Shown one piece after another: positions 1 through 64,000 of a DNA stretch of 64,000 nt. Position 1 is the stretch's first letter. Each line of letters opens with the position of its first letter. Source of the DNA: Methanolobus sp. (GTDB taxonomy: Archaea > Halobacteriota > Methanosarcinia > Methanosarcinales > Methanosarcinaceae); assembly GCF_016278385.1 (NCBI RefSeq), contig NZ_JADQBY010000032.1:1-64000 (forward strand), given 5' to 3'. The notes under the pieces were generated by a model. That model did not search any database. It saw only the letters and a list, made by a program, of their open reading frames with translations, and was not told the DNA's origin. A program made the translations under genes and the position numbers.

Positions 1-866
1 ATGTCACTGATGATGGCAATGTAACTATAACAAATTCCTCTGTTGCGTACAATGCAACCGGTCTTGAAGCTGGGAGTCATTCTGCATTTGTATATGTTGC
101 TGACAATGCAGGCAATTTAGCAAGTTTCAACACCAATTTTGTGATAAGCACGCCAAGCAGTTCCACATCCACTTCAAGCTCCTCCTCTGGTGGCGGCGGA
201 GGCGGTGGTGGTGGCGGTTCAACCGGTGAAACGTACGCTAACATTGCAGTCAAGGAAGTTGACAGTGTATTTGTCAACAAAGGATCCCATGTAGTATATG
301 GATTCAACAATGAAGGAAATGCCATCTCAACGATTGAGTTTGATTCTAAGAAGAACTCCGGGTCAATTCAGACCATTGTTGAAGTTCTGAAGGATACCTC
401 AGCACTTGTAGATACAGATGCTCCGGGTGAGATATACCAACATATGAACATCTGGGTAGGCAAGGTCGGCTTTGCAACTGAAAACAATGTTGAAAATATG
501 CTCATAACTTTCAAGGTTGAGAAATCCTGGATTGAGGATAACAAAGTTCTGGCTAAATCTGTAATACTTTACAGGTACTCTGACAACATATGGAATAAGC
601 TGCCTACGACAATTACGAGAGAAGACGATGAGTACGTTTACTTTGAAACAGAAACACCCGGATTCTCACCATTTGCAATTTCAGGTGAACCCGAAGAAAC
701 TGTGATGTCTGTGCCTGACGAGAGTGCAGAAGCAGTTGTTGAAGAGCCATCTGAGGTTGAAGTAACTACTCCAAAAGGTATCAGTACCGCCGGTATTTTG
801 GTGATGCTTGGAGTTATTTCAGCAGTGCTTGTGGGTGGATATGTTCTGTACAGGAAACGAAGTTAA
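1..866 (+). CDS. PGF-pre-PGF domain surface protein, 3' part
   Basis: The reading frame is open from the left edge (first full codon at base 3), so this is the C-terminal part of a larger cell-surface protein whose start lies outside the window. An Ig/adhesion-like segment ending in VADNAGN comes first, then a Ser/Thr-rich linker with ten consecutive glycines, then a PGF-pre-PGF type domain, whose recognisable signature is the PGFSPFAI motif near base 660. An acidic stalk follows, then one hydrophobic C-terminal helix ending in basic YRKRS, so the protein is predicted to be held in the membrane and face outward. A GTG at 141 could be taken as a start, but codons upstream continue the same domain in frame. 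The function beyond an S-layer-associated or adhesive surface role cannot be read from the sequence. Confidence 0.85.
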   Translation, partial: VTDDGNVTITNSSVAYNATGLEAGSHSAFVYVADNAGNLASFNTNFVISTPSSSTSTSSSSSGGGGGGGGGGSTGETYANIAVKEVDSVFVNKGSHVVYGFNNEGNAISTIEFDSKKNSGSIQTIVEVLKDTSALVDTDAPGEIYQHMNIWVGKVGFATENNVENMLITFKVEKSWIEDNKVLAKSVILYRYSDNIWNKLPTTITREDDEYVYFETETPGFSPFAISGEPEETVMSVPDESAEAVVEEPSEVEVTTPKGISTAGILVMLGVISAVLVGGYVLYRKRS

Positions 867-888
867 AACTTTGTTTCCATCTTTTTTA

Positions 889-1143
889 TTACCTATAGTT
901 GAGCTTTGTAGAGAGATCCTCCGTAATGTTTTCAAAATCCTTAACAGGTTCAAAATAATTGCAATTGTTGCAAAAATAACCTTTTTTAATCCATTTTCTT
1001 TTACCTTCACTGTTTGCCGTTTCTTGAGCATACAAAGCAACAAGGTAGGCAGATTTACATTTATGGCAAACTGGTAATTTTCGACCAGTACGACCTCTTC
1101 CTTGTTGTCTACGTATCCCCATGTGTCCTTTTTCATGTGACAT
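889..1143 (-). CDS. small zinc-ribbon protein
   Basis: An 84-residue protein with two CxxC knuckles about 30 residues apart (CHKC and CNNC), the usual arrangement of a zinc ribbon, and a basic, glycine/arginine-rich N-terminus (GRGRTGRK) suited to nucleic-acid contact. It is convergent with the surface protein gene, only 22 bases away. An overlapping frame on the same strand lacks these motifs and is a shadow. I do not recognise the family; a role in RNA or DNA binding is inference from the fold alone. Confidence 0.7.
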   Translation of the reverse strand: MSHEKGHMGIRRQQGRGRTGRKLPVCHKCKSAYLVALYAQETANSEGKRKWIKKGYFCNNCNYFEPVKDFENITEDLSTKLNYR

Positions 1144-1825
1144 AATTAATACTACGCAGTCTAAGTACTTATAACTGTGTATCTGTTATAGCACATACAC
1201 ATCAGATGATTTTATCACGTTCACATTGAACAATTTATTTATATTATATTAAATTAGAGCTTACACAGTCTATCAAAAATGGCTCGATTCATGGAGTTGA
1301 AAAAATGAAAGTTAGTGGAAAACAGTTTCCACGCAAGGACTCACTCTCAGCTATAACCTCAATCCGCCCTCGTTTTAATAACAAGTACAATTTTAACATA
1401 GTTATCATAATTATATTTGCTATTTTAATGAAAATTTCTACAGAGCATATAAATTGTCATACTATATGCTATAGAGTCATCAGGTTTTAGTCTGACTACA
1501 CCGGTAAACAAAGTGTGTACAATACAACCTGATATACAACTTAACACCAGAACTAACAGTTGCAGTATCGGATTACTATCCGGTTAATGATTAAAAAGAG
1601 ATACTGAGTATATCTTCTACTGACTGGGAGAAGATGTGGTTCTCTAATGGTACTTTGCATTACATGAAAAAGAATGCTAAAAGTGACAAGCCTTTTAGTT
1701 TGAATGCACATGTTAGGGAACGGTTAGAAATGTGGGATAAAAATTCTAAAGTGAATATTCTAAAACTAAACTTACATGACTAAAACATTATAAAATAATA
1801 TATACTCGAATGCAAGTACTTAGTT
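1144..1825. other. intergenic stretch with degraded coding remnant
   Basis: This is AT-rich DNA with no convincing complete gene. Around 1495-1783 the plus strand reads as protein-like sequence broken by a frame change and a stop near 1592. Recognisable pieces are SDYTGKQSVYN, then NLTPELTVAVSDYYPVND, then a 50-residue tail containing DWEKMWFSNGTLHYM and ending at the TAA of 1781-1783. I read it as the decayed end of a lost gene but cannot name the family. The 61-residue frame at 1305-1490 has no family motif. Confidence 0.3.
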
Positions 1826-1930
1826 ATGGATAAAATAATAGGTTTTATGGTTGCAATTATTATTTTAATGGTTGCTTTTGCAGGAGTTGTTTGGTTTTTA
1901 GGATGGTTTGATCCAACTCTATCTCCTTAA
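1826..1930 (+). CDS. possible 34-residue membrane peptide
   Basis: A short ATG frame encodes a single hydrophobic helix (about residues 5-27, rich in Ile, Val, Phe, Trp) followed by a short polar tail ending DPTLSP. It has no clear ribosome binding site, so the call rests only on the transmembrane character and on the presence of several similar single-helix micro-proteins elsewhere in the window (11447, 27975, 34584). It may be a chance frame in AT-rich DNA. Confidence 0.3.
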   Translation: MDKIIGFMVAIIILMVAFAGVVWFLGWFDPTLSP

Positions 1931-1962
1931 AGTACCTATATGAATATTCATTGTGAAAGTTA

Positions 1963-2265
1963 TCAATTTTTTTGTTCTAGGTTTTTTATTTCTATATACA
2001 TGGCAATTACATACCATAAAAGCAAGCTATAAACTAGTGCAATAATTATATTTATTATGCGTAATACAGGATATTTAACAGTAGTAGCCCAATAAAACCA
2101 ATCTTTTTTCAAGATTAATTCATAATCACTATTTTCATTTTCCAGAATAATTAAACTTGTTTTGTTTGTTATTAAAGTACTATTTAACCATTTTTCTGCA
2201 ACAATTGTATAATTTCCCCCACCTACACAAATCAAACATCTTCCGGTTGCATCAGTTCTATTTAT
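1963..2265 (-). pseudogene. C-terminal fragment of a membrane-anchored carboxypeptidase-regulatory-like protein
   Basis: The minus strand reads a beta-rich segment resembling a carboxypeptidase-regulatory (transthyretin-like) domain (NRTDATGR, then GGGNYTIVAEKW), a spacer, and one long hydrophobic helix before a short basic/acidic cytoplasmic tail. The only in-frame start is a TTG at 2235, which falls inside the domain, and the frame upstream runs into sequence that is FKBP coding DNA on the other strand. The natural reading is that the gene lost its 5' part at a rearrangement point near 2260. A short functional protein from the TTG is possible but less likely. Confidence 0.45.
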
Positions 2266-2668
2266 AAAGGTAGAGTATACAGGAACACTTGATGATAGTT
2301 CTGTTTTTGATTCATCAGAAATTCACGGTCAGCCTCTGGAATTCACAGTCGGCTCCGGTAAAGTCCTGAAAGGTTTTGACGATGCAGTGAGAGAGATGGA
2401 AGTAGGGGAAGAGAAAGAATTAAGACTTGAACCTGCACAAGCGTATGGTGAATACAGCGAGGCACGCATTGATACGGTATCCCGGGATCTTGTTCAGGCA
2501 AATATGATGGAAATGGAAATTGGTAAGATCTTTGTTGTGCAAACCCCACACGGACAGCAGATGCATGCAAAAATAATTGACTTGACAGATGATGAAGTTA
2601 CATTTGACCTGAATCATCCGCTTGCAGGTAAAGCACTTACTTTCAGGATTAAAGTTGTAGAAGTATAA
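2258..2668 (+). pseudogene. FKBP-type peptidyl-prolyl isomerase, 5' end missing
   Basis: From about 2264 the frame reads a typical archaeal FKBP: IKVEYTGTLDD, then VFDSSE, PLEFTVGSGKVLKGFDDAV, then an insert-in-flap region and the closing beta strand ALTFRIKVVEV. FKBPs catalyse cis-trans isomerisation of Xaa-Pro bonds and help protein folding. The first eight to ten residues and the initiation codon are absent: codons before 2264 do not match the family and reach a stop at 2210 without ATG, GTG or TTG. The first usable start is a GTG at 2387, which would omit part of the catalytic fold. Everything downstream is intact, so the truncation looks recent. It faces the truncated minus-strand gene at 1963-2265. 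Confidence 0.75.
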
Positions 2669-2835
2669 ATTTAAAACCTACCTTTAATATATTTCGTGGA
2701 AACTTTAAGCCTTGTCAGGAAAAGGGACTGCATGAAAAAATGATAGCTACACTACCACACACCAGGGGGTTAGATGAACTCCATGCTTATCTGAACAGAT
2801 ATACGGATTCAATTCTGGCTACTGGTAAATTCTGA
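2669..2835 (+). other. unrecognised coding remnant
   Basis: An open frame without a proper start reads protein-like sequence (HEKMIATLPHTRGLDELHAY and a short tail) up to a TGA at 2833-2835. It follows the truncated FKBP directly and may be another piece left by the same rearrangement. I do not recognise the family. Confidence 0.25.
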
Positions 2836-2880
2836 ATAAACATAAAATATGAGTTCCAATATTGGTATGAGATCACGACC

Positions 2881-3849
2881 TCATACCAGCACCACAAGCT
2901 TGTCACCATCCTCAAGAACCATATCCATAGCAGGATTCACTATGTTCTCCCTGTTCCTGTAAATGGCAAGCAGGGTAAGGTTATCCTTTGTCTTGAGGTC
3001 TAATATTATTTCACCAACTGCTTTTCCCAGAAGCTTTTCCGGAACATCCATTTCTACAAGGTCGTGACCTACAAGGGATGTAGTGACGTCCGATATCAGA
3101 TCAACAACAGATGGCTCAAAGACTGCCGATGCAAGTAAGCGTCCTGTGAAAGTGTCGGTGTTGATGACGTGGTTAGCACCAAGTGATTTCAAGGTTCCGT
3201 ATCTCTCTTCTGATGTGATGGTAGCAATGATCTCAGCCGATGGATTAAGTTCCCTTGCAAGAGCCGTGGCAAGTATATTAGTACTGTCATTTCCTGTTTC
3301 AACTATTACATGCTTTGCTTCAGCTATGTTTGCTTTGATGAGATATACCTTTTCAATGGGACTCCCCTTGATAAAATGGACTTTCCCTTGAAATGGGTTC
3401 AAGTCATATATCTCCGATACAAGGCAAATATCCCGAAAGTCAGCTATTTCCATTATTGTGGAAGTAATAATTTCATTTGAACTTCCAAGAATTACAACAT
3501 GATCCTTCTGAGTTGAATTATTCAAACCTCTCACCTTCTTCTGATGCATTTCATATATCGATACGGCAACAATAGGAAGCATAAGTACACCTATACCCAT
3601 GGTCGGAATATACAGAAGCCTTGCCAGTGGTGAACTTGGGGATACATCCCCAAAACCAACTGTAGTTAATGTGGCAGCGGTGGCATACAGCGAATCGATA
3701 AGACTCCTCCCGTCAAGAAAATAGAGAATAAGCACCTGAATAGTTGCACTACTCAGGAAAAAAAGCAGTATCCTCTTTTCACTACACTTCATAGACTCTA
3801 TTAATCTCATTATAGAATCATTCATTTTTTCCAGTGGCCATAGCACCAT
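2881..3849 (-). CDS. potassium channel with RCK (TrkA-N/TrkA-C) regulatory domains
   Basis: A 322-residue two-helix K+ channel of the MthK type. Residues about 27-45 form the outer helix, the pore loop carries the selectivity filter TVGFGD at residues 63-68, and residues about 76-100 form the inner helix. The cytoplasmic part is an RCK N-terminal Rossmann domain beginning at residue 117 (HVVILGSSNE, with the usual glycine-rich nucleotide loop altered to GSSNE) and an RCK C-terminal domain ending DGDKLVVLV. Such channels pass K+ down its gradient and are gated by ligands such as Ca2+ or nucleotides binding the RCK ring. The gene stands alone, with long AT-rich DNA on its 5' side. The degenerate glycine motif suggests ligand preference may differ from NAD-binding RCKs; that is inference. 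Confidence 0.9.
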   Translation of the reverse strand: MVLWPLEKMNDSIMRLIESMKCSEKRILLFFLSSATIQVLILYFLDGRSLIDSLYATAATLTTVGFGDVSPSSPLARLLYIPTMGIGVLMLPIVAVSIYEMHQKKVRGLNNSTQKDHVVILGSSNEIITSTIMEIADFRDICLVSEIYDLNPFQGKVHFIKGSPIEKVYLIKANIAEAKHVIVETGNDSTNILATALARELNPSAEIIATITSEERYGTLKSLGANHVINTDTFTGRLLASAVFEPSVVDLISDVTTSLVGHDLVEMDVPEKLLGKAVGEIILDLKTKDNLTLLAIYRNRENIVNPAMDMVLEDGDKLVVLV

Positions 3850-4220
3850 ATCGATCAGTACATGTTATTATAATTATATTAATATAAAAATATGCTACAA
3901 TTTTATCATCTACGTATATAAATTTATCAGTTTAGTTATGCACTTTGAAAAATGTGATAGTGTGTGTTCTGAATGTAAAATGGTTAGGTTGGTACCTATC
4001 CTTCTTGAATCGATCCAGCTATAACTTTGATTTTATTAATAATACAAACACCTCATCATCATTATGCTCATAATATATGTAACTAGAGATATATTTATAT
4101 AGTTGTAAAAAGTACTATGAATTGCAGTCACACAATCTGAAGATTCAGATTAACTGCATAGTCGGTCGGTGGTACGATCTTGACATGATTAAAACTAAAG
4201 CAAAAAACGAATAAAAACTC

Positions 4221-4275
4221 GAACGCAATAAACCTATCCCACATTACTCCAAAAAAATGTCGGTTTATTACGTTC
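4221..4275. repeat. inverted repeat, 13 of 14 bases paired
   Basis: The arm GAACGCAATAAACC (4221-4234) pairs with GGTTTATTACGTTC (4262-4275), with one C.A mismatch and a 27-base loop. It lies about 165 bases beyond the RuBisCO stop codon on that gene's 3' side. It could be an RNA hairpin at the end of the rbcL transcript or a protein site; the sequence does not decide. Confidence 0.5.
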
Positions 4276-4360
4276 AGGCTTTAATTATCACAATTATATG
4301 GGCAAGTGGGGAATATTTGCTCGTTAGACAAGGGGTTATTGTCTCTTAAAAACTGTTCCA

Positions 4361-4382
4361 GACCTGCTATAACTGGCAGGTC
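4361..4382 (-). terminator. hairpin downstream of RuBisCO
   Basis: The 7-bp stem GACCTGC/GCAGGTC with an 8-base loop lies about 60 bases past the rbcL stop. Read on the minus strand it is followed within a few bases by a short T-rich run, so it may end or stabilise the rbcL mRNA. Confidence 0.35.
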
Positions 4383-4440
4383 AGAAGCAGTCATTGACTT
4401 TCATTACTAAATAAAATATATATTGACCCATAAAGCGATC

Positions 4441-5880
4441 TTACATAGACTCTTTTGATGCCTTTGTGAAGTACTTGATGGCCTGTGCCAGTTCCTCATG
4501 ATCTCTGGCATACTCTTCAATATCAATATTCTTAAGATAAGCATCACATGCCTGTACCAGAGCCATGGCACCTTCCCGGGTTCCGCCGGGATGAGCGTGG
4601 ACACCAGAACCCATTGTTGTTATGAAATCAACATTCTCCATTACATCGATGAAAGGCTTCAGTCTTATAGGGTTCAGTCCACCTGAGACGATAGGGCAGC
4701 ATTTTTTCATGCCTCTCCAACTGTCGTCCTCAAGAATAACATGGTGTGCCATATCTTCATTCACAAGACCTATTGCATCCTTGTCAGTCTCAGGTATCTT
4801 TGACCAGCTCTGGTTAAAGAAATGACCTGCGGAATTCATATACTGGATACCATGTGCAGCAACAACATCTTCTTGAGGTGTTCCTTTCATCTTCCCGACA
4901 CCGGCAGTACCTGTATGGATCCCTGAAGCACCAGCAAGCCTTGCAAACTTGGACAGAACAAGTACTGAGAATCCAAGTGGGTTTTCCTGTCTGGTGAAAG
5001 CTCCGTGGGCTGCCCTGTGGAAATGGATGAAAACATCCGGATATCTGCGTCTGAGCGTCTGCACAGCCATCCATCCGGCAGTTATTCCGTCAATGAGAAA
5101 TGCATAACTTCCAGGTTCAAATCCTGCATTTACGATCATCTCACATCTTTCGATCATGGTGTCAAAATCGGCGGCTGAAACATTAAAAGAGTGAACTTTT
5201 TTCTGTCCTGTTTCTTTCACCGCTTTATCCATGGCCTCTTTTACGTGTTTTACCATCTTGTCATAAGGGCAGAAATCCTGATTAGCCTGTGGCTCGTCAT
5301 TCTTGACAAAATCCCCACCGCCTGCCCAGAAATCATAACATACCTCAGCATATTCTGCTGAAGTAAGTCCCATCTTCGGCTTCACGATTGTTCCAAGTAT
5401 CGGCCTGTCATAGACATTGAGGTATTTCCTCATGTTATCCACAGTATAGCCAGGACCATCATATTGCTCAAGCATTGATGGCGGGAACCAGACATCCAGC
5501 AGTTTCAAAGCTGCTACTTCCTTCATCCCAAGGATGTTTCCGACAATATAGGTCAGGATGTTCTGGACATTGCCTCCTCTATCAAAAAGTCTCCATGGAT
5601 AGGCTATCCATATAAGTTCCCTTTCCAGGTCCAGCTGATATACCAGTGCATTCATTGTCCTGGAAAAAGAAGTTTCCGTAGTTACTTTAAAGTTAGTACC
5701 TGTAGAGGACTCAGCAGCAATCTCGGCAGCAGCCTGCAAAAAATTGAACTTACCTCCAGGTCTCATATGAAATACACTAAGGAGATATTCCCCGTTTCTC
5801 GGGTCTGGTAATTCCAGATTCACATATTCTTCCTGTTTGGAGTTAAGAGACTTGACCAGATCTTCGTGAATTGAACTCAT
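4441..5880 (-). CDS. rbcL: ribulose-1,5-bisphosphate carboxylase, form II/III
   Basis: The start is placed at the ATG giving 479 residues beginning MSSIHEDLVKSL, because this matches the length and N-terminus I know for the Methanococcoides burtonii enzyme; the longer upstream frame (to 5979) adds 33 unrelated residues. Catalytic motifs are intact: KPK at 167-169, the carbamylated lysine site GGGDFVKNDEP (Lys193, Asp195, Glu196), HFHRAAH at 286-292, loop-6 lysine in GTAGVGK (Lys330), and SGG at 399-401. Residues about 348-390 carry the extra segment described in M. burtonii as the RuBisCO assembly domain. In archaea this enzyme fixes CO2 on ribulose bisphosphate, usually derived from AMP or nucleoside breakdown, giving 3-phosphoglycerate. 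No AMP phosphorylase or ribose-bisphosphate isomerase gene is nearby. It is divergent from the P-type ATPase, with 117 bases between. Confidence 0.96.
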   Translation of the reverse strand: MSSIHEDLVKSLNSKQEEYVNLELPDPRNGEYLLSVFHMRPGGKFNFLQAAAEIAAESSTGTNFKVTTETSFSRTMNALVYQLDLERELIWIAYPWRLFDRGGNVQNILTYIVGNILGMKEVAALKLLDVWFPPSMLEQYDGPGYTVDNMRKYLNVYDRPILGTIVKPKMGLTSAEYAEVCYDFWAGGGDFVKNDEPQANQDFCPYDKMVKHVKEAMDKAVKETGQKKVHSFNVSAADFDTMIERCEMIVNAGFEPGSYAFLIDGITAGWMAVQTLRRRYPDVFIHFHRAAHGAFTRQENPLGFSVLVLSKFARLAGASGIHTGTAGVGKMKGTPQEDVVAAHGIQYMNSAGHFFNQSWSKIPETDKDAIGLVNEDMAHHVILEDDSWRGMKKCCPIVSGGLNPIRLKPFIDVMENVDFITTMGSGVHAHPGGTREGAMALVQACDAYLKNIDIEEYARDHEELAQAIKYFTKASKESM

Positions 5881-5997
5881 GTAACCAAATAGTCTGCAAT
5901 CTATTTTAGTTTTTGGCAAAACCATATAATCACACAAATTTCTCGTCATTTTTCCACTCTGACAAAACATTTTAATCAATGAAGTATTATCTTCTAC

Positions 5998-8643
5998 ATG
6001 GACGGAGAAGTCAGTTGGTATCGTGCTACTACAGAGGAAACTTTCAGTCTTCTGGAAACCAGAAAAGAAGGACTCAGTAAAGATGAAGCTTCGTTGCGTC
6101 TGTCAAAACACGGATACAATGAAGTTGAAACTAAGAAAAAGCATGGTCCCGTCTATCTATTTATCAAACAGTTTGCCAATCCACTTATCTATGTACTGAT
6201 GGCAGCGGCCATAATAACTTTTATCCTGGATGAATATGCAGATTCCGCTGTAATAACAGGGGTGGTTTTGGCAAATGCCATCATCGGTTTTATTCAGGAA
6301 CGCAAGGCTGAACATGCCCTTGAGTCACTTGCGAAGATGATGCAACCTGAGGCAATTGTAATAAGAGAAGGAGTGCGAAAGTTAATACCCAGCCGGGAAC
6401 TGGTCGTTGGGGATGTGGTGCTTCTTGAAGCTGGTTCCAGAGTACCTGCTGATCTGCGAGTATTCCAAAACAAGAACCTTCGCATAGATGAATCAGCCCT
6501 TACTGGAGAGTCCATGGCTGTTGAAAAGAACAGTATTCCAATTCCAGGTGAAGACATAGCCCTTGGTGACAAGAAGAACATGGCCTTCTCTGCAACACTA
6601 ATCACACAGGGTATTGGCATGGGCATAGTTGTGTCAACTGGTACTATGACCGAGATAGGGAAAATATCGGAACTCATAAGGGATACCGAGACAATCTCCA
6701 CTCCTCTTACACGAACCGTAAATCGCCTCGGAAATATGCTCTTCAAAGTAATTGTTTTTATTTCGATTTTCACATATATTGTAGGCATATTGCAGGGCTT
6801 TGAAAAACTGGAAATATTCCTGGCTACTGTAAGCATGGCTGTTGCAGCCATACCAGAGGGATTGCCAGCCCTGATAACTATATCTCTTGCCATAGGCGTT
6901 AAATCAATGGCCTCAAAGAATGCCATAGTAAGGAACCTGCCCTCTGTGGAAACCCTTGGTTCAGCAACAGTTATCTGTTCCGATAAAACGGGTACACTTA
7001 CAATGAATCAGATGACTGTGACATCTATCTACAGCATGGAAGGCCTGTTTGACGTTACAGGAGATGGATATTCCATTGAGGGTGAGTTCAGTCTGAACAA
7101 CAGACAAATAGATGCTCAGAAATATCAATCCCTGCTAGGTACGCTTAAAGCAGGAGCTTTGTGCAATGATGCTTATATCAAGGACGAAGGTGACATTCAA
7201 GGAGACCCTACCGAAGGCGCTCTACTTGTATCAGCAATGAAGATATCCAGTTTCCATCTTCCACGGCTTGATTCCTTACCGTTTGAGTCTGAAAAACGGT
7301 TCATGGCAACTCTGCACGAAGAAGAGGGGGCTTCAAATATTGTATATGTAAAAGGCTCTCCTGAAAAAATAGTCAACATGTGCAATTTACAATATGATGG
7401 CCAGAAAGAATCTGAGATTGAGTCTGGAAAGATACTCGAAGCAGCTTCTACAATGGCATCAAGTGGTTTACGTGTTATCGCAATGGCATACAAAAATGTA
7501 AACAAGAATAAAAAAGAGTTATCTGTGGAAGATATCAATGACCTTACATTCCTTGGGTTACAAGGTATGATGGACCCTCCCAGAGATGAGGTAAAGGAAG
7601 CCATACAAAAGTGTAACAATGCCGGCATCAGGGTCATTATGATCACAGGAGACCATGTGCTTACGGCCAATAGCATTGCCGGACAGCTTGGTATCACAAC
7701 AAAAGGAGCATTATCTGGTTCTGATCTTGACAGCATGTCTGATGAACATCTATCGGAAAATCTAAAACACGTATCTGTCTTTGCTCGCACATCTCCTGAA
7801 GACAAATCTCGTATTGTACGCCTATTGCAAGAAAGGGGGGAAGTAGTGGCTGTAACAGGGGACGGAATCAATGATGCACCAGCCCTTAAAAGAGCTGATA
7901 TCGGGATTGCAATGGGCAGATCAGGTACAGAGGTAGCAAAAGAAGCATCCGATATGGTACTCGCAGATGACAACTTTGCATCTATCGTAAATGCCGTGGA
8001 GGAAGGGAGAGATGTCTATGACAAGATACAGAAAGTCATTCTCTGGACGCTACCTACCAATGCAGCGGAAGCTCTTATTATCATGGCAGCTGTGTTGCTT
8101 GGAATCACCAATCCTCCGCTCCTACCCATCCATATACTATGGATCAATACTGTAACTGCCATAGGGCTGGGTGTTCCTATAGTATTTGAACCAAAGGAAA
8201 GTAATCTTCTAAGGAGACGCCCACGTTCTCCAGATGAACCTCTTCTGCTTCCGATCATAAAACGCAGGATAGTTACTGTGGCTTTGTTGATGGTAACGGC
8301 CAGTTTCTTACTATTCTTCTTCGAAATGAGTAACAAGAATATGAATATATCAAAGGCACAGACTATAGTGTTGAATACAATTGTTCTTTTTGAAGTATTT
8401 TATCTTTTCAGCTCAAAATCCATCTATGAGAACGTCATTGGACGTATGTTCTCAAATAGGATTATGCTGGGTGGGATATCCCTGGTTCTTCTTCTACAGC
8501 TTTTCATTACCTACAGTCCTTTGATGAATAGTGTACTACGTACCGCTCCCCTGGAAATTATTGACTGGATGATTATATTACTTGTATCAAGTACCGTGTT
8601 CTTTGTAATAGAAGCAGAAAAACTGGTATATAGAAAAAGGTAG
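5998..8643 (+). CDS. P-type (IIA-like) cation-transporting ATPase
   Basis: An 881-residue P-type ATPase with every hallmark: an N-terminal cation-ATPase domain (about 5-70), actuator loop TGES at 169-172, transmembrane helix 4 with PEGLP at 286-290, phosphorylation site DKTGTLT at Asp329, hinge TGDGINDAP at 620-628, and a C-terminal block of about six helices. PEGLP in helix 4 points to the Ca2+/Mn2+ (SERCA/PMR1-like) class rather than heavy-metal or Kdp pumps; the transported ion is likely Ca2+, but Na+, Mn2+ or Mg2+ cannot be excluded by motif alone. ATP hydrolysis drives export from the cytoplasm. The coding start follows the divergent rbcL gene; no strong ribosome binding site is visible, so the mRNA may be leaderless or nearly so. 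Confidence 0.92.
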   Translation: MDGEVSWYRATTEETFSLLETRKEGLSKDEASLRLSKHGYNEVETKKKHGPVYLFIKQFANPLIYVLMAAAIITFILDEYADSAVITGVVLANAIIGFIQERKAEHALESLAKMMQPEAIVIREGVRKLIPSRELVVGDVVLLEAGSRVPADLRVFQNKNLRIDESALTGESMAVEKNSIPIPGEDIALGDKKNMAFSATLITQGIGMGIVVSTGTMTEIGKISELIRDTETISTPLTRTVNRLGNMLFKVIVFISIFTYIVGILQGFEKLEIFLATVSMAVAAIPEGLPALITISLAIGVKSMASKNAIVRNLPSVETLGSATVICSDKTGTLTMNQMTVTSIYSMEGLFDVTGDGYSIEGEFSLNNRQIDAQKYQSLLGTLKAGALCNDAYIKDEGDIQGDPTEGALLVSAMKISSFHLPRLDSLPFESEKRFMATLHEEEGASNIVYVKGSPEKIVNMCNLQYDGQKESEIESGKILEAASTMASSGLRVIAMAYKNVNKNKKELSVEDINDLTFLGLQGMMDPPRDEVKEAIQKCNNAGIRVIMITGDHVLTANSIAGQLGITTKGALSGSDLDSMSDEHLSENLKHVSVFARTSPEDKSRIVRLLQERGEVVAVTGDGINDAPALKRADIGIAMGRSGTEVAKEASDMVLADDNFASIVNAVEEGRDVYDKIQKVILWTLPTNAAEALIIMAAVLLGITNPPLLPIHILWINTVTAIGLGVPIVFEPKESNLLRRRPRSPDEPLLLPIIKRRIVTVALLMVTASFLLFFFEMSNKNMNISKAQTIVLNTIVLFEVFYLFSSKSIYENVIGRMFSNRIMLGGISLVLLLQLFITYSPLMNSVLRTAPLEIIDWMIILLVSSTVFFVIEAEKLVYRKR

Positions 8644-8727
8644 AAAAATAAATGATGGGAATAAACCAAAGCACCCGGCTCCAAGGAAACTCCGTATATG
8701 TTTTAACAAGGACTTAAATTCAAGGAG

Positions 8728-9774
8728 TTAAACCAATGGGACCTGTTCACTTCTTACTTCATCAGTATAGGGATCCAGTTCATCATGGTATGTTTCTATG
8801 TGATTGGATACCTCTTCTGCTTTAGAATACTTCGCGATATGAAATACAGCTTCACCTTCATGTGCAAGTGGCAGGTTCGTTTTTCCAATAATTATCCCAA
8901 ATACCGGACTCAGTACTTTTGTTTCGACCTCACCCAGCGGATCATTTATGTAAGCCAGAACATCACCTTTTTTAACAAGCATCCCCAAAGGAACAATTGA
9001 ACGCAATATCCCACTTTCAGGAGCCCTGACCCACTGGGTCGAGCTGGAAATAAGTGTTTTGAACTTTTTTTTCGGCTTGCTTTTTGGTCTCATGTCCAGA
9101 TGGGACATAACACCAAGAATACCTCTTACACCTGATCTAATAGAAACTTCATCAAAGCGCAGTGCTTCCCCTGCTTCAAATAAAATGACCGGTATATCAT
9201 GTTCGTGGGCTGCCTCTCTTAATGAACCATCACGCACTTCTGAATTAATTATAACCGGAACACCAAAAGCACGAGCTATAGCTTCGGTTTCAGGGTGGTC
9301 TTTTAAGCAGGCGCGTATCTGAGGCAGGTTTTCCCGGGCGACAGCTCCTGTATGAAGATCTATAACGTGAGTACAGTGACTTACTATTTCTGTCATCATG
9401 ATGTTTGCCAGACGAGAAGCCATAGACCCATGTTTTGAACCTGGAAATGATCGGTTCAGATCACGTCTGTCTGGTAAATATCGGGACTGGGAAACAAAAC
9501 CGAATACATTTACGATTGGAATGGCAATGATTGTCCCTTTTATATTATTAATCGTTTTATGTGTAAGGATACGGCGTATTATCTCCACACCGTTGATCTC
9601 ATCTCCATGTATCGCAGCACATATTAACAGACATGGTCCGGGTTTATGGCCGTGTACGATATGCAACGGCATTGATGCTGATGTATGAGTATAAAAACTG
9701 GGAATAGGCAATTCAATGGACTGCCTTGTTCCAGGCTGAATGATTGTACCTGCAATTGTAATGGGTTGTCTCAT
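8728..9774 (-). CDS. succinylglutamate desuccinylase/aspartoacylase family zinc hydrolase
   Basis: A 348-residue M14-like metal hydrolase. The zinc-binding HGDE occurs near residue 57 and the third ligand lies in DLHTG near residue 140; NRSFPG and a glutamate in LFEAGEAL correspond to substrate-binding and catalytic positions. The C-terminal part (about 245-330) is the beta-barrel extension with VRAPESG and KKGDVLAYI, common in this subfamily. These enzymes cleave N-acyl or amide bonds of amino-acid derivatives. It is the last gene of a tight operon: its start is three bases after the RimK stop, which itself overlaps the protease-like gene. The context suggests a role in removing or recycling residues added by RimK; the true substrate is unknown. 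Confidence 0.88.
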   Translation of the reverse strand: MRQPITIAGTIIQPGTRQSIELPIPSFYTHTSASMPLHIVHGHKPGPCLLICAAIHGDEINGVEIIRRILTHKTINNIKGTIIAIPIVNVFGFVSQSRYLPDRRDLNRSFPGSKHGSMASRLANIMMTEIVSHCTHVIDLHTGAVARENLPQIRACLKDHPETEAIARAFGVPVIINSEVRDGSLREAAHEHDIPVILFEAGEALRFDEVSIRSGVRGILGVMSHLDMRPKSKPKKKFKTLISSSTQWVRAPESGILRSIVPLGMLVKKGDVLAYINDPLGEVETKVLSPVFGIIIGKTNLPLAHEGEAVFHIAKYSKAEEVSNHIETYHDELDPYTDEVRSEQVPLV

Positions 9775-9777
9775 GGA

Positions 9778-10683
9778 TCAGCCTTTTCCCTTCGTCGCTG
9801 TCTTACCGGGCTTGTTGGCCTTCTCGCAGTAATCAATGATCATACCGGCAATATCCTTGCCAGTGGCCTTCTCGATACCCTCAAGACCCGGGCTGGAGTT
9901 TACTTCCATTACCACTGGACCGTGATTGGAGCGTAAGATATCAACACCTGCCACATTAAGTCCCATGATCTTTGCAGCACGAACTACAGTTGATCGTTCT
10001 TCAGGGGTTATTCTAACAATCTCTGCGGAACCTCCCCTATGTATATTTGATCTGAATTCACCTTTTACAGCCTGTCTTTTCATGGCTGCTACAATTTTGC
10101 CACCAATCACAAAACAACGAATATCTGCTCCATTGGCTTCACTGATGTATTCCTGTACCAGAATATTTGCTTTCACTCCCATGAAACCTTCGATGACACT
10201 TTCGGCAGCTTTTTGTGTTTCGGCAAGCACTACACCAATACCCTGTGTACCCTCAAGAAGTTTAATAACAAGAGGTGCACCACCCACCATTTTGATCATA
10301 TCTTTAATGTCATCAGGTTTACTTGCATAACCTGTTACAGGTAAACCGATACCTTCGCGAGATAGTAACTGTAAAGAGCGGAGTTTGTCTCTGGAGCGGG
10401 TAATTGCAACCGATTCATTCAATGGGAAAACTCCCATCATTTCAAATTGTCGAAGGACAGCGGCACCATAGAATGTCACAGATGCACCGATACGAGGAAT
10501 AACTACATCAAATCCTTCAAGTTCCTCACCTTTATAGTGAATGGAAGGTTTGTTTGAGGTAATGTTCATATAAGCTCTCAATACATCTATTACTTGAACT
10601 TCGTGTCCCCTTTCTTCTGCTGCCTCAATTAAGCGGCGGGATGAGTATAGTTTAGGATTTCTTGACAATAAGGCAATTTTCAT
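9778..10683 (-). CDS. rimK: RimK-type ATP-grasp glutamate ligase
   Basis: A 301-residue ATP-grasp ligase that follows bacterial RimK almost line by line: N-terminal [50 protein letters not shown], the ATP-grasp loop [23 protein letters not shown], and the metal-binding [14 protein letters not shown]. RimK adds glutamates to a protein carboxyl terminus, ribosomal protein bS6 in E. coli, and can make polyglutamate. Archaea lack bS6, and the archaeal relatives MptN and CofF modify cofactors instead; this sequence looks closer to bacterial RimK than to those. A lysine-rich tail replaces the usual terminus. It overlaps the upstream protease-like gene by four bases (ATGA), so the two are translationally coupled. 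Substrate is unknown. Confidence 0.93.
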
Positions 10684-11162
10684 TTGTCAACCTCTGGTTT
10701 AAAATTATATACTGTGTTTATGTCTGGTTTACTACAAATAAATGATGTGCCGGGATCAACCACTATCAAGTTTTTCATTGCACTTCGGCCCAGTAACATT
10801 CGAAAACGCATTGTGTCGCGGTCTGTTAACGTTAATTCGGTAGGATAGCTGAGGTTTGCAACAACAATATCCGTTTCAATAACATAACGTAATTCCCTGT
10901 GACCACCTGAATCGGTTACCAGTCTTCTGTCCTTAACAGGTGCTGTACATTCTATGTAAAAATCGTGATTTTTTTGGATTGGATGAACAAAGAATCGTAG
11001 CATCTCAATACCATTATCTTTGTAAAGCTGTATGTTAAAAGCATGTAATGCAGACGTTCTGGCACCAGTGTCCACTTTAGCTTTGATGGCTGGTAGACCG
11101 AGGTCAGGTAATGCAACCCACTCCCTCCATCCAAGAATTAATTTATGGTCTTTTTCATTCAT
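10680..11162 (-). CDS. retropepsin-like aspartic protease (RimB/PF05618 family)
   Basis: A 160-residue protein of the family formerly called ATP-dependent zinc protease. The retropepsin-type catalytic motif [10 protein letters not shown] lies near residue 31, followed by beta strands and the conserved LLGRSAMKN near residue 124. These single-domain proteases are found with RimK-type ligases in many bacteria, where they are thought to act on the RimK-modified protein or peptide. Here it heads the operon protease-rimK-desuccinylase, with its stop overlapping the rimK start. The reaction in this organism has not been established; linkage is the main argument. Confidence 0.9.
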
Positions 11163-11446
11163 AAGAAATCGTCAAAGCAGATGATTTTGTTTTAGATCAG
11201 TTATTCGGATAATGTTCTATAAAATACTATTAAACCATAAAAAAGATTCGTTTATTTACATTTATTATTTAAGTGCTCTGATCTTGAATCCGGTAAAGAG
11301 CATTTTAGTATATATTATGTGTGGTGGAATGAAGATAATAATTATTTTGTTCTTTAACTCAGGATGATTTATAGAATAATTCTGGATAACCATATAAACA
11401 TGCAATATACAAAATTTATTTTACTAAATAAAAGTGGGTGTGAAAT

Positions 11447-11587
11447 TTGTCACAAGACGATTCTGGCAATAGATTATACTATATTGTCTTTGCTCTGTCA
11501 ATAACTCTGGTGATAATAGCAACAGTGCTATATGCTAATTCACAGGCAACATCACAACAGAATACTGAACAGACAACACATCCATGA
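11447..11587 (+). CDS. 46-residue single-helix membrane protein
   Basis: A TTG start is preceded by GGGTGTGA at a suitable distance, which supports it despite the rare codon. The protein has a short charged N-terminus (SQDDSGNR), one hydrophobic helix at about residues 10-29, and a Gln/Thr-rich tail that probably faces outward. It ends 58 bases before the larger membrane-protein gene and may share its transcript. No family is recognised. Confidence 0.5.
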   Translation: MSQDDSGNRLYYIVFALSITLVIIATVLYANSQATSQQNTEQTTHP

Positions 11588-11644
11588 ACTTTAATAATAT
11601 ATATAATATTTAAGGCCTATATTGAAAAAGAAGGATTAAATGTA

Positions 11645-12403
11645 ATGGAATATATGAGGTTATTCAGAAACTCATTAACTGTTTCTGCCAGTAACATTAT
11701 CGCTTATGGCCTGGCAGCACTTATTTTCACCTTTGGCTCAATGCTGGTGATAACTGCACCACCGTTGCTCTATGGGTTTGTTTCCATGCTTTTAAAAGGA
11801 GCTAATCAGGAAAAAGTAAAGATTGGTGATGTATTCGACGGTTTCCGTTCCGGAAATTTTGTGAGAAGCTGGATATATGCCTTTTTTATTTTAGCTGTAA
11901 TTATATTGCTTCTGGTAGTGTGGATGATGCTTTATTTCTTTGCAGGAATTCTGATTGTCATGAGTTTTGCATTAACTGGTGCGATACTACCTGAAACTAT
12001 TACTATTGCATTGATGGTTATAATTTCCATAATACTGGCTTTTATCGTCACATTTCCTGCTATTTTAGTACTTTATGTGCTCCCTCTGTTCATAATCAAA
12101 AAATATACTATCACTGAGGCTATATCAGAAAGTATCGGGCTGGTTAGAGGGAATTTTGTTGCAAGTGTTATCTTATGTACCATCATTGGATTAGTTGCTC
12201 TGGCAGGAGTAGTTCCATATTATGCAGGGATGTTCCTGCAATGGCCGATGGCAGTTAATTTATCTGTTTATATTGCAGGGATTATTCTTACAACGCCGCT
12301 TAGCCAGCAGATTCTTGTAACTGCAACTGTTGAATTAATCGAGGAAGAAAACCTGAATTCATCATTTGTTAAATCTGATAAAAAAGAAGAAACAGATACA
12401 TGA
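11645..12403 (+). CDS. polytopic membrane protein, six to seven helices
   Basis: A 252-residue integral membrane protein. Hydrophobic segments lie at about 18-47, 75-105, 110-150, 170-195 and 205-230; a cytoplasmic loop near 55-72 carries GDVFDGFRSGNF, and the tail is charged (EEENLN to KKEETDT). The GDVFDGFR loop and layout resemble the DUF4013/DUF975-type membrane proteins of archaea and Firmicutes, whose function is unknown. Nothing enzymatic is visible. A small single-helix protein gene lies just upstream. Confidence 0.75.
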   Translation: MEYMRLFRNSLTVSASNIIAYGLAALIFTFGSMLVITAPPLLYGFVSMLLKGANQEKVKIGDVFDGFRSGNFVRSWIYAFFILAVIILLLVVWMMLYFFAGILIVMSFALTGAILPETITIALMVIISIILAFIVTFPAILVLYVLPLFIIKKYTITEAISESIGLVRGNFVASVILCTIIGLVALAGVVPYYAGMFLQWPMAVNLSVYIAGIILTTPLSQQILVTATVELIEEENLNSSFVKSDKKEETDT

Positions 12404-12742
12404 TTTATTAAAAATGTTTTCTCTTAGCCTTAATGCAGAGGAACTGGATTGTGTTTAGTGATAATCAAGAGTTTTGTGAAAATGCATGGCGCAATATCAG
12501 AGTTAAAAACGAAATTGGTAAAGAAAGCACATTTTCTTAGAAAATCCAATAATTAGAGAACTGATTGAAAAATAGTGAGTTTTCAATTTATATACCAATT
12601 AACCTGGTAGAATCAATTTTAAATACTTAATATGATATTAATACCATATTATCAAGTATTAATTTGAATAAACTAGTATAGTCTTATTTTATTTACTTAC
12701 TAGCTCCTGATGATACTTGTTTAATCATAAAAAGGAGTAGAT
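12404..12742. other. intergenic region before ornithine decarboxylase
   Basis: About 340 AT-rich bases. A short stretch near 12460-12540 reads protein-like (CENAWRNIRVKNEIG) but is closed by stops on both sides and is probably a gene remnant. TATA-like sequence near 12590-12690 and the AAAAGGAG ribosome binding site just before 12743 belong to the decarboxylase gene. Confidence 0.5.
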
Positions 12743-13915
12743 ATGAGAAAAGAGCAATATGATTTTCCTCTAGATGATTTCATCTCTGAGGGTGACTTTG
12801 ATAAAATCAAGGAGTTTTCTGAAGGTAAAGAAACACCATTCCTTGTTGTTAATCTGGCAAAAGTTGAAAGAATGTACGATGAACTTGTCAAAAACATGCC
12901 TTTTGTGAAAATATATTACGCAATGAAGGCAAATCCGCTTGACGAGGTCATAACAGTCCTTAAGAATAAAGGATCTAATTTTGATGCTGCTACAATATAT
13001 GAGATCGACCAGTTGATAAGACTTGGGGTCCAGCCAGAGAAAATAAGCTATGGTAACACCATCAAAAAGGAAAAAGATATTGCTTATGCATATAAAAAAG
13101 GTGTTCGTCTCTTTGTTACTGATTCTGAGAGCGACCTGCATAAAATTGCACGAAAGGCTCCCGGCTCCCGGGTATTCTTCCGTCTGCTCACTGAAAGTGA
13201 CGGGGCAGACTGGCCATTATCCCGTAAATTCGGTTCTCACCCGGATATGATCTATGAACTTATACTTCAGGCACATGACCTTGGGCTGGAACCCTATGGC
13301 CTATCTTTCCATGTAGGCTCCCAGCAGCGTGACATAGGACAATGGGACAATGCTCTCTCAAAATGCAAGTATCTATTTGAAGCTGTGGCCCTTCAGGGTA
13401 TCAAACTCAAAATGATCAATCTTGGTGGTGGATTCCCTGCTAAGTACCAGTCTCCTGCTAATGAACTCGAAACATATGCCCATGAGATACTCCGTTTCAT
13501 TCAGGAAGACTTTGGAGAGGAGCATCCTGAGATAATCATTGAACCCGGTCGCTCACTTGTGGCTGATGCCGGAATAATCGTCACAGAAGTAATAATGATA
13601 TCAAAGAAATCAAAGCTTAACCAGTACAGCTGGGTGTATCTTGACATTGGTAAGTTTGGAGGTCTCATTGAAACCCTGGACGAATGTATAAAATACCCAA
13701 TTTACTCAGAAAGCAAGGGTTATGAAGAAGAAGCGATACTAGCAGGCCCAACATGTGATAGTATGGATATTCTCTACGAACATCATAAATATTTTCTCCC
13801 CTTATCTTTAAAAGAGGGGGACAAGCTCTATATTTTTACAACAGGAGCTTACACACAGAGTTATAGTTCTGTGGCTTTTAATGGTTTTCCACCATTGAAA
13901 GCATATGTGATCTGA
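12743..13915 (+). CDS. ornithine/lysine decarboxylase, fold-type III PLP enzyme
   Basis: A 390-residue alanine-racemase-fold decarboxylase. The PLP lysine is in YYAMKANP (Lys62), the phosphate-binding glycines in NLGGGFP, the E-P-G-R motif in IIEPGRSLVADAG, and the active-site cysteine in GPTCDSMD (Cys338). The GPTCDSMD form and lack of a biotin or DAP-specific motif favour ornithine decarboxylase over diaminopimelate decarboxylase; lysine activity is possible. It would convert ornithine to putrescine for polyamine synthesis in the cytoplasm. A perfect AAAAGGAG ribosome binding site precedes the ATG, and a hairpin terminator follows immediately, so it is a single-gene transcript. Confidence 0.9.
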   Translation: MRKEQYDFPLDDFISEGDFDKIKEFSEGKETPFLVVNLAKVERMYDELVKNMPFVKIYYAMKANPLDEVITVLKNKGSNFDAATIYEIDQLIRLGVQPEKISYGNTIKKEKDIAYAYKKGVRLFVTDSESDLHKIARKAPGSRVFFRLLTESDGADWPLSRKFGSHPDMIYELILQAHDLGLEPYGLSFHVGSQQRDIGQWDNALSKCKYLFEAVALQGIKLKMINLGGGFPAKYQSPANELETYAHEILRFIQEDFGEEHPEIIIEPGRSLVADAGIIVTEVIMISKKSKLNQYSWVYLDIGKFGGLIETLDECIKYPIYSESKGYEEEAILAGPTCDSMDILYEHHKYFLPLSLKEGDKLYIFTTGAYTQSYSSVAFNGFPPLKAYVI

Positions 13916-13918
13916 AAT

Positions 13919-13941
13919 GGAAAGGTATATCCTTTCCTTTT
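13919..13941 (+). terminator. hairpin terminator after ornithine decarboxylase
   Basis: The stem GGAAAGG/CCTTTCC (13919-13925 and 13931-13937) is followed by TTTT and, a little later, a longer T run. It begins four bases after the decarboxylase stop and separates it from the convergent lipoprotein gene. Confidence 0.6.
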
Positions 13942-13978
13942 ACCACATTTTTTGCGCCTTATCTTTATCGATTAAATG

Positions 13979-15424
13979 TCAGGATGTTGTCCAGTCGCTA
14001 TAAACATATTCAGTATTAGCATTAGAACCCCATGCCCAAATACCTACCCGATATTTTTCACCTGCAGGTACATGGAGATTTGTCACAGTATACGAAATTG
14101 TTTCTTCAACATCAAGATTTAGATTAGTATCTGTTTTTAGTTCATCCCAAATCAGATTATCAGTAGTAGTTTCAAGTGTAGCATAAATTACAACATCATT
14201 TGCAATTGAGGAACCTACATTTTCAATTTCTATATCTATATCTACATAAGTAGCGTACTTATTGATCTGACCAGTTCCACTAAAAATAATCCTCAGTTCC
14301 GGATATCTTCCCATTATTGGAACTACGGTTGCTTCTGCGTTGGCATATTCATCCGGTATGACACCTACATCCCAACCGGAATTTGTGGTTTCAAAGTAGT
14401 AATAACGTGTATCTGAATAGGAATAATAACTACCTTCAAGTTTTGAATCCCCCTTTACACCAACGGCCATATGACCTGGAAGTTCTATTAAGGCAACTCC
14501 ATATCCCATGTTATTAAGAATAGCCGCCAGAAGGAATGATGAATCCTCACAGTCTCCACCTCCATGGTACAGTGTTTCAAAAGGAAAACGTGGATATTCA
14601 TCATATCCGGAAGAGGCACTGTCACTGACATATGGAAGTGACTGGACAAAAGCCATGGCAATGTAAGGAATTTCACTTTCACTGTAACCGGCTTCATCTG
14701 CAAGTTGTCCCATTTGTATAGTGATCTGTGATATCAATTCATCATCAAAAGGATCATTTACATAATTTGCATAATCCCTGTTACGACTTCTTTCTGAATA
14801 CATGTCATAAGATTCAATGTTGTATTCATATTTGACAGAGAAATCAGTATCATCATATTCCCATTTGTAAGTTCTTGTAATGGTATCATCAGTTATCCGT
14901 AATTCACTTTTAGTTATTTTACCTTCGTAAATCCCTGCTTCCAGCATTATTTCAGGCTTTTTCTGACAGGTGAGCTCGACAAAAAAGCTATTGTCGAGTA
15001 TCCTGTCAACACGAATAATATATATGGTATTCAGATCAGTGGTATCCTTTACGTTATATGTAGAACCTGATAACATTGTGCGAGCATCATACTCATTACC
15101 ATCTTTCCTTAGGGAAACCTGTATTTGTTCCTCTTGTCTGTTAATGTCCAGTACCTTGAGGGAATAACCATTGTCCAGTTCCAAAACCGCTGTTTTTTTA
15201 AGAGAAATATTAAAAGGTGTTTCGTCAATTTCCAGATTTTCACTGTTTGTAACATTATTGATCCAACTGATTTCTGGAATAAAGCCTAGTGTACTATTGT
15301 TGCTGACATTCATATCTTCCAGACTGGCAGATTCTTTTTTAGTTATACACCCACATAATGAAATAAACACGAAAGTTACCAGTACAGTAATTACCAAAAC
15401 AGTGTAGAATTTCCGGTTGTTCAT
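13979..15424 (-). CDS. lipoprotein with S-layer-type domain and transglutaminase-like domain
   Basis: A 481-residue exported protein. A signal helix at 8-25 ends in LCGC, a lipobox with Cys26 as the lipidated residue. Residues about 60-150 resemble one Methanosarcina-type S-layer domain (AVLELDNGYSLKVLDINR, then the SLRKDG strand). Residues about 250-370 form a transglutaminase/cysteine-protease-like domain with GGGDCEDSSFLLAAIL supplying the cysteine and LPGHMAVGV the histidine; an aspartate or glutamate in the DTRYYYFETT strand could complete the triad. A C-terminal CARDB-like beta domain (about 395-481) follows. It probably acts on the outer face of the membrane, perhaps on surface proteins. 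Cleavage or crosslinking cannot be told apart. Confidence 0.8.
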   Translation of the reverse strand: MNNRKFYTVLVITVLVTFVFISLCGCITKKESASLEDMNVSNNSTLGFIPEISWINNVTNSENLEIDETPFNISLKKTAVLELDNGYSLKVLDINRQEEQIQVSLRKDGNEYDARTMLSGSTYNVKDTTDLNTIYIIRVDRILDNSFFVELTCQKKPEIMLEAGIYEGKITKSELRITDDTITRTYKWEYDDTDFSVKYEYNIESYDMYSERSRNRDYANYVNDPFDDELISQITIQMGQLADEAGYSESEIPYIAMAFVQSLPYVSDSASSGYDEYPRFPFETLYHGGGDCEDSSFLLAAILNNMGYGVALIELPGHMAVGVKGDSKLEGSYYSYSDTRYYYFETTNSGWDVGVIPDEYANAEATVVPIMGRYPELRIIFSGTGQINKYATYVDIDIEIENVGSSIANDVVIYATLETTTDNLIWDELKTDTNLNLDVEETISYTVTNLHVPAGEKYRVGIWAWGSNANTEYVYSDWTTS

Positions 15425-15745
15425 GCTATCTTCTAGAATTATTTAGTGGGTAACTATGAATCCACATAACTGATATATTTATGTCATGATCCATTATATG
15501 AATGCTAACAAGAGGAATATTAATTATAAAAGAGTTTCCTTTTTCAGGCTCGCTTTAAACATTTACAACCCCTTTATGAATAGATAAATAGCAGGTATGA
15601 GAGAGGCAGACCCAAAACTTGAGTAGGAAGACGAATTAATAGTAGTTGCAAAGACATATTACATGAATGAAGTACGTCAACAAAAGTTGTGCTCGGTTTG
15701 GTGAAACAATATTATGAGATCATATAATTTATCAGAGGTAATTTG
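15425..15745. other. divergent promoter region
   Basis: About 320 bases between the divergent lipoprotein and aminopeptidase genes. I see AT-rich promoter-like runs at both ends and an AGAGGTAA ribosome binding site at 15733-15740, but no gene or clear repeat. Confidence 0.5.
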
Positions 15746-18595
15746 ATGGAAAGAATATACAAATATTATCCGGAAGATTTTGGAGAATTAACTGTCAAAG
15801 TTGTACACATGGACCTTCTTTTTGATATCTTTGACAATCATACAATGGTAACATCTCATCTCAAATTACAAACCCTTGATAATCCCATCAATGAACTTGA
15901 GCTGAATTGCAAGAAACTTGAGATTCTATCCGTAAGTTGCAGGGACTATGATATTGATCATGAATACAGGGAAAAAGATAGTGTCCTCCTGATCAAATTC
16001 GGTCAGGCAGTACCAGAAAATACTGAAATCTTAATAAGTACTCAGACCATTTGCAGACCTACTAAAAATATACTTGAAGGTCTCTATTATGATGAAACTC
16101 CGGCAGGTGCTCCTCCACAGCAGATTACTCAATGTCAACAATGGGGATTCCAGAGGATCGTACCATGTATAGATGATATGGTAGCCAAATGCACTTACAC
16201 TACAACTATCATTGCCGATGAGAGATATACAAATCTCATAACCAATGGCGATATTATAGAGACAAGGCACTCGGTTGGGGACGGAAGGGACAGTATTGTC
16301 TATGACAATTCAATTACCCCAATGGCTCCGTATCTTTTTTTCCTGGGCGCTGGCACCTATGACACATTCAAAAAAGAGTTCGAATATCCAGATGGGCAGA
16401 AATTTGACTTGGAGCTACTGGTACCTCCTGGTTCCGACTCTCAGATAGCCCAACGATCTCTTGATGTTCTCTATGATTCTATTATGTGGATACATCTTTT
16501 TACTGGTCCTGAGCAATATGATCAATTTGAAAAACGCAGAAATATCATGGATATGGTCAGGGAAAGGGACTTGCTTAAAAGTGAGGAGGAAGGTTCCGAT
16601 GAACAGAACCAGAAGATTCGAATCATCAGAGATGAATTGAAGAAGGCAGTCGGATCGATCCAGACTGGATATAAGTATACAGGTACCGTTTACAGGGAGA
16701 TCGGTATGCAGAATTCCAATTTTGGTGGTATGGAAAATGTAGGGAATACGACCATCAGCACTAATCGCATAATGCCTTTCCCACAAATGACTGACAGTGC
16801 TTTTGAGTATCTGATGAGAGTGAAAGTACATGAATTCTATCATAACCTGAACGGTTCCGAGGTAACCGGAAAAAGTCCTTTTGAAATATGGCTTAACGAA
16901 GCAGTTACCGTTCATATAGAGAAAATGTATCATGCCTATCATTTTGGCGAGGTGTATAGCCGTCTTGAGGAAGTCCTTGGCTTTCTGGCTCCGGGCTCCG
17001 GAACCTTTGCCCTTGACAGAGGAGCAGCTTCCATGCCCATCATTCCGGATGGATTCAATGATCCAGATGATCTTATCTCTGCAGTGACCTACGTAAAGGC
17101 CCCTGAATTTGTGACTATGATAGAAACCATGATGGGTAAAGAAACATTTACCAGAGCCCTGAATGTATATCATTCCAGATATAAACACTCAAATGCTTCA
17201 AGCTGGGACTGGCTAGAAGTAATGGAAGAGGTTTCCGGACGGGAATTCAAAGATATGGCAATGACCTGGTTGAAACAGACACAGTTCCCAGTGGTCCATG
17301 TAAGTTCTTCCTATGATGAAAATGAAAGGACTTTTACATTATTCCTAGAACAGGAAGTTCCAGAAGGTGGAACATTCTGGGATTTCCCATTCTGTGCAGC
17401 CCTTGTAGACAGGGAAGGGAACGATCTTGCTGAAGTTACGGAACTGATGAAGGGGGAAGAGAAAAAGATAGTCATCACAGATGTGGATAAACCTGCTTTT
17501 TCCTCCCTGAACCGGGGGTATTCTTTCTTTGGTAAAGTCGTTCATGAAACGGATATTGATGAGCTGGTCTTGCAGGCTAAAAAGGACCGGGATCTCATAA
17601 ACAGGTTCATTGCATTCTACAAGATTGTGGATATAGAAAAAATGAAACTGATCGAGGACACAACTCGTCTTCCTTCAAAAGAGTTTACAGATCTCTATAA
17701 TGAGCTCATACAGGATCAGGATCTGATGAAGGAGGCAGGTGCTCAATTCTTGACTATCTTTGAATCCGTGGAGCATGAGAAACTTGCACATCAGTATAAG
17801 CTGTTGTATGATGTTAAGCAAAAAATTCACAAAGCAATCGCAAGCGGGCGCGAAGATTCCCTAATATCCATTTACCGTATTTGCAATGAACAGGAAAAAG
17901 AATCTAAAAATAAAAACCAGGATTATCTGGATGAGCAGGTAAATGCGATCAAGACTCGTCAGGTAAAGAATACATGTCTCTCCGTCCTTTCGACCCTCGA
18001 TACCCCCAAAGTACACAATATTATTAGGGAACAGTTCGAGACAGCCAAAAATGCCACGGATAAATTAAGTGCTTTCAGTTATTATCTTAACAGTTCAGTA
18101 CCTGACAGGATTCAGTTCATGCAGGCTTTCCAGAAGGAGGCAGAACAACATCCGGTAAGCTGGGAAGCTTTCCTGAGGGTTATAGGAAGTAGCAGTAGCA
18201 ATGATGTATTTGACCTTATACGACAGGTTGAACAATCCGGAACTTTCAGGATAGAACAGGCAAATGATCAGAGAGCTCTTTATGGAAGTTTTGCAATGAA
18301 CAGAAAGAAATCTCTGCAAACCGAAGAGGGAAGGAAATTGCTTGGGGATATAGTTCTCAGGCTGGCAGAGGTTAATGAATACAGTACCGTAGGCATACTC
18401 AATGTCCTTGCCAATATTGATAAGATGGAAGTTGAATATCACATACCTTTAGTGGGAATGATGGTCGGTTTCCTGAACAGGCTTGATAAGGACCACACGC
18501 CAAGCGTGTACAATCGAATCAGGAAGATACTTCTCAATACTCCTAAAGCTGTGAAAAACTATGAAGCGGTCAATGGGAAAATTAACCTGAGTTAA
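15746..18595 (+). CDS. M1-family zinc aminopeptidase
   Basis: A 949-residue M1 metallopeptidase. The exopeptidase motif is GGMEN at 327-331 and the zinc site is HEFYH at 362-366 with the third ligand Glu385 in NEAVT, i.e. the HExxH-x18-E pattern of the family. The N-terminal beta domain covers about 1-200; residues about 255-310 are a charged helical insert before GGMEN that ordinary aminopeptidase N lacks; the C-terminal helical domain is long. M1 enzymes remove N-terminal amino acids from peptides. No signal peptide is seen, so it is cytoplasmic. I place the start at the ATG after AGAGGTAA rather than the TTG one codon earlier. A clear terminator follows. Confidence 0.9.
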   Translation: MERIYKYYPEDFGELTVKVVHMDLLFDIFDNHTMVTSHLKLQTLDNPINELELNCKKLEILSVSCRDYDIDHEYREKDSVLLIKFGQAVPENTEILISTQTICRPTKNILEGLYYDETPAGAPPQQITQCQQWGFQRIVPCIDDMVAKCTYTTTIIADERYTNLITNGDIIETRHSVGDGRDSIVYDNSITPMAPYLFFLGAGTYDTFKKEFEYPDGQKFDLELLVPPGSDSQIAQRSLDVLYDSIMWIHLFTGPEQYDQFEKRRNIMDMVRERDLLKSEEEGSDEQNQKIRIIRDELKKAVGSIQTGYKYTGTVYREIGMQNSNFGGMENVGNTTISTNRIMPFPQMTDSAFEYLMRVKVHEFYHNLNGSEVTGKSPFEIWLNEAVTVHIEKMYHAYHFGEVYSRLEEVLGFLAPGSGTFALDRGAASMPIIPDGFNDPDDLISAVTYVKAPEFVTMIETMMGKETFTRALNVYHSRYKHSNASSWDWLEVMEEVSGREFKDMAMTWLKQTQFPVVHVSSSYDENERTFTLFLEQEVPEGGTFWDFPFCAALVDREGNDLAEVTELMKGEEKKIVITDVDKPAFSSLNRGYSFFGKVVHETDIDELVLQAKKDRDLINRFIAFYKIVDIEKMKLIEDTTRLPSKEFTDLYNELIQDQDLMKEAGAQFLTIFESVEHEKLAHQYKLLYDVKQKIHKAIASGREDSLISIYRICNEQEKESKNKNQDYLDEQVNAIKTRQVKNTCLSVLSTLDTPKVHNIIREQFETAKNATDKLSAFSYYLNSSVPDRIQFMQAFQKEAEQHPVSWEAFLRVIGSSSSNDVFDLIRQVEQSGTFRIEQANDQRALYGSFAMNRKKSLQTEEGRKLLGDIVLRLAEVNEYSTVGILNVLANIDKMEVEYHIPLVGMMVGFLNRLDKDHTPSVYNRIRKILLNTPKAVKNYEAVNGKINLS

Positions 18596-18627
18596 AACCT
18601 GAAATCTACTTCAGGTTCTCTTTTTTT
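18596..18627 (+). terminator. hairpin terminator after aminopeptidase
   Basis: The stem AACCTGAA/TTCAGGTT (18596-18603 and 18610-18617) is followed by CTCTTTTTTT. It starts directly at the stop codon of the aminopeptidase gene. Confidence 0.75.
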
Positions 18628-18981
18628 GTATAATATTTTTTGCAGTATTCAAGTTAATTCTTTTCACAGGATTATTCCTCGAAAAGTTTACAGATAAAAC
18701 TGTTCTGTTACAGCCTTTATGTAGGTCTTTTTCCCTTTGTACTTATTTTTAAATATGGCTAGCCTGGATTTTCGGTCTATGATCAGCCACTTTTTTCAAA
18801 GTAGCTTATACAGGTAAGCAAATTATTTATAGTAGATGATTAGATTTTGTTTTTCAAATATAAATGGTTTCAATTTCAATTGAGTATCTGCAATGTGATT
18901 CAGTTAAATTGAATAACCAATAATTATATTAGTTATATTTTCCAATATTAGAAATACATTATTTTAAAGGATGTACAGTAA
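18628..18981. other. intergenic region upstream of DUF1724-type regulator
   Basis: About 350 AT-rich bases with no gene seen. TATA-like sequence lies around 18880-18950, and AAAGGATG precedes the regulator start. Confidence 0.5.
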
Positions 18982-19767
18982 ATGAAAAAAACGTTACCTT
19001 CCGTGTTGTTTGCTTCAGATAAGAGAAAGGGGGTTCTCCTATTACTAAGGGATGGAGCAAAGGAAATGAAAGATTTACTCTATGCTTTGGATACAACAAG
19101 AACAGCATTACTTCCTCAGATGAAGATACTTGAAGAACACCATCTTGTTGATCACTATGATGATATTTATGAACTGACTCATATAGGGGAATTGATAGTT
19201 GATGATATGGCTCCTCTTTTAAGCACCCTTGAAGCTTTTGATAATAATATTGATTACTGGGGAACTCACAATCTTAGTTTTATTTCTCCTCACCTTTTGA
19301 AACGCATAGACAAAGTTAAAAAATGCAAGGCCATAACTCCTCCTTTTGCAGATATATATAAACTCAATGAAGAAATTCTGGAAACATCCCCTATTTCAAA
19401 ATCACATTACGGAATTGTGACATATTATCATCCCTTATTTACTCAATTTTTATCAAATATGATCTCAAACAATGTAAATGTGTATTTGATAGTACATCAA
19501 TCCGTTCTTGACGGGTTTAGAACTGAACACTCCACACAACTTGAAAAACTCATGCAAAGTGAGTTTTTTCATTTTTCTGTATATCCTGGGAATCTAAGTT
19601 TTGTGGGCTTTGCATGTAACGACTATTATTTTATGATAAGGCTGTTAAAAAGCAACGGTGAATATGATACCAAATATATTCTCTGTAATGATAAAGATGC
19701 ATTAGAATGGGGAAAAGAGTTGTTTGAGTATTACCTTAAGGATTCAACAACAATAACTGATATTTAA
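18982..19767 (+). CDS. winged-helix transcriptional regulator, DUF1724 (methanogen Msr-like) family
   Basis: A 261-residue regulator. Residues about 10-75 form an ArsR-like winged helix (RKGVLLLLRDGAKEMKDLLYAL, recognition helix around TRTALLPQMKILEEHHLV, wing YELTHIGELI). Residues about 130-255 match the layout of the C-terminal domain of Methanosarcina regulators such as MsrC/MsrF/MsrG, which control methyltransferase genes. Those proteins are known for methanogenesis control; whether this one does so is inference, as no methyltransferase gene is adjacent. The start follows AAAGGATG. It converges with the VWA-protein gene. Confidence 0.8.
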   Translation: MKKTLPSVLFASDKRKGVLLLLRDGAKEMKDLLYALDTTRTALLPQMKILEEHHLVDHYDDIYELTHIGELIVDDMAPLLSTLEAFDNNIDYWGTHNLSFISPHLLKRIDKVKKCKAITPPFADIYKLNEEILETSPISKSHYGIVTYYHPLFTQFLSNMISNNVNVYLIVHQSVLDGFRTEHSTQLEKLMQSEFFHFSVYPGNLSFVGFACNDYYFMIRLLKSNGEYDTKYILCNDKDALEWGKELFEYYLKDSTTITDI

Positions 19768-19830
19768 TTTGTATTACATTTCTCTATCATGTCTTGTTTT
19801 AATCGATAATATTGCGCCAGTATTATAGAA

Positions 19831-22170
19831 TCAGGTAGTGAGTCTTTTATACAGCATCGGGAGCGTCTCTGGAAGTGAACTGGCATCATCTATTATTGCG
19901 TATTCAGAATCAGAGAATATATTATCAAGATACTTGCCGGGATCTGGATCAACGGTTATGCAAAAGAAATGTATTCCTTTAGCATTGCCTTCACTTATTG
20001 CTATTCTGGTATCCTCTTCAGCAATGCTTCCTTTGTATGCACTTTCTCCCCGGGAGCTATCGAAGGGCTCACCATCTGATAATAGTACCATTATCTTTGT
20101 TTTTGCAGCTACCCTGTCAAGTTTCCTGATCGAATGCCTGATGGCGGGCCCCAGCCTTGTGTTGGATACCGGTTCCAGCAGACTTATCCTGCGTGCAACG
20201 TCGTCCGACAGTTCTTCATCGAACTCTTTTATGACAAAATACTCAACATCATCTCTTGTCTGGCCGGAAAATGCGTAGATGGCATACTTGTCACCTATGC
20301 TTTCAAGAGCCTGTATCATGATGATAAGCGAGTCTTTTTCGACATCCAATATACTCTTTTCCTCATAGCCCACCATCGTATGGGTAGAATAGCTGACATC
20401 TACAAGGAAAAGAGTTGCAACATCCCTTTCGTGTTTGTCCCATCTGAGGTAGAGACCGTCATCGGGATTTATCCCGCATCTCTTCTGCATCAGGGCATCG
20501 ATGAAGGCGTCAATATCGATTTCAGTTCCATCGGTCTGTTCCTTCATCCTGTGGAATGCTTCCGGCTTCATCCTGTGGAATACCTGCTTGATCAGAGTTA
20601 TCTCGTTCCTGTATTGTTTTGATGCATCCTTGTAATAATCACTGGATATTCCAAAAGGCTCGATCTCGTTGATCGTACACCAATCCGCTTTATAATCATT
20701 GATTAAAGCATCCCATTCTTCATACATGTAACTGCCCAGTATTTTCCAGTTCTTGCCCGTAGCATAGGTGGGCTGACATTTGATCTTTTCTTCTTGTGGC
20801 CTTTCTTCCTCTGCTGTCAGCTCCACTTCACTTTCGGGAATGAAATTCCTGATAACATTTTCATATGATCTGGAGGAAAGAGGTTTCTTCTTCCCATACG
20901 CTTCGATACTCACCCCACGGTAATCTATGTTTTTCAGCACTTCATACTCCTTTTGGCTTAACGGACCCAAATGTTCATCAAGCATCGTATATATCCTGAA
21001 GGTCGTATCAAGGGAATCAATGACAGATGATTCTTTAAGGAAGATCCTGTCCTTTAGCAGAATCCTTACCTGGTCCAGAAGAGCCTTTGTCCCTTCACCA
21101 ATATTGTAAACCGGATCATGTCCGATCGAGACCCACAGAAGTGCTTCCATGAACTTTTCAAGGTTACCTTTCGGGGCAGACCTTGTCAGAAGCATCTGGT
21201 ATCTTATCCTCTCAAGGTCTTTGCGAACTCCCCTGTAGCTTTCCATTATCCTGTATTCTACCCTGGCATCCTCCAGAATGCCGAGTATTGTCCCTGCTAG
21301 TGCTTTGTTGGGAAACAGAGCTATGATGTCAACTATATCAATAATACCCTCAGGTTGCAGCGCTGATAGATAAGATATTTTCTTTATGGTTGCATACCTT
21401 CTTCTGATATCTGCCATCAATCCGGTTGCTACATCATGTTCTAGCTTATGAGAACTGAACTTTACATGACCAACTTCATGCATTATACTCAGCTTGTATA
21501 TCTTGAAGTTATCTTCAAAATCATCGTATTTCTTAATCCGGGGTGCAAGATAGATGGTTTTGCCTGCAATCACAGGATTTATACCACCCGTTTCTTCATC
21601 TATCGGTAATATCCTTCTGGAAAGGATTTTAAAATTGACACCTGACAACCCAAAAGCATAGTATCTGAGGACGTTTACGACCTCATTGAGTGCTACAGAC
21701 CCCTTAAGCCGTTCAATCGATTCTTTTGAGCTTTCAGACTTCAGGGAAAAATAAGATTTTCCAAGAGATGGATTTTCTTCAAAGACACCTATGCCGTTCA
21801 GGGCCCACTCTTCCAGTTCACTGACCTCCAGATCCTTTAAGAGTGGAGCTGAATAGGAAAAGTAATCAATTGCCAGGTTCTTGTCCTGGTCAAATATCTT
21901 TATCCCGGTACCTGCCCATTTCCTGATTCCTTCAGGCCCTGTATTTTCTGCTGCATGGGGAAGATTCTCAAAGAAAACTCCTGCAAGCGTCCAGTCTTTA
22001 TCAAGCAGCATGCAGGCAGTTCTGAGAAGATCAGCATGATGTGATGGGCTACTCTTTTTCAGAACACTTGAGAAATTATTGTGATAATTTCTTCCAAAGA
22101 ACCTGGATTCTATAAGTTCGATTAGCTCCTCATCTGTGGGATCTTTATGTTCGGTGGTATTGTTTGCCAA
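19831..22170 (-). CDS. VWA-domain protein of the NorD/CobT-like class with HExxH motif
   Basis: A 779-residue protein. The N-terminal third is helical repeat-like. Residues 231-235 read HEVGH, a zinc-protease-like HExxH signature, followed by more histidines. The C-terminal 200 residues are a von Willebrand A domain with the MIDAS motif DVSYS (about residue 590) and LLSDGEPFD. NorD-type proteins work with MoxR/NorQ AAA+ ATPases to insert metals or activate enzyme complexes. No NorQ-type ATPase is next to it here, which is unusual. The gene ends 64 bases from the convergent regulator. The assignment to the class is firm; the target complex is unknown. Confidence 0.82.
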   Translation of the reverse strand: MANNTTEHKDPTDEELIELIESRFFGRNYHNNFSSVLKKSSPSHHADLLRTACMLLDKDWTLAGVFFENLPHAAENTGPEGIRKWAGTGIKIFDQDKNLAIDYFSYSAPLLKDLEVSELEEWALNGIGVFEENPSLGKSYFSLKSESSKESIERLKGSVALNEVVNVLRYYAFGLSGVNFKILSRRILPIDEETGGINPVIAGKTIYLAPRIKKYDDFEDNFKIYKLSIMHEVGHVKFSSHKLEHDVATGLMADIRRRYATIKKISYLSALQPEGIIDIVDIIALFPNKALAGTILGILEDARVEYRIMESYRGVRKDLERIRYQMLLTRSAPKGNLEKFMEALLWVSIGHDPVYNIGEGTKALLDQVRILLKDRIFLKESSVIDSLDTTFRIYTMLDEHLGPLSQKEYEVLKNIDYRGVSIEAYGKKKPLSSRSYENVIRNFIPESEVELTAEEERPQEEKIKCQPTYATGKNWKILGSYMYEEWDALINDYKADWCTINEIEPFGISSDYYKDASKQYRNEITLIKQVFHRMKPEAFHRMKEQTDGTEIDIDAFIDALMQKRCGINPDDGLYLRWDKHERDVATLFLVDVSYSTHTMVGYEEKSILDVEKDSLIIMIQALESIGDKYAIYAFSGQTRDDVEYFVIKEFDEELSDDVARRISLLEPVSNTRLGPAIRHSIRKLDRVAAKTKIMVLLSDGEPFDSSRGESAYKGSIAEEDTRIAISEGNAKGIHFFCITVDPDPGKYLDNIFSDSEYAIIDDASSLPETLPMLYKRLTT

Positions 22171-22376
22171 AATATCTCTTCACTCCACAGATTCATTTGT
22201 GTCCAAAATTTAAGCTATTACTAACTTCTTCTCATACTGGCATTTAAAGGTACGCTAAATTTATTATACTTCATTGTTTTATGCCAAAATTAATGTACTC
22301 TTCTTTCCAAAGTTACTATTAAATCAGCGACACCTCTGTGAAAATATATATAATTTAAAGGCTAAGAGAACACCTG

Positions 22377-23096
22377 ATGGCCGAAGAAAATAACGACCTC
22401 AGAACAACGATTTACTCTTTACAGAATGAAACGATTGAACTATTGTACAATGCTCAAAAAGAAACAAAAGCCAATGTCAGAGAAATCAACACTCATCTTG
22501 GAAGTATTATTCCTTCTGCCAGTCGGCAGTCTTTGTTCCTATTTCCTTTCACTGACTCGGTGAACTTGAATCAGACAATAAACGCTATCAAGGAAATATT
22601 CTTAAATCAAATAATTCATATTGAAAGCAATAATTATCCTAAGATCTCTGTCGACTATGACAGCATTCTGAGTTTTATTGAAACAATGGAAACCTATGAT
22701 GCCTTCGAGATAGCTGAACACATCAAAACCGAGTATTTCCAAAACGATGGTCACATTCTAAAAAGGATTAAAAGCGATTGCAGGCGTCTTATTCCTATCA
22801 GCTGTGTTTCTTCCTCTGAAGTATTAGAAACAAGAAACAGAACTGTCATTAAATTAAGATCATTAAAAAATACCGAACAATCACTCAGTTGCCTTGAAAG
22901 TCTCGGGAAGCTTGTTGAAATAACTCTGAACACTACACCTCCCTCAAAAGCAAAAGGAATAAAGATAACTCCGGGCCAATCCTATATTGATGATAAAATA
23001 AAACTCTATTATTTTAAAAATGGAAATATTCGTCTTACATTGAATAACCCAGAGAACACTGAAAAACTAATTCATGCACTTGAGATTCCATATTAA
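22377..23096 (+). CDS. hypothetical protein
   Basis: A 239-residue soluble protein, divergent from the VWA gene with 206 bases between them. The first 60 residues are helical and Asn/Glu-rich, the middle has many short charged helices, and the last 60 residues are beta-rich (GQSYIDDKIKLYYFKNGNIR). No signal peptide, membrane helix or catalytic motif is seen, and no family is recognised. Codon use and a proper ATG support a real gene. Confidence 0.65.
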   Translation: MAEENNDLRTTIYSLQNETIELLYNAQKETKANVREINTHLGSIIPSASRQSLFLFPFTDSVNLNQTINAIKEIFLNQIIHIESNNYPKISVDYDSILSFIETMETYDAFEIAEHIKTEYFQNDGHILKRIKSDCRRLIPISCVSSSEVLETRNRTVIKLRSLKNTEQSLSCLESLGKLVEITLNTTPPSKAKGIKITPGQSYIDDKIKLYYFKNGNIRLTLNNPENTEKLIHALEIPY

Positions 23097-23279
23097 CTCT
23101 TTTTTTACATCGTGGTGATGTAATATGGCACGTGTGGTTGGATTGTTGTATTTTCTGTGTTCTGAAGTCTGGTTAATGATAATTCCAATTGGCAGGCAAG
23201 TCTAAAAATACTAAATAACATTACTCTGCAGGACACTAAAATAAGATTAAAAATCGAAGAAAACGCTGCAAAAATATTT

Positions 23280-23355
23280 TGGTAGCCCGGCACGGATTCG
23301 AACCGAGGTTGCGGGATCCAGAGTCCTGCATGATTGACCACTACACTACCGGGCT
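23280..23355 (-). tRNA. tRNA-Gln (anticodon CTG)
   Basis: On the minus strand a full cloverleaf can be drawn: acceptor stem AGCCCGG/CCGGGCT (23349-23355 with 23284-23290), D arm GTGTAGTGGTCAATCAT, anticodon loop CTCTGGA (23317-23323) with CTG at 23319-23321, and T loop TTCGAAT. CCA is encoded in the DNA at 23280-23282. Two stem positions do not pair: A.C in the second pair of the anticodon stem and T.T in the second pair of the T stem. It reads glutamine CAG codons. Confidence 0.9.
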
Positions 23356-23412
23356 ACGGTGAATGCATCTCCTTAATTGTAAAGGTTAGATATTAAGATA
23401 TCGGTTGGAGGT

Positions 23413-23817
23413 TTATTCCAGGCTTTCTGGATTTTCATTAAGGATAGCAGTCCACCACCATCTTGCCATGTCAACAAGATCTTTACTGAACTGTCCTGAG
23501 AGGCGATACTCCTGATTTTTATGAGAAATGAGGCCTGCACCCAGCAATTTGTTTCGCATAGAGTAGAAAGAAGCGCGACCGATATCGAGTTCCTGAAGCA
23601 GGCTTTCCCATTCGCTGGTTTTGATAGGGTTACCACTTTTCTGGCGATCTTCAACCATCATCAGGAATTTCTGGCCTCTGACAGCAGTTGCCTCTTCCTG
23701 GAAAAGTCGCCTCATCAGGTTGTAATATGGGTCCCTGGAGTGAGTAATGCGAGAATTGGCATCTGAACGTACCACTAGTGTAGTAGATGTTCGCGGTGCA
23801 TTTTTTACGATAGACAT
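23413..23817 (-). CDS. winged-helix DNA-binding protein, hypothetical
   Basis: A 134-residue protein. Residues about 30-110 form a helix-turn-helix/winged-helix fold (YYNLMRRLFQEE, then TSEWESLLQELDIGRASFYSMRNKLLGAGLI, then a wing with NQEYRLS). A tryptophan triplet (WWW) lies near residue 120. The start ATG is the longest sensible one; a second minus-strand frame in the same place is a shadow. It probably binds DNA as a dimer; targets are not indicated. Confidence 0.7.
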   Translation of the reverse strand: MSIVKNAPRTSTTLVVRSDANSRITHSRDPYYNLMRRLFQEEATAVRGQKFLMMVEDRQKSGNPIKTSEWESLLQELDIGRASFYSMRNKLLGAGLISHKNQEYRLSGQFSKDLVDMARWWWTAILNENPESLE

Positions 23818-23853
23818 TTAAAATCGAGGCCTAAGTAATATTAACATCAATTA

Positions 23854-24177
23854 TCAGCAGTTGGTAGCCGATGACTTTGATTCCAGTGCAGATTTAATCA
23901 TGTCTACATATTCTTCTTTTAAAGAATAAACTATAGGAGTCTTGTAAGACTCTTTGTAAGACCTGAGTACACCTAACTTTGAATAGATGTAGCCTACCAT
24001 TGACGCGACTGCACTGCGTGAAATATCATACTTTTGTGTGATGTTTGCATGCAGTTCATCAACTGTCGTCTCTTTCACATTTAAGAACAGAGATAGAATA
24101 TGACTGCGGAGACCATTGCAATCAAGTTCAATAAACTTTTGCAATCTTCGTTTTATTTTTGCGCGAATTGAGTCCAT
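23854..24177 (-). CDS. DUF2551 winged-helix protein
   Basis: A 107-residue protein whose pattern (basic RAKIKRRLQKFIELDCNGLRSHILSLFL, then a helix-turn-helix around DISRSAVASMVGYIYSKLGVL) matches the methanogen-restricted DUF2551 family. These are small winged-helix proteins of unknown role. A GGTGAAAT ribosome binding site precedes the ATG. It lies 36 bases from the previous small gene and on the same strand, so the two may be co-transcribed. Confidence 0.75.
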   Translation of the reverse strand: MDSIRAKIKRRLQKFIELDCNGLRSHILSLFLNVKETTVDELHANITQKYDISRSAVASMVGYIYSKLGVLRSYKESYKTPIVYSLKEEYVDMIKSALESKSSATNC

Positions 24178-24333
24178 TATTTCACCTCATATATAGCACA
24201 ACCTTTTATATGAACTTCAATCTATATATATGTTTTTAAAATATTATAGGATGATGGAATTAATAGCTCATCAATGTAAAATGACTAATATGATAAATGC
24301 ATTCTTTAGCATCTCAGTTTTTTCGGTGACTAT

Positions 24334-24783
24334 ATGGAGATCAGGTACGATATTGAGAATAGTGTAATACAGGTTGATGGCGTTGATTTATATGCTCATA
24401 CCCTAGATAAAAACTTCATTGGTGTTTGTAGTAATTGTAACTCAGACGTAAATAGTTTGAGCTATCACTCATATGAAAGTGGTATGATAGTAGCTGCAAG
24501 ATGCAGCTTGTGCGACACAATTTTCGCAATAATGTATGATGAGAACTGGAAATGGAAGGGAGAAGAAACTATCTCGAAGTTCTTTAACCTCAAAAGCAGT
24601 AATGACCTTCGAAATCTCGAAGGCATTGACAGGAAAAAGCTGTCCACCATCTTTACACCAGCAGAAACAACCTCCATGTATGCGAAAGCACGTGGTGAAA
24701 AATATATCCGCCAATATCTTTATAGGGCCAGAAAAAAGTATAACGATTTTGAAGAATTATTCGGCATCCAGATTAATATCTAA
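24334..24783 (+). CDS. zinc-ribbon hypothetical protein
   Basis: A 149-residue protein with two CxxC pairs (CSNC near residue 32 and CSLC near residue 57) forming a zinc ribbon in the N-terminal half, followed by a helical C-terminal half rich in Lys, Arg and Glu (KARGEKYIRQYLYRARKKY). A GGTGA site precedes the start. It could be an RNA- or DNA-binding protein; I do not recognise the family. It is divergent from the DUF2551 gene. Confidence 0.7.
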   Translation: MEIRYDIENSVIQVDGVDLYAHTLDKNFIGVCSNCNSDVNSLSYHSYESGMIVAARCSLCDTIFAIMYDENWKWKGEETISKFFNLKSSNDLRNLEGIDRKKLSTIFTPAETTSMYAKARGEKYIRQYLYRARKKYNDFEELFGIQINI

Positions 24784-25203
24784 AAATATCTCAATTCTTT
24801 AAAACAATACTTCCATATATTATTAATACAATAGTTTAACTTTAATAGTATGTGTAATTGCGCTAAATCATTTTCGGGGTATCAGTTGCACACTTCTAAT
24901 AAAACAACATAGTCGATATTATTATATGCGTGTTTTTATAATATTATTTTAATTTCAAATCTGTATGGTTGCAATGAAAAATAAGTGCAAAAAAACTAGC
25001 ACCTTTTTATTAAAAAGTGTCATGGACTATCTAAACTCGTACTGAAATATATGATTGAATTTATGAGTACATAACTATCACAAGTCAATTGTGTTGTTAT
25101 TCTTTCATGATTACATGTATATCAGGGCTACAGTTTGTGATTTTCAGCAAACCATGTCACAAAGTATATATAGCACCATTTGCATACAAAATGTAAGAGG
25201 GAC

Positions 25204-25341
25204 ATACCCAAATATCCTGATCAGGGCGAAATACCACCAAAATTAGCCAATATTATATTTGTACCACCATCATTTGCTCCCTCAATTGCCCTGTCAGGAT
25301 TCATTTTATGTATTTTACTCTTAATTTGGATTAGCTTGTAA
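25204..25341 (+). CDS. possible 45-residue membrane peptide with lost start codon
   Basis: After an AGAGGG site the frame begins with ATA, not ATG, and reads a proline-rich N-terminus (PKYPDQGEIPPK) and one hydrophobic helix ending LLLIWISL. The composition looks like coding sequence. Either ATA or a TTG at 25180 initiates, or an ATG was mutated to ATA and the gene is dead. Confidence 0.3.
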   Translation: MPKYPDQGEIPPKLANIIFVPPSFAPSIALSGFILCILLLIWISL

Positions 25342-25574
25342 TCCTAATAAATCAATAATATTCCTTACTTATGAGTTTATCCATCATAAAGAGAATGAAG
25401 CGGCGTAATTATATGATTAAACGAACATTAGTTCATATAACATAGAGATAATATAATTATAAAGTAACAATTGCATATTTAAAGTGTAATGCCCCTCGTT
25501 GCCCACGAGACCTCCTCGATATATACCAACCCTGACATGCTCCTATCCGACAACTTTTACTATTCTCCTAACGG

Positions 25575-25650
25575 CATTTTAACCTGCATAGGTATTTTTC
25601 CGTATCTGCATAAATGCATATGAATCAAAATTAGAAAGTTACTAACTGGA
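25575..25650 (+). repeat. dispersed intergenic element, copy A
   Basis: This copy aligns with copies B (25951) and C (42991): a TCTCC..ACGGCA lead-in, TTTAACCTGCATAGGTATTTT, then CATAAATGCATAT and, in A and B, AGAAAGTTAC. It has no coding character. Confidence 0.45.
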
Positions 25651-25950
25651 TACATAATCTAAATAAATAACCCATTTCATTACTATGGGAATTTATGACT
25701 CAATATTTTTAATTCTTCCCATGGACACTTTATATTTAATTCAAGGCTTGCAATCTATTAAAGATATGAGTGCAATTTTCTGTACTAGATTGCTGCTAAT
25801 ACTTGTTAGCCAAAGTATAAATATTAATAAACTATATTGTATCTATGTGTGTTTGAGTTTTTTTATTGTGTGTATCAAAACTAATAGGGCCATTCTTTTT
25901 TTAATTTGGCATATGGCTCTATTAGGCAACTTTCTTTAATCTTCCGACGG

Positions 25951-26020
25951 TATTCTAACCTATTTGGCCTTTTTTTCACTTCTATATAAACGCATATATC
26001 AGAAAGTTACAAAGTAAGGC
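25951..26020 (+). repeat. dispersed intergenic element, copy B
   Basis: This copy reads TATTCTAACCTATTTGGCC, a T-run, then TATATAAACGCATAT and AGAAAGTTAC, in the same order as copy A. Just upstream GGCAACTTTCTTTAATC resembles a block inside copies D and E. Confidence 0.4.
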
Positions 26021-26283
26021 TATTTTTGCCTAATTGTGTTAATAAACCTAAATTCATGACGGGCAAAATAAGATAGATTCACCTAAATAGGACATCTATA
26101 ACTAAATAGTTGCGTAATTACTTTGCAACAGGAGATGCAGACAATGCAGGAAATTGAAACTCTGATTTTATCTTTAACCACAGTGCAAGTTTACTAATTA
26201 ATGCATCTGTCTGGTATAAGTTAGGAAGTATTGAAAAACAGGTAAAAAGCTGCGAAAACTTCAAAGTGTCTCCAAAATAGCAG

Positions 26284-26307
26284 AATGTAACTATATTTAG
26301 TTACATT
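26284..26307. promoter_or_regulatory. palindrome, GTAACTAAAT family, copy 1
   Basis: Ten-base arms AATGTAACTA/TAGTTACATT with a four-base centre pair perfectly. Read on the minus strand its core is GTAACTAAATATAGTTAC. Perfect dyad symmetry suggests a dimeric regulator site. Confidence 0.55.
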
Positions 26308-26346
26308 TTCTTTGCTTTTTCTATATACTTTAGTGTAATCTTTGAT

Positions 26347-26364
26347 GTAACAATATTTAGTTAC
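26347..26364. promoter_or_regulatory. palindrome, GTAACTAAAT family, copy 2
   Basis: Minus-strand reading is GTAACTAAATATTGTTAC, differing from copy 1 at one base and sharing its first ten bases. It lies 60 bases from copy 1. Confidence 0.5.
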
Positions 26365-26557
26365 GTTTATTATTTACAAAGTAATAAATGTAAAATATTA
26401 TTAACGTATATTTATAAAAACATACTTAATCAAATCGTTGTTTTCGCAAGTATACGAACTAACTAGATGATTTTGCCGATTTAGTGAACAAAACAGATGA
26501 TATGTAATAAAATAATAATCTGATATTATTCACAGTAATATGTATTAAATTATTTAG

Positions 26558-26584
26558 TAAGTGTGCCTAGTTTGAACACACTTA
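26558..26584. repeat. 8-bp perfect inverted repeat
   Basis: TAAGTGTG and CACACTTA (26558-26565, 26577-26584) surround an 11-base loop in the gene-poor region. It could be an RNA hairpin or a protein site. Confidence 0.4.
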
Positions 26585-27313
26585 AATTAGCCTATATTTA
26601 TATAATAGTTTTAGACACGTTTAGTCTATAGGTCGGGCGTTGAAAAGTGCAACATAAAACTAACGTCAATAATATAAAAAGTGACTCTATTTTAGACCAC
26701 ATTTTAATTTAATTTTGAATGAGCTATTGAGAACTTCCTAAAAATAATATCTGATCTTTCATGACTTCAAGTGTCAAAATATCAGAATATGCTTATTCCT
26801 ATAGTATATATGTATGAAATAGGTGATCTTTCAATATTGGCAAAAAGGGTATGTTTTTCTAAAACTAGTCATTCCATAGTATATAGGAATACATGTGTTC
26901 TGACTTACACCACTACGATGATCTGCATGAAAATACTACTAATCGTTATACCCTATAATCAACATGAGTTATTCTTATAGTCATTGTAATTACATGGGTT
27001 GCATTTTTGTTAGTTAATTGGATAATGAGTACTGAAAAATGATTGCTTTTTCCTGGAGTGAACAAACTTGAACTGAAACGATGAACATTTGCAATAAAAT
27101 AATATAGTTAGGACACGTTTCAAACTGTCGCTATTATTAAGGCGAGTTTCAAAAATATTATGAGGTTACTTGCAGTGAAAGTTTATATTCAATACTAAAA
27201 AAAGTATACTGTTACAAAATTATAAGGCTATTTTTATTTAATTATATTCTACATACAAAGGCTAGACTAAATGACCTGCAAAATATAATATAAAAATAGA
27301 CTAATAAAAAAGA

Positions 27314-27347
27314 TACTTATTCTTATTTTTTATAATTCGAATAAGTA
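27314..27347. repeat. 9-bp perfect inverted repeat
   Basis: TACTTATTC and GAATAAGTA (27314-27322, 27339-27347) with a 16-base AT-only loop. No flanking gene explains it. Confidence 0.35.
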
Positions 27348-27653
27348 AATTAGGTATATACATGATATTATTATAACAGATTCTTTGAAGTACATATCAC
27401 ACAATATAACGGTTAGCAGTTGCAAATCTCATTTCACAACTATTCACAAAGCATATACTATAGTATATAATAATTAATTTCAAGCTATAATTGTTGAAAA
27501 CGTATGAAATTTCGATTACATTAATACTTTATGGCCTTACCACTCCGCAATTAAAAATTATTTCCCCCGTAAAATAGAACCAAACATTATTTAGTATTGG
27601 CTTCATTGTTTTTCCCTATCAGGAAAATCATTGCTTTTACATCACAACTCAAG

Positions 27654-27869
27654 TTAAATCATTTCTGTTAAAATAATCAATAAAGAAAAAGGCCTAATAA
27701 CGCTTATTTTTAAAATAAACCCCGGAAGAAATCCTGCAATCTTAAATTCAAAGGATTTTAAAGCATATCGCTCTAAAAATGTGAATAAAATATAGAACAA
27801 AGGTTTAATAGGTTTTCTTTTGATGATTTTCCCGAGTGAAATCCCTCCGATTGTACAACTAATAATCAA
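27654..27869 (-). CDS. possible small membrane protein
   Basis: A 71-residue frame from a TTG start reads IGGISLGKII, a basic loop, then two more hydrophobic stretches. The pattern of small and hydrophobic residues is more protein-like than the neighbouring AT-driven frames and vaguely recalls the DUF4321 layout. There is no clear ribosome binding site, and an upstream stop limits extension. It may be a decayed gene. Confidence 0.3.
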   Translation of the reverse strand: MIISCTIGGISLGKIIKRKPIKPLFYILFTFLERYALKSFEFKIAGFLPGFILKISVIRPFSLLIILTEMI

Positions 27870-27974
27870 TACTAGTTGGACGATACTGCCATAAAAAATT
27901 TATAATCAATCATACTTATATAGTCAATTAAGATTAAAGGGCACAGAATAGTAGGATCCTCCAATTTTAATGGA

Positions 27975-28073
27975 ATGGAACTTTTAGTTGGATCAAGTAC
28001 CTTATATTTAATTGTTCTCGCAATTATCTATGTAATAGCACAGATTATGCGAGTGTACAAGGGCACCAAATGA
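27975..28073 (+). CDS. 32-residue single-helix membrane peptide
   Basis: The ATG frame gives MELLVGSS, a hydrophobic helix (about residues 9-24) and a basic tail MRVYKGTK, i.e. a simple N-out, C-in single-span protein. It lies 180 bases before the MFS transporter. The call rests on topology only. Confidence 0.35.
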   Translation: MELLVGSSTLYLIVLAIIYVIAQIMRVYKGTK

Positions 28074-28256
28074 CCTCTAAATACTTTTGTTTTTATAAAT
28101 GGAGCATGAAACCCTGAGGCTTAGCTTCACATTAAATCAAAGATTTAATGAGAGTTCCATTTATGTTAAATGGAACACAGAGGATACAAGTGCCTAACAC
28201 TCAAAAAAAGCATATATATTGTGTGGTATATGTAAGTACCTATATCGGTGGCCCTT

Positions 28257-29378
28257 ATGGATAAGAAAAGAATTTTGATATACTCTACAGTTTTTCTCAT
28301 TATGGGACTATCAAACTCTGTTATTCCAGTCCTGCCGGAGATTGCAGCAGGCAGTTTTGTAACATCAGGAAGCTTCTCATATACATTGCTCTTTTCCGGA
28401 TACTTCATAGGAGCTTTGCTCACTATGATACCGTTCGGGTACATGGCAGACATATATGATAGCATAAAGATCATCGTTTTTGCCATCGCGCTCACATTCT
28501 TTGCAGGAACGATACTGACACTCACCGGGAATATCTACTTGCTTATCGCTGCCAGACTCATCGAAGGCATTGCTTGTGGTGCATTTTTTCCTCCTGCCTA
28601 TTCAATAATGGCGGGTTTTCATGAAAAGAACCGGTATATTGGAGAGTTTAATTTTCTATTAAACGCAGGACTTGCTGTGGGGGTTCTTTCATCCGGCTTC
28701 CTGGCTGCATGGTCAATAAGAGGAGGAATTATCCTATTCACCGGCCTGTCTTTATTAACACTGGCTATCGGTGCATCTGTAATGTTTACGGGAAAAGAGC
28801 CAACAAAAATGAGAGTTAAGAAAATATCACCTATTCTTGAAGCCAGGAATGTAGTCAGTAAATTGTTTAATATCAAATTTATGCGCATATGGATAACTGC
28901 ATTCCTTATTTTTGGAATCACAGGAGTTATGCTTGTCTTTTATTCAGAATACAGCAAGGACATGCTGAGCAAACCGGAACTTGGACTTGCTATCGCTATC
29001 CTTTATGCTAGTTCTATGATTACCAATATTGTTATTGGAAGAATGAACCTGGGTTTTAAAAAGATGATTTTTTCAGGGATCCTGCTGGCAGCAGCCGGCG
29101 TAGTAATCTCTTTAAAGTCCCCTTTCTTAGGTTTTGCACTGCTTGGCATCGGCTCAGGAACAGGAATGATAGGACTCCCCATAGCTGTTTCACACATGCC
29201 TTTTGACAGAGGTCTTGCCATGGGGATCTTCAATACATATACTTATGCAGGACTCGCATTCATGCCCATTATTGCAGGATTATTTGTTGATATGGGTTAC
29301 CAGGCAGTGTTTATCTTAAGTGCTGTTTTTATGGTTCTGTCGCTTTTTTTGAAGGATGGAGTGGAAAGTGAGGAGTGA
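28257..29378 (+). CDS. MFS transporter
   Basis: A 373-residue major facilitator with twelve predicted helices. The cytoplasmic loop after helix 2 carries GYMADIYDSIKI, a form of the MFS A-motif, and helix 5 has a glycine-rich pattern (NAGLAVGVLSSGFLAAWSIRGG). I start at the ATG at 28257 because GGTGG sits a suitable distance upstream; a GTG at 28248 would lie inside that site. Such short twelve-helix carriers usually export drugs or small metabolites by proton antiport, but the substrate cannot be read. It stands alone between two AT-rich regions. Confidence 0.88.
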   Translation: MDKKRILIYSTVFLIMGLSNSVIPVLPEIAAGSFVTSGSFSYTLLFSGYFIGALLTMIPFGYMADIYDSIKIIVFAIALTFFAGTILTLTGNIYLLIAARLIEGIACGAFFPPAYSIMAGFHEKNRYIGEFNFLLNAGLAVGVLSSGFLAAWSIRGGIILFTGLSLLTLAIGASVMFTGKEPTKMRVKKISPILEARNVVSKLFNIKFMRIWITAFLIFGITGVMLVFYSEYSKDMLSKPELGLAIAILYASSMITNIVIGRMNLGFKKMIFSGILLAAAGVVISLKSPFLGFALLGIGSGTGMIGLPIAVSHMPFDRGLAMGIFNTYTYAGLAFMPIIAGLFVDMGYQAVFILSAVFMVLSLFLKDGVESEE

Positions 29379-29662
29379 ATGTTGAGGGAGGGTGTAGACT
29401 TGCCACAGCCCACCCTTATGGTATTCTACAAATTAAGGTTTGTTTAACGGAGTGAAAATAATCAGACTAGTTGAAGAAAAATTGTTTTAATAGAAAGTAC
29501 ATCTGTAATTGATCTTTATCAAACTTACAAGGCATACATCTACTATAAAATTAGACAGTACAGATTATTCAACTTTACTTACTGTATTATTTCAGGTAGT
29601 TTTATCTTGCTATTTCATATTTAGTACCTCTACACAAACGAAACTAAATATTATTATATAAA

Positions 29663-29686
29663 TATAGTTAAATTTAATTAACTATA
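29663..29686. promoter_or_regulatory. AT-only-centred palindrome with TAGTTAA/TTAACTA arms
   Basis: TATAGTTAA and TTAACTATA (29663-29671, 29678-29686) pair perfectly around six bases. It overlaps promoter-like AT sequence and may be a relative of the GTAACTAAAT sites 50-130 bases downstream. Confidence 0.4.
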
Positions 29687-29735
29687 TTACTATTAGTATA
29701 CATATTTATCATATGTTTTTCAGTATGTTGCACTT

Positions 29736-29753
29736 GTAACTAAATATAATTAC
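29736..29753. promoter_or_regulatory. palindrome, GTAACTAAAT family, copy 3
   Basis: GTAACTAAATATAATTAC on the plus strand; identical over the first ten bases to copies 1, 2 and 4. It lies about 200 bases before the phosphatase-like gene start. Confidence 0.5.
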
Positions 29754-29795
29754 ACATAAATATATAGTAAAGTATATGTTAATTTTGAGGTATGT

Positions 29796-29813
29796 GTAAC
29801 TAAATGCAATTAC
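29796..29813. promoter_or_regulatory. palindrome, GTAACTAAAT family, copy 4
   Basis: GTAACTAAATGCAATTAC on the plus strand, 60 bases after copy 3. The 60-base spacing equals that between copies 1 and 2. Confidence 0.5.
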
Positions 29814-29955
29814 ATATACTTGCCTCGATTAAAAATGAGAGTTAAATTGTCCAAATCAAAAATAGATCAAATAAGTTAGATTTAACCCTCATCATTTTAT
29901 AAAAAGTAGATTCAAATAGAAACTTTATTATGTCAACCGCCTGTTTCATAAAGTA

Positions 29956-31443
29956 ATGACAGCCGGTAAAAACGTAATGAAGCATAAATGCCCCGGAAAT
30001 AAAAGGCATAACAAGTACAAGCGCACTGCTTTTCAGTTCTCCATACTATTCTTTTTGCTCTTGTTCCTGATTCCAGCCTGCGGTGCAAACGAGGTCGCAG
30101 AAATTAATCCAGTAAACACACCGCAAGGTGCTGTTATTCTCATTGTTGATGGACTCAGTTCCTGTTATGTATATCCGGAGTATACACCTTATGCTATTGA
30201 TGGCAGTGTGCTGGATAAAGCTGAGCCTGAAAATATATTACAGATATTCGATCAGAGTTGCAGAGTACTGGATGTGACTGCCCCGCAGACGTTCACAGAA
30301 GGAGGACATTCTGTGATCGCAACAGGGTATTCGAAAGCGGATAGTCTACTGGTGGGTTCTTTTGGGACAACAGTATACGATGTAGCACATGATAATGGAT
30401 ACCTCACTTTTGCTATCATGGAGAAAGGAGATTCTTCAGGTATGCGCAGCAAGCAGAATGTAATAGTCCATGATGCTGAGAACTCAATTACAGAACCGGA
30501 AATGCTCATAGAGACTAACATGCTTTCAGGAGATGGAAAGAGTATATCCCTTGAAGTTGCAGACCTGATACAGGGGCATTCAATTGAACTGCAGGAGCAG
30601 TTGGATAAACATCCTGATGGTTCACAGGATAAATATGACACCTATGACATATGGGCTATTGATACTGCAATTGACATCATCGATCATATGGAAAAGGAGT
30701 ACCCGGAGCAACATTATATCCTCACCATAAACGTAGGGGGTGTAGATTCTGCAGGACACTACAAAAAAGATAGTGGATACATTGCAACCATCGAAGGTAT
30801 AGATAATGCAACAATGGACCTATATGAAACATGCTTGGAGAACGACATGGCATTCATACTTACAGGCGACCACGGAATGGCATTTCCCACAGCAGATTCT
30901 CGTGGAGGACATCAATCTGACAAGTATTCCGTAATGACGGAATCCCAGAAAGTTCCCTTAGTTATTGCAGCAAAAGATGTAAACACAGGAGTAATAGAAG
31001 GGAAATTTGGGCAGGAAGATATTGCACCCACAATACTTGAAGTCCTGAACTTACCCGGAAAACTGAGAGCTGCAGATGGTACAGCGATTCCTGTCAAAGA
31101 CTATGTGAACTTGAAGGTCAATGTTCCCGAAGAAGGAGAACTCATTCTTATGAGAAACAATGAGATTCTTTTTGAAAACACAATACAAGAAGATATCTCA
31201 TTTATGGGTCTTGAACCGGATATAGATTATATTCTAAAATATGTATCGTCATCAGATTCAGATGATGAGATCGAGAAACTCATAAATGTAGAATCAAGCA
31301 CGATCGTAGATATGTTCACTTCATCAAAACAATCCACACACGGTGAATCCTATCAAAATCCACGTTATATTGTAGGGGGAACTCTTATTGGAGTGGTAAA
31401 TCTTGCCGGACTGATACTTATACGTAAAGTATTGAAAGAATAG
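29956..31443 (+). CDS. membrane-anchored alkaline phosphatase-superfamily protein
   Basis: A 495-residue exported protein: a signal helix at about 25-44, a catalytic domain at 55-380, and a C-terminal helix at about 470-490 with basic RKVLKE inside. Metal-site motifs of the alkaline phosphatase/sulfatase superfamily are visible: VDGLSS near the first beta strand, the nucleophile region PQTFTEGGHSV, VGGVDSAGHYKKD with Asp and His ligands, and TGDHGM near residue 300. A histidine in RGGHQSDK completes the set. It should hydrolyse phosphate or phosphonate esters, or transfer such groups, outside the cell. The family is certain; the substrate is not. Confidence 0.85.
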   Translation: MTAGKNVMKHKCPGNKRHNKYKRTAFQFSILFFLLLFLIPACGANEVAEINPVNTPQGAVILIVDGLSSCYVYPEYTPYAIDGSVLDKAEPENILQIFDQSCRVLDVTAPQTFTEGGHSVIATGYSKADSLLVGSFGTTVYDVAHDNGYLTFAIMEKGDSSGMRSKQNVIVHDAENSITEPEMLIETNMLSGDGKSISLEVADLIQGHSIELQEQLDKHPDGSQDKYDTYDIWAIDTAIDIIDHMEKEYPEQHYILTINVGGVDSAGHYKKDSGYIATIEGIDNATMDLYETCLENDMAFILTGDHGMAFPTADSRGGHQSDKYSVMTESQKVPLVIAAKDVNTGVIEGKFGQEDIAPTILEVLNLPGKLRAADGTAIPVKDYVNLKVNVPEEGELILMRNNEILFENTIQEDISFMGLEPDIDYILKYVSSSDSDDEIEKLINVESSTIVDMFTSSKQSTHGESYQNPRYIVGGTLIGVVNLAGLILIRKVLKE

Positions 31444-31814
31444 TATTCGTTGATTCATTAATTTATTAATTCGCCAATCCATTGATCAATAACTAAAAAA
31501 CAACCAATAAGGTCGGATGGCTTTGTGCCACAAAGACTTACATACTTTTCTTAAAAGAACAGACGATATTTTCAGGAAAGACTCCTTCCTTTTCTTTCAT
31601 CTCCAGAATATATAGGTAACCCCAATGTTGCTGCATTTTCTGCATTAAAAGACAAAGAACTATCCATTTTTGTCTTTGGAAAAACAGAAAATGATAGCTA
31701 GTACTCATTCACAATAAATTTTAATTCACAATTGTTAAATATGTGAAACTCATAGTCTTAGTTGTTAGGGAACATTTAAGTTATCCAGTACCAGATATAG
31801 ATACGGGGAATCAT
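31444..31814. other. intergenic region with possible gene remnant
   Basis: An open plus-strand frame from 31497 to 31704 without a start reads protein-like sequence ending NPNVAAFSAL then KDKELSIFVFGKTENDS. This resembles the last beta strands of a glycoside hydrolase or similar enzyme, but the match is weak. The rest is promoter DNA for the tusA operon. Confidence 0.3.
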
Positions 31815-32039
31815 ATGACTGAAACGAATATTGATGTTAGAGGACAAACTTGTCCAGTCCCTCTTGTGGAGTGCCGTAAAGCTGTTAAAAAAGCTGCGCC
31901 TGGCGATGAAATTGTCATACTTGGCACCCATCCAGCTTCCAAAAAAGAGATACCAATGGCATGTGAGGCAATGGGACTTGAAGTTGTGAATGTAGAAGAA
32001 AATACTGACAAAGAATGGAAGATACGTATCAAGAAATGA
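31815..32039 (+). CDS. tusA: TusA-family sulfur carrier protein
   Basis: A 74-residue TusA/SirA/YedF protein. The CPxP motif is GQTCPVPLVECRKA with the sulfur-carrying Cys13, followed by the typical PGDEIVILGTHPASKKEIP and a C-terminal EWKIRIKK strand. The start at 31815 follows CGGGGA and removes a 24-residue upstream extension that has no family counterpart. TusA carries persulfide sulfur from a cysteine desulfurase to later acceptors. It is the first of four genes (tusA, dsrE-like, iscS-like, iscU-like), which implies a shared sulfur-transfer job. Confidence 0.93.
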   Translation: MTETNIDVRGQTCPVPLVECRKAVKKAAPGDEIVILGTHPASKKEIPMACEAMGLEVVNVEENTDKEWKIRIKK

Positions 32040-32074
32040 AACATAATATGTGATACATTAAGTGGGGACTGAAT

Positions 32075-32494
32075 ATGACAGATAAGGCTGTAATAGTGGT
32101 CCATAGTGGGGACCTTGATAAAATATACAGTGCAATGATAGTTGCAAACGGCGCACTTTCAATGGGAATGGATGCTTCCCTCTTCTTTACGTTCTGGGGC
32201 CTTCAGTGCCTGAAGAAGAACGGACTGGATAAAGGCCCGCTTTCCAGGATGAATTTGTTGGGACTGGGTAAGTGGATGGTCAAAAGCAGGATGAAAAAAG
32301 CCAACGTTGTTTCTCTTGAGAAACTGATGGAAGACTACAAAGAACTTGGCGGAAAGGTTATTGCCTGCGAGATGACCATGGAAATTATGGGAATAAAACC
32401 TGAGCAACTTAACCTTGAATGGATAGATGAATATGGGGCAGTAGGCACTTACATAATGGAAGCAAAAGATGCTAAGATAACACTTTTCATATGA
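32075..32494 (+). CDS. DsrE/DsrF-like (DsrE2) sulfur-transfer protein
   Basis: A 139-residue DsrE-fold protein. FTFWGLQCLKK near residue 38 and the conserved cysteine in ACEMTMEIMGI near residue 99 are features of the DsrE2 group often found next to TusA and rhodaneses. Such proteins pass persulfide or sense redox state in the cytoplasm. An AGTGGGGA ribosome binding site precedes the ATG, 36 bases after tusA. Confidence 0.88.
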   Translation: MTDKAVIVVHSGDLDKIYSAMIVANGALSMGMDASLFFTFWGLQCLKKNGLDKGPLSRMNLLGLGKWMVKSRMKKANVVSLEKLMEDYKELGGKVIACEMTMEIMGIKPEQLNLEWIDEYGAVGTYIMEAKDAKITLFI

Positions 32495-32559
32495 TTTCTA
32501 ATTTCATATTTAACTTAAACTTAACTTTTAAATATATAACAATTTCAGAGGAGTAACAG

Positions 32560-33726
32560 ATGTTCGACAAAATGATATATCTCGATAATTCCGCCAGTAC
32601 CCGATTGGATGAAAAGGTAATGGACGCAATGAAACCTTACTACTTTGATACCTATGCGGTAGCTACATCCGAATTCGGTTATTCCATGGGTATTGAAGCT
32701 AAAGAAGGGCTAGAAGAAGCCAGAGAAACCATTGCATCCTCCATTGGTGCCTCTGCAGAGGAAATCGTATTCACATCCGGCGATACAGAAGCAAGTAACA
32801 TGGCTATCAAAGGTGTTCTAGCTGCTTTAAAGAAAAAGAAAGGAGAGCACATCGTCGTATCTAAAATTGAAGATTTTTCCGTCCTGAACACGGCAAAGAA
32901 CCTTGAAAAACTGGGATATGGTGTTGATTACATTAGTGTCAATGCAGAAGGAATTGTAGATCTTGATGAACTTAAAAGCAAGATACGTGATGACACTGTC
33001 CTTGTGTCCATTCAGCATGCAAACCAGGAAATTGGTACCCTTCAGGATCTCGACTCAATTGCAAAAATATGCAAGGAAAAAGATGTACTGTTTCATACTG
33101 ATGCCACACACAGTTACGCGCGGGTTCCAATAGATGTATCAAAAACACCGGTAGACCTGATATCAATGTCAGCTCATACAATTCACGGTCCAAGAGGTGT
33201 CGGTGCATTGTATGTCCGCAAAGGCACACCTCTTGATAAATGGATGGATGGAGGATTCCAGGAAACAAATCGCCGTGGAGGACTTGAGAACATTCCAGGA
33301 GCTGTAGGTTTTGCAAAGGCAGTTGAACTTGCAACTGAAAAAGAGACTGAGTTCCTTGTATCACTCAGGGATTATACCATCAAAAGAGTATTTGAAGAAA
33401 TACCTCATGTAACCCTTAACGGATGTAAAACGCAGAGAACTCCCCAAAATGCAAATATCACATTCCATTATGTAGAGGGTGAATCAATGACTTTGCATCT
33501 TGATATGAGAGGGTTTGCAGTGAGTACCGGATCAGCTTGCTTTAGCCGTTCACTTGAAGCCAGCCATGTGATACTTGGCATTGGTGGTGATCATGAAAGA
33601 GCACACGGTTCCATCAGGTTCACATTCGGACGCTATAACAGCATGGAAGACGTGGACGCAGTTGTAGAGGCAATTAAGGAAATTGTAAGCCAGCTAAGGG
33701 CAATCAGTCCCCTGTTTAATAAATGA
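32560..33726 (+). CDS. iscS: IscS-like cysteine desulfurase lacking the PLP-binding lysine
   Basis: A 388-residue fold-type I aminotransferase-like protein of the IscS/NifS family: YLDNSAST at the N-terminus, SGDTEASNMAIKG, FHTDATHSYARVPID, the active-site loop GSACFSRSLEASHV with catalytic Cys327, and the C-terminal SIRFTFGRYNS. The normal SxHK(I/L)xGPxG Schiff-base motif reads SAHTIHGPRG, so Thr207 replaces the PLP lysine, and the His that stacks on PLP is Asp105 (KIEDFSV). The cysteine loop is intact. A lysine-less IscS is known in Archaeoglobus fulgidus, where it still binds IscU. It is followed by the iscU gene nine bases later. It may be a sulfur-accepting scaffold rather than an ordinary desulfurase. 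Confidence 0.93.
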   Translation: MFDKMIYLDNSASTRLDEKVMDAMKPYYFDTYAVATSEFGYSMGIEAKEGLEEARETIASSIGASAEEIVFTSGDTEASNMAIKGVLAALKKKKGEHIVVSKIEDFSVLNTAKNLEKLGYGVDYISVNAEGIVDLDELKSKIRDDTVLVSIQHANQEIGTLQDLDSIAKICKEKDVLFHTDATHSYARVPIDVSKTPVDLISMSAHTIHGPRGVGALYVRKGTPLDKWMDGGFQETNRRGGLENIPGAVGFAKAVELATEKETEFLVSLRDYTIKRVFEEIPHVTLNGCKTQRTPQNANITFHYVEGESMTLHLDMRGFAVSTGSACFSRSLEASHVILGIGGDHERAHGSIRFTFGRYNSMEDVDAVVEAIKEIVSQLRAISPLFNK

Positions 33727-33735
33727 GGTGAGAAA

Positions 33736-34371
33736 ATGAAATTCCCATATACTGAGAAAGTGCTTGAACACTTTAAGAATCCCCGAAATGTCGGGAAAAT
33801 GGAAAATCCTGATGGTAAGGGACTGGAAGGCAGTCCTGCATGTGGAGACATGGTTGCCGTTTACTTACAGGTTGACCCGGATACACATATAATTGAGGAT
33901 ATCAAATTTGAATCATACGGTTGTGCCTCCAACATTGCTACTGCTTCCATAATAACAGAACTTGCAAAAGGCAAGACCATTGAGGAAGCAAAGAAGATAT
34001 CATGGCAGGAAGCCACAGATCAGCTTGGAGGACTGCCACCTGTAAAAGCACACTGTTCCGTGCTTGCGGTCGAAGGTCTGAGAGCCGCTATCCGTGACTA
34101 TGAGGAAAAGCACGGTCTTGTAACCGAACAGGAACCTACCACCGTAGATGTTATCAGAAGCAGGTTGAAGCATGTCATGAACCCAATGGCCGGACTTGAC
34201 ATTGTCAGAACCGAACTTGTAACAAAGATGGAGATTAATGATGGTGTTGTAAGGATACTTATCGATCTGCCATCTAATCACCAATTTGCAACAAACATCA
34301 AAGAAGAGGTTCTCGAGAAGATCGAATCCCTCTGGGATGTTAAAGAGGTCAACGTTGTCTTTACTGAGTAA
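33736..34371 (+). CDS. iscU: IscU-type Fe-S scaffold fused to a DUF59/MIP18-like domain
   Basis: A 211-residue protein. Residues 1-125 are an IscU scaffold with Cys36 and Asp38 (GSPACGDMV), Cys63 (YGCASNIA) and Cys107 (LPPVKAHCSVLA), the three ligand cysteines of the family. Residues about 135-211 match the DUF59/MIP18 fold (VIRSRLKHVMNPMAGLDIVRTELV, then alternating strands ending VKEVNVVFTE), with no CxxC and none of the usual DUF59 cysteine. IscU assembles Fe-S clusters; DUF59 proteins help deliver them. The fusion suggests assembly and hand-off in one polypeptide. A GGTGAG site overlaps the iscS stop, so translation is coupled. A terminator follows. Confidence 0.9.
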   Translation: MKFPYTEKVLEHFKNPRNVGKMENPDGKGLEGSPACGDMVAVYLQVDPDTHIIEDIKFESYGCASNIATASIITELAKGKTIEEAKKISWQEATDQLGGLPPVKAHCSVLAVEGLRAAIRDYEEKHGLVTEQEPTTVDVIRSRLKHVMNPMAGLDIVRTELVTKMEINDGVVRILIDLPSNHQFATNIKEEVLEKIESLWDVKEVNVVFTE

Positions 34372-34380
34372 AGAAAAAAT

Positions 34381-34403
34381 AAGTGGTGTCTTTCTCACCA
34401 CTT
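34381..34403 (+). terminator. hairpin terminator after iscU
   Basis: AAGTGGTG and CACCACTT (34381-34388, 34396-34403) form an 8-bp stem ten bases after the iscU stop, followed by T-rich sequence. It closes the tusA-dsrE-iscS-iscU operon. Confidence 0.65.
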
Positions 34404-34583
34404 TACCTCTCAATTTATTTAAATTTAACTTTTTTCTTTTAATTGGTCAATATATTTATGTTAATCATTATCAAATTCTAACTAAACAGTTGGCTCATAA
34501 AATAGATTCTAAATTTCCATATTATATTGTAAAAATTAGATTATATAAGATTCGATTAAATGTTAATTTTAGTGGGTGAAAAG

Positions 34584-34781
34584 ATGAGTTTTAACAGTTG
34601 GGCAAATTCTATATTGAAAAAAACTACGTGGGTAGATATGGCACTAATAAAAATCAGTGCTGCAGCCTTTGCTTTAATGGTAGCAAAACTATGGGAGCCA
34701 TTACTTCGTTTAGATTGGTATTGGTATGCTTTCATTTTTGTGCTGGCTGCAATAAAACCAGCGTATAAAGCATTAAAATAA
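34584..34781 (+). CDS. 65-residue membrane protein
   Basis: The ATG at 34584 follows a strong AGTGGGTGA site. The protein begins MSFNSWANSILKKTTWVDM and has two hydrophobic segments (about 19-38 and 46-60, the latter rich in Trp and Tyr), so it is predicted to be a two-helix hairpin. An upstream in-frame ATG at 34560 lacks a binding site. A terminator follows. No family is recognised; the strong signals make it a credible real gene. Confidence 0.65.
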   Translation: MSFNSWANSILKKTTWVDMALIKISAAAFALMVAKLWEPLLRLDWYWYAFIFVLAAIKPAYKALK

Positions 34782-34808
34782 AACCATTTGGTTTAATTAT
34801 GCAAAATG

Positions 34809-34840
34809 AGTTTTTAAACCAGCTTAAAAACTTTCTTTTT
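34809..34840 (+). terminator. hairpin terminator
   Basis: AGTTTTTAA and TTAAAAACT (34809-34817, 34824-34832) form a 9-bp stem followed by TTCTTTTT, 28 bases after the small membrane-protein gene. Confidence 0.65.
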
Positions 34841-34974
34841 ACAGCCAGGGTTTTTTAGCTCCAATACATTATCAGAGGGCTTTATTAAACTTGTATTTAT
34901 ATAAGGGCTAATGTTAGTGATTATGTGCCCATATAGCATAGTTATGAATGCAACGATTGAAGGACGTTCTTTAA

Positions 34975-36018
34975 ATGAATAAACCTATAAATAATTCAAT
35001 CAATTCATCAACTCCAAAATTGAGATTGACAAATCGCCATCTATTACAGCTTCTATTACTTGGGTTGGCAGTACATATCATCTTGCCCCAGTTTGCTACT
35101 TTAGGAAATTCATTGCAAGTTATCCGTACAATGGTATTATGGGCTGTACTTCTTGCTGTAGGCGCTCAGATATTGAGTTACTTTGGTAGTGGTTATCTTT
35201 TGAAAGAAACTGTTGCTATCGTAGGTCAACGTTTGTCGATAATATGGGCTATAATTATCTACCTCGCAGCTTCCAGTATTGGACTTATCGCTGGAGGAAT
35301 GGTTGGCAATGCAGCATCCACTTATAAATGGATGCGAAAAATGGGTATTCGTGAAGATGGAGCAGTGCTGGCAGGAACTCTCCCTTCTTTTTACAACAAT
35401 GTTCTATTGCTTTTTTTATCTATTTTCGGCATGATTCACTTGCTTCTAGTTCATCAACTTTCCGTCTCGCAATCAATTATCTTCATTCTTATACTTTCAA
35501 TAATAGGGTTATGTGCAGGCTTTGTTATTTTTGGTTATAGCCGTCGTCAACAATTCACTCTAATTTTGATAGGATTCACAAATCGTTTGGCACGTCTGAG
35601 TCGTAAGCCTTACACACCAAGTACAACTGAAGATGCAGTCTCAAAGATGTTTGGTTCTATGGAGGTGTTACGCAGTGGTGGCTGGCGTGGTCCGGCAGTA
35701 GGCGCGGTTATGAATACAGGGTTTGATATGATGACTCTGTATTTCCTCTTTCTGGCAGCCGGTCATAGTGTGAGTCTTGGAGTACTATTGACCGGATATG
35801 GTCTTCCCTTACTGTTTGGTAAGATGGCTTTTTTTGTTCCAGGTGGTGTTGGGGTTGTAGAGGGCACAATGGCCGCAATTTATAGTGGACTTGGTGTTCA
35901 GTCTTCTATTATGGTTGTGGTTATCCTTGTCTATAGGGTGATTTCATTCTGGTTACCATCATTGCTAGGATTTCCACTGGCAGCTTATCTTCAGCATTCA
36001 AATAATCATTTTAAATAA
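34975..36018 (+). CDS. lysylphosphatidylglycerol synthase-type transmembrane protein (UPF0104)
   Basis: A 347-residue membrane protein with about eight helices. The family signature PGGVGVVEG lies near residue 287, with another conserved patch ASSIGLIAGGMVGNAASTYKWM near 100-120. The LPG_synthase_TM/UPF0104 family includes the membrane part of MprF and the archaeal mannosyltransferase-linked AglD region; in archaea it is thought to move or modify membrane lipids. The N-terminal 25 residues are Asn/Ser-rich and cytoplasmic. It is a single gene, not linked to a glycosyltransferase here. Confidence 0.82.
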   Translation: MNKPINNSINSSTPKLRLTNRHLLQLLLLGLAVHIILPQFATLGNSLQVIRTMVLWAVLLAVGAQILSYFGSGYLLKETVAIVGQRLSIIWAIIIYLAASSIGLIAGGMVGNAASTYKWMRKMGIREDGAVLAGTLPSFYNNVLLLFLSIFGMIHLLLVHQLSVSQSIIFILILSIIGLCAGFVIFGYSRRQQFTLILIGFTNRLARLSRKPYTPSTTEDAVSKMFGSMEVLRSGGWRGPAVGAVMNTGFDMMTLYFLFLAAGHSVSLGVLLTGYGLPLLFGKMAFFVPGGVGVVEGTMAAIYSGLGVQSSIMVVVILVYRVISFWLPSLLGFPLAAYLQHSNNHFK

Positions 36019-36184
36019 AAATCCTATCCGACCTTGCTGTTTCTTCTATTGATAGCTCAGCAGTCGATTGTTTATTAGTTTCGTTGAGAACTAGAGGTCC
36101 TGTGCTTTGATCGGCTGATGGTTCAGTTATATTTACAGGCGTTTCAGCTATAATTTCTGGTACAATTGCAGGTAATATTGTCAT
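36011..36184 (-). CDS. possible 57-residue Thr/Glu-rich peptide
   Basis: A minus-strand ATG frame reads a Pro/Thr/Glu/Ser-rich sequence (EIIAETPVNITEPSADQ) like the stalk of a secreted protein. It overlaps the end of the plus-strand membrane gene by eight bases and has no clear ribosome binding site, so it is probably a fragment of a lost surface-protein gene. The rest of 36185-36330 shows nothing recognisable. Confidence 0.25.
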   Translation of the reverse strand: MTILPAIVPEIIAETPVNITEPSADQSTGPLVLNETNKQSTAELSIEETARSDRIFI

Positions 36185-36330
36185 TGACTGAAAAATAGTA
36201 TATTTACCTTATCAATATATTTTAATACTGTTATCACAAGGAAAAGGAATGTGCCTATAAGGAAAAACATGTATTTACTGTACTGAGTAAAGGCAACTTT
36301 TAGCTATCTTCTTTTTTATTTTATTATCCT

Positions 36331-36807
36331 TCACTTGATCTCGGCTATGATCACAACGTAGTTCTTACCATATTTCTTTGCACATTTCGGGCAGGTCGTA
36401 TACCACATGAACCATTTGACAATCTCATGACCTTGTTCCTTTGCATATACCTCAAAGTCATCAGACCACTTTTTAGTATCCTTGAACGGACCTTCATAGA
36501 CCTTGCTCAGAAATCTCCCGCTCAAGGTTACATTCTCTGCATCGGGAAGTTCCTTATCAACTGCAAGATACACATCCATATTCCATTTTGAGGTATGGTC
36601 GGAAAGACAAAGATAGTCCGGGATGTTTACTTCGGCTTCACGCACTTTCCTGTCAAGTTTTTTCATCACTCCGCCAAAGTTGACCGGCATATAGAATAAT
36701 GTCAGAACCTTATCTTTGACGAATCTCTTGTTCTCCCATTCAATTACTTTTTCATCCCACGGCGTAGGATCGAATTTCGGACAGCATTCTTCTTCCACGG
36801 ATATCAC
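36331..36807 (-). CDS. conserved hypothetical protein with C-terminal zinc knuckle
   Basis: A 158-residue cytoplasmic protein. Recognisable patches are FDPTPWDEK, WENKRFVKDKVLTLFYMPVNFGG, LSDHTSKWNMDVYLAVD and a C-terminal CPKCAKKYGKNY knuckle; an early CC pair at residues 8-9 is also present. Similar proteins occur in methanogens and are often labelled hydrolase, with weak likeness to GyrI-like small-molecule-binding domains. I do not trust the hydrolase label from sequence alone. A GGGGTGATATC site precedes the ATG. Confidence 0.75.
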   Translation of the reverse strand: MISVEEECCPKFDPTPWDEKVIEWENKRFVKDKVLTLFYMPVNFGGVMKKLDRKVREAEVNIPDYLCLSDHTSKWNMDVYLAVDKELPDAENVTLSGRFLSKVYEGPFKDTKKWSDDFEVYAKEQGHEIVKWFMWYTTCPKCAKKYGKNYVVIIAEIK

Positions 36808-36951
36808 CCCTTTAAGTTAATTAATTGTCTGACATATAAGTATAAAAGTTCACCGAAAAGCTCGTCGAAAGTAGCATTTCCAGCTATTACAAGAAAAGTA
36901 AATGCTTCGATTCGACTGTTTTTTAAACAATCGGCCCCCTTAATAGATAAG

Positions 36952-37488
36952 ATGACAAAGGAAATCCAGTCAGTTATCAATAAAGCAGAAAAACTTGGAC
37001 TTGCAGCTTACATGCTAGAAGCATCCGATATTGATGTCGAGAACAGATCCAGACTCAAATGTGCCTATGGATGCAGAGGCTATGAAAAACGCCTGAGCTG
37101 TCCTCCACATATCCTTTCTGTTGATGAGTTCAGGAAAATGCTAACTGAATACAGCACTGCAATCCTGTTAATTGAAGAACATGATACTTCCGGCGAAAAG
37201 GACATATTTAATGCCTGGTCCAGACTGCGTAAAGGATCTTTTCATAAAATGCTGGACATAGAATATTTTGCATTCAGGAATGGATTCACTTTCACCCAGT
37301 TACTCAGGCCCGGTGCCTGTAATGAATGTGATATCTGCGGAGAAACATGCAATAAGCCGGAACTGAGACGTTTCCCTCCTGAAGCCGTAGGAATAAACCT
37401 GTCCAAGCTAATGGAAAAAAAAGGATTGCAAATAGAATACTGCAATTTTGACCGGGTCAAATGTATAGGGATATTGCTTCTGGACTAA
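36952..37488 (+). CDS. DUF2284 metal-binding protein
   Basis: A 178-residue protein with the DUF2284 cysteine pattern: CAYGCRGYEKRLSCPPH near residues 37-52 and CNECDICGETC near 122-132, then PELRRFPPEAVGIN. Nine or so cysteines suggest one or two Fe-S clusters or zinc. The family is widespread in anaerobes, with no proven function. RNase III follows 27 bases later on the same strand, so the two may form a transcript. Confidence 0.85.
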   Translation: MTKEIQSVINKAEKLGLAAYMLEASDIDVENRSRLKCAYGCRGYEKRLSCPPHILSVDEFRKMLTEYSTAILLIEEHDTSGEKDIFNAWSRLRKGSFHKMLDIEYFAFRNGFTFTQLLRPGACNECDICGETCNKPELRRFPPEAVGINLSKLMEKKGLQIEYCNFDRVKCIGILLLD

Positions 37489-37515
37489 TTTTCAACAGAA
37501 ATAGGTGGGTAAAAA

Positions 37516-38313
37516 ATGAGAGTTAATCCGAATCTGAGTGTAAATGAAAATGATCTGAAAGAATTCCAGGATATCATAGGATTCCAGTTCAATGACACCA
37601 GCTACCTTATACAGGCTTTGTTGCACGGCTCACTTTTTAGCGGGGACAAAGAAAAGTTGAGTGCTTTTAGGAAAGCCAATAATCTTGAAAACAAGGACTA
37701 TGAGAAACTTGAGTATCTGGGAGATTCGGTACTGGGTATGATAATTGCCGAATATGCATACCATGACAGTAAAATTAACGAATATGCAAAAGCAAATAGT
37801 CTTACAATTGAGGGTGTTTCAACAAAGATCAGGACGATTCTTGCTTCAAACGAAGGACTAAAACCCGTAGCCAGAAAAATAAAACTCTCAAGATTTGTGC
37901 TCTCAGATGGGCATGTAAATATCAACGGTAAACTATCTGATATTATGGAAGCACTAATCGGTGCCATATATATTGACGGAGGATCTTTTATTGATTCTCA
38001 AACCAATATAATCAGATATGATAATAACTATTCTGTTGTTAGGGATTTTGTTTACAAGTTCTTTGATATAGACGGTGCCTTGGAAAAGGTCCCCGCTTTA
38101 AATCCTAAAGGAATTATACAGGAAATGTTCCACAAGAATGGGCTTGGAAATCCATGTTATATGGTTATTGAGGAAGAAGGACCTGACCATGAAAAACAAT
38201 TTACTATAGGTCTTTATGTTGGTGACATGTTACTGGCAAAAGGTTCGGGCAACAGTAAAAGCAAAGCAGAGAAGGCTGCGGCAGATCTATATCTGAGCTG
38301 CCTTGAAAAATAA
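37516..38313 (+). CDS. rnc: ribonuclease III
   Basis: A 265-residue RNase III. The signature motif reads EKLEYLGDSVL with Glu63, Glu66 and Asp70, and the second motif SDIMEALIGAIYIDGG gives Asp142 and Glu145, so all metal-binding acids known from bacterial enzymes are present. Residues about 195-262 form a double-stranded-RNA-binding domain (NPKGIIQEMFHKNGLGNPCY, then KGSGNSKSKAEKAAADLYL). Residues about 40-60 are an insert compared with the bacterial enzyme. It should cleave dsRNA, for example rRNA precursors or sense-antisense pairs. Archaea normally use a splicing-type endonuclease instead, so a complete RNase III is uncommon. A GTGGGTAAAA site precedes the start. Confidence 0.92.
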   Translation: MRVNPNLSVNENDLKEFQDIIGFQFNDTSYLIQALLHGSLFSGDKEKLSAFRKANNLENKDYEKLEYLGDSVLGMIIAEYAYHDSKINEYAKANSLTIEGVSTKIRTILASNEGLKPVARKIKLSRFVLSDGHVNINGKLSDIMEALIGAIYIDGGSFIDSQTNIIRYDNNYSVVRDFVYKFFDIDGALEKVPALNPKGIIQEMFHKNGLGNPCYMVIEEEGPDHEKQFTIGLYVGDMLLAKGSGNSKSKAEKAAADLYLSCLEK

Positions 38314-38753
38314 TGCACCCAATAGCTTCAGATTTTTAAAAACAAATTGAATTTCATTTTTACTTTGTAATTAGAAGGAAAAACCCCATTATCACTGATA
38401 TGGTGTTGACAAGCACCAATGCATTATCATTAATTATAAATCCGTGCACCAGCTACAGCACTATGCATGATATGTAATATATCAGAATTAAAAGTGAGAC
38501 ATCTTTTGTTAAGTGAGTTTTAAGAGCTTTTTATAATTGTTGATCCGGAAAATAAATATTTATGATGACTCTATGTTCTTCAGGAATTAAACCTGCCTTT
38601 TATAAAAATCACAAGTTAATTGAATAATAAATATATTTAGATTATGCCTTTTTTATCAATAACTTTAAATAACTTCTCATATATTATCATATATAGTGAC
38701 ATCTGAGGTTATCCTTCAGAAAATCAAGCTCATATTATAAGGCGGTAATAAAA
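38314..38753. other. intergenic region holding a SemiSWEET pseudogene and carbonic anhydrase promoter
   Basis: The left half carries the minus-strand pseudogene listed next. The right half is AT-rich with a TTTAAATA box near 38665 and a GGCGGTAA ribosome binding site before 38754, and belongs to the carbonic anhydrase gene. Confidence 0.6.
38360..38571 (-). pseudogene. SemiSWEET-type sugar transporter remnant
   Basis: The minus strand reads, in one constant frame, YFPDQQL, stop, KALKTHLTKDVSLLILIYY, ISCIVL, stop, LVHGFIINDNALVLVN, then TISVIMGFFLLITK and the normal TAA at 38360-38362. This is the order of a SemiSWEET transporter: PQ motif, K-TK-DVS loop, then LWLVYG and N-helix. The two internal stops (TAA at 38531-38533, TAG at 38453-38455) sit where the family has an aromatic residue and Trp respectively, so each is one base from sense. 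The N-terminus is also worn away. Confidence 0.6.
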
Positions 38754-39299
38754 ATGCTCTATCCAAATCCCCAAAACCAACATCCAAAGATCAGCGAAAA
38801 TGCATGGATATCTGAAACTGCGATCATTGTAGGAGATGTAACAATTGGAGATAATGTGTTTGTAGCTCACAACGCTATCATTAGAGCAGATGAACCCGGT
38901 TCTTCAGTTACAATAGGAGATAACTGTAATGTGCAGGATAATGTGATAATTCACGCATTGTCTAATTCTGAGGTTAAAATAGAAAACGATACTTCACTTG
39001 CACATGGATGCATCGTTCATGGACCATGCACGCTGGGACAGGGATGTTTTGTCGGATTCGGCACTGTGGTATTTGACTGCAATATCGGAGACGATGTACT
39101 TGTTCTGCATAATGCTACGGTCCGTGCTGTAGATATACCTTCAGGAAAGGTCGTGTTCGATGGGCAGGTTATTACAAAGCAGGATGATGTGGAAAAACTT
39201 GATGAAATAACACCTGATCTTGCTAAGTTCAAGAATTCTGTTATTAATGCAAATATCAAACTTGTTGATGGTTATAAAGATCTCGCACAAGAAGCCTAA
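38754..39299 (+). CDS. gamma-class carbonic anhydrase family protein
   Basis: A 181-residue left-handed beta-helix hexapeptide protein. The three zinc ligands are His67 (NVIIHAL), His84 and His89 (SLAHGCIVHGP), and the arginine and glutamine positions of the family are present (IIRADE, NVQDN). It lacks the signal peptide and the acidic loop of the Cam enzyme, so it belongs to the CamH-like cytoplasmic subgroup. Gamma carbonic anhydrases interconvert CO2 and bicarbonate; in methanogens this supports CO2/acetate metabolism and could also supply RuBisCO, though that link is speculative. Activity in CamH-type proteins is not always shown. Confidence 0.88.
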   Translation: MLYPNPQNQHPKISENAWISETAIIVGDVTIGDNVFVAHNAIIRADEPGSSVTIGDNCNVQDNVIIHALSNSEVKIENDTSLAHGCIVHGPCTLGQGCFVGFGTVVFDCNIGDDVLVLHNATVRAVDIPSGKVVFDGQVITKQDDVEKLDEITPDLAKFKNSVINANIKLVDGYKDLAQEA

Positions 39300-39342
39300 T
39301 TAAAAAATAACAGATTAGAAGAAAATGATGGAAACATGTCAC

Positions 39343-39621
39343 TCAGATAAATTTTCCATCCATTTTTTCCATGACTGTTTTTCCCATGTCTGTAAGGACA
39401 TATTTTTTCCATGTGGTTTTGGTAGGGGTCAGACATTCTATAAGATCCCTGTCTTCAAATTCCTTCAAGGCATGACTGATGTTCTGGGTTGACCTTTGCG
39501 TTTCCTGGGCTACTTCCGAAGCTTTGGTTATCATGTGTTTTTTCATGTATTCCATCAGAATGAGGCGACGGTCAACACTTACAATCCATCTTATATGTTC
39601 ATCGATTAAGTCTTCTGTCAT
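39343..39621 (-). CDS. winged-helix transcriptional regulator
   Basis: A 92-residue single-domain winged helix. The recognition region is STQNISHALKEFEDRDLIECLTPTKTTWKKYVLTDMG, the pattern of ArsR/MarR-like archaeal repressors. It converges with the carbonic anhydrase gene (43 bases between). Its targets are not visible; no distinct palindrome is found nearby. Confidence 0.75.
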   Translation of the reverse strand: MTEDLIDEHIRWIVSVDRRLILMEYMKKHMITKASEVAQETQRSTQNISHALKEFEDRDLIECLTPTKTTWKKYVLTDMGKTVMEKMDGKFI

Positions 39622-39813
39622 GATCTTTCCATCTCATTATAATGCGGGAAACGTCTGAATACCCTTTTTTAGTTATAGATGGTGTTATTTACTGCAGATT
39701 ACTATATAATTAATTCTGTATTCTTTGGGTCCAAAAGTAGGTAAGATTGACAATCGTTTTAAGGCCACATATCTTTAGAAAATAGAAAAGAGTAGATGCC
39801 AATCGACATTTCT

Positions 39814-41178
39814 TCAATACTCAGGAGTTTCAACTTTTCCCATGAAGAGAATACAACCGGTTCTCTTGTCTTCTATGAAGAACATGAAAGGATGATCTGC
39901 CTTGAATTCCACTACCTTCACCTCTGGTGGTTCTACCATTGATGCCGTTTCATATATAATTGCAGTTGCTGCCGCTGCTTCAGTGCCTTCTTCCTGCACA
40001 TCGATAAATGCCTGATGAATTACTGCACTCAACTTTAAACCATAACCTTCCGGCACTTTCCGGACATCGTATATATATCGGAAATCGGCTGAATCCGTAA
40101 ACGCATCTACAATTCCCATATTGCTCAATTGTTCTGAAAGTTCGGTCTCTTTATCAAATGTGAATTTTGGTAACCAGAGATGCACCTCATTTATTGAATT
40201 CATAGATGATTTAAGGTTATTGTATTCAGAGAGTGAGAACCTGTTTTCAAAATCTGAAATGTTGTTTTCCCGGGGAAGAACAATATACATAGACAGATAA
40301 CGACCTTCGTAGGGAAGTTCTACAATTTGTTCATTACTATTTTCAGCATAACTGTACCCCTGCATCGTTGAATACATCGTGTCTACAGAATTTATGTTTC
40401 CATTTGAAGAATAGAACTGCTCTTTTTTGGTATTCCGCGGATCAAATTGTTCGGACCATTTTCCTTTGAAGTAAATTGCATTTGTGATTATCATCTCAGT
40501 ATCTGAGCTTATTGAATCTGCCGGGACCAAATCTTTGATTTTGTTATTGGTCTTTTCTTCAACCCATCCATTAATGATAGCAACGGACTGCTTCGATTCA
40601 CCTGCAAAATCAAGGTCCCTTATATTTCCACTGTAATATGTCTCCAAGTTACTCACAAACTGCGTATTCAACGGGTATTTTTCCTGTACCCAGAGAGCAT
40701 TTGCAGTTTTCAGATCATACTGGTCATTAGCTGAATTAATTGTATCCATCATTTCTTTTGAACTTACTTCAAGGACAGGCTTACTGAGTGGATAGTAAAG
40801 AACATTCGATATCTGTTCTTTTGTAGAGCCTTCGGCACCGTCATAACAAATAGCCATTGCAGTGAATATGCTGTAAGGTGAAAAGAAAGCGTTCATGTCC
40901 TTGCTCTTAATATTAGCATACATGTCAAAAGCAAAGGCATTATTCGCACTTGCAATATCGTAATTAGCTGTTGATGTTGCATTTGTCAGATAGTTGTAGT
41001 TTACAGTTTCCGGCTCTGCAGAATTTGCACTTGTGTCTGCATCTGTAGAAATAAGATGACTTGTGTTTGTGGTATTGCCCATGTCGACATTTGTGCCTGA
41101 ATCAGTACCTATGCATCCAACACCGAATAAGAGTAACATACAAAACATTACTATTAGTATAAGTTTAGTTTTCTTCAT
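39814..41178 (-). CDS. serpin-family protease inhibitor lipoprotein
   Basis: A 454-residue serpin. The signal helix ends in FGVGC, so Cys22 is probably lipidated and the inhibitor hangs outside the membrane on a Thr/Asn/Ser-rich linker (about 23-75). The serpin core begins near NNAFAFDMYANI. The hinge EEGTEAAAAT is the form found in inhibitory serpins, and counting 17 residues from P17 puts the scissile bond at about Ala412-Ser413, which would suit an elastase- or subtilisin-like target. The closing signature DHPFMFFIEDKRTGCILFMGKV is intact. It may protect surface proteins from foreign proteases. Confidence 0.92.
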   Translation of the reverse strand: MKKTKLILIVMFCMLLLFGVGCIGTDSGTNVDMGNTTNTSHLISTDADTSANSAEPETVNYNYLTNATSTANYDIASANNAFAFDMYANIKSKDMNAFFSPYSIFTAMAICYDGAEGSTKEQISNVLYYPLSKPVLEVSSKEMMDTINSANDQYDLKTANALWVQEKYPLNTQFVSNLETYYSGNIRDLDFAGESKQSVAIINGWVEEKTNNKIKDLVPADSISSDTEMIITNAIYFKGKWSEQFDPRNTKKEQFYSSNGNINSVDTMYSTMQGYSYAENSNEQIVELPYEGRYLSMYIVLPRENNISDFENRFSLSEYNNLKSSMNSINEVHLWLPKFTFDKETELSEQLSNMGIVDAFTDSADFRYIYDVRKVPEGYGLKLSAVIHQAFIDVQEEGTEAAAATAIIYETASMVEPPEVKVVEFKADHPFMFFIEDKRTGCILFMGKVETPEY

Positions 41179-41306
41179 AAAATAGCGTCGATGTTATTGT
41201 ACTTAGCACTTATCCTCAAATAAAAAGCAGGTGGGGAACATATGAAAAAGTGCGGTTAAATTGTATTTTACTCCGTCGTTCTCTGTCGCCCCTGTTATTT
41301 TGATTA

Positions 41307-41816
41307 TCAGTGCACTTTGTATATAAGCTCAACAAGCCCTGAACTATATTCCTGTGTTCCTTTTAGCTCCAGCTTTATGCTCTTTTTTATGTCTCTGAAG
41401 AGTGGTATCCCCTTACCGAGTATTATAGGCTGCATCGTTATCCTGAACTCGTTGATAAGTCCTTTGTTGAGAAGCGGGAAAATGATGGAAGCGCCACCCA
41501 AAACCCATATTGCCCCTCCGGTTCCAAGTGCCAGGTTTTCGGTGGCACCAACAAGATCGTCGGAAAATATGACCCTCTCATCCTCAGGGTACGGATGTTG
41601 CTTTGTGAATACATAGCACTCTTTATCTTCATAAGGCCATTTACCAAAGCTCAATACCTGCTCATAGGTCTTATGACCCATAAGTATTATTTCCACTTCA
41701 TTAAGGAAAGCGTCAAAATCGTATTGATCATCCTGTAGCAACCAGTCAACTTTTCCGTCCTCTGCTGCTATAAAGCCATCAAGGCTGCATGTTATTAATA
41801 ATATTACATCTTTCAT
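41307..41816 (-). CDS. dihydrofolate reductase-like (RibD C-terminal) reductase
   Basis: A 169-residue DHFR-fold protein: SLDGFIAAEDGKVDWL, then ILMGHKTYEQVLSFGKWPY, then GGAIWVLGGASIIFPLLNKGLINEFRITMQPIILGKGIPLF. This is the RibD_C/YyaP group, NADPH-linked reductases of pterin- or flavin-pathway compounds, distinct from true DHFR. I prefer the ATG at 41816 to the GTG at 41825, because GGAGTGG then lies at normal spacing. The substrate is unknown. Confidence 0.82.
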   Translation of the reverse strand: MKDVILLITCSLDGFIAAEDGKVDWLLQDDQYDFDAFLNEVEIILMGHKTYEQVLSFGKWPYEDKECYVFTKQHPYPEDERVIFSDDLVGATENLALGTGGAIWVLGGASIIFPLLNKGLINEFRITMQPIILGKGIPLFRDIKKSIKLELKGTQEYSSGLVELIYKVH

Positions 41817-41856
41817 TTTACCCACTCCTGTCCATTAACTGTGATACTCTGGATTA

Positions 41857-42285
41857 TCAGGTCAATACATATGGAAACTCAATTATCTTCCATTCATCTT
41901 CCTGTTTTACCAGTTCTATCTGTTTTGTGACTGCCTCAAATTCCGGCTCAACCTCAATGAGGTTTTTAAGTGAGAATTTGACAGCCACAGAGGATTCATT
42001 CACCAGCACATCAACCACTGCTATGTCCTCATCAATGTATTCTTTAGTTACTTCTATGAACTCATACTTGTCAGGATTCACATCCCTGCAGATATCTATA
42101 AAATCTGCAAGACCGGTTTTCCCTTTGAAGTCTGATGACATCAGATCATAACATGTGTCATAGTTCCCTTCATCAAACTGTGAGGCAAAGTTCTGCACAG
42201 TCTTTGTGGGACTGCTGCCAATACCTGCACATCCGGCAGTCAGGACAACTGCCAGCAACATGATTGCTATTATCGCTTTTTTCAT
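41857..42285 (-). CDS. small lipoprotein, NTF2-like (DUF4878-type)
   Basis: A 142-residue exported lipoprotein: signal helix MKKAIIAIMLLAVVLTAGC with the lipobox cysteine at about residue 19, then an NTF2-like fold (TKTVQNFASQFDEGNYDTCYDLMSS, closing strand EDEWKIIEFPYVLT). Small proteins of this layout are common on archaeal and bacterial surfaces and probably bind a ligand or partner. The ATG follows GGGGTG; a GTG three codons upstream overlaps that site. Confidence 0.8.
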   Translation of the reverse strand: MKKAIIAIMLLAVVLTAGCAGIGSSPTKTVQNFASQFDEGNYDTCYDLMSSDFKGKTGLADFIDICRDVNPDKYEFIEVTKEYIDEDIAVVDVLVNESSVAVKFSLKNLIEVEPEFEAVTKQIELVKQEDEWKIIEFPYVLT

Positions 42286-42513
42286 AAACCACACCCCTTT
42301 TTAGTTACTATTTTGTTATTATTTAGTTGGCATACTCACTTTCAATTTGTTCTTTTTTGTATAAAGATTCAATTGTAAGCTGCAATGTCTGATGCACGCC
42401 TGTTATCAAACAAGAGTTTTTGATGGTCATGTTCATTGGTGAGAGTCAAAGTTAAAATGATATTTACAAAAATAGCAGTGGCACATTCTTAGAAAAAAGA
42501 ACACCGCCATCAA

Positions 42514-42592
42514 ATCAGATAGAATTTATCTGATGCAATGTTCATACATTTAACCAATTCAGGCAACTTTCTTAAATGGAATCAATAAGCTA
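42514..42592 (+). repeat. dispersed intergenic element, copy E, with hairpin
   Basis: The hairpin ATCAGATA/TATCTGAT (42514-42521, 42527-42534) is followed by GTTCAT and TTTAACCAATTCAGGCAAC, then AAATGGAATCAATAAGCT. The order and spacing match copy D. Confidence 0.5.
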
Positions 42593-42919
42593 AGGGTTAG
42601 GGAGATGCAGTCCGGGCACTGAAACCTTACCACTATTTTTTAGTCGATGAATCACGCAATTTCAAGACCTTTCACCGGTTAATGGTATGGGAATAACGCC
42701 ATTATTATAGAAAAAATAAAATTGTAATTGCATTAAAATTTAAGTCGACGTTACTTGATATACCTTGCCAGCATAGTAGTTATTGGGTACAATAAACTAA
42801 CTTTGGGGAGTGGGTTTATAGTACATTGACCTTGTAGGAATACTCACACTGGGTGGTAAATGCTTATCTTATAAGGTCGATATACCTCCTATGTAAAGAA
42901 GTCACTCGTATTTATAACA

Positions 42920-43040
42920 TGATGAGCCAAACTCCAACCAACCAACCAAAGATTGCCTCATCAGGCTATCATTTTTATTTTCTCCACGGGCACTTTAACT
43001 GGTGTAGGTATTTTTTCCATTTTCATAAATACCTCATATA
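42920..43040 (+). repeat. dispersed intergenic element, copy C, with hairpin
   Basis: The stem TGATGAG/CTCATCA (42920-42926, 42957-42963) precedes TCTCCACGGGCACTTTAACT, GTGTAGGTATTTTTTCC and CATAAATACCTCATAT. The last three blocks align with copy A across the whole length. Confidence 0.5.
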
Positions 43041-43167
43041 TTAATTTTTGCAGTAAAGAACATGGGAATAACGCTGTTCATGTAGGGTTCTAATCAGAAA
43101 CAAATCTATTAATATAACATTAGTTTATTGAAAAATTGGAACTTTTTTAGTACCACCCCACACGAAA

Positions 43168-43258
43168 ACCGATGAATATTATCGGTGTTCATCCCTATTC
43201 TTTAACCATTTCAGGCAACTTTTTCAAATGTCTCATAAGCTTTTCAGTATCGTATAAG
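43168..43258 (+). repeat. dispersed intergenic element, copy D, with hairpin
   Basis: The hairpin ACCGAT/ATCGGT (43168-43173, 43181-43186) is followed by GTTCAT, CTTTAACCATTTCAGGCAAC and CAAATGTCTCATAAGCT, matching copy E. It ends about 55 bases beyond the acetolactate synthase stop, so it could lie in that gene's 3' region. Confidence 0.5.
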
Positions 43259-43314
43259 TGTAATGGGGATTTTTCATATATCCCATTCACAATTAATCGA
43301 TATATACATCGGAT

Positions 43315-45045
43315 TTACTCGATAGTATCACCGGATACCTGCTTGATATACGGACCCAGTATCATGTCCTTATAAGCCCCACCTGCCGGAACCTTCGGAT
43401 AGAGTATCTCTTCCCTGTCCGTACAGACTTCGAGGAAACACGGTCCTTCTGCATTAAGGAAAGCTTCCATACCGCCTTTCAGATCGTTCCTGTCGGTTAT
43501 CCTTTCTGCATAATTGAAGCCAAATGACCTTGCGATCTCTGCAAAGTGAACGTCCTTTGGTCTTTGTGTTCCTGTCCTCTTTCCATCATAAGCTGCATCC
43601 TGAAGGTTCTGGACCATGCCATCACTCCTGTTGTTCAGCATAAGTATTCTGATGGGCAGGTCAAGTGATGCAATTGTATGCAGCTCTCCCAGATTCATCC
43701 GCAGACTGCCATCACCATCGATTGCTATGACCCTTGCTTCAGGGTTTGCATAATGGACACCGATGGATGTTGGCATGGAAAAGCCCATTGTTCCAAAGGA
43801 GCCTGATGTCATGAAGGATTTTGCTTTTTGCATTGGCAGATATTGGGCTGCAAGCATCTGATGGTTGCCGACACCTGTGGTTATCTTTGTGTTGCCGTCA
43901 ACATAAGTTGAGAGCAGAGCCATAACTTCGGCGGATTGTATATGTTTGGATTCCCTGTTATAATCCAATGGCCAGGACCTCTTCAAGAATCTGGCACGTT
44001 GCTGCCATTCATGGATATTCAATGTGATGTTATGATTTTTAGCATAATTGAGCAGGTCCATTATAGCCGTGGCTGCATCCCCGATAAATGAGAATTTAGG
44101 TCCTCGTTCTATCTTTATCTGGTGCATTTTTTCTGGATTGATATCTATGTAGGCTATGTCGGTGCCTATGGCAAACCCGACCTTTTCCGCAACTCTGTCG
44201 TCCCAGCGGACGCCGATGGCGAAGAAGAAATCGTTCTCCTGAATGAGCATGTTTGCATAGGGTGTGCCGAACATTCCCAGCATTCCAAGATTGAGCTCAT
44301 CCCTTGCATCGACGACGCCCTTTGCCATAAGAGTATTAACTGAGGGGACACCGAAATATTCATTGAACTCCCTGATGGCATGACTCCCTGCTTCTGAGTT
44401 CAGGCCACCACCCAGATAGAGAAGTGGTCTTTTGGATTTAAGGAACATCTGGTAGAACTCTTCACATTGTTCTTCGCACAGGTGCCTGTCATCATGATAA
44501 CTTTCCTCAAACCTAAGAACGTTCATGTCCTGGTATTCATGCATCTTCTGCTGTTTATCCAGAGGAACATCTATAACAACGGGCCCGGGTTTTCCAGACA
44601 TTGCAAAGTAGTAGGCGTCCTTGATTATTGACTCGAGATCATCTTCATTTGATACCTGTATGACCTTCTTGGCTGCATCCCCGAAGACTCCTTTGACGTT
44701 AATATGCTGGAACGAGTCGGTGCCTATCTTATGCTCAGGGACCTGCCCTGCGAAAACAAGCAGGGGAATGCTGTCACCAAAAGCATCAGCGACGCTGGTG
44801 AGTGTGTTGGTTATGGCAGGTCCGGATGTGACTATGGCTACACCGACCTGACCGCTTGACCGGGAATACCCGGCGGCACTGAATGCCGATGACTGCTCGT
44901 TGGAATTGACTACGATCTCAATATCACTCTGCGCAAGGGCATGGAATACCGGCAATATCGCCGCTCCCGTATAACCAAAGATTTGTTTGACCCCAAGGTC
45001 CTCCAGACTTTTAACTAAGATCTCTGCTCCATTCATTTCTTCCAT
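43315..45045 (-). CDS. ilvB: acetolactate synthase-like thiamine-diphosphate enzyme
   Basis: A 576-residue TPP enzyme with all three domains. The catalytic glutamate lies in NSNEQSSAFSAAGYSRSSG; the central FAD-like domain runs from about 195 to 340; the C-terminal PP domain carries GDGSLRMNLGELHTI with the NN of LMLNNRSDG as metal/TPP ligands. GMLGMFGTPYAN corresponds to a conserved GMLGMHG patch, here with Phe for His. It most resembles acetolactate synthase large subunits, which condense two pyruvates for branched-chain amino acids. No small regulatory subunit is nearby, so it may be a catabolic form or another TPP enzyme. I take the ATG after GGAGA rather than the TTG two codons upstream. 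Confidence 0.87.
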   Translation of the reverse strand: MEEMNGAEILVKSLEDLGVKQIFGYTGAAILPVFHALAQSDIEIVVNSNEQSSAFSAAGYSRSSGQVGVAIVTSGPAITNTLTSVADAFGDSIPLLVFAGQVPEHKIGTDSFQHINVKGVFGDAAKKVIQVSNEDDLESIIKDAYYFAMSGKPGPVVIDVPLDKQQKMHEYQDMNVLRFEESYHDDRHLCEEQCEEFYQMFLKSKRPLLYLGGGLNSEAGSHAIREFNEYFGVPSVNTLMAKGVVDARDELNLGMLGMFGTPYANMLIQENDFFFAIGVRWDDRVAEKVGFAIGTDIAYIDINPEKMHQIKIERGPKFSFIGDAATAIMDLLNYAKNHNITLNIHEWQQRARFLKRSWPLDYNRESKHIQSAEVMALLSTYVDGNTKITTGVGNHQMLAAQYLPMQKAKSFMTSGSFGTMGFSMPTSIGVHYANPEARVIAIDGDGSLRMNLGELHTIASLDLPIRILMLNNRSDGMVQNLQDAAYDGKRTGTQRPKDVHFAEIARSFGFNYAERITDRNDLKGGMEAFLNAEGPCFLEVCTDREEILYPKVPAGGAYKDMILGPYIKQVSGDTIE

Positions 45046-45423
45046 TTTCAATTCTCCGTGGAAGGAACGATTCCGGCACAGGATACACTAATCAGTAAAT
45101 TAACCAACAACAGCGCACTTGAGCCAGAAAAGTTCCGATTATCGTGCTCAAGCGTGTAACACTACCACTACTACAGACACATTGCATAAAGTGTTAGTTG
45201 TGGTAGGATTTAACATTAGGTAAGGATGGAGGGAGGTGATATTTAAGATTTATCGTAGTTGAGCAAAAAACAAAAATGGATAAACTCAATGATAACATTT
45301 TGTTGTAGAATTGGTTCCTTATGTGTGATAATCAATAATTAGTCCGCAATAGTAAAAGAAGAGGTTAATGAGATTTTATTTCTTAGCCCTTTCTTTTTTC
45401 TGCTACATATGTAAAAAGGGAAT
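45046..45423. other. intergenic region upstream of acetolactate synthase
   Basis: About 380 bases. The segment near 45117-45150 contains CTTGAGC and GCTCAAG arms that could form a 7-bp stem in the leader of the acetolactate synthase mRNA. No gene is seen and no clear attenuator or riboswitch can be drawn. Confidence 0.4.
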
Positions 45424-46008
45424 CTATAACCATTCTTCAAACTTATATAAAACCAATTTGTCAGGCTGGAGTGCAGTTTCATATTCAAGAACACCATTTA
45501 AGGCTTCCTCAATTATTGTGCTGTTATCATACCAGATGTCACCCTGTGGGTCATAACAAACACCATTTGTGAGCACTGACAATGTTGCAGATCCTAGCAA
45601 GGCCATCCTTAATTCAAATGAATCTGACGATCCCCATCTGAAATACAACACCTTTTTACATCTTTTAAGTTTTTGATCAATTTCAGGACTCGCAAAACAG
45701 ACCTTTGATAATTTTCTGTTCAGGATTTTCTCAAAGAAGTTTTGTTTAGGCTTTATTTTTTCTATCTCCGAATCAAAATCAAAATCATCGATGTCAAATT
45801 CGAACCCCGTCCTGAATTCTTCATTTAGCATATCCTGATGTTTAGAATCATGAAACTTGATTTTGAAAGGCAAAAATCCAGACTGATTATTAAATGAGAA
45901 ATCTGGATGAATTTCACATTTCATATCAAATTGGTTAAGTTTCGTGATCCAAAGAGGAATGAAGGAGTCGTCAATATTTTCAACATACACGTACATGTCT
46001 AAACTCAT
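45424..46008 (-). CDS. hypothetical protein
   Basis: A 194-residue acidic cytoplasmic protein starting MSLDMYVYVEN. It mixes beta strands with an Asp/Glu-rich middle (EFDIDDFDFDSEIEKIKPK) and ends in a region with GSSDSFELRMALLGSA, NGVCYDPQGDIWYD and LQPDKLVLYKFEEWL. The Asp/Phe pattern near the middle and the C-terminal block resemble small bacterial proteins of no known function. No family is recognised. AT-rich DNA of 200 bases follows before rsgA. Confidence 0.6.
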   Translation of the reverse strand: MSLDMYVYVENIDDSFIPLWITKLNQFDMKCEIHPDFSFNNQSGFLPFKIKFHDSKHQDMLNEEFRTGFEFDIDDFDFDSEIEKIKPKQNFFEKILNRKLSKVCFASPEIDQKLKRCKKVLYFRWGSSDSFELRMALLGSATLSVLTNGVCYDPQGDIWYDNSTIIEEALNGVLEYETALQPDKLVLYKFEEWL

Positions 46009-46210
46009 ATTAACTTCTTATTTTTGTTTCCTATGTAAATCTTTTGGCTCTGTAGAAAAACTATTCCGGAAAAAGAATGATTTTCAGATTTTATTCTTAC
46101 TTTTATTTTTACTGTTTTGCACGTATCTGAGGAATAGTTATTTCGGCTTGTTCTGTTCAATTGTCAATGTCTGTAAGTCGGACTCGATCTTTCTTCCCGC
46201 ACTCAACCCA

Positions 46211-47317
46211 CTATCGCTGTCCCTTAGAATCAATATATTTTCTGGCGAGTGCTATCCCTTTACACTTTTTCTTTTCTATTCCCTTCAAACCGATCTCAGC
46301 CTTATCTGCCTGAAAGGCCAGCTCATCGCTGAGCTTATGATAGCTATCAAACCTTTTCTGCGTAATAAATCCTTCATCAACTGCTTTCCTGACGGCACAG
46401 TGTGGCTCATTCTGATGTGTGCAATCCTTGAAACGGCAATTTTGAGCAAGTTCAGCAATATCGGAAAATGTCCTGTCGAAACCATCGGATGAATCTCCAA
46501 GCTGGATCTCGCGGATGCCGGGGTTGTCGATGAATATCGTGCCGTTTGGGAGGAGGAAAAGCTGTCTGACAGTGGTGGTATGTTTTCCTTTATCATCATC
46601 TTCACGTACACTTAATGTCTTCTGGATATCATGGCCTAAAAGAGCATTGATGAGGGTGGATTTGCCAACTCCTGAGGAACCGATGAGTGCTATCGTTTCA
46701 TCTGGATTCATGAAAGGGTCTAGCTTTTCCAGATTTTGATTTGAGAGGGCACTAAGAGTTATTACCGGGACATCGTCAGCCATATCACTTATTTCCTGTA
46801 TCGTTTCTGACGGATCATCCGGCAGATTCTCAGCAAGATCGATCTTGTTAATGAGAATAACAGGTCTTGCACCGGACGAATAAACGATGGTGAGGTATCT
46901 TTCAAGTCTTCTGACGTTGAGGTCATTCCCTACAGCAGTAACAATGAAAATAGTATCAATATTTGCAGCTATCAACTGTTCCTCACTGGACTCACCTGCA
47001 GAACCTCTGGAAAGACAAGACGTTCGTGGGAGAATGTCTACAATGGTATATGAATTTATATCACTTTGATCAAGCAGTACAACAAAGTCCCCGACGACCG
47101 GCTGTTTGCCAACCTTACGCATTGCTCCTGATATTGCTGCCTGTATCTCACCCTTTTCAGTAAGGATATTGCAGACCGTTTTATGTTGGGCCGCAATCCT
47201 GCCGGGAATATAAGGGCCTTTATAGGCTGAAAACGCAGATTCAAGTGAACTGTTCCAGCCGGGAATAACGCAGATGTCAGAAGCATCACTTCTTTTGTTA
47301 CTGTATTCACCATTCAT
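46211..47317 (-). CDS. rsgA: ribosome small-subunit-dependent GTPase A
   Basis: A 368-residue circularly permuted GTPase. An N-terminal OB-fold (about 35-105) is followed by NKID (G4), then GSSGVGKST (G1), the switch region [13 protein letters not shown] (G3), and a C-terminal zinc site with [14 protein letters not shown]. This order, G4 before G1, defines RsgA/YjeQ, which matures the 30S subunit in bacteria using GTP. It is not universal in archaea, and its ribosomal contacts there are unclear, so transfer from bacteria is likely. A charged extension closes the protein. It stands alone on the minus strand. Confidence 0.93.
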
Positions 47318-47484
47318 GTTATTTATTCAAGATGTTATTATGAATAAACTTTTTGACAGAAGTAACAGGGAGCATCGAAATGACCATTCCGGATAAACCC
47401 AGAAGCAGCAAGCAAAGTACAGACTTACGGAAAAAGGTCAAATGTTGAAAGCAATAAATTATAAATTGATATCAGGAGAGTGAG

Positions 47485-47514
47485 AATAGAGAGTAGAAAA
47501 CTCTACTCTCTATT
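47485..47514. terminator. 12-bp hairpin between rsgA and the DHA2 transporter
   Basis: AATAGAGAGTAG and CTACTCTCTATT (47485-47496, 47503-47514) pair perfectly around six bases. It lies about 85 bases past the DHA2 gene stop on that gene's strand, so it may end its transcript. A U-run after the stem is weak on either strand. Confidence 0.5.
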
Positions 47515-47600
47515 TAGTTTAGTAGCTTATCAACTATTAGTTCTTACAGATAAGTTTTTATATTCGTTTCCTGAGCACAATTACATATAAGTCAAACATC

Positions 47601-49055
47601 TTATGCTTGTGTTTTTGTACTGTTTTTCCCTCTTGCCAGAGATAAGAATACCCCTGCTATACAAAATATCGTAAACAGAATAAATGCATAATGCAGGCTT
47701 GAAACAAATTGAGGGTAGTATTCAGGTGTGATCGCCACAGGACCGGTAACTATCGCAAATATCATCATGGCAATACCCATGGAAAGCATCTGCCCAAGGA
47801 GTCTCATGGTTCCGTTCATCCCGGATGCTACGCCGTAGAACCTTTTATCCACTGAGCTCATAATGACATTTGTGTTCGGGGAGGAGAAGAGCCCGAATCC
47901 TGTACCAAGCACCAGAAGTGCGATAATAATGTACCATAGCGGAGTTGTTTCTGTAATAAACGTGAGGATGAAGAGTCCTGTTGCAGTGAGGCTCATTCCC
48001 GCAGACGCAATTATCCGGGGCTCTATTCGATCAGAGAGCCTACCGGCAATCGGAGAAATTGCAGCCTGAACTATTGGCTGCACTATAAGAATAAAACCTG
48101 CGTGTTCGGGTGTGAAGCCTTTTGTATACTGCAGATCCAGGCTCAGCAGGAAAGTTACAGCAAAAGTTGCGCTGTAATTGATAAGTGCAGAGAGGTTCGA
48201 GAAAGCAAATATCCTGTTCTGTGTGAGGAGCCTTATATCAAGGACAGGAGAAGGCAATCTCATTTCATACATAGCAAATATCACCACTCCAAGAATTCCT
48301 CCTGCTATAAGGAAAGCACCCTTTAAGTCAGGCAGTTCTGAGAAACCGTACATTAAAGCCACTATGGATGAACCGTAGATAACTGAACCTGCCAAGTCGA
48401 ATTTTTCTCCTCTGCATTCGGCCCATTCGCCTTTAAGTTTCCACAGAATGAGTATTATCGCTGCAATACCTATAGGGACATTTACCAGGAAAATGCTTCT
48501 CCAGCCAAGATGCTGTGTCATTATGCCACCAACAAAAGGACCGGCAGAAAGCCCTATGTAAACTGCGGTGATGTATATACCAAGAGCAGCGCCCCTTTCT
48601 CCGAGTGGGAATACCGAGGTAACAATGGCTACTCCCGTTCCAAAGATCATGGCACTTCCCAGACCCTGCACGATTCTGATTGCTATCAGCATTCCAGTAG
48701 ATGGGACCATCGTCATCGCCAGAGATGCACAACTGAAAATTGCTATGCCATAGAGAAAAACCTTTTTCCGCCCATGAATATCTGCTATTTTCCCAAACGG
48801 AACAAGGAACACCGCGGAAGAAAGCAGGTATGCGGTGGCAACCCATGAGAGAGAAATTGCATTCATGTGAAATTCCGCACCAATGGTAGGCAATGCAATA
48901 TTAACCGCAGAGCCATCAAAAGGAGTAATGAATCCTGCAAGTACTGCAATAAGGAGAACAATTTGTTTTTCTCTTTTGCTGACAGTATCTTCAGATGTTT
49001 TCAAAATCCCCGAAGTATCAGGAGATAAGCCATTGGTACTTGCTTTGTTCAACAT
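47601..49055 (-). CDS. DHA2-family (14-helix) MFS multidrug transporter
   Basis: A 484-residue major facilitator. After a 25-residue polar N-terminus there are 14 predicted helices. The A-motif GKIADIHGRKKVFLYG follows helix 2, and helix 5 carries GPFVGGIMTQHLGWRSIFLVNVPIG, the C-motif of proton-coupled drug exporters of the EmrB/QacA type. It probably expels hydrophobic compounds by proton antiport. It is not linked to a regulator gene here. Confidence 0.9.
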   Translation of the reverse strand: MLNKASTNGLSPDTSGILKTSEDTVSKREKQIVLLIAVLAGFITPFDGSAVNIALPTIGAEFHMNAISLSWVATAYLLSSAVFLVPFGKIADIHGRKKVFLYGIAIFSCASLAMTMVPSTGMLIAIRIVQGLGSAMIFGTGVAIVTSVFPLGERGAALGIYITAVYIGLSAGPFVGGIMTQHLGWRSIFLVNVPIGIAAIILILWKLKGEWAECRGEKFDLAGSVIYGSSIVALMYGFSELPDLKGAFLIAGGILGVVIFAMYEMRLPSPVLDIRLLTQNRIFAFSNLSALINYSATFAVTFLLSLDLQYTKGFTPEHAGFILIVQPIVQAAISPIAGRLSDRIEPRIIASAGMSLTATGLFILTFITETTPLWYIIIALLVLGTGFGLFSSPNTNVIMSSVDKRFYGVASGMNGTMRLLGQMLSMGIAMMIFAIVTGPVAITPEYYPQFVSSLHYAFILFTIFCIAGVFLSLARGKNSTKTQA

Positions 49056-49310
49056 GTGTATAATTTCAGCGAGGCTGTTTTATGATAATATCCTTCGTTC
49101 TGTTCCTTTACATATAATTAATGGGTCACCAATTAGTATGCTCTTGTTATTAAAACCATAATATTATACACAATTCTGTAGCAAGTAATACGCAGGGAAT
49201 TTATCCTTTTTGCATTTAACAAAAATATACATGAATTACTATAAATTCAATGACAAGTACAAACCGTTAGTATATCTTGAAGATAATTATATCGTAAGCT
49301 CCAGTCACAA

Positions 49311-49829
49311 TCAGTTCTGAATTTCTTTAGCACCTATGACGGTTATCCATAGCACCCAGATAAGCTCACCTATTGTGAATACATCAACGAAGGCTGGCAC
49401 ATATCCTATTAGGAAAAATGAGATCGATGCTCCAAAGTATCCTAATGATCCCAGATATAAGAAATATCCTATCCATTTAGGGAACATTCCTGATCTGATA
49501 ACCAGCGTACCAATGGGTATAAGCCACAGTCCCCAGAAAACCTCTGCTAAGTGTGATGCTTCAGGAATGAGTATTCCCATCAATGAGAGAGGTACTCCTA
49601 AGAGACCAAATATAACTATCATCGATGCTTGTTCCTTATCAGTCTCCACGAATAATTTATACAGCAATAATGCAACTGCTATCTGGAACAGTTGTACAAT
49701 TATCTGACCTAACAGACCAAGTTTGAAAAGTGTAGATTCGCTAGCTAGTGTCGGTGCGTATAACAATGAAAATATGCTTATGACAGTCCATATCGGATAA
49801 AGTATCCTGAGCTTTGTTATGGTCTTCAC
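49311..49829 (-). CDS. DUF4386-like membrane protein
   Basis: A 172-residue membrane protein with about five helices. The middle segment (ALLLYKLFVETDKEQASMIVIFGLLGVP) and GTLVIRSGMFPKWIGYFLYLGSLGY follow the DUF4386 pattern. Usual members are some 220 residues, so this one is short at its N-terminus. The function of the family is unknown. Confidence 0.7.
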   Translation of the reverse strand: MKTITKLRILYPIWTVISIFSLLYAPTLASESTLFKLGLLGQIIVQLFQIAVALLLYKLFVETDKEQASMIVIFGLLGVPLSLMGILIPEASHLAEVFWGLWLIPIGTLVIRSGMFPKWIGYFLYLGSLGYFGASISFFLIGYVPAFVDVFTIGELIWVLWITVIGAKEIQN

Positions 49830-49904
49830 AATAATATTTTTGTTGATTTAAGATATATAATTTATGCTTGAAAATAAAATTGGCGTTATGAATCAAGTAG
49901 ATGT

Positions 49905-50001
49905 TTGAATTGATAGCTATCTCGATATCATTCTTCTCAAAGGCATGGAATACCGGCAATATCGCCGCTCCGGTGTAACCAAAGATTTGTTTGACCCCAA
50001 T
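49905..50001 (-). pseudogene. fragment of acetolactate synthase gene
   Basis: About 97 bases repeat the 5' part of the acetolactate synthase gene at 44911-44994: VKQIFGYTGAAILPVFHA followed by a diverged DIEIAINSN. The copy starts right after the DUF1638 stop codon and ends where homology stops abruptly. It has no start and is too short to act. At its diverged end, ATAGCTATCAATTCA also occurs inside the DUF1638 gene 150 bases away. Confidence 0.8.
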
Positions 50002-50012
50002 GTGTTTTGACT

Positions 50013-50882
50013 TTAGTACTCCATATTCTCGTAAACACTTGTTTTAGCCTCCGTGTATGAATTGATAGCTATATCCATTGTTCCATCAACGTCAATAGTC
50101 TCCATGTCAAAGATCTTTGCAAAATCAGAAGCATTTCTATGAAAATTATTATCTTTATAATTTTGATTGTTGATCTTACAAAGAAGACTATACATCGGAC
50201 TGCTGAGATATTTACTGATATTCTTAAAAGATACAGTCGATCTGTAATCCGTTTCATTCAGGCTGGAAAGCCACATCGGAGTTGCATATATGGCTCCTCT
50301 GCCGTTGCCAAGTAGCATCGTTTTCGTATAGATTTCGTTTCCTCCAAGTGCTACACTGACACAGTCGTCAACAACGTTTCTTTCATTATCTCTTAGAAAA
50401 TAAACAGGGCAATCAAGCCTCCGCAAATCGTCCTGTACTTTTTCAGAACTATAACCACATTTTCCATAGAAAAGAAGGATTCCATCTGAGATTTTTGATA
50501 TTTCTTTGGAATTCCGATATACTTCTGACTGCAAATGATCAATATCAGAATGCAAATCTTTTCTCAGAAGATTCACAATAACTGTTAATTGTTGTCCCTT
50601 CTTTTTATTTAATGCACCACTTGTTTTCTTGAAAATAGGAATATTCGAAAACAGCTTCATGAAACTATCGGATGATCTTCTATTACTTTCGGATACGATA
50701 GGATATAAGCTGTCAGATGAAAATATAAAAGGCTTGAGATCTTCAGACTTAAGTTTTTGTACAAATCTTAAACTGTTTATGTTCTCTACTACAAATAACT
50801 GTTTAATTTCAAGGTCTTTTGAGAGAACATACACTAATTCATCTTCAAGCATCTCGCAGGCAACTATACTTAACACTGTCAT
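50013..50882 (-). CDS. DUF1638 protein, divergent paralogue
   Basis: A 289-residue cytoplasmic protein of the DUF1638 group. It keeps ILLFYGKCGYSSEKV and VDDCVSVALGGNEIY, the positions of the family's YGLCGN and HDCI..LGS motifs, but has Lys for Leu and changed surroundings, and a 20-residue Lys/Ser-rich insert near residue 85. It is the second of two tandem paralogues, nine bases after the first, so both belong to one transcript. The function of DUF1638 is unproven; such genes occur in methanogens and other anaerobes, and I recall them near corrinoid methyltransferase genes, which are absent here. Confidence 0.75.
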   Translation of the reverse strand: MTVLSIVACEMLEDELVYVLSKDLEIKQLFVVENINSLRFVQKLKSEDLKPFIFSSDSLYPIVSESNRRSSDSFMKLFSNIPIFKKTSGALNKKKGQQLTVIVNLLRKDLHSDIDHLQSEVYRNSKEISKISDGILLFYGKCGYSSEKVQDDLRRLDCPVYFLRDNERNVVDDCVSVALGGNEIYTKTMLLGNGRGAIYATPMWLSSLNETDYRSTVSFKNISKYLSSPMYSLLCKINNQNYKDNNFHRNASDFAKIFDMETIDVDGTMDIAINSYTEAKTSVYENMEY

Positions 50883-50891
50883 AATTATTTT

Positions 50892-51698
50892 TTATATAGT
50901 TTTGTTCTTTATTTCATCCTTCATCGAGAGATAACATTTCTCGAATATTTCCTGATTACCACTGATTTCAAAGGTACTGTACCCAAACAAACTAGCATAC
51001 TCTTCGATCTTTGCATCGATATCTTTCACATATGTAAGGCCTGTATTTACCTTTGCAACCCTTGAATATCCTGCTAGGTCATTGACCATTTTTGCCATAT
51101 TGAGCGCTTTTTCGGGATCAGAATGATATTTAGCAAAGCCTAGAAGTTCTTTCCATGAACTGGCATACATGGGAGTGAAGAAGAAAGCAGGTTCCTTACT
51201 GTTTGCTTTAAGCAATTTCAGATAATTAGCTCCACCACCAACCGTAGCTCCAATGCAGTCATCCACAATTCTTTCATCATCTCTGAGTATCCTGACGATG
51301 CAACCATCTTTTTCAAGGCAGAAATCCTCTTCTACCTTACCCAGGACATTACCACAAAGGCCGTAAAAAAGGAGTATACCATCGGAGAAAGAAATCATTT
51401 TCTTAATATTCTGGTAAACCTCGAATTTCAGCGTTTTTGGTACTGCATGAAGTCCAAGTTCCAGAATATTAACTACAACAATTGATTCATTTTCATCCAT
51501 TTCTCCGAGATGATATGGTATCTTTTCAAAAGATATGATATCATAAGAGACATGCTGTTCACGAAGTTTTTCTTTAAATTCTGAAATGTTTTCATTTTCT
51601 ACGATTATAATCTTATCAATTTCAGAATCATTGGTAAAAAGCCAGACTATTTCATCTTGCATTATCTTACATGAGATTATACTCATAACGGGCATCAC
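50892..51698 (-). CDS. DUF1638 protein
   Basis: A 268-residue protein with the clearest DUF1638 pattern: ILLFYGLCGNVLGKVEED near residue 115, then RDDERIVDDCIGATVGGGANYLK near 145. Conserved cysteines at these places suggest a metal or cofactor site. The ribosome binding site AAGGAGG lies six bases before a GTG and nine before the next ATG (51695); either could start the protein. The palindrome TACCTACATGTAGGTA at 51776 is 78 bases upstream and also occurs before tetR, so the pair is probably controlled by that regulator. Confidence 0.82.
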   Translation of the reverse strand: MMPVMSIISCKIMQDEIVWLFTNDSEIDKIIIVENENISEFKEKLREQHVSYDIISFEKIPYHLGEMDENESIVVVNILELGLHAVPKTLKFEVYQNIKKMISFSDGILLFYGLCGNVLGKVEEDFCLEKDGCIVRILRDDERIVDDCIGATVGGGANYLKLLKANSKEPAFFFTPMYASSWKELLGFAKYHSDPEKALNMAKMVNDLAGYSRVAKVNTGLTYVKDIDAKIEEYASLFGYSTFEISGNQEIFEKCYLSMKDEIKNKTI

Positions 51699-51775
51699 AG
51701 ATATCCTCCTTTTTTTGTATATTACTAGTTTTATTTCTTTAGATTCAAAAAATAATACGATAAATAGACAACATT

Positions 51776-51791
51776 TACCTACATGTAGGTA
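51776..51791. promoter_or_regulatory. TetR-type operator before DUF1638 pair
   Basis: The perfect 16-bp palindrome TACCTACATGTAGGTA, identical to the copy at 52452. It lies between the tetR stop and the DUF1638 start, in the promoter region of the DUF1638 genes. Confidence 0.8.
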
Positions 51792-51812
51792 GGCAAATGG
51801 TTGAATAAAAAA

Positions 51813-52391
51813 TCAATCCCTCCATCCAAGACCTAATTTAATTGAAAAAATTGATCTGACAAGTGTCTTTCTACCTTTAATACTGGATAACAGTCTGGCA
51901 CCCATCAGTGTTTCAACTATCATTTCTGAATGTGATTCTACTGTATCTAAAAATTTAAACTCCCCCTGTTCCAGGCCATTTTGAAGAACATTGGCAAGCC
52001 ATTCAAGTATATCGTCCAGTAACAAAATATCTTGATTTTTAACTTTCTCTGGGAGTTCTTGAAAATCTATTATCACTGAACCAGGAGGACAGATGCATTT
52101 CCCTTCATCAAACTCCTGCAATGCATAATCAAAATAATATTGAAGCTGCTCACGAGCAGACTTTTTGGATTCCATCATTTGTGCAATAGATATTGCTAAG
52201 TTCTTTCTTCTTTCTTCAAGCAAGGCAGCAACCAAGTCTTCTTTTTTAGGATAATAATGGTGTATTGAAGCATTTTTTATGCCAAGCTTCTGGGAAATAT
52301 CCTTGTAACTGAATCCATTATAGCCCCTACATTGCAAAAAGTGTCCTGCATAATGGAGTATCTGTTGATTAGTAGGGTTAAGTTCTGTCAT
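51813..52391 (-). CDS. TetR/AcrR-family regulator
   Basis: A 192-residue TetR repressor. The N-terminal HTH reads FLQCRGYNGFSYKDISQKLGIKNASIHHYYPKKEDLVAALLEE, the standard family signature. The C-terminal ligand domain is helical and carries CICPPGS near residue 97; the two cysteines could give redox or metal sensitivity, which is inference. Identical operators lie upstream of this gene (52452) and of the DUF1638 genes (51776), so it likely represses itself and them until a ligand binds. The ligand is unknown. Confidence 0.92.
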   Translation of the reverse strand: MTELNPTNQQILHYAGHFLQCRGYNGFSYKDISQKLGIKNASIHHYYPKKEDLVAALLEERRKNLAISIAQMMESKKSAREQLQYYFDYALQEFDEGKCICPPGSVIIDFQELPEKVKNQDILLLDDILEWLANVLQNGLEQGEFKFLDTVESHSEMIVETLMGARLLSSIKGRKTLVRSIFSIKLGLGWRD

Positions 52392-52451
52392 ATAAATTCA
52401 CATGTTTCCTTATTCTTATAATAATTGAATAATACTCATATATTATATACC

Positions 52452-52467
52452 TACCTACATGTAGGTA
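52452..52467. promoter_or_regulatory. TetR-type operator before its own gene
   Basis: TACCTACATGTAGGTA again, 61 bases upstream of the tetR start, next to the sequence TATATAATATA on the minus strand, which looks like the TATA box. Binding here would block basal transcription factors. Confidence 0.8.
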
Positions 52468-52568
52468 AGTAACAGTTAAAATGAAAAACAATTAAAAACC
52501 TGTATCTAGAAAAAGAAATCAAAAAGTTCAAAGTCAATCCTGTTTGTACTTACCTAAAATAATAAGTT

Positions 52569-53042
52569 CTAATTGATTGCCCTGCAAACACAGTACTTGC
52601 ACAAAGACATTTCCTCTAATATATGTTTACTTTTTACAGGACAGTAATAAAGGCTACCTTTTTCAAAAATCGTCTTATTTTCATTTATGTACATTCCCGG
52701 TGGGTGAAGTGGTTCTTTTGCTATAAAAGTCAGATATGTGGAAATAATACGAATATACTCCTTCAAATCCCTTTGATCGGGAGCATACTCATCCATATAC
52801 ATGTTAATCCTGAATGTAAACTCTTCAAGTTTTCCAATGTCTATCTCCTCAGACAAATCAGGGCAATATCTTTCTTTTAGCTCAGAAAACTTCTTGTGAT
52901 TATATCTTGCAAGACATCGGATATTGTACTGGAGACTTCCACGAGAGCTCTGAGTATCTTCTGTTTCTTTTTCGTTTATCCTTGTTAAATACTCAGAAGA
53001 TATGTTGGCAGTTTCTTTCTTTATAAAAGCAATAGTTCACAT
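52569..53042 (-). pseudogene. DUF2115 gene with an early stop and missing N-terminus
   Basis: The minus strand reads the C-terminal two thirds of a methanogen DUF2115 protein: FRINMYMDEYAPDQRDLKEY, then ISTYLTFIAKEPLHPPGMY, then the CPVK and CKYCVC cysteine motif at the end. The frame stays open back to a TGA at 53037-53039, preceded directly by an ATG, so the apparent start reads ATG-TGA. No other ATG or GTG exists before residue 60; a TTG at 52856 would give only 95 residues. About 40 N-terminal residues of the family are absent. It is either dead, recoded, or begins from the TTG. Confidence 0.6.
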
Positions 53043-53302
53043 GAATTTATTTAAATTCCTCCAATTTTGCATCTAAAATATCTTGATTATGTTATGTAAT
53101 TCGTTATTGTTATTTTAGTGAATAAAACATCAAATTGCTCAATGGAATAAATATTTTGATAAAAATATGAACACATAATTGTTTTTGTTTTGCAACATGA
53201 TGGCATGTAAGACAAAAAAGAGGAATTAGCCCTCACACGAGCTTTTCCGCAAATTCCCTCATAAACTTAACATTCAGATTTACATCTCTAGTTCGCCTGA
53301 TT

Positions 53303-54178
53303 TTATCTTGAATCCTCTTCAGTACCTCTGTAAGCAATACCAACCTTCCTAGCCCTACAGAACAGCACATTCTCCCCATTCCACATATCAATCTCCGGCA
53401 ACACATCGTCAAAACATTCGATGTTCTCAAAACCTTCCGGCTCAAGCATCTTTCTCAAATCATCAGATTCAAAGAAATGAGTCCAGAAGCGATAGACATC
53501 AAAATTATCAGATTCATCCATCACTATATGCTGGTACAGTATCACCTTCTCATCAAGATACAGGAAAGAATCTGAGAGTATCATGCATGGACTGTCCTTC
53601 CAGAAACCACTCTCTTCCATCTCCCATGTCCTTTCTGAGACTTTCGTATCGAGGTTCCTGTCGCTCAGGACATCAAAGATGAAGGTTCCACCTGGCTTTA
53701 AACCCCTGTGGACATTCCTAATGAGTATTTCTCTTTCGTGTGGTTTTAGAACACCTAAGTCAGTGAATACCATCATCACAAGGTCGTACTTATTCTCTTC
53801 GTTGAGTTCTAGATAGTTCTGGTTCACATACTCGATACCCATACCTTTTTTCATGGCTTCTTTTCTGGCATACTCGATGGAGTTCTTTGAGAAATCGACA
53901 CCTGTAACTTTATGTCCTCTCTTTGTCATGATCTCACAATACAGACCCGGTCCGCATCCGAGGTCGAGTATGTTCATCTTTTCCATATTGACCGAATTCA
54001 GTATCCAGCCAACCGTACTCTCAATACTTGACCTTCTCCGGCTTGCCAGATCGATATCCTGGTTAAGATGAATGTTCAACAACTGTTTAGAAATGTGGGC
54101 ATCCGTCCACATAACTGTATTTCCTTCTGCGTATAACTGTGGTTTCTTTGTAAACTCAATAATATCTGTAAAATCCAT
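53303..54178 (-). CDS. class I SAM-dependent methyltransferase
   Basis: A 291-residue methyltransferase. Motif I is ILDLGCGPGLYCEIMTKRGHKVTGVDFS near residue 70, motif II/III YDLVMMVFTDLGVL and the post-motif LKPGGTFIFDVLSD follow. The ATG after GGAGGGCTC is chosen; the longer frame adds 21 unrelated residues. The C-terminal half, with FWKDSPCMILSDSFLYLDEKVILYQHIV, is like methanogen proteins annotated only as methyltransferase. The acceptor is unknown. Some residues after NVLFCRARK may be read-through of an older stop, since homologues I recall end there. Confidence 0.88.
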   Translation of the reverse strand: MDFTDIIEFTKKPQLYAEGNTVMWTDAHISKQLLNIHLNQDIDLASRRRSSIESTVGWILNSVNMEKMNILDLGCGPGLYCEIMTKRGHKVTGVDFSKNSIEYARKEAMKKGMGIEYVNQNYLELNEENKYDLVMMVFTDLGVLKPHEREILIRNVHRGLKPGGTFIFDVLSDRNLDTKVSERTWEMEESGFWKDSPCMILSDSFLYLDEKVILYQHIVMDESDNFDVYRFWTHFFESDDLRKMLEPEGFENIECFDDVLPEIDMWNGENVLFCRARKVGIAYRGTEEDSR

Positions 54179-54363
54179 AATGAGCCCTCCTTTTGTGGGA
54201 AATGGTCCCGGGACTCGAAATCTTCGATTAACCGCTAACAACTTTCAATAGAACAGGATGCTTAGTTGTTGTTCATTAGAATAATATAGGAAAGTATTTC
54301 TCATTAATAACTTATGGTATATTGGGCTTTATAGAAAAAAATAGAATCGGATATGATTGTGTA

Positions 54364-55053
54364 TTACTGACCTTTCGTTTTCTTCTCATCACTAAGTATA
54401 CTGCCGTCCTGGAAGGTGATTACCCTGTGAACATAATCAGTATGCCACAGTTCATGGGTCACCATCACAATTGTCTGGCCGTATTTTTCATTCAGTTCCT
54501 TGAACACATCCAGTACCTGCTTTGAATTGACAGTGTCCAGATTGGCACACGGCTCATCGGCAAACAAAATGTCTGGTTTTTTTGCAATGGCTCTTGCAAT
54601 TGCCACCCTTTGCTTTTCTCCACCGGACAATTCATCAGGTATTCTGTCATGTTTTCCTTCCAGTCCGACCTTGGCTAACGCTTCAAGGGCAGTAGTATAT
54701 GATTCTTTCTTTGATTTTCCTTCCATCATGGAGAGGATGTATACATTCTCTGCAGCACTCATCTCATTGATGAGGGCGTAGTCCTGGAACACATAACCAA
54801 CCTGGGTCAGCCGGTAATAACTTCTTTCTGCCTCAGGCAGGCTGGAAACCTCTAATCCCCGGATGGTATATTCACCATCCGTTGCATCATCCAGCAATGC
54901 CAGGATTCTCAGGAGGGTTGTTTTTCCACTACCTGATGCACCCATTATGGCTACAAATTCCCCTTTGTTTATTTCAAATGAAACACCCTTAAGAGCCTTG
55001 ACAGTCATGTCCCCTGTGCCATAATACCTTTTCAGGTCCTTTACTATGATCAT
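54364..55053 (-). CDS. ABC transporter ATP-binding protein, MacB/LolD type
   Basis: A 229-residue ATPase. Walker A is GASGSGKTT, the Q-loop FQDYALI, the signature LSGGEKQRVAIARAI, Walker B ILFADEPCANLD, and the switch histidine MVTHE. This is the class that works with FtsX-like permeases to expel or extract lipoproteins, peptides or drugs. The start chosen lies two bases beyond the permease stop, so translation is coupled; longer forms would overlap the permease. It closes the operon gbsR, CARDB protein, permease, ATPase. Confidence 0.92.
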   Translation of the reverse strand: MIIVKDLKRYYGTGDMTVKALKGVSFEINKGEFVAIMGASGSGKTTLLRILALLDDATDGEYTIRGLEVSSLPEAERSYYRLTQVGYVFQDYALINEMSAAENVYILSMMEGKSKKESYTTALEALAKVGLEGKHDRIPDELSGGEKQRVAIARAIAKKPDILFADEPCANLDTVNSKQVLDVFKELNEKYGQTIVMVTHELWHTDYVHRVITFQDGSILSDEKKTKGQ

Positions 55054-55055
55054 TT

Positions 55056-56264
55056 TTACCGTCCCCATATGGCTTTGAGTATACTCTCTTTTGATACACT
55101 CCATGCAGGCAGTATCCCCGCTATCACTGACAGCGTGAGCATGGTGGCAATGCTCTGGATAAGCAGCATCGGATCAATAGTAGGACTTATTTCCATGGTC
55201 TCATAGAACGTTACTGGATTCATCTGGAAATAGAGCATGAGTGAAAGATATAATATCAATCCTGCGGAAATTCCCAGGCAAACATAGAACGTACTGAGGA
55301 ATGCATAGGACAGCACAATTGATCTTGGAGTAATACCTACTGCTTTTAGAATTCCTATCTCTTTTTTCCTATTCAGTACATTAATGTAAATTATTATAAG
55401 GACCAGTGCTGCACCTACGATCAGACTCACTATCTTGGACATGATATCTATGGCACCCATGCTTTGCATCGCCTGCTTTATGAGAGCCTCCGACTTATCA
55501 GCCCATGTAAATATCTCCTCATTCACTCCGGCCTCCCGGATCTTGTCCTGTATCTGTGCTTCAGTTCCTTCCTTATTAACCCTTACAACTATACTGGTAG
55601 CTTCTTTTCCTTCCAGGCCATATACATCTTCTATCTCTTTGTAGTTGACCAGAGCATTTAGATCCACAACCTCGATCGAACCTGTCATAATGCCTTTGAC
55701 TTTATAGGTCCGCTTTACACCATTGCTATATGTAACATCAACAAGCGCTCCGGGCCTGACTTCACCCAGATTATCATATATTTCGGCTCCAAAACCTGTC
55801 CCTGCTATCATAGCACCAATGATAATTTCGTCCCGGGAAAGTTCACCTAAGAAATCTCCTTCATTTATAATGTATGGATATCGCGAAATATCATACTCTT
55901 CTGTGGGAAGCAGTCCGGTTATCGTTGCCCCTACGACTTTTTGCTTATGATTGATAGATGCTCCCGCATCCAGTCGTTTTGTTGCAGCTCTCACACCTTC
56001 TACAGCCCGGACTTTCTTCAATACAAGATCTGCATTGTTAATGTAGGTGTTATCACCTGTTGGTTCAATGACAATATCTCCATACGGATAGTCCCGCATG
56101 AATCCGGTAAATAGACCTGAAAGACCTCCTATCATTGATGGAAGAAATACTAAGTTCAGGAAAATGAGGGAAAGGACAAAAACTATGAATATTAACGTTT
56201 TCTTGTTTCCTCTCTTTACACTGCAGTATGCAATGAGAGCTCCCACCCGGATATCATTGATCAT
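55056..56264 (-). CDS. ABC transporter permease, FtsX/MacB family
   Basis: A 402-residue permease with one N-terminal helix (about 24-45), a large external domain (about 50-270) of the MacB_PCD kind, and three C-terminal helices carrying the FtsX pattern LNRKKEIGILKAVGITPRSIVLSYAFLS. These permeases use a mechanical, not channel, mechanism and act on substrates outside the membrane. The CARDB-like protein encoded just upstream may be its external partner. Confidence 0.9.
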   Translation of the reverse strand: MINDIRVGALIAYCSVKRGNKKTLIFIVFVLSLIFLNLVFLPSMIGGLSGLFTGFMRDYPYGDIVIEPTGDNTYINNADLVLKKVRAVEGVRAATKRLDAGASINHKQKVVGATITGLLPTEEYDISRYPYIINEGDFLGELSRDEIIIGAMIAGTGFGAEIYDNLGEVRPGALVDVTYSNGVKRTYKVKGIMTGSIEVVDLNALVNYKEIEDVYGLEGKEATSIVVRVNKEGTEAQIQDKIREAGVNEEIFTWADKSEALIKQAMQSMGAIDIMSKIVSLIVGAALVLIIIYINVLNRKKEIGILKAVGITPRSIVLSYAFLSTFYVCLGISAGLILYLSLMLYFQMNPVTFYETMEISPTIDPMLLIQSIATMLTLSVIAGILPAWSVSKESILKAIWGR

Positions 56265-56273
56265 ATTTAGCCC

Positions 56274-57503
56274 TCATTCTTTCTTATTATTAGCAGAGTT
56301 ACTTCCGCCTTCCATCAACTGCCTGATCACTGCATCTTTTGATTTTACTGTTTTGTAGTTGTAATAGATAAGGCCGCCAATGACTGCCAGAATAATCAAT
56401 ATCATTATAGCGGTTCCTACACCACTGTTCTTTTCCATGACAATGAGATTGATGCCCGTTTTGATCTGTTCTTCTCCAAAATCATCACTATACGTTATGG
56501 TTACCGGTACATCATATTCTCCTGCTTGATCCGCTATAAAAGTAATTACGGCAGGTCCATCCTCATTCGGGTCAAGAGTTCCTATATAAGACTCTTTTAA
56601 TCCTTTGAACGGATGATCATAATATACTCTTATGGAGCTTATTGTATTCTCACCGGTGTTTTCGATCCTCATAGTCAGTTCAACGGTATCTCCTTGTTGA
56701 GGAAGAACAGGATTTATTTTAACAGATGCAATATTCAAACTTCCTTTTTTGTCAAGCACAGTTATTTTGATGTCATACTCATCCTTCTGCTTGCCATAAT
56801 CGTCTTCATATTCTACAACAACAGGAATATCAAATGTTCCTGATTTGTTTGCTTTGAATTTGAATAATGCAGTTTGACTGGCATTTATATCAAGAGTTCC
56901 AATCGTGGAACTTTTGATTCCTTTAAAATCGTGATTTAAGTTAACGACTACAGATTTTGCTATCCCTTTACCTAGATTTTCTATCCCCAGATTTAAGTCA
57001 ACTGTATCCCCCTCATAGATATACTCAGGATTAGTTTTTACAGAAGATATCCTTGGTTCTGCATGTTCACCTATAACAAATACTTCAACATTATAATAGG
57101 TAATTTGTTGTACACCCTGATTTCCATATGCCAGTCTCATTTTTATGATATGAGAACCGGGTTTTGCATCAGGGGTTGTTCTCATATGGTATATCAGCTG
57201 CCTTCGACTGTCACGATAAATAAATGTAGGAATATATGCAGCCAGGTCTTCTGTAACTATGATATCCGGAGGGACACTTGTTATTTCAAAAGTGATATTT
57301 TCCGGAACTCTGGTACCGCAGTTCTCAAGACTGATACCTATAGTGAATTCTTCATCAATGCCCACTGAACTGGGACTTATATCCTCTACAACTGCTGTCA
57401 AACATTCATCACCAGAAGCTCCTGCCTGAACAGCAGATGTTCCTGCCAGTAAAATTAGAAAAACTAATAAGAGCAAACATAGTAATTTTGTATTCAAACC
57501 CAC
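56274..57503 (-). CDS. CARDB-like (COG1361) exported protein with C-terminal anchor
   Basis: A 409-residue secreted protein. A signal peptide (about 1-27) is followed by three Ig-like beta domains, the last two being tandem repeats that share SSVKTNPEYIYEGDTVDLNL and ASVKINPVLPQQGDTVEL with DFKGIK and PFKGLK patches, and a single membrane helix near 365-385 before a charged tail. COG1361-type proteins often occur beside MacB-like ABC transporters in methanogens, where they may gate or link to surface substrates. The start overlaps the gbsR stop by ten bases, and the permease starts nine bases after the end. Confidence 0.87.
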   Translation of the reverse strand: MGLNTKLLCLLLLVFLILLAGTSAVQAGASGDECLTAVVEDISPSSVGIDEEFTIGISLENCGTRVPENITFEITSVPPDIIVTEDLAAYIPTFIYRDSRRQLIYHMRTTPDAKPGSHIIKMRLAYGNQGVQQITYYNVEVFVIGEHAEPRISSVKTNPEYIYEGDTVDLNLGIENLGKGIAKSVVVNLNHDFKGIKSSTIGTLDINASQTALFKFKANKSGTFDIPVVVEYEDDYGKQKDEYDIKITVLDKKGSLNIASVKINPVLPQQGDTVELTMRIENTGENTISSIRVYYDHPFKGLKESYIGTLDPNEDGPAVITFIADQAGEYDVPVTITYSDDFGEEQIKTGINLIVMEKNSGVGTAIMILIILAVIGGLIYYNYKTVKSKDAVIRQLMEGGSNSANNKKE

Positions 57504-57991
57504 TCTTTACCCATCTCCTTTTGAATTTTTTCTGTGAACTCAATTAAGTTCTTAATAATCAAGTCTAATGCCACCATCTGTTGGTAATAATCTTCGATCA
57601 GTTTAAGCATCGTTTCAGAGTCCCCTGTTTTGTTCTTTTTACATTTTTCGATTATTGAAGGAAGACCTTGAAGTGCTGGATTTAAAATAACTTCTTTTTT
57701 GGTTTTTGCAGCATTAATGGTCATTTCCAGCATATCTTTTTGAATTGAGAAGTACAATTTTTTTGAACCGGCTTTTTTTGTTTTTTCTACAAGAGTGAGT
57801 CCACTAAGAAGTTTCATTGCGGCACTGACAGCTGAAAAACTATATCCGGTCCTTGTAGAGAGCTCTTCTAGAGTTATTGGATCTGGTTCAGAATAAAGTA
57901 CTGAAAGCAATTTAGAGGAAAGGTCATCGAGTCCGTAGGATTTCATCCCCTGATGCACAATATCTTCGAATTCTTTTCTGGCCGTTTCCAT
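57494..57991 (-). CDS. GbsR/MarR-type transcriptional regulator
   Basis: A 165-residue regulator. The winged helix has PITLEELSTRTGYSFSAVSAAMKLLSGLTLVEKTKKAGSKKLYFS; a long C-terminal helix region serves dimerisation. This fits the GbsR subgroup, often linked to transport genes. It heads the ABC operon and overlaps the next gene. The palindrome ACTGTAATTACAGT at 58017 is 25 bases upstream of its start and is a likely autoregulatory site. Confidence 0.85.
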   Translation of the reverse strand: METARKEFEDIVHQGMKSYGLDDLSSKLLSVLYSEPDPITLEELSTRTGYSFSAVSAAMKLLSGLTLVEKTKKAGSKKLYFSIQKDMLEMTINAAKTKKEVILNPALQGLPSIIEKCKKNKTGDSETMLKLIEDYYQQMVALDLIIKNLIEFTEKIQKEMGKEWV

Positions 57992-58016
57992 ATTATCCTC
58001 TTTATTTACTTGATTT

Positions 58017-58030
58017 ACTGTAATTACAGT
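58017..58030. promoter_or_regulatory. 14-bp palindrome, putative GbsR operator
   Basis: ACTGTAATTACAGT is a perfect palindrome between the gbsR start and its likely promoter (a TATATAT run near 58065). Its position on the transcript start side suits repression. Confidence 0.6.
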
Positions 58031-58568
58031 CTTTTGTGTAAATTAGAATTTATGTGCGCGTGCATATATATCTTTTGAATGTACAGATGAACTTATAAAA
58101 GTTGAACATATTACCTGAAACTTATTATTAATATAGTCACAAAATCTGTTATCCACATATTGTTTTCATTTGGAATGATATCTGAAACCATTCAAATATC
58201 TGTCTAGTTATCATAATCTCAAAACGGGATAAATTAATGCATACTGAAGGAACTACATAACCCTGCAATGCTTTCTTGTTTTGTGGAGTCAAATGCATAC
58301 ACATGTTAATAGAAAAGCTATCATCAAACTCATACATGTGAACAAAAATCCTGAAAACAGTGTTTCTTTCAGAATCAATGATAACATTAAAATTTACATT
58401 TTTATAGTGTTAATAAGCTACATGGTATCTATTGAAAAATTTGAAACCGCCTTAATAAATTGAATTTAAAGATAGTGTTCATAATCGAGTAAAATCAAAA
58501 AGTTAATAAATAAATAAAGTAATATAAAACAGCAACAAATTACCAATTAAAAAGACTGGATGGTAAAA
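58031..58568. other. intergenic region between divergent gbsR operon and lipoprotein
   Basis: About 540 AT-rich bases. The short frames at 58149-58337 (minus) and 58281-58463 (plus) have no family features and overlap each other. The right end holds an AT-rich promoter for the lipoprotein gene. I see nothing else. Confidence 0.5.
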
Positions 58569-60020
58569 ATGAAATCAAAAATAATATTAACATTGCTCTT
58601 GATAGGCATAATTGCACTTTCAGGATGTACAGATATAAGTGACTCATACAAACCTGGAAGCTTCGGAACAACCGAAGAAGAAATGCAGATTGTAGATGCA
58701 GTAACAGACAAATATGGTGATATGACAGCCACAGGCGAACCACGACTTCTTGAAGTAATGATGACATCATCAACAGAAAACTTCATACCAGTCGATAAAG
58801 TACTGAAATATTCAAAGGACTCAGAAGAATTGTACGCATGGTTCATCTACGACAACTTTGATTACGACATTATAAGTGTAGAATGGATATACCTTGACAA
58901 CGATTACTCTATCTATACCTTTGAATCAGAAACTGGCGAAGACTTTGGTCGTGGAACATTCATACTTGAAAAGCCAGATGACGGCTGGCCACTTGGAGAT
59001 TACAAAGTAATCATAAGCGGTGCAGGAGTCGAAGAATCCGTAGAATTTGAAATAATAGACGGAGATACTGTATCTATACCACTTGATCTGCTAGCCGGCA
59101 CATCAATAGGCAGCCAGAAAGCAGAATTTGGAAACACAGAAACAACAGAAGCACTACCAACTCCACAAAGCGGATTTGAAGCAGAAAGTACAACAGGCAG
59201 CTTCATAGGAGAATGGGATTCAAATTGGGGAGATATGACAATCACACAATCAGGTGATAAGCTAATCGGTGAATACACACACGATAAGGGTAAGATTGAA
59301 GGTGTTGTAAACGGCGATGTATTCATAGGAACCTGGTCCGAAAGCCCTTCATACGCAGAACCAAACGATGCAGGTGATGTAGAACTTAAACTGAGTAAAG
59401 ACGGTAACTCATTTGAAGGAAACTGGAGATATGGCTCTGATGATTCATCCTGGAGCGGTGGCTGGACAGGAACCAGAGTAGAACAATCAACAACAACATC
59501 ATCAGGCGTAGAACCTGGCTGGTATCTTACAACAGTTGAAGACTACGGCGACAAACCAGAAAAGACACACGATTACTACACATACGATGTCGATTACAAA
59601 AGAGGTAATGTCTGGACCAGTGACACCGGAAGCAAAGGTGAGACAGCACAGGTAAGAACAATCAGCGAAGAACCAAAAGACTTCTACGCTGCTGAAGAAG
59701 AGATCGTAATTAAAGTCAGAAAAGAAGCTGTATTTATAGCAACTGATGGTCTCGGACTTGGTGATACAAGCACTATAAACATAGACAGTGCAGATATCCC
59801 AATTGACAGAGGAACCTCAAGCCACTATTATCTGGAAGATGAAACATATGGAACTTACTTTAGGATGGAATGGAATGATCCAACAGGCACCGTCAAGGAA
59901 GGCACCTTCAAAGCAAATGCACCAGAAGCAAACGCATTTGCTGGCTCATTCAGATTACTTTACGGATACAGTAATGGTGGAAGCTACGGAACAAACTACA
60001 TATACGAATGGAGAGAGTAA
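58569..60020 (+). CDS. large exported lipoprotein, A-rich codons
   Basis: A 483-residue protein with a signal helix ending LSGC (lipobox) at about residue 19. Residues about 30-175 form an Ig-like beta domain with TFILEKPDDGWPLGDYKV; residues about 200-300 form a lipocalin/avidin-like domain with repeating IGEWDSNWGDMTI, GEYTHDKG and GNWRYGSDD strands; the last third is another beta domain. The amino acids are strongly acidic, and codons are almost uniformly A-ending for Thr, Pro, Ala and Glu, unlike its neighbours; this may mean high expression or a different origin. I prefer the ATG at 58569 to the one at 58560, which lies inside the GGATGG site. A terminator overlaps its stop. Confidence 0.8.
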   Translation: MKSKIILTLLLIGIIALSGCTDISDSYKPGSFGTTEEEMQIVDAVTDKYGDMTATGEPRLLEVMMTSSTENFIPVDKVLKYSKDSEELYAWFIYDNFDYDIISVEWIYLDNDYSIYTFESETGEDFGRGTFILEKPDDGWPLGDYKVIISGAGVEESVEFEIIDGDTVSIPLDLLAGTSIGSQKAEFGNTETTEALPTPQSGFEAESTTGSFIGEWDSNWGDMTITQSGDKLIGEYTHDKGKIEGVVNGDVFIGTWSESPSYAEPNDAGDVELKLSKDGNSFEGNWRYGSDDSSWSGGWTGTRVEQSTTTSSGVEPGWYLTTVEDYGDKPEKTHDYYTYDVDYKRGNVWTSDTGSKGETAQVRTISEEPKDFYAAEEEIVIKVRKEAVFIATDGLGLGDTSTINIDSADIPIDRGTSSHYYLEDETYGTYFRMEWNDPTGTVKEGTFKANAPEANAFAGSFRLLYGYSNGGSYGTNYIYEWRE

Positions 60021-60047
60021 TTCTCTCTCATTTCTCTTTTTTCTTTT
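60011..60047 (+). terminator. hairpin terminator overlapping the lipoprotein stop
   Basis: GAGAGAG and CTCTCTC (60011-60017, 60023-60029) flank the TAA and are followed by a T-rich run to 60047. Confidence 0.7.
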
Positions 60048-60281
60048 AATCTCTACAACATTGTGTACGCAAATTAATACCTTAACTCTTTTCTATATTA
60101 TTGGGAAAAACACGTACTATAAAATAGAGATTAACTAGTGGAAAAAAGGTGATTAAGTCAAAATATTTTTAAATACTTTTAACATAATGGCAGGATAATA
60201 TGCCAGCTGTTTACTGAAAACTTTAGCAGGAAGGCTGTTCATAACCATCATCTGAAAAAACATTACTTGATGGGTGTTTAT

Positions 60282-61272
60282 ATGGATTCGGAAATCAATA
60301 TCCTGGGCGGAGGAATAAGTGGTCTGGCATGCACAATCATCCTTCGTAAAAATGGATATATGTCAATGTTTACGAAATAAATGCTATTGGTACAAGATTC
60401 AACAGTGACTAGCAGGCAATAGAAAACTAGTCTGAAAAAACAAATGGGCTTGATGATATCGGCTCTTTTGGTATTAACCTGTCCTTTAAATATGTGCCAC
60501 TTTATGAACTCAAACTTCATTGCTCTAATAAAATACTTATCCACCAAGGGAAAAATGCCTGTTATCTTGTGAAACGTGGTTCTGATAATGACTTATGGAC
60601 ACAATCTATTTTAGCAAGCAAAATATCTGTGAGTGAATATCCATTTTGGATAGGAATCTGATAAAATTGTCCCCATACATGTAATCACAACTGGTCTTAA
60701 AAAAGGAAACATCCTTGCAAAGGGAATCAAATTCATCACAAACAGTAATGACACTTATCGCATGGCACTTGGGGATGATATTGCAAAAGGATTTTACTCA
60801 TATCTATTGATTAAAGACGGCTACGGAACAATTGCAACCATTTTTGATAAGAAAGATGCAACTGATTCCGAAAAGTTCCTTTACAACACTATTGATTTTT
60901 TTTCCCAATATACCAATAAAGAAGAGATTGAATCCGGTATAAAATTTGGAGGCTATAGGTATTTTAATATTTGTAAATCCTTATGCACTTAAGATGGTGT
61001 AATGTTTATAGGCGAAGCGGGAGGACTTCAGGACTATCTGTGAGGGTTTGGTATGAGATATACATTCCAGAGCGCCTATTTTGCTGCAAGGAGTATAATG
61101 TGCGGTGAGTCCTATGATGAACTATAAATGAAGAATTGCACAAGAAACTCAAGCATTCAAAAAGGAACAGGGTTGTTTTTGAAATGATGGGACCCTTTGC
61201 ATATCCTTTAGCTTATCATCTATTTGATGTGAGTAAAGACCCGTTAAAGCTTCTGAATGTAATGTATAAATA
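60282..61272 (+). pseudogene. decayed FAD-dependent oxidoreductase of the geranylgeranyl reductase type
   Basis: From an ATG at 60282 the frame reads NILGGGISGLAC, the FAD-binding motif, then shifts and is cut by many stops. Pieces in different frames continue the protein: FKYVPLYELKLH, AKGIKFITNSND, a long open stretch at 60762-60992 (GDDIAKGFYSYLLIKDGYGT and onward), VMFIGEAGGLQDY followed by a stop and GMRYTFQSAYFAARSI, which correspond to the second FAD-binding and helix motifs of geranylgeranyl-reductase-like enzymes. The order of pieces is intact, so it is one old gene with point and frame changes. Confidence 0.8.
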
Positions 61273-61323
61273 ACTTTTTTGTACTTATAATGTGAAGGAT
61301 CTCCTTGTTAATTCATTTTTTAA

Positions 61324-62007
61324 TTAATTTTTTCTTTTTTGAAGAGTTACCCTGAAGAGCTTTCTTGGAAGAGGTCCTTCGTCAAATTCCTTTCTATCAA
61401 CGAGATCATACCCTTTTGAAAGGTGTTCTACCTTTTCTTTGCTCAGGAAATGCACGATAAACCCACCCTCTATCTCCCACATGTCTTCACATCTATGGAT
61501 TCCTGTTCTATATTGAGGGTCTCCTGTATGTCGTGTTGTGAATATGTTCAGTCCACCTGGTCTAAGGACTCTTTGGATCTCTTTTGATACAGATTCGAGT
61601 TCAGAAATGGTTAGTGGCATACAGTAGAGCATATGTGAATAACATGCATCAAAGGATTCATTTACAAATGGAAGAGGTTTTCTGACATCGTGCTGCAAAG
61701 TTGTTACATGCTCAGACAGTCCATTCTCCCGGACTTTCTGTTCGATAACCTGAATCCCTTTTTTGGAATAATCCAGGGAATATACCTGAAATCCATTTTG
61801 CACAAAAAATAAAGTATCTCTTCCCTGACCAGCTCCAAGTTCAAGAATCTTTATTTTCCCCTCTTCCTTAAAGGTTTCAGCCGCCCATAGAGCAGGAGAA
61901 CTGGGCTTTTCACCGAACTTCGAACTATTATTTGAAAACACCTTTTCCCAGTGATTCTGCTGTTTTCTAAGAATTTCCTTATCTATGCATGAATCTCCCT
62001 GCATCAT
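61324..62007 (-). CDS. class I SAM-dependent methyltransferase
   Basis: A 227-residue methyltransferase: motif I ILELGAGQGRDTLFFVQNGFQVYSLDYS near residue 55, the acidic end of strand beta-2, then FDACYSHMLYCMPL and RVLRPGGLNIFTTRHT. The family includes thiol, tellurite and small-molecule methyltransferases; the acceptor cannot be read. It lies 18 bases after the SUMF1-domain gene on the same strand, so the two are likely co-transcribed. Confidence 0.88.
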   Translation of the reverse strand: MMQGDSCIDKEILRKQQNHWEKVFSNNSSKFGEKPSSPALWAAETFKEEGKIKILELGAGQGRDTLFFVQNGFQVYSLDYSKKGIQVIEQKVRENGLSEHVTTLQHDVRKPLPFVNESFDACYSHMLYCMPLTISELESVSKEIQRVLRPGGLNIFTTRHTGDPQYRTGIHRCEDMWEIEGGFIVHFLSKEKVEHLSKGYDLVDRKEFDEGPLPRKLFRVTLQKRKN

Positions 62008-62025
62008 AGAATCACTCTTTAATCT

Positions 62026-62787
62026 TTATGTTTCTCTAAGGAGGCGCAAACCAAGACGACTGCTGTTACGCCGAGCAACCGGAGGGTAATAGTAACGACT
62101 TGCTGATCGGCATCCTACGGCTGAAGTTTGCCAGCTACCTCCTCTTAGTACCCTCATGATCTTGGAAGAAACATCAGCATCCTCCCTGGCACTACCGTCT
62201 GCAGGAGCATCTGCGTAACTATCATGATACATGTCCTGCACCCATTCCCACAGATTTCCATGCATATCATACAATCCCCAGGGATTGGTTTTCTTCTGGC
62301 CCACAGGATGAGAACCAATCTCCAAATTCCCGCAATAACAATACTCATCCAGTTCGGATTCATTGTCACCAAACGAATACCTCGTGCCAGTACCCGCCCT
62401 GCAGGCATATTCCCATTCAGCTTCAGAGGGAAGACGATACTTACCAGTACTATCTTTTTCATTTAACTTATTGATAAACTCCTGTGCATCATTCCATGAA
62501 ACTCTGTCAACAGGCCTGCTGTCTCCAACAAACTTAGAAGTATTACTGCCCATTACCTCGACCCACTGTTTCTGCGTTACCAAAAATTTGCCAAGATAAA
62601 ATGTTTTTTCTATATTGACTTTGTGAACAGGTTTTTCGTTCTTATACCAGTTATTTTCATCTTCAAGTGAACCCATTTCAAATTTACCTGCAGGAATCAA
62701 TATGAATTCCATACCAATCGAATTTGTGTAAGTATTTGGAAAAACAAATGCCTCTTTTTTTAGTCGGCCATATGAATCTTTTTTCAT
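62026..62787 (-). CDS. SUMF1/formylglycine-generating-enzyme-like domain protein
   Basis: A 253-residue cytoplasmic protein with the SUMF1 fold: NSIGMEFILIPAGKFEMGS, then PVDRVSWNDAQEFINKLN, YRLPSEAEWEYACRAGT, NPWGLYDMHGNLWEWVQD and RVLRGGSWQTSA at the end. True formylglycine-generating enzymes need a paired cysteine site near the C-terminus (about SCNRYR); here the matching place reads VGCRSASRYYYPP, with only one cysteine, so it may not oxidise sulfatase cysteines. Non-enzymatic SUMF1 proteins often bind ligands or act as effectors. Confidence 0.88.
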   Translation of the reverse strand: MKKDSYGRLKKEAFVFPNTYTNSIGMEFILIPAGKFEMGSLEDENNWYKNEKPVHKVNIEKTFYLGKFLVTQKQWVEVMGSNTSKFVGDSRPVDRVSWNDAQEFINKLNEKDSTGKYRLPSEAEWEYACRAGTGTRYSFGDNESELDEYCYCGNLEIGSHPVGQKKTNPWGLYDMHGNLWEWVQDMYHDSYADAPADGSAREDADVSSKIMRVLRGGSWQTSAVGCRSASRYYYPPVARRNSSRLGLRLLRET

Positions 62788-62842
62788 AATGATAATTCCA
62801 TCAGCCTAAAAAATCCTTTTTTCACGATTTTATATACACGGA

Positions 62843-64000
62843 CTATGAGTTCTCCGCCTCTATCCATTTTGGAATCTTCACATGAAATGAGCTCCCCTGT
62901 CCTATCTCACTTTCAATCCAGATATTTCCCTGATGTGCAGCTACAGTATCCTTGCAGATATAGAGACTTGATTCAAAACCCTGGAACATCCGTGCTATTG
63001 AATCATCCGCCTGATACATTTTATAAAACAGACGGGGTATGAGATCTTTAGCTATACCTTCACCGGTATCAGTTATAGTCACATGTAGATGGCCATTTTC
63101 CTCTGATACTTCGACGCCGATACTGTTTCCTTTTGGTGTGAGATTGATAGCATTATGGATCAGGTATACAAACATTTCCTTCAGTTTTTCCTTATCTCCC
63201 TTTACAGGAGGAAGGCCTGCCGGAATTTCCTTTTCCAGTGCCAGTTCTTTTTCATCTATCAACAATATCTGGTTAAGTAGCACATCAGATAGAACAGTTC
63301 CAATACTGACCGGCTCAAATGAGTACTCTATCCTGCCGGATTGTTGTAAATCACTATACAAAATTGCATCAATAAGGAGTTTTAACCTCTCGGAGTTATT
63401 CAGCAATATAGAAATAGCCTCTTTCTGTGAATCATCTAGCAGGTTCAATGTTTCATCATCAAGTACATCAAATCCATGCAAAAGATCATGTCCGTTTTTA
63501 ATACTGTCTTCAATGAATTCTGTTTTTATCATATTGACAGATCTGAGCTTTGTATTGGCTTTCAGGAGTTCCTCAGAGTACTTACTTAATGCACCTATCA
63601 ACTGTTTTCTCTGGATCAGTTTCCACATACCCTGCATCAAAAGGGTGAGTTGGCGGACATCGGATTCATCATATTCTTCCTCTTTATTTCCAACACCCAC
63701 AACTGCAACTATATGATCTCCATCAAATATTGGAACATTCATATGTCTTGTTAATTCTACATGTCCTTTTGGATATCCTTTTTTCATGGTATTTGGAGCA
63801 GAATAATCATTTGTAATGATTGCTTTTCTCTGCTTAACGGCCTCTCCCCATAATCCGGTAGTCTTTACAGGATAAATGAATTGTTTGTCGCTTATACCAC
63901 ACTCATTCATTGCTGTATTTGACCATGAATCCATTATAAGGTCTGTTTCATCAGCATTCATGAACGCAAGATAACCAAGTTTACTTTCAGTAAGGCGAAC
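62843..64000 (-). CDS. GAF-domain histidine kinase-like protein, partial, with altered kinase motifs
   Basis: The frame continues past the right edge, since codons beyond the first ATG (63961) still match the family (RLTESKLGYLAF). A methanogen-type GAF domain (GLWGEAVKQRKAIITNDYSAP, VPIFDGDHIVAVVGVGNKEEEYDESDVRQ) is followed by a coiled linker and a HisKA/HATPase_c region. The phosphoacceptor stretch, normally SHELRTPL, reads IKNGHDLLHG and lacks the H-E/D-x-R/K core. In the ATPase the N-box (HNAINLTP) and G1 (DTGEGIA) are present, but the G2 box reads GFESSLYICKD instead of GxGLGL. It sits upstream of the SUMF1 gene, 55 bases away. Upstream part not seen. Confidence 0.85.
   Translation of the reverse strand, partial: VRLTESKLGYLAFMNADETDLIMDSWSNTAMNECGISDKQFIYPVKTTGLWGEAVKQRKAIITNDYSAPNTMKKGYPKGHVELTRHMNVPIFDGDHIVAVVGVGNKEEEYDESDVRQLTLLMQGMWKLIQRKQLIGALSKYSEELLKANTKLRSVNMIKTEFIEDSIKNGHDLLHGFDVLDDETLNLLDDSQKEAISILLNNSERLKLLIDAILYSDLQQSGRIEYSFEPVSIGTVLSDVLLNQILLIDEKELALEKEIPAGLPPVKGDKEKLKEMFVYLIHNAINLTPKGNSIGVEVSEENGHLHVTITDTGEGIAKDLIPRLFYKMYQADDSIARMFQGFESSLYICKDTVAAHQGNIWIESEIGQGSSFHVKIPKWIEAENS

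Follow-up and report, generated by a model that had tools for sequence, protein, structure and literature searches.

A homologue of the cysteine desulfurase IscS that has lost its Schiff-base lysine (here IscS*) is encoded in a four-gene operon, tusA-dsrE-iscS*-iscU, within a 64,000-nucleotide stretch of Methanolobus sp. DNA (assembly GCF_016278385.1, contig NZ_JADQBY010000032.1, positions 1 to 64,000). This whole stretch is hereafter called the window. We propose that the four genes form a cysteine-independent module for Fe-S cluster assembly, in which IscS* would dispense with PLP and serve as a dock and relay for persulfide, and we put the probability of this reading at about 0.6. Its basis is the gene set, the residues concerned and their conservation, a linkage to sulfur carriers that recurs across clades, an intact fold, and purifying selection.

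How Fe-S clusters are made without cysteine in sulfide-dwelling anaerobes is an open question. Some methanogens have no desulfurase of any kind, and deletion of all SufBC in Methanosarcina acetivorans had no visible effect on growth (PMC10500019). A compact and conserved set, in which a disarmed IscS stands between sulfur carriers and an IscU scaffold, points to specific proteins for experiment, and orthologues are present in a genetically tractable host.

A four-gene operon

All four genes lie on the + strand, with intergenic gaps of 35, 65, and 9 bases. The first, tusA (31815..32039, +), encodes the sulfur carrier TusA (PF01206, 80.3 bits), which has 74 aa when read from the ATG at 31815 that we chose from the sequence; with the GTG at 31743 as start codon, it would have 98 aa. 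Its CPxP cysteine, found as CPVP, is conserved across the aligned family set (n=65). The second, dsrE (32075..32494, +), encodes a soluble DsrE2-like sulfur carrier of 139 aa (PF13686, 122.4 bits; PF02635, 29.9 bits), whose Cys98 is conserved both in the family set (n=67) and in the set of Asp-type loci described below (n=15). The third, iscS* (32560..33726, +), encodes 388 aa and was characterized by ORF call, Pfam, an AlphaFold2 model, and Foldseek.

The last gene, iscU-DUF59 (33736..34371, +; 211 aa), combines an IscU domain (PF01592, 150.4 bits, residues 5-126) with a DUF59 domain (PF01883, FeS_assembly_P, 44.9 bits, residues 139-207), and carries the ligands Cys36, Asp38, Cys63, His106, and Cys107. 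Where family members have DUF59, it is always in the same ORF as IscU (113/113). The cysteines that a relay would use are conserved along the whole operon, namely the CPxP cysteine of TusA, Cys98 of DsrE, Cys327 of IscS*, and Cys36, Cys63, and Cys107 of IscU.

Residues, fold, and PLP pocket of IscS*

IscS* has a full-length class V aminotransferase fold, with Aminotran_5 (PF00266) spanning residues 6-368 at 261.6 bits. In Foldseek, the AlphaFold2 model (pLDDT 85.6, pTM 0.88; low confidence at residues 33-40 and in the Cys loop) aligns at a TM of ~0.9 with E. coli IscS, human NFS1 complexes, the IscS-TusA complex, and Archaeoglobus fulgidus IscS(-IscU), and we therefore regard the fold as intact. 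By sequence, the closest solved structures are recent ones of cysteine desulfurases (PDB 9wep, 9wer, 9wew, and others); the 9wep/9wer/9wew series apparently represents several variant forms of one protein and offers possible dimer templates.

Two features of a group I desulfurase, the fold and the mobile-loop Cys, are present in IscS*, whereas Lys206, His104, and Gln183 (E. coli IscS numbering) are replaced. The Schiff-base Lys206 corresponds to Thr207 (codon ACA, 33178..33180, +) in the motif SAHTIHGPRG; this alignment column holds T in 32 and A in 1 of 33 Thr-type rows, against K in 28/28 canonical rows. At the position of the PLP-stacking His104 stands Asp105 (codon GAT, 32872..32874, +), within KIEDFSVL, and the column is D or N throughout the Thr-type family and H in all canonical rows. 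Gln183 has become His184 (codon 33109..33111, +), with H in 33/33 Thr-type rows versus Q in 28/28 canonical rows. The persulfide cysteine of the mobile loop, Cys327 (codon 33538..33540, +), lies in STGSACFSRS and is invariant in the family alignment.

In addition, the Thr of RxGTEN, which is T in 28/28 canonical rows, has given way to Leu242 (codon 33283..33285, +), and nearly all Thr-type rows have L, V, or I here. In group I desulfurases, this Thr binds the phosphate group of PLP in the partner subunit. Relative to the 28 canonical rows, the Thr family likewise has a fixed Gln for the second Asn of HANNE, and the GNPSS loop is altered to AVATSEFG. The PLP chemistry of IscS* would appear to have been lost through four changes together (Thr for Lys206, Asp for His104, His for Gln183, and Leu, Val, or Ile for the phosphate Thr). 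In E. coli IscS, the substitutions K206A, H104Q, and Q183E each abolish desulfurase activity (PMC9978102), and all three positions are altered in IscS*. Its scores are also below the curated NCBIfam cut-offs, at 447.6 against 530.75 for NifS and 384.1 against 643.2 for IscS.

Some PLP contacts are retained in the Thr family, with Asn155, Asp181, and Arg353 invariant and Thr76 and His206 mostly kept, so that PLP or PMP could still bind non-covalently. Examination of the alignment for a relocated lysine revealed Lys227 (codon 33238..33240, +) as the sole new family-invariant lysine; it is near the GG motif and is K in 33/33 Thr-type rows, where canonical rows have S, N, or P. As it aligns just past the arginine patch R220/R223/R225 of E. 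coli IscS, the binding site of CyaY and Fdx (PMC5176006), Lys227 is likely to be a partner-surface residue.

An initial annotation of this DNA had named Thr207 in place of the lysine and Asp105 in place of the stacking His, had called the Cys327 loop and the fold intact, and had placed the gene in an operon with TusA, DsrE, and IscU. The codons, the structural matches, and the Pfam domains on the + strand agree with it on all of these points. What it did not contain is the change from Gln183 to His184, Leu242 for the phosphate Thr, the fusion of DUF59 to IscU, and how widely the family is spread.

Spread and constancy of the Thr-type family

Thr-type orthologues of 59-93% identity are found in both Archaea and Bacteria, and a lysine at the position of Thr207 occurs in 0/119 loci. 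This number combines 42 further Methanosarcinaceae loci with 77 from a GTDB scan, and some species are in both sets. The GTDB loci (59-91% identity) have Thr in all except three, which carry Ala, Ser, and Pro. The Methanosarcinaceae loci keep the signature ED at 104-105, NQE(I/V)G at 155-159, DATH at 181-184, and (H/Y)TIHGP at 206-211. Between Methanolobus orthologues of iscS*, omega is 0.03-0.06, similar to that of the canonical paralogue; IscS* is under purifying selection. Sequencing error, chance, or pseudogene decay can be ruled out as causes of the lysine loss, since all these loci share a residue other than lysine, Thr in nearly every case, at so low an omega.

The nearest named relatives of the gene are from Methanolobus species. 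Archaeal hosts comprise Methanosarcinaceae, Methanomassiliicoccales, Methanofastidiosia, other Thermoplasmatota, Heimdallarchaeota, and one Altiarchaeales genome, and bacterial hosts include Bacillota (Acetobacterium, Anaerobium, Peptoclostridium, and others), Chloroflexota, Thermodesulfobacteriota, Atribacterota, Actinomycetota, and further phyla. Because several hosts are isolates, contamination of MAGs cannot account for this spread. Among 299 genomes drawn around Acetobacterium, five (the centre included) have the Thr type, which is set off from canonical IscS by a score gap of 550 versus 402 bits. An orphan Thr-type IscS is present in Desulfosporosinus sp. Tol-M (L116:7989-9158); its Cys loop differs (STGSVCFN), and neither tusA nor dsrE nor iscU lies close by.

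Linkage to TusA and DsrE

Neighbors were counted with HMMs. At the 69 GTDB loci of the Thr type with enough upstream sequence, TusA is found upstream in 62/69, DsrE in 62/69, and both in 61/69, while IscU follows downstream in 67/69. No other neighbor is conserved across the set, and the conserved neighbors include no rhodanese, Dsr, or Hdr-like gene. Methanococcoides-like genomes have no tusA-dsrE upstream; the orthologous pair is located elsewhere in 7/7 genomes tested (DsrE at 75-79% identity).

A second lysine-less clade, the Asp or A. fulgidus type, reads SSNDIYGP, keeps His104, and occurs in Archaeoglobi and relatives. TusA or DsrE is adjacent at 29/29 scoreable loci of this type (24 with TusA, 14 with DsrE), and IscU at 28/28. 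One of the two iscS copies of A. fulgidus belongs to a tusA-dsrE-iscS-iscU set (L227), and the other copy in that genome is identical to 4EB5. A third lysine-less type, with Gln (SGNQVHG), was encountered once on a long branch, in a 1.2 Mb genome (L205:2202-3425, G087), and here TusA lies beside the IscU.

Lysine-bearing IscS from the same phylum had TusA or DsrE on its own strand in 0/74 loci, and the single TusA/DsrE neighbor found near these loci is part of a divergent Asp-type operon. In an independent draw of Bacillota, the full set was present at 5/5 Thr-type loci and IscU alone at 5/5 canonical loci. Both kinds can be seen at one locus (L226:2409-6007, G217), where a canonical iscS adjoins a tusA-dsrE-iscS(Asp)-iscU operon in back-to-back orientation. 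Within Methanosarcinaceae, the Thr and Asp types seem to replace each other; where a genus has no Thr type, the Asp type is present together with TusA and DsrE (L262, L263, and L267, from G012, G029, and G003).

The initial annotation had also suggested that sulfide or the persulfide of a partner takes the place of cysteine as sulfur source, with IscS as acceptor and dock. At the level of gene comparison, the idea of a partner persulfide now has strong support, in that both lysine-less clades and the Gln variant are linked to TusA and/or DsrE and lysine-bearing IscS is not.

Origins of the lysine-less state

Full support is found for both the Thr clade and the Asp clade. In the best tree, lysine-bearing rows lie between the two, which suggests that the lysine was lost twice; the Gln protein is sister to the Thr clade. 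A single lysine-less clade, and with it one origin, is disfavored and not rejected (p-AU 0.065). When lysine loss and TusA/DsrE linkage are compared by phylogenetically independent contrasts, only 1-2 pairs result and the comparison has no power; two or perhaps three events on the tree underlie the linkage, which are too few for a phylogenetic test, and we give the raw Fisher value no weight.

The A. fulgidus IscS to which the initial annotation pointed is a genuine precedent. That protein is lysine-less, with Asp at this position both in the literature cited in PMC7585200 and in the sequence of PDB 4EB5, and PMC7585200 also cites it as having no desulfurase activity. Like IscS*, it has the IscS fold (4EB5, 4EB7, 4HVK, 4R5F), an intact Cys loop, an IscU partner, and TusA/DsrE neighbors. 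It differs, however, in having Asp and not Thr, Asn for His206, His104 kept, Gln183 changed to Ala, and Arg354 lost; its IscU has no DUF59, and the best tree puts it in a clade distinct from the Thr type. The pair of residues at the lysine site distinguishes the two families, as it is HT in the Thr type and ND in all 30 Asp-type loci (SSND).

A putative sulfur relay and its rivals

A fixed four-gene set with a disarmed IscS suggests the building of Fe-S clusters without cysteine sulfur. We infer that PLP is not used, that sulfur flows from TusA and DsrE through IscS* to IscU, and that it comes from sulfide or polysulfide and not from cysteine. In the mechanism proposed here, IscS* would have given up PLP-dependent desulfuration, and its fold would serve as persulfide relay and dock. 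Sulfane sulfur held on the CPxP cysteine of TusA and on Cys98 of DsrE would be handed to the mobile-loop Cys327 of IscS*, this loop would swing to the docked IscU, and a cluster would be built on Cys36, Asp38, Cys63, and Cys107; the fused DUF59 domain may then help to pass this cluster onward. In E. coli IscS, the sites for TusA and IscU are adjacent and competing, and both are within reach of the Cys328 loop (PMC11302665), so that one loop can serve both partners. Cluster assembly fed by sulfide has been described before, both for methanogens (PMC12192291) and for an iscS mutant of E. coli (PMC13015791). If the relay reading is true, then the fold of IscS is important as a hub for sulfur independent of its own chemistry, and the puzzling A. 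fulgidus IscS gains a likely sulfur donor.

The remainder of the host genome (2.9 Mb, scored 100% complete) also bears on the proposal. It encodes one other group I IscS, which is lysine-bearing and 50% identical to IscS*. The IscU beside this second IscS (L002:1107-1460, G000:C14) has lost Cys36 and His106, reading GSTVDGD and KDRCS in place of the usual PACGD and KAHCS, and the same loss is seen in the corresponding IscU of other Methanolobus-like genomes. As no IscU genes beyond these two were found in the host genome, its complete scaffold sits with the lysine-less IscS. In larger Methanosarcinaceae genomes, a His-containing variant, AGNPH-GD, occupies the IscU Cys position.

The location of the only complete IscU speaks for the relay reading, as does a Methanofastidiosum MAG (possibly incomplete) that has the module and no other recognizable desulfurase. 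Other points count against it: the retained PLP contacts, the new invariant Lys227, the small number of tree events behind the TusA/DsrE linkage, and the ordinary desulfurase of most hosts, which could charge TusA from cysteine. Our search found no published biochemistry of any Thr-type protein, and in M. acetivorans proteomes only IscS2/IscU2 were consistently detected (PMC7585200). Recombinant IscS1 of that organism formed insoluble inclusion bodies (Deere and co-workers, PMC7585200).

A wider statement, which we hold only tentatively and at slightly less than even odds, is that a PLP-free TusA-DsrE-IscS*-IscU/DUF59 system extends across anaerobic Archaea and Bacteria with a former desulfurase as a relay fed by inorganic sulfane sulfur, that this conversion took place at least twice (Thr and Asp types), and that the system holds the only complete IscU scaffold of Methanolobus.

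The main rival is a role as dock and ligand, modelled on A. fulgidus, in which Cys327 ligates the nascent [2Fe-2S] cluster on IscU, free sulfide is the source, and TusA/DsrE serve another branch. In the A. fulgidus IscS-IscU structures, IscS contributes a cysteine ligand, and the protein has no desulfurase activity (summarized in PMC7585200 and PMC5176006); methanogens live in sulfide that is able to feed cluster assembly. This rival offers no reason, however, for two thiol carriers with conserved cysteines to accompany the lysine-less IscS of both clades but not its lysine-bearing counterparts, and we consider it unlikely as a full account; relay and dock could act together.

Cysteine could also be the ultimate sulfur source by way of TusA, because most organisms with the module hold an ordinary desulfurase (lysine-bearing IscS or SufS), as the host does, and E. 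coli IscS is able to charge TusA (PMC11302665). TusA, DsrE, and IscS* would then merely carry sulfur from the cell's ordinary desulfurase to IscU-DUF59. We think this quite improbable, given that a second IscS is missing at E <= 1e-60 from Methanococcoides-like genomes, which have only SufS-like group II members, and given the Methanofastidiosum MAG mentioned above.

Poorer still are the prospects of IscS* as a PLP enzyme that binds PLP or PMP non-covalently through Asp181, His206, Asn155, and Arg353 and uses His184 or Lys227 as base for a weak or altered desulfuration or another reaction: Asp181, Asn155, and Arg353 are invariant, His184 and Lys227 newly so, lysine-free PLP enzymes exist, and A. 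fulgidus IscS reportedly retained pyridoxamine phosphate on purification, but the phosphate Thr is lost besides the Lys, His, and Gln, each of which is fatal when mutated in E. coli IscS. Selenium mobilization, considered because TusA-like genes of Methanococcus maripaludis respond to selenium (PMC11097638), found no support in the conserved neighborhood of iscS*.

Relation to known systems

The core observation is partly known, because M. acetivorans IscS1 (MA0808) has been published as lacking the PLP-binding residues, the lysine included, and was likened to A. fulgidus IscS (PMC7585200). IscS1/IscU1 (MA0808/MA0807) resemble the proteins described here in the motif STGSACFS and the missing lysine, with an IscU1 of 24.2 kDa there and an IscU-DUF59 of 211 aa here (PMC7585200). 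Orthologues of IscS* at 68-71% identity occur in larger Methanosarcinaceae genomes, probably Methanosarcina. Unlike here, the neighbors of IscS1/IscU1 are given in that article as of unknown function, and it mentions neither TusA or DsrE nor any relatives beyond methanogens and Archaeoglobus (PMC7585200). In a literature search that covered a minority of subscription journals, nothing was found that links lysine-less IscS to TusA/DsrE or describes bacterial members or the eroded PLP pocket; the cross-domain breadth and the TusA/DsrE linkage appear to be new.

Canonical IscS/NifS/NFS1 (group I) share with IscS* the fold, the mobile Cys loop, and the IscU partner, whereas IscS* has its PLP lysine, His104, Gln183, and phosphate Thr replaced, is linked to TusA/DsrE, and scores below the NCBIfam cut-offs. 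The TusA/DsrE sets of sulfur oxidizers are sulfur carriers. As in those sets, TusA here adjoins a DsrE-family protein and each has a conserved cysteine; unlike them, the pair adjoins IscS*-IscU, occurs in anaerobes, and has no rhodanese, Dsr, or Hdr-like conserved neighbor.

The minimal Fe-S systems MIS and SMS are likewise anaerobic and have few components, with an IscU-type scaffold in MIS and sulfide as the source in SMS (PMC12192291). MIS pairs a cysteine desulfurase with its IscU-type scaffold, whereas here the desulfurase residues are absent and TusA and DsrE are present; SMS uses a SufBC-type scaffold, in contrast to the IscU system of the module.

Two further genes in the window are worth recording. 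An RNase III of bacterial type, equipped with a dsRNA-binding domain (37516-38313, +; PF14622, PF00636, PF00035) is unusual in archaea, and a serpin with a lipoprotein-like N-terminus (39814-41178, -; PF00079, 385 bits) is encoded in this archaeon.
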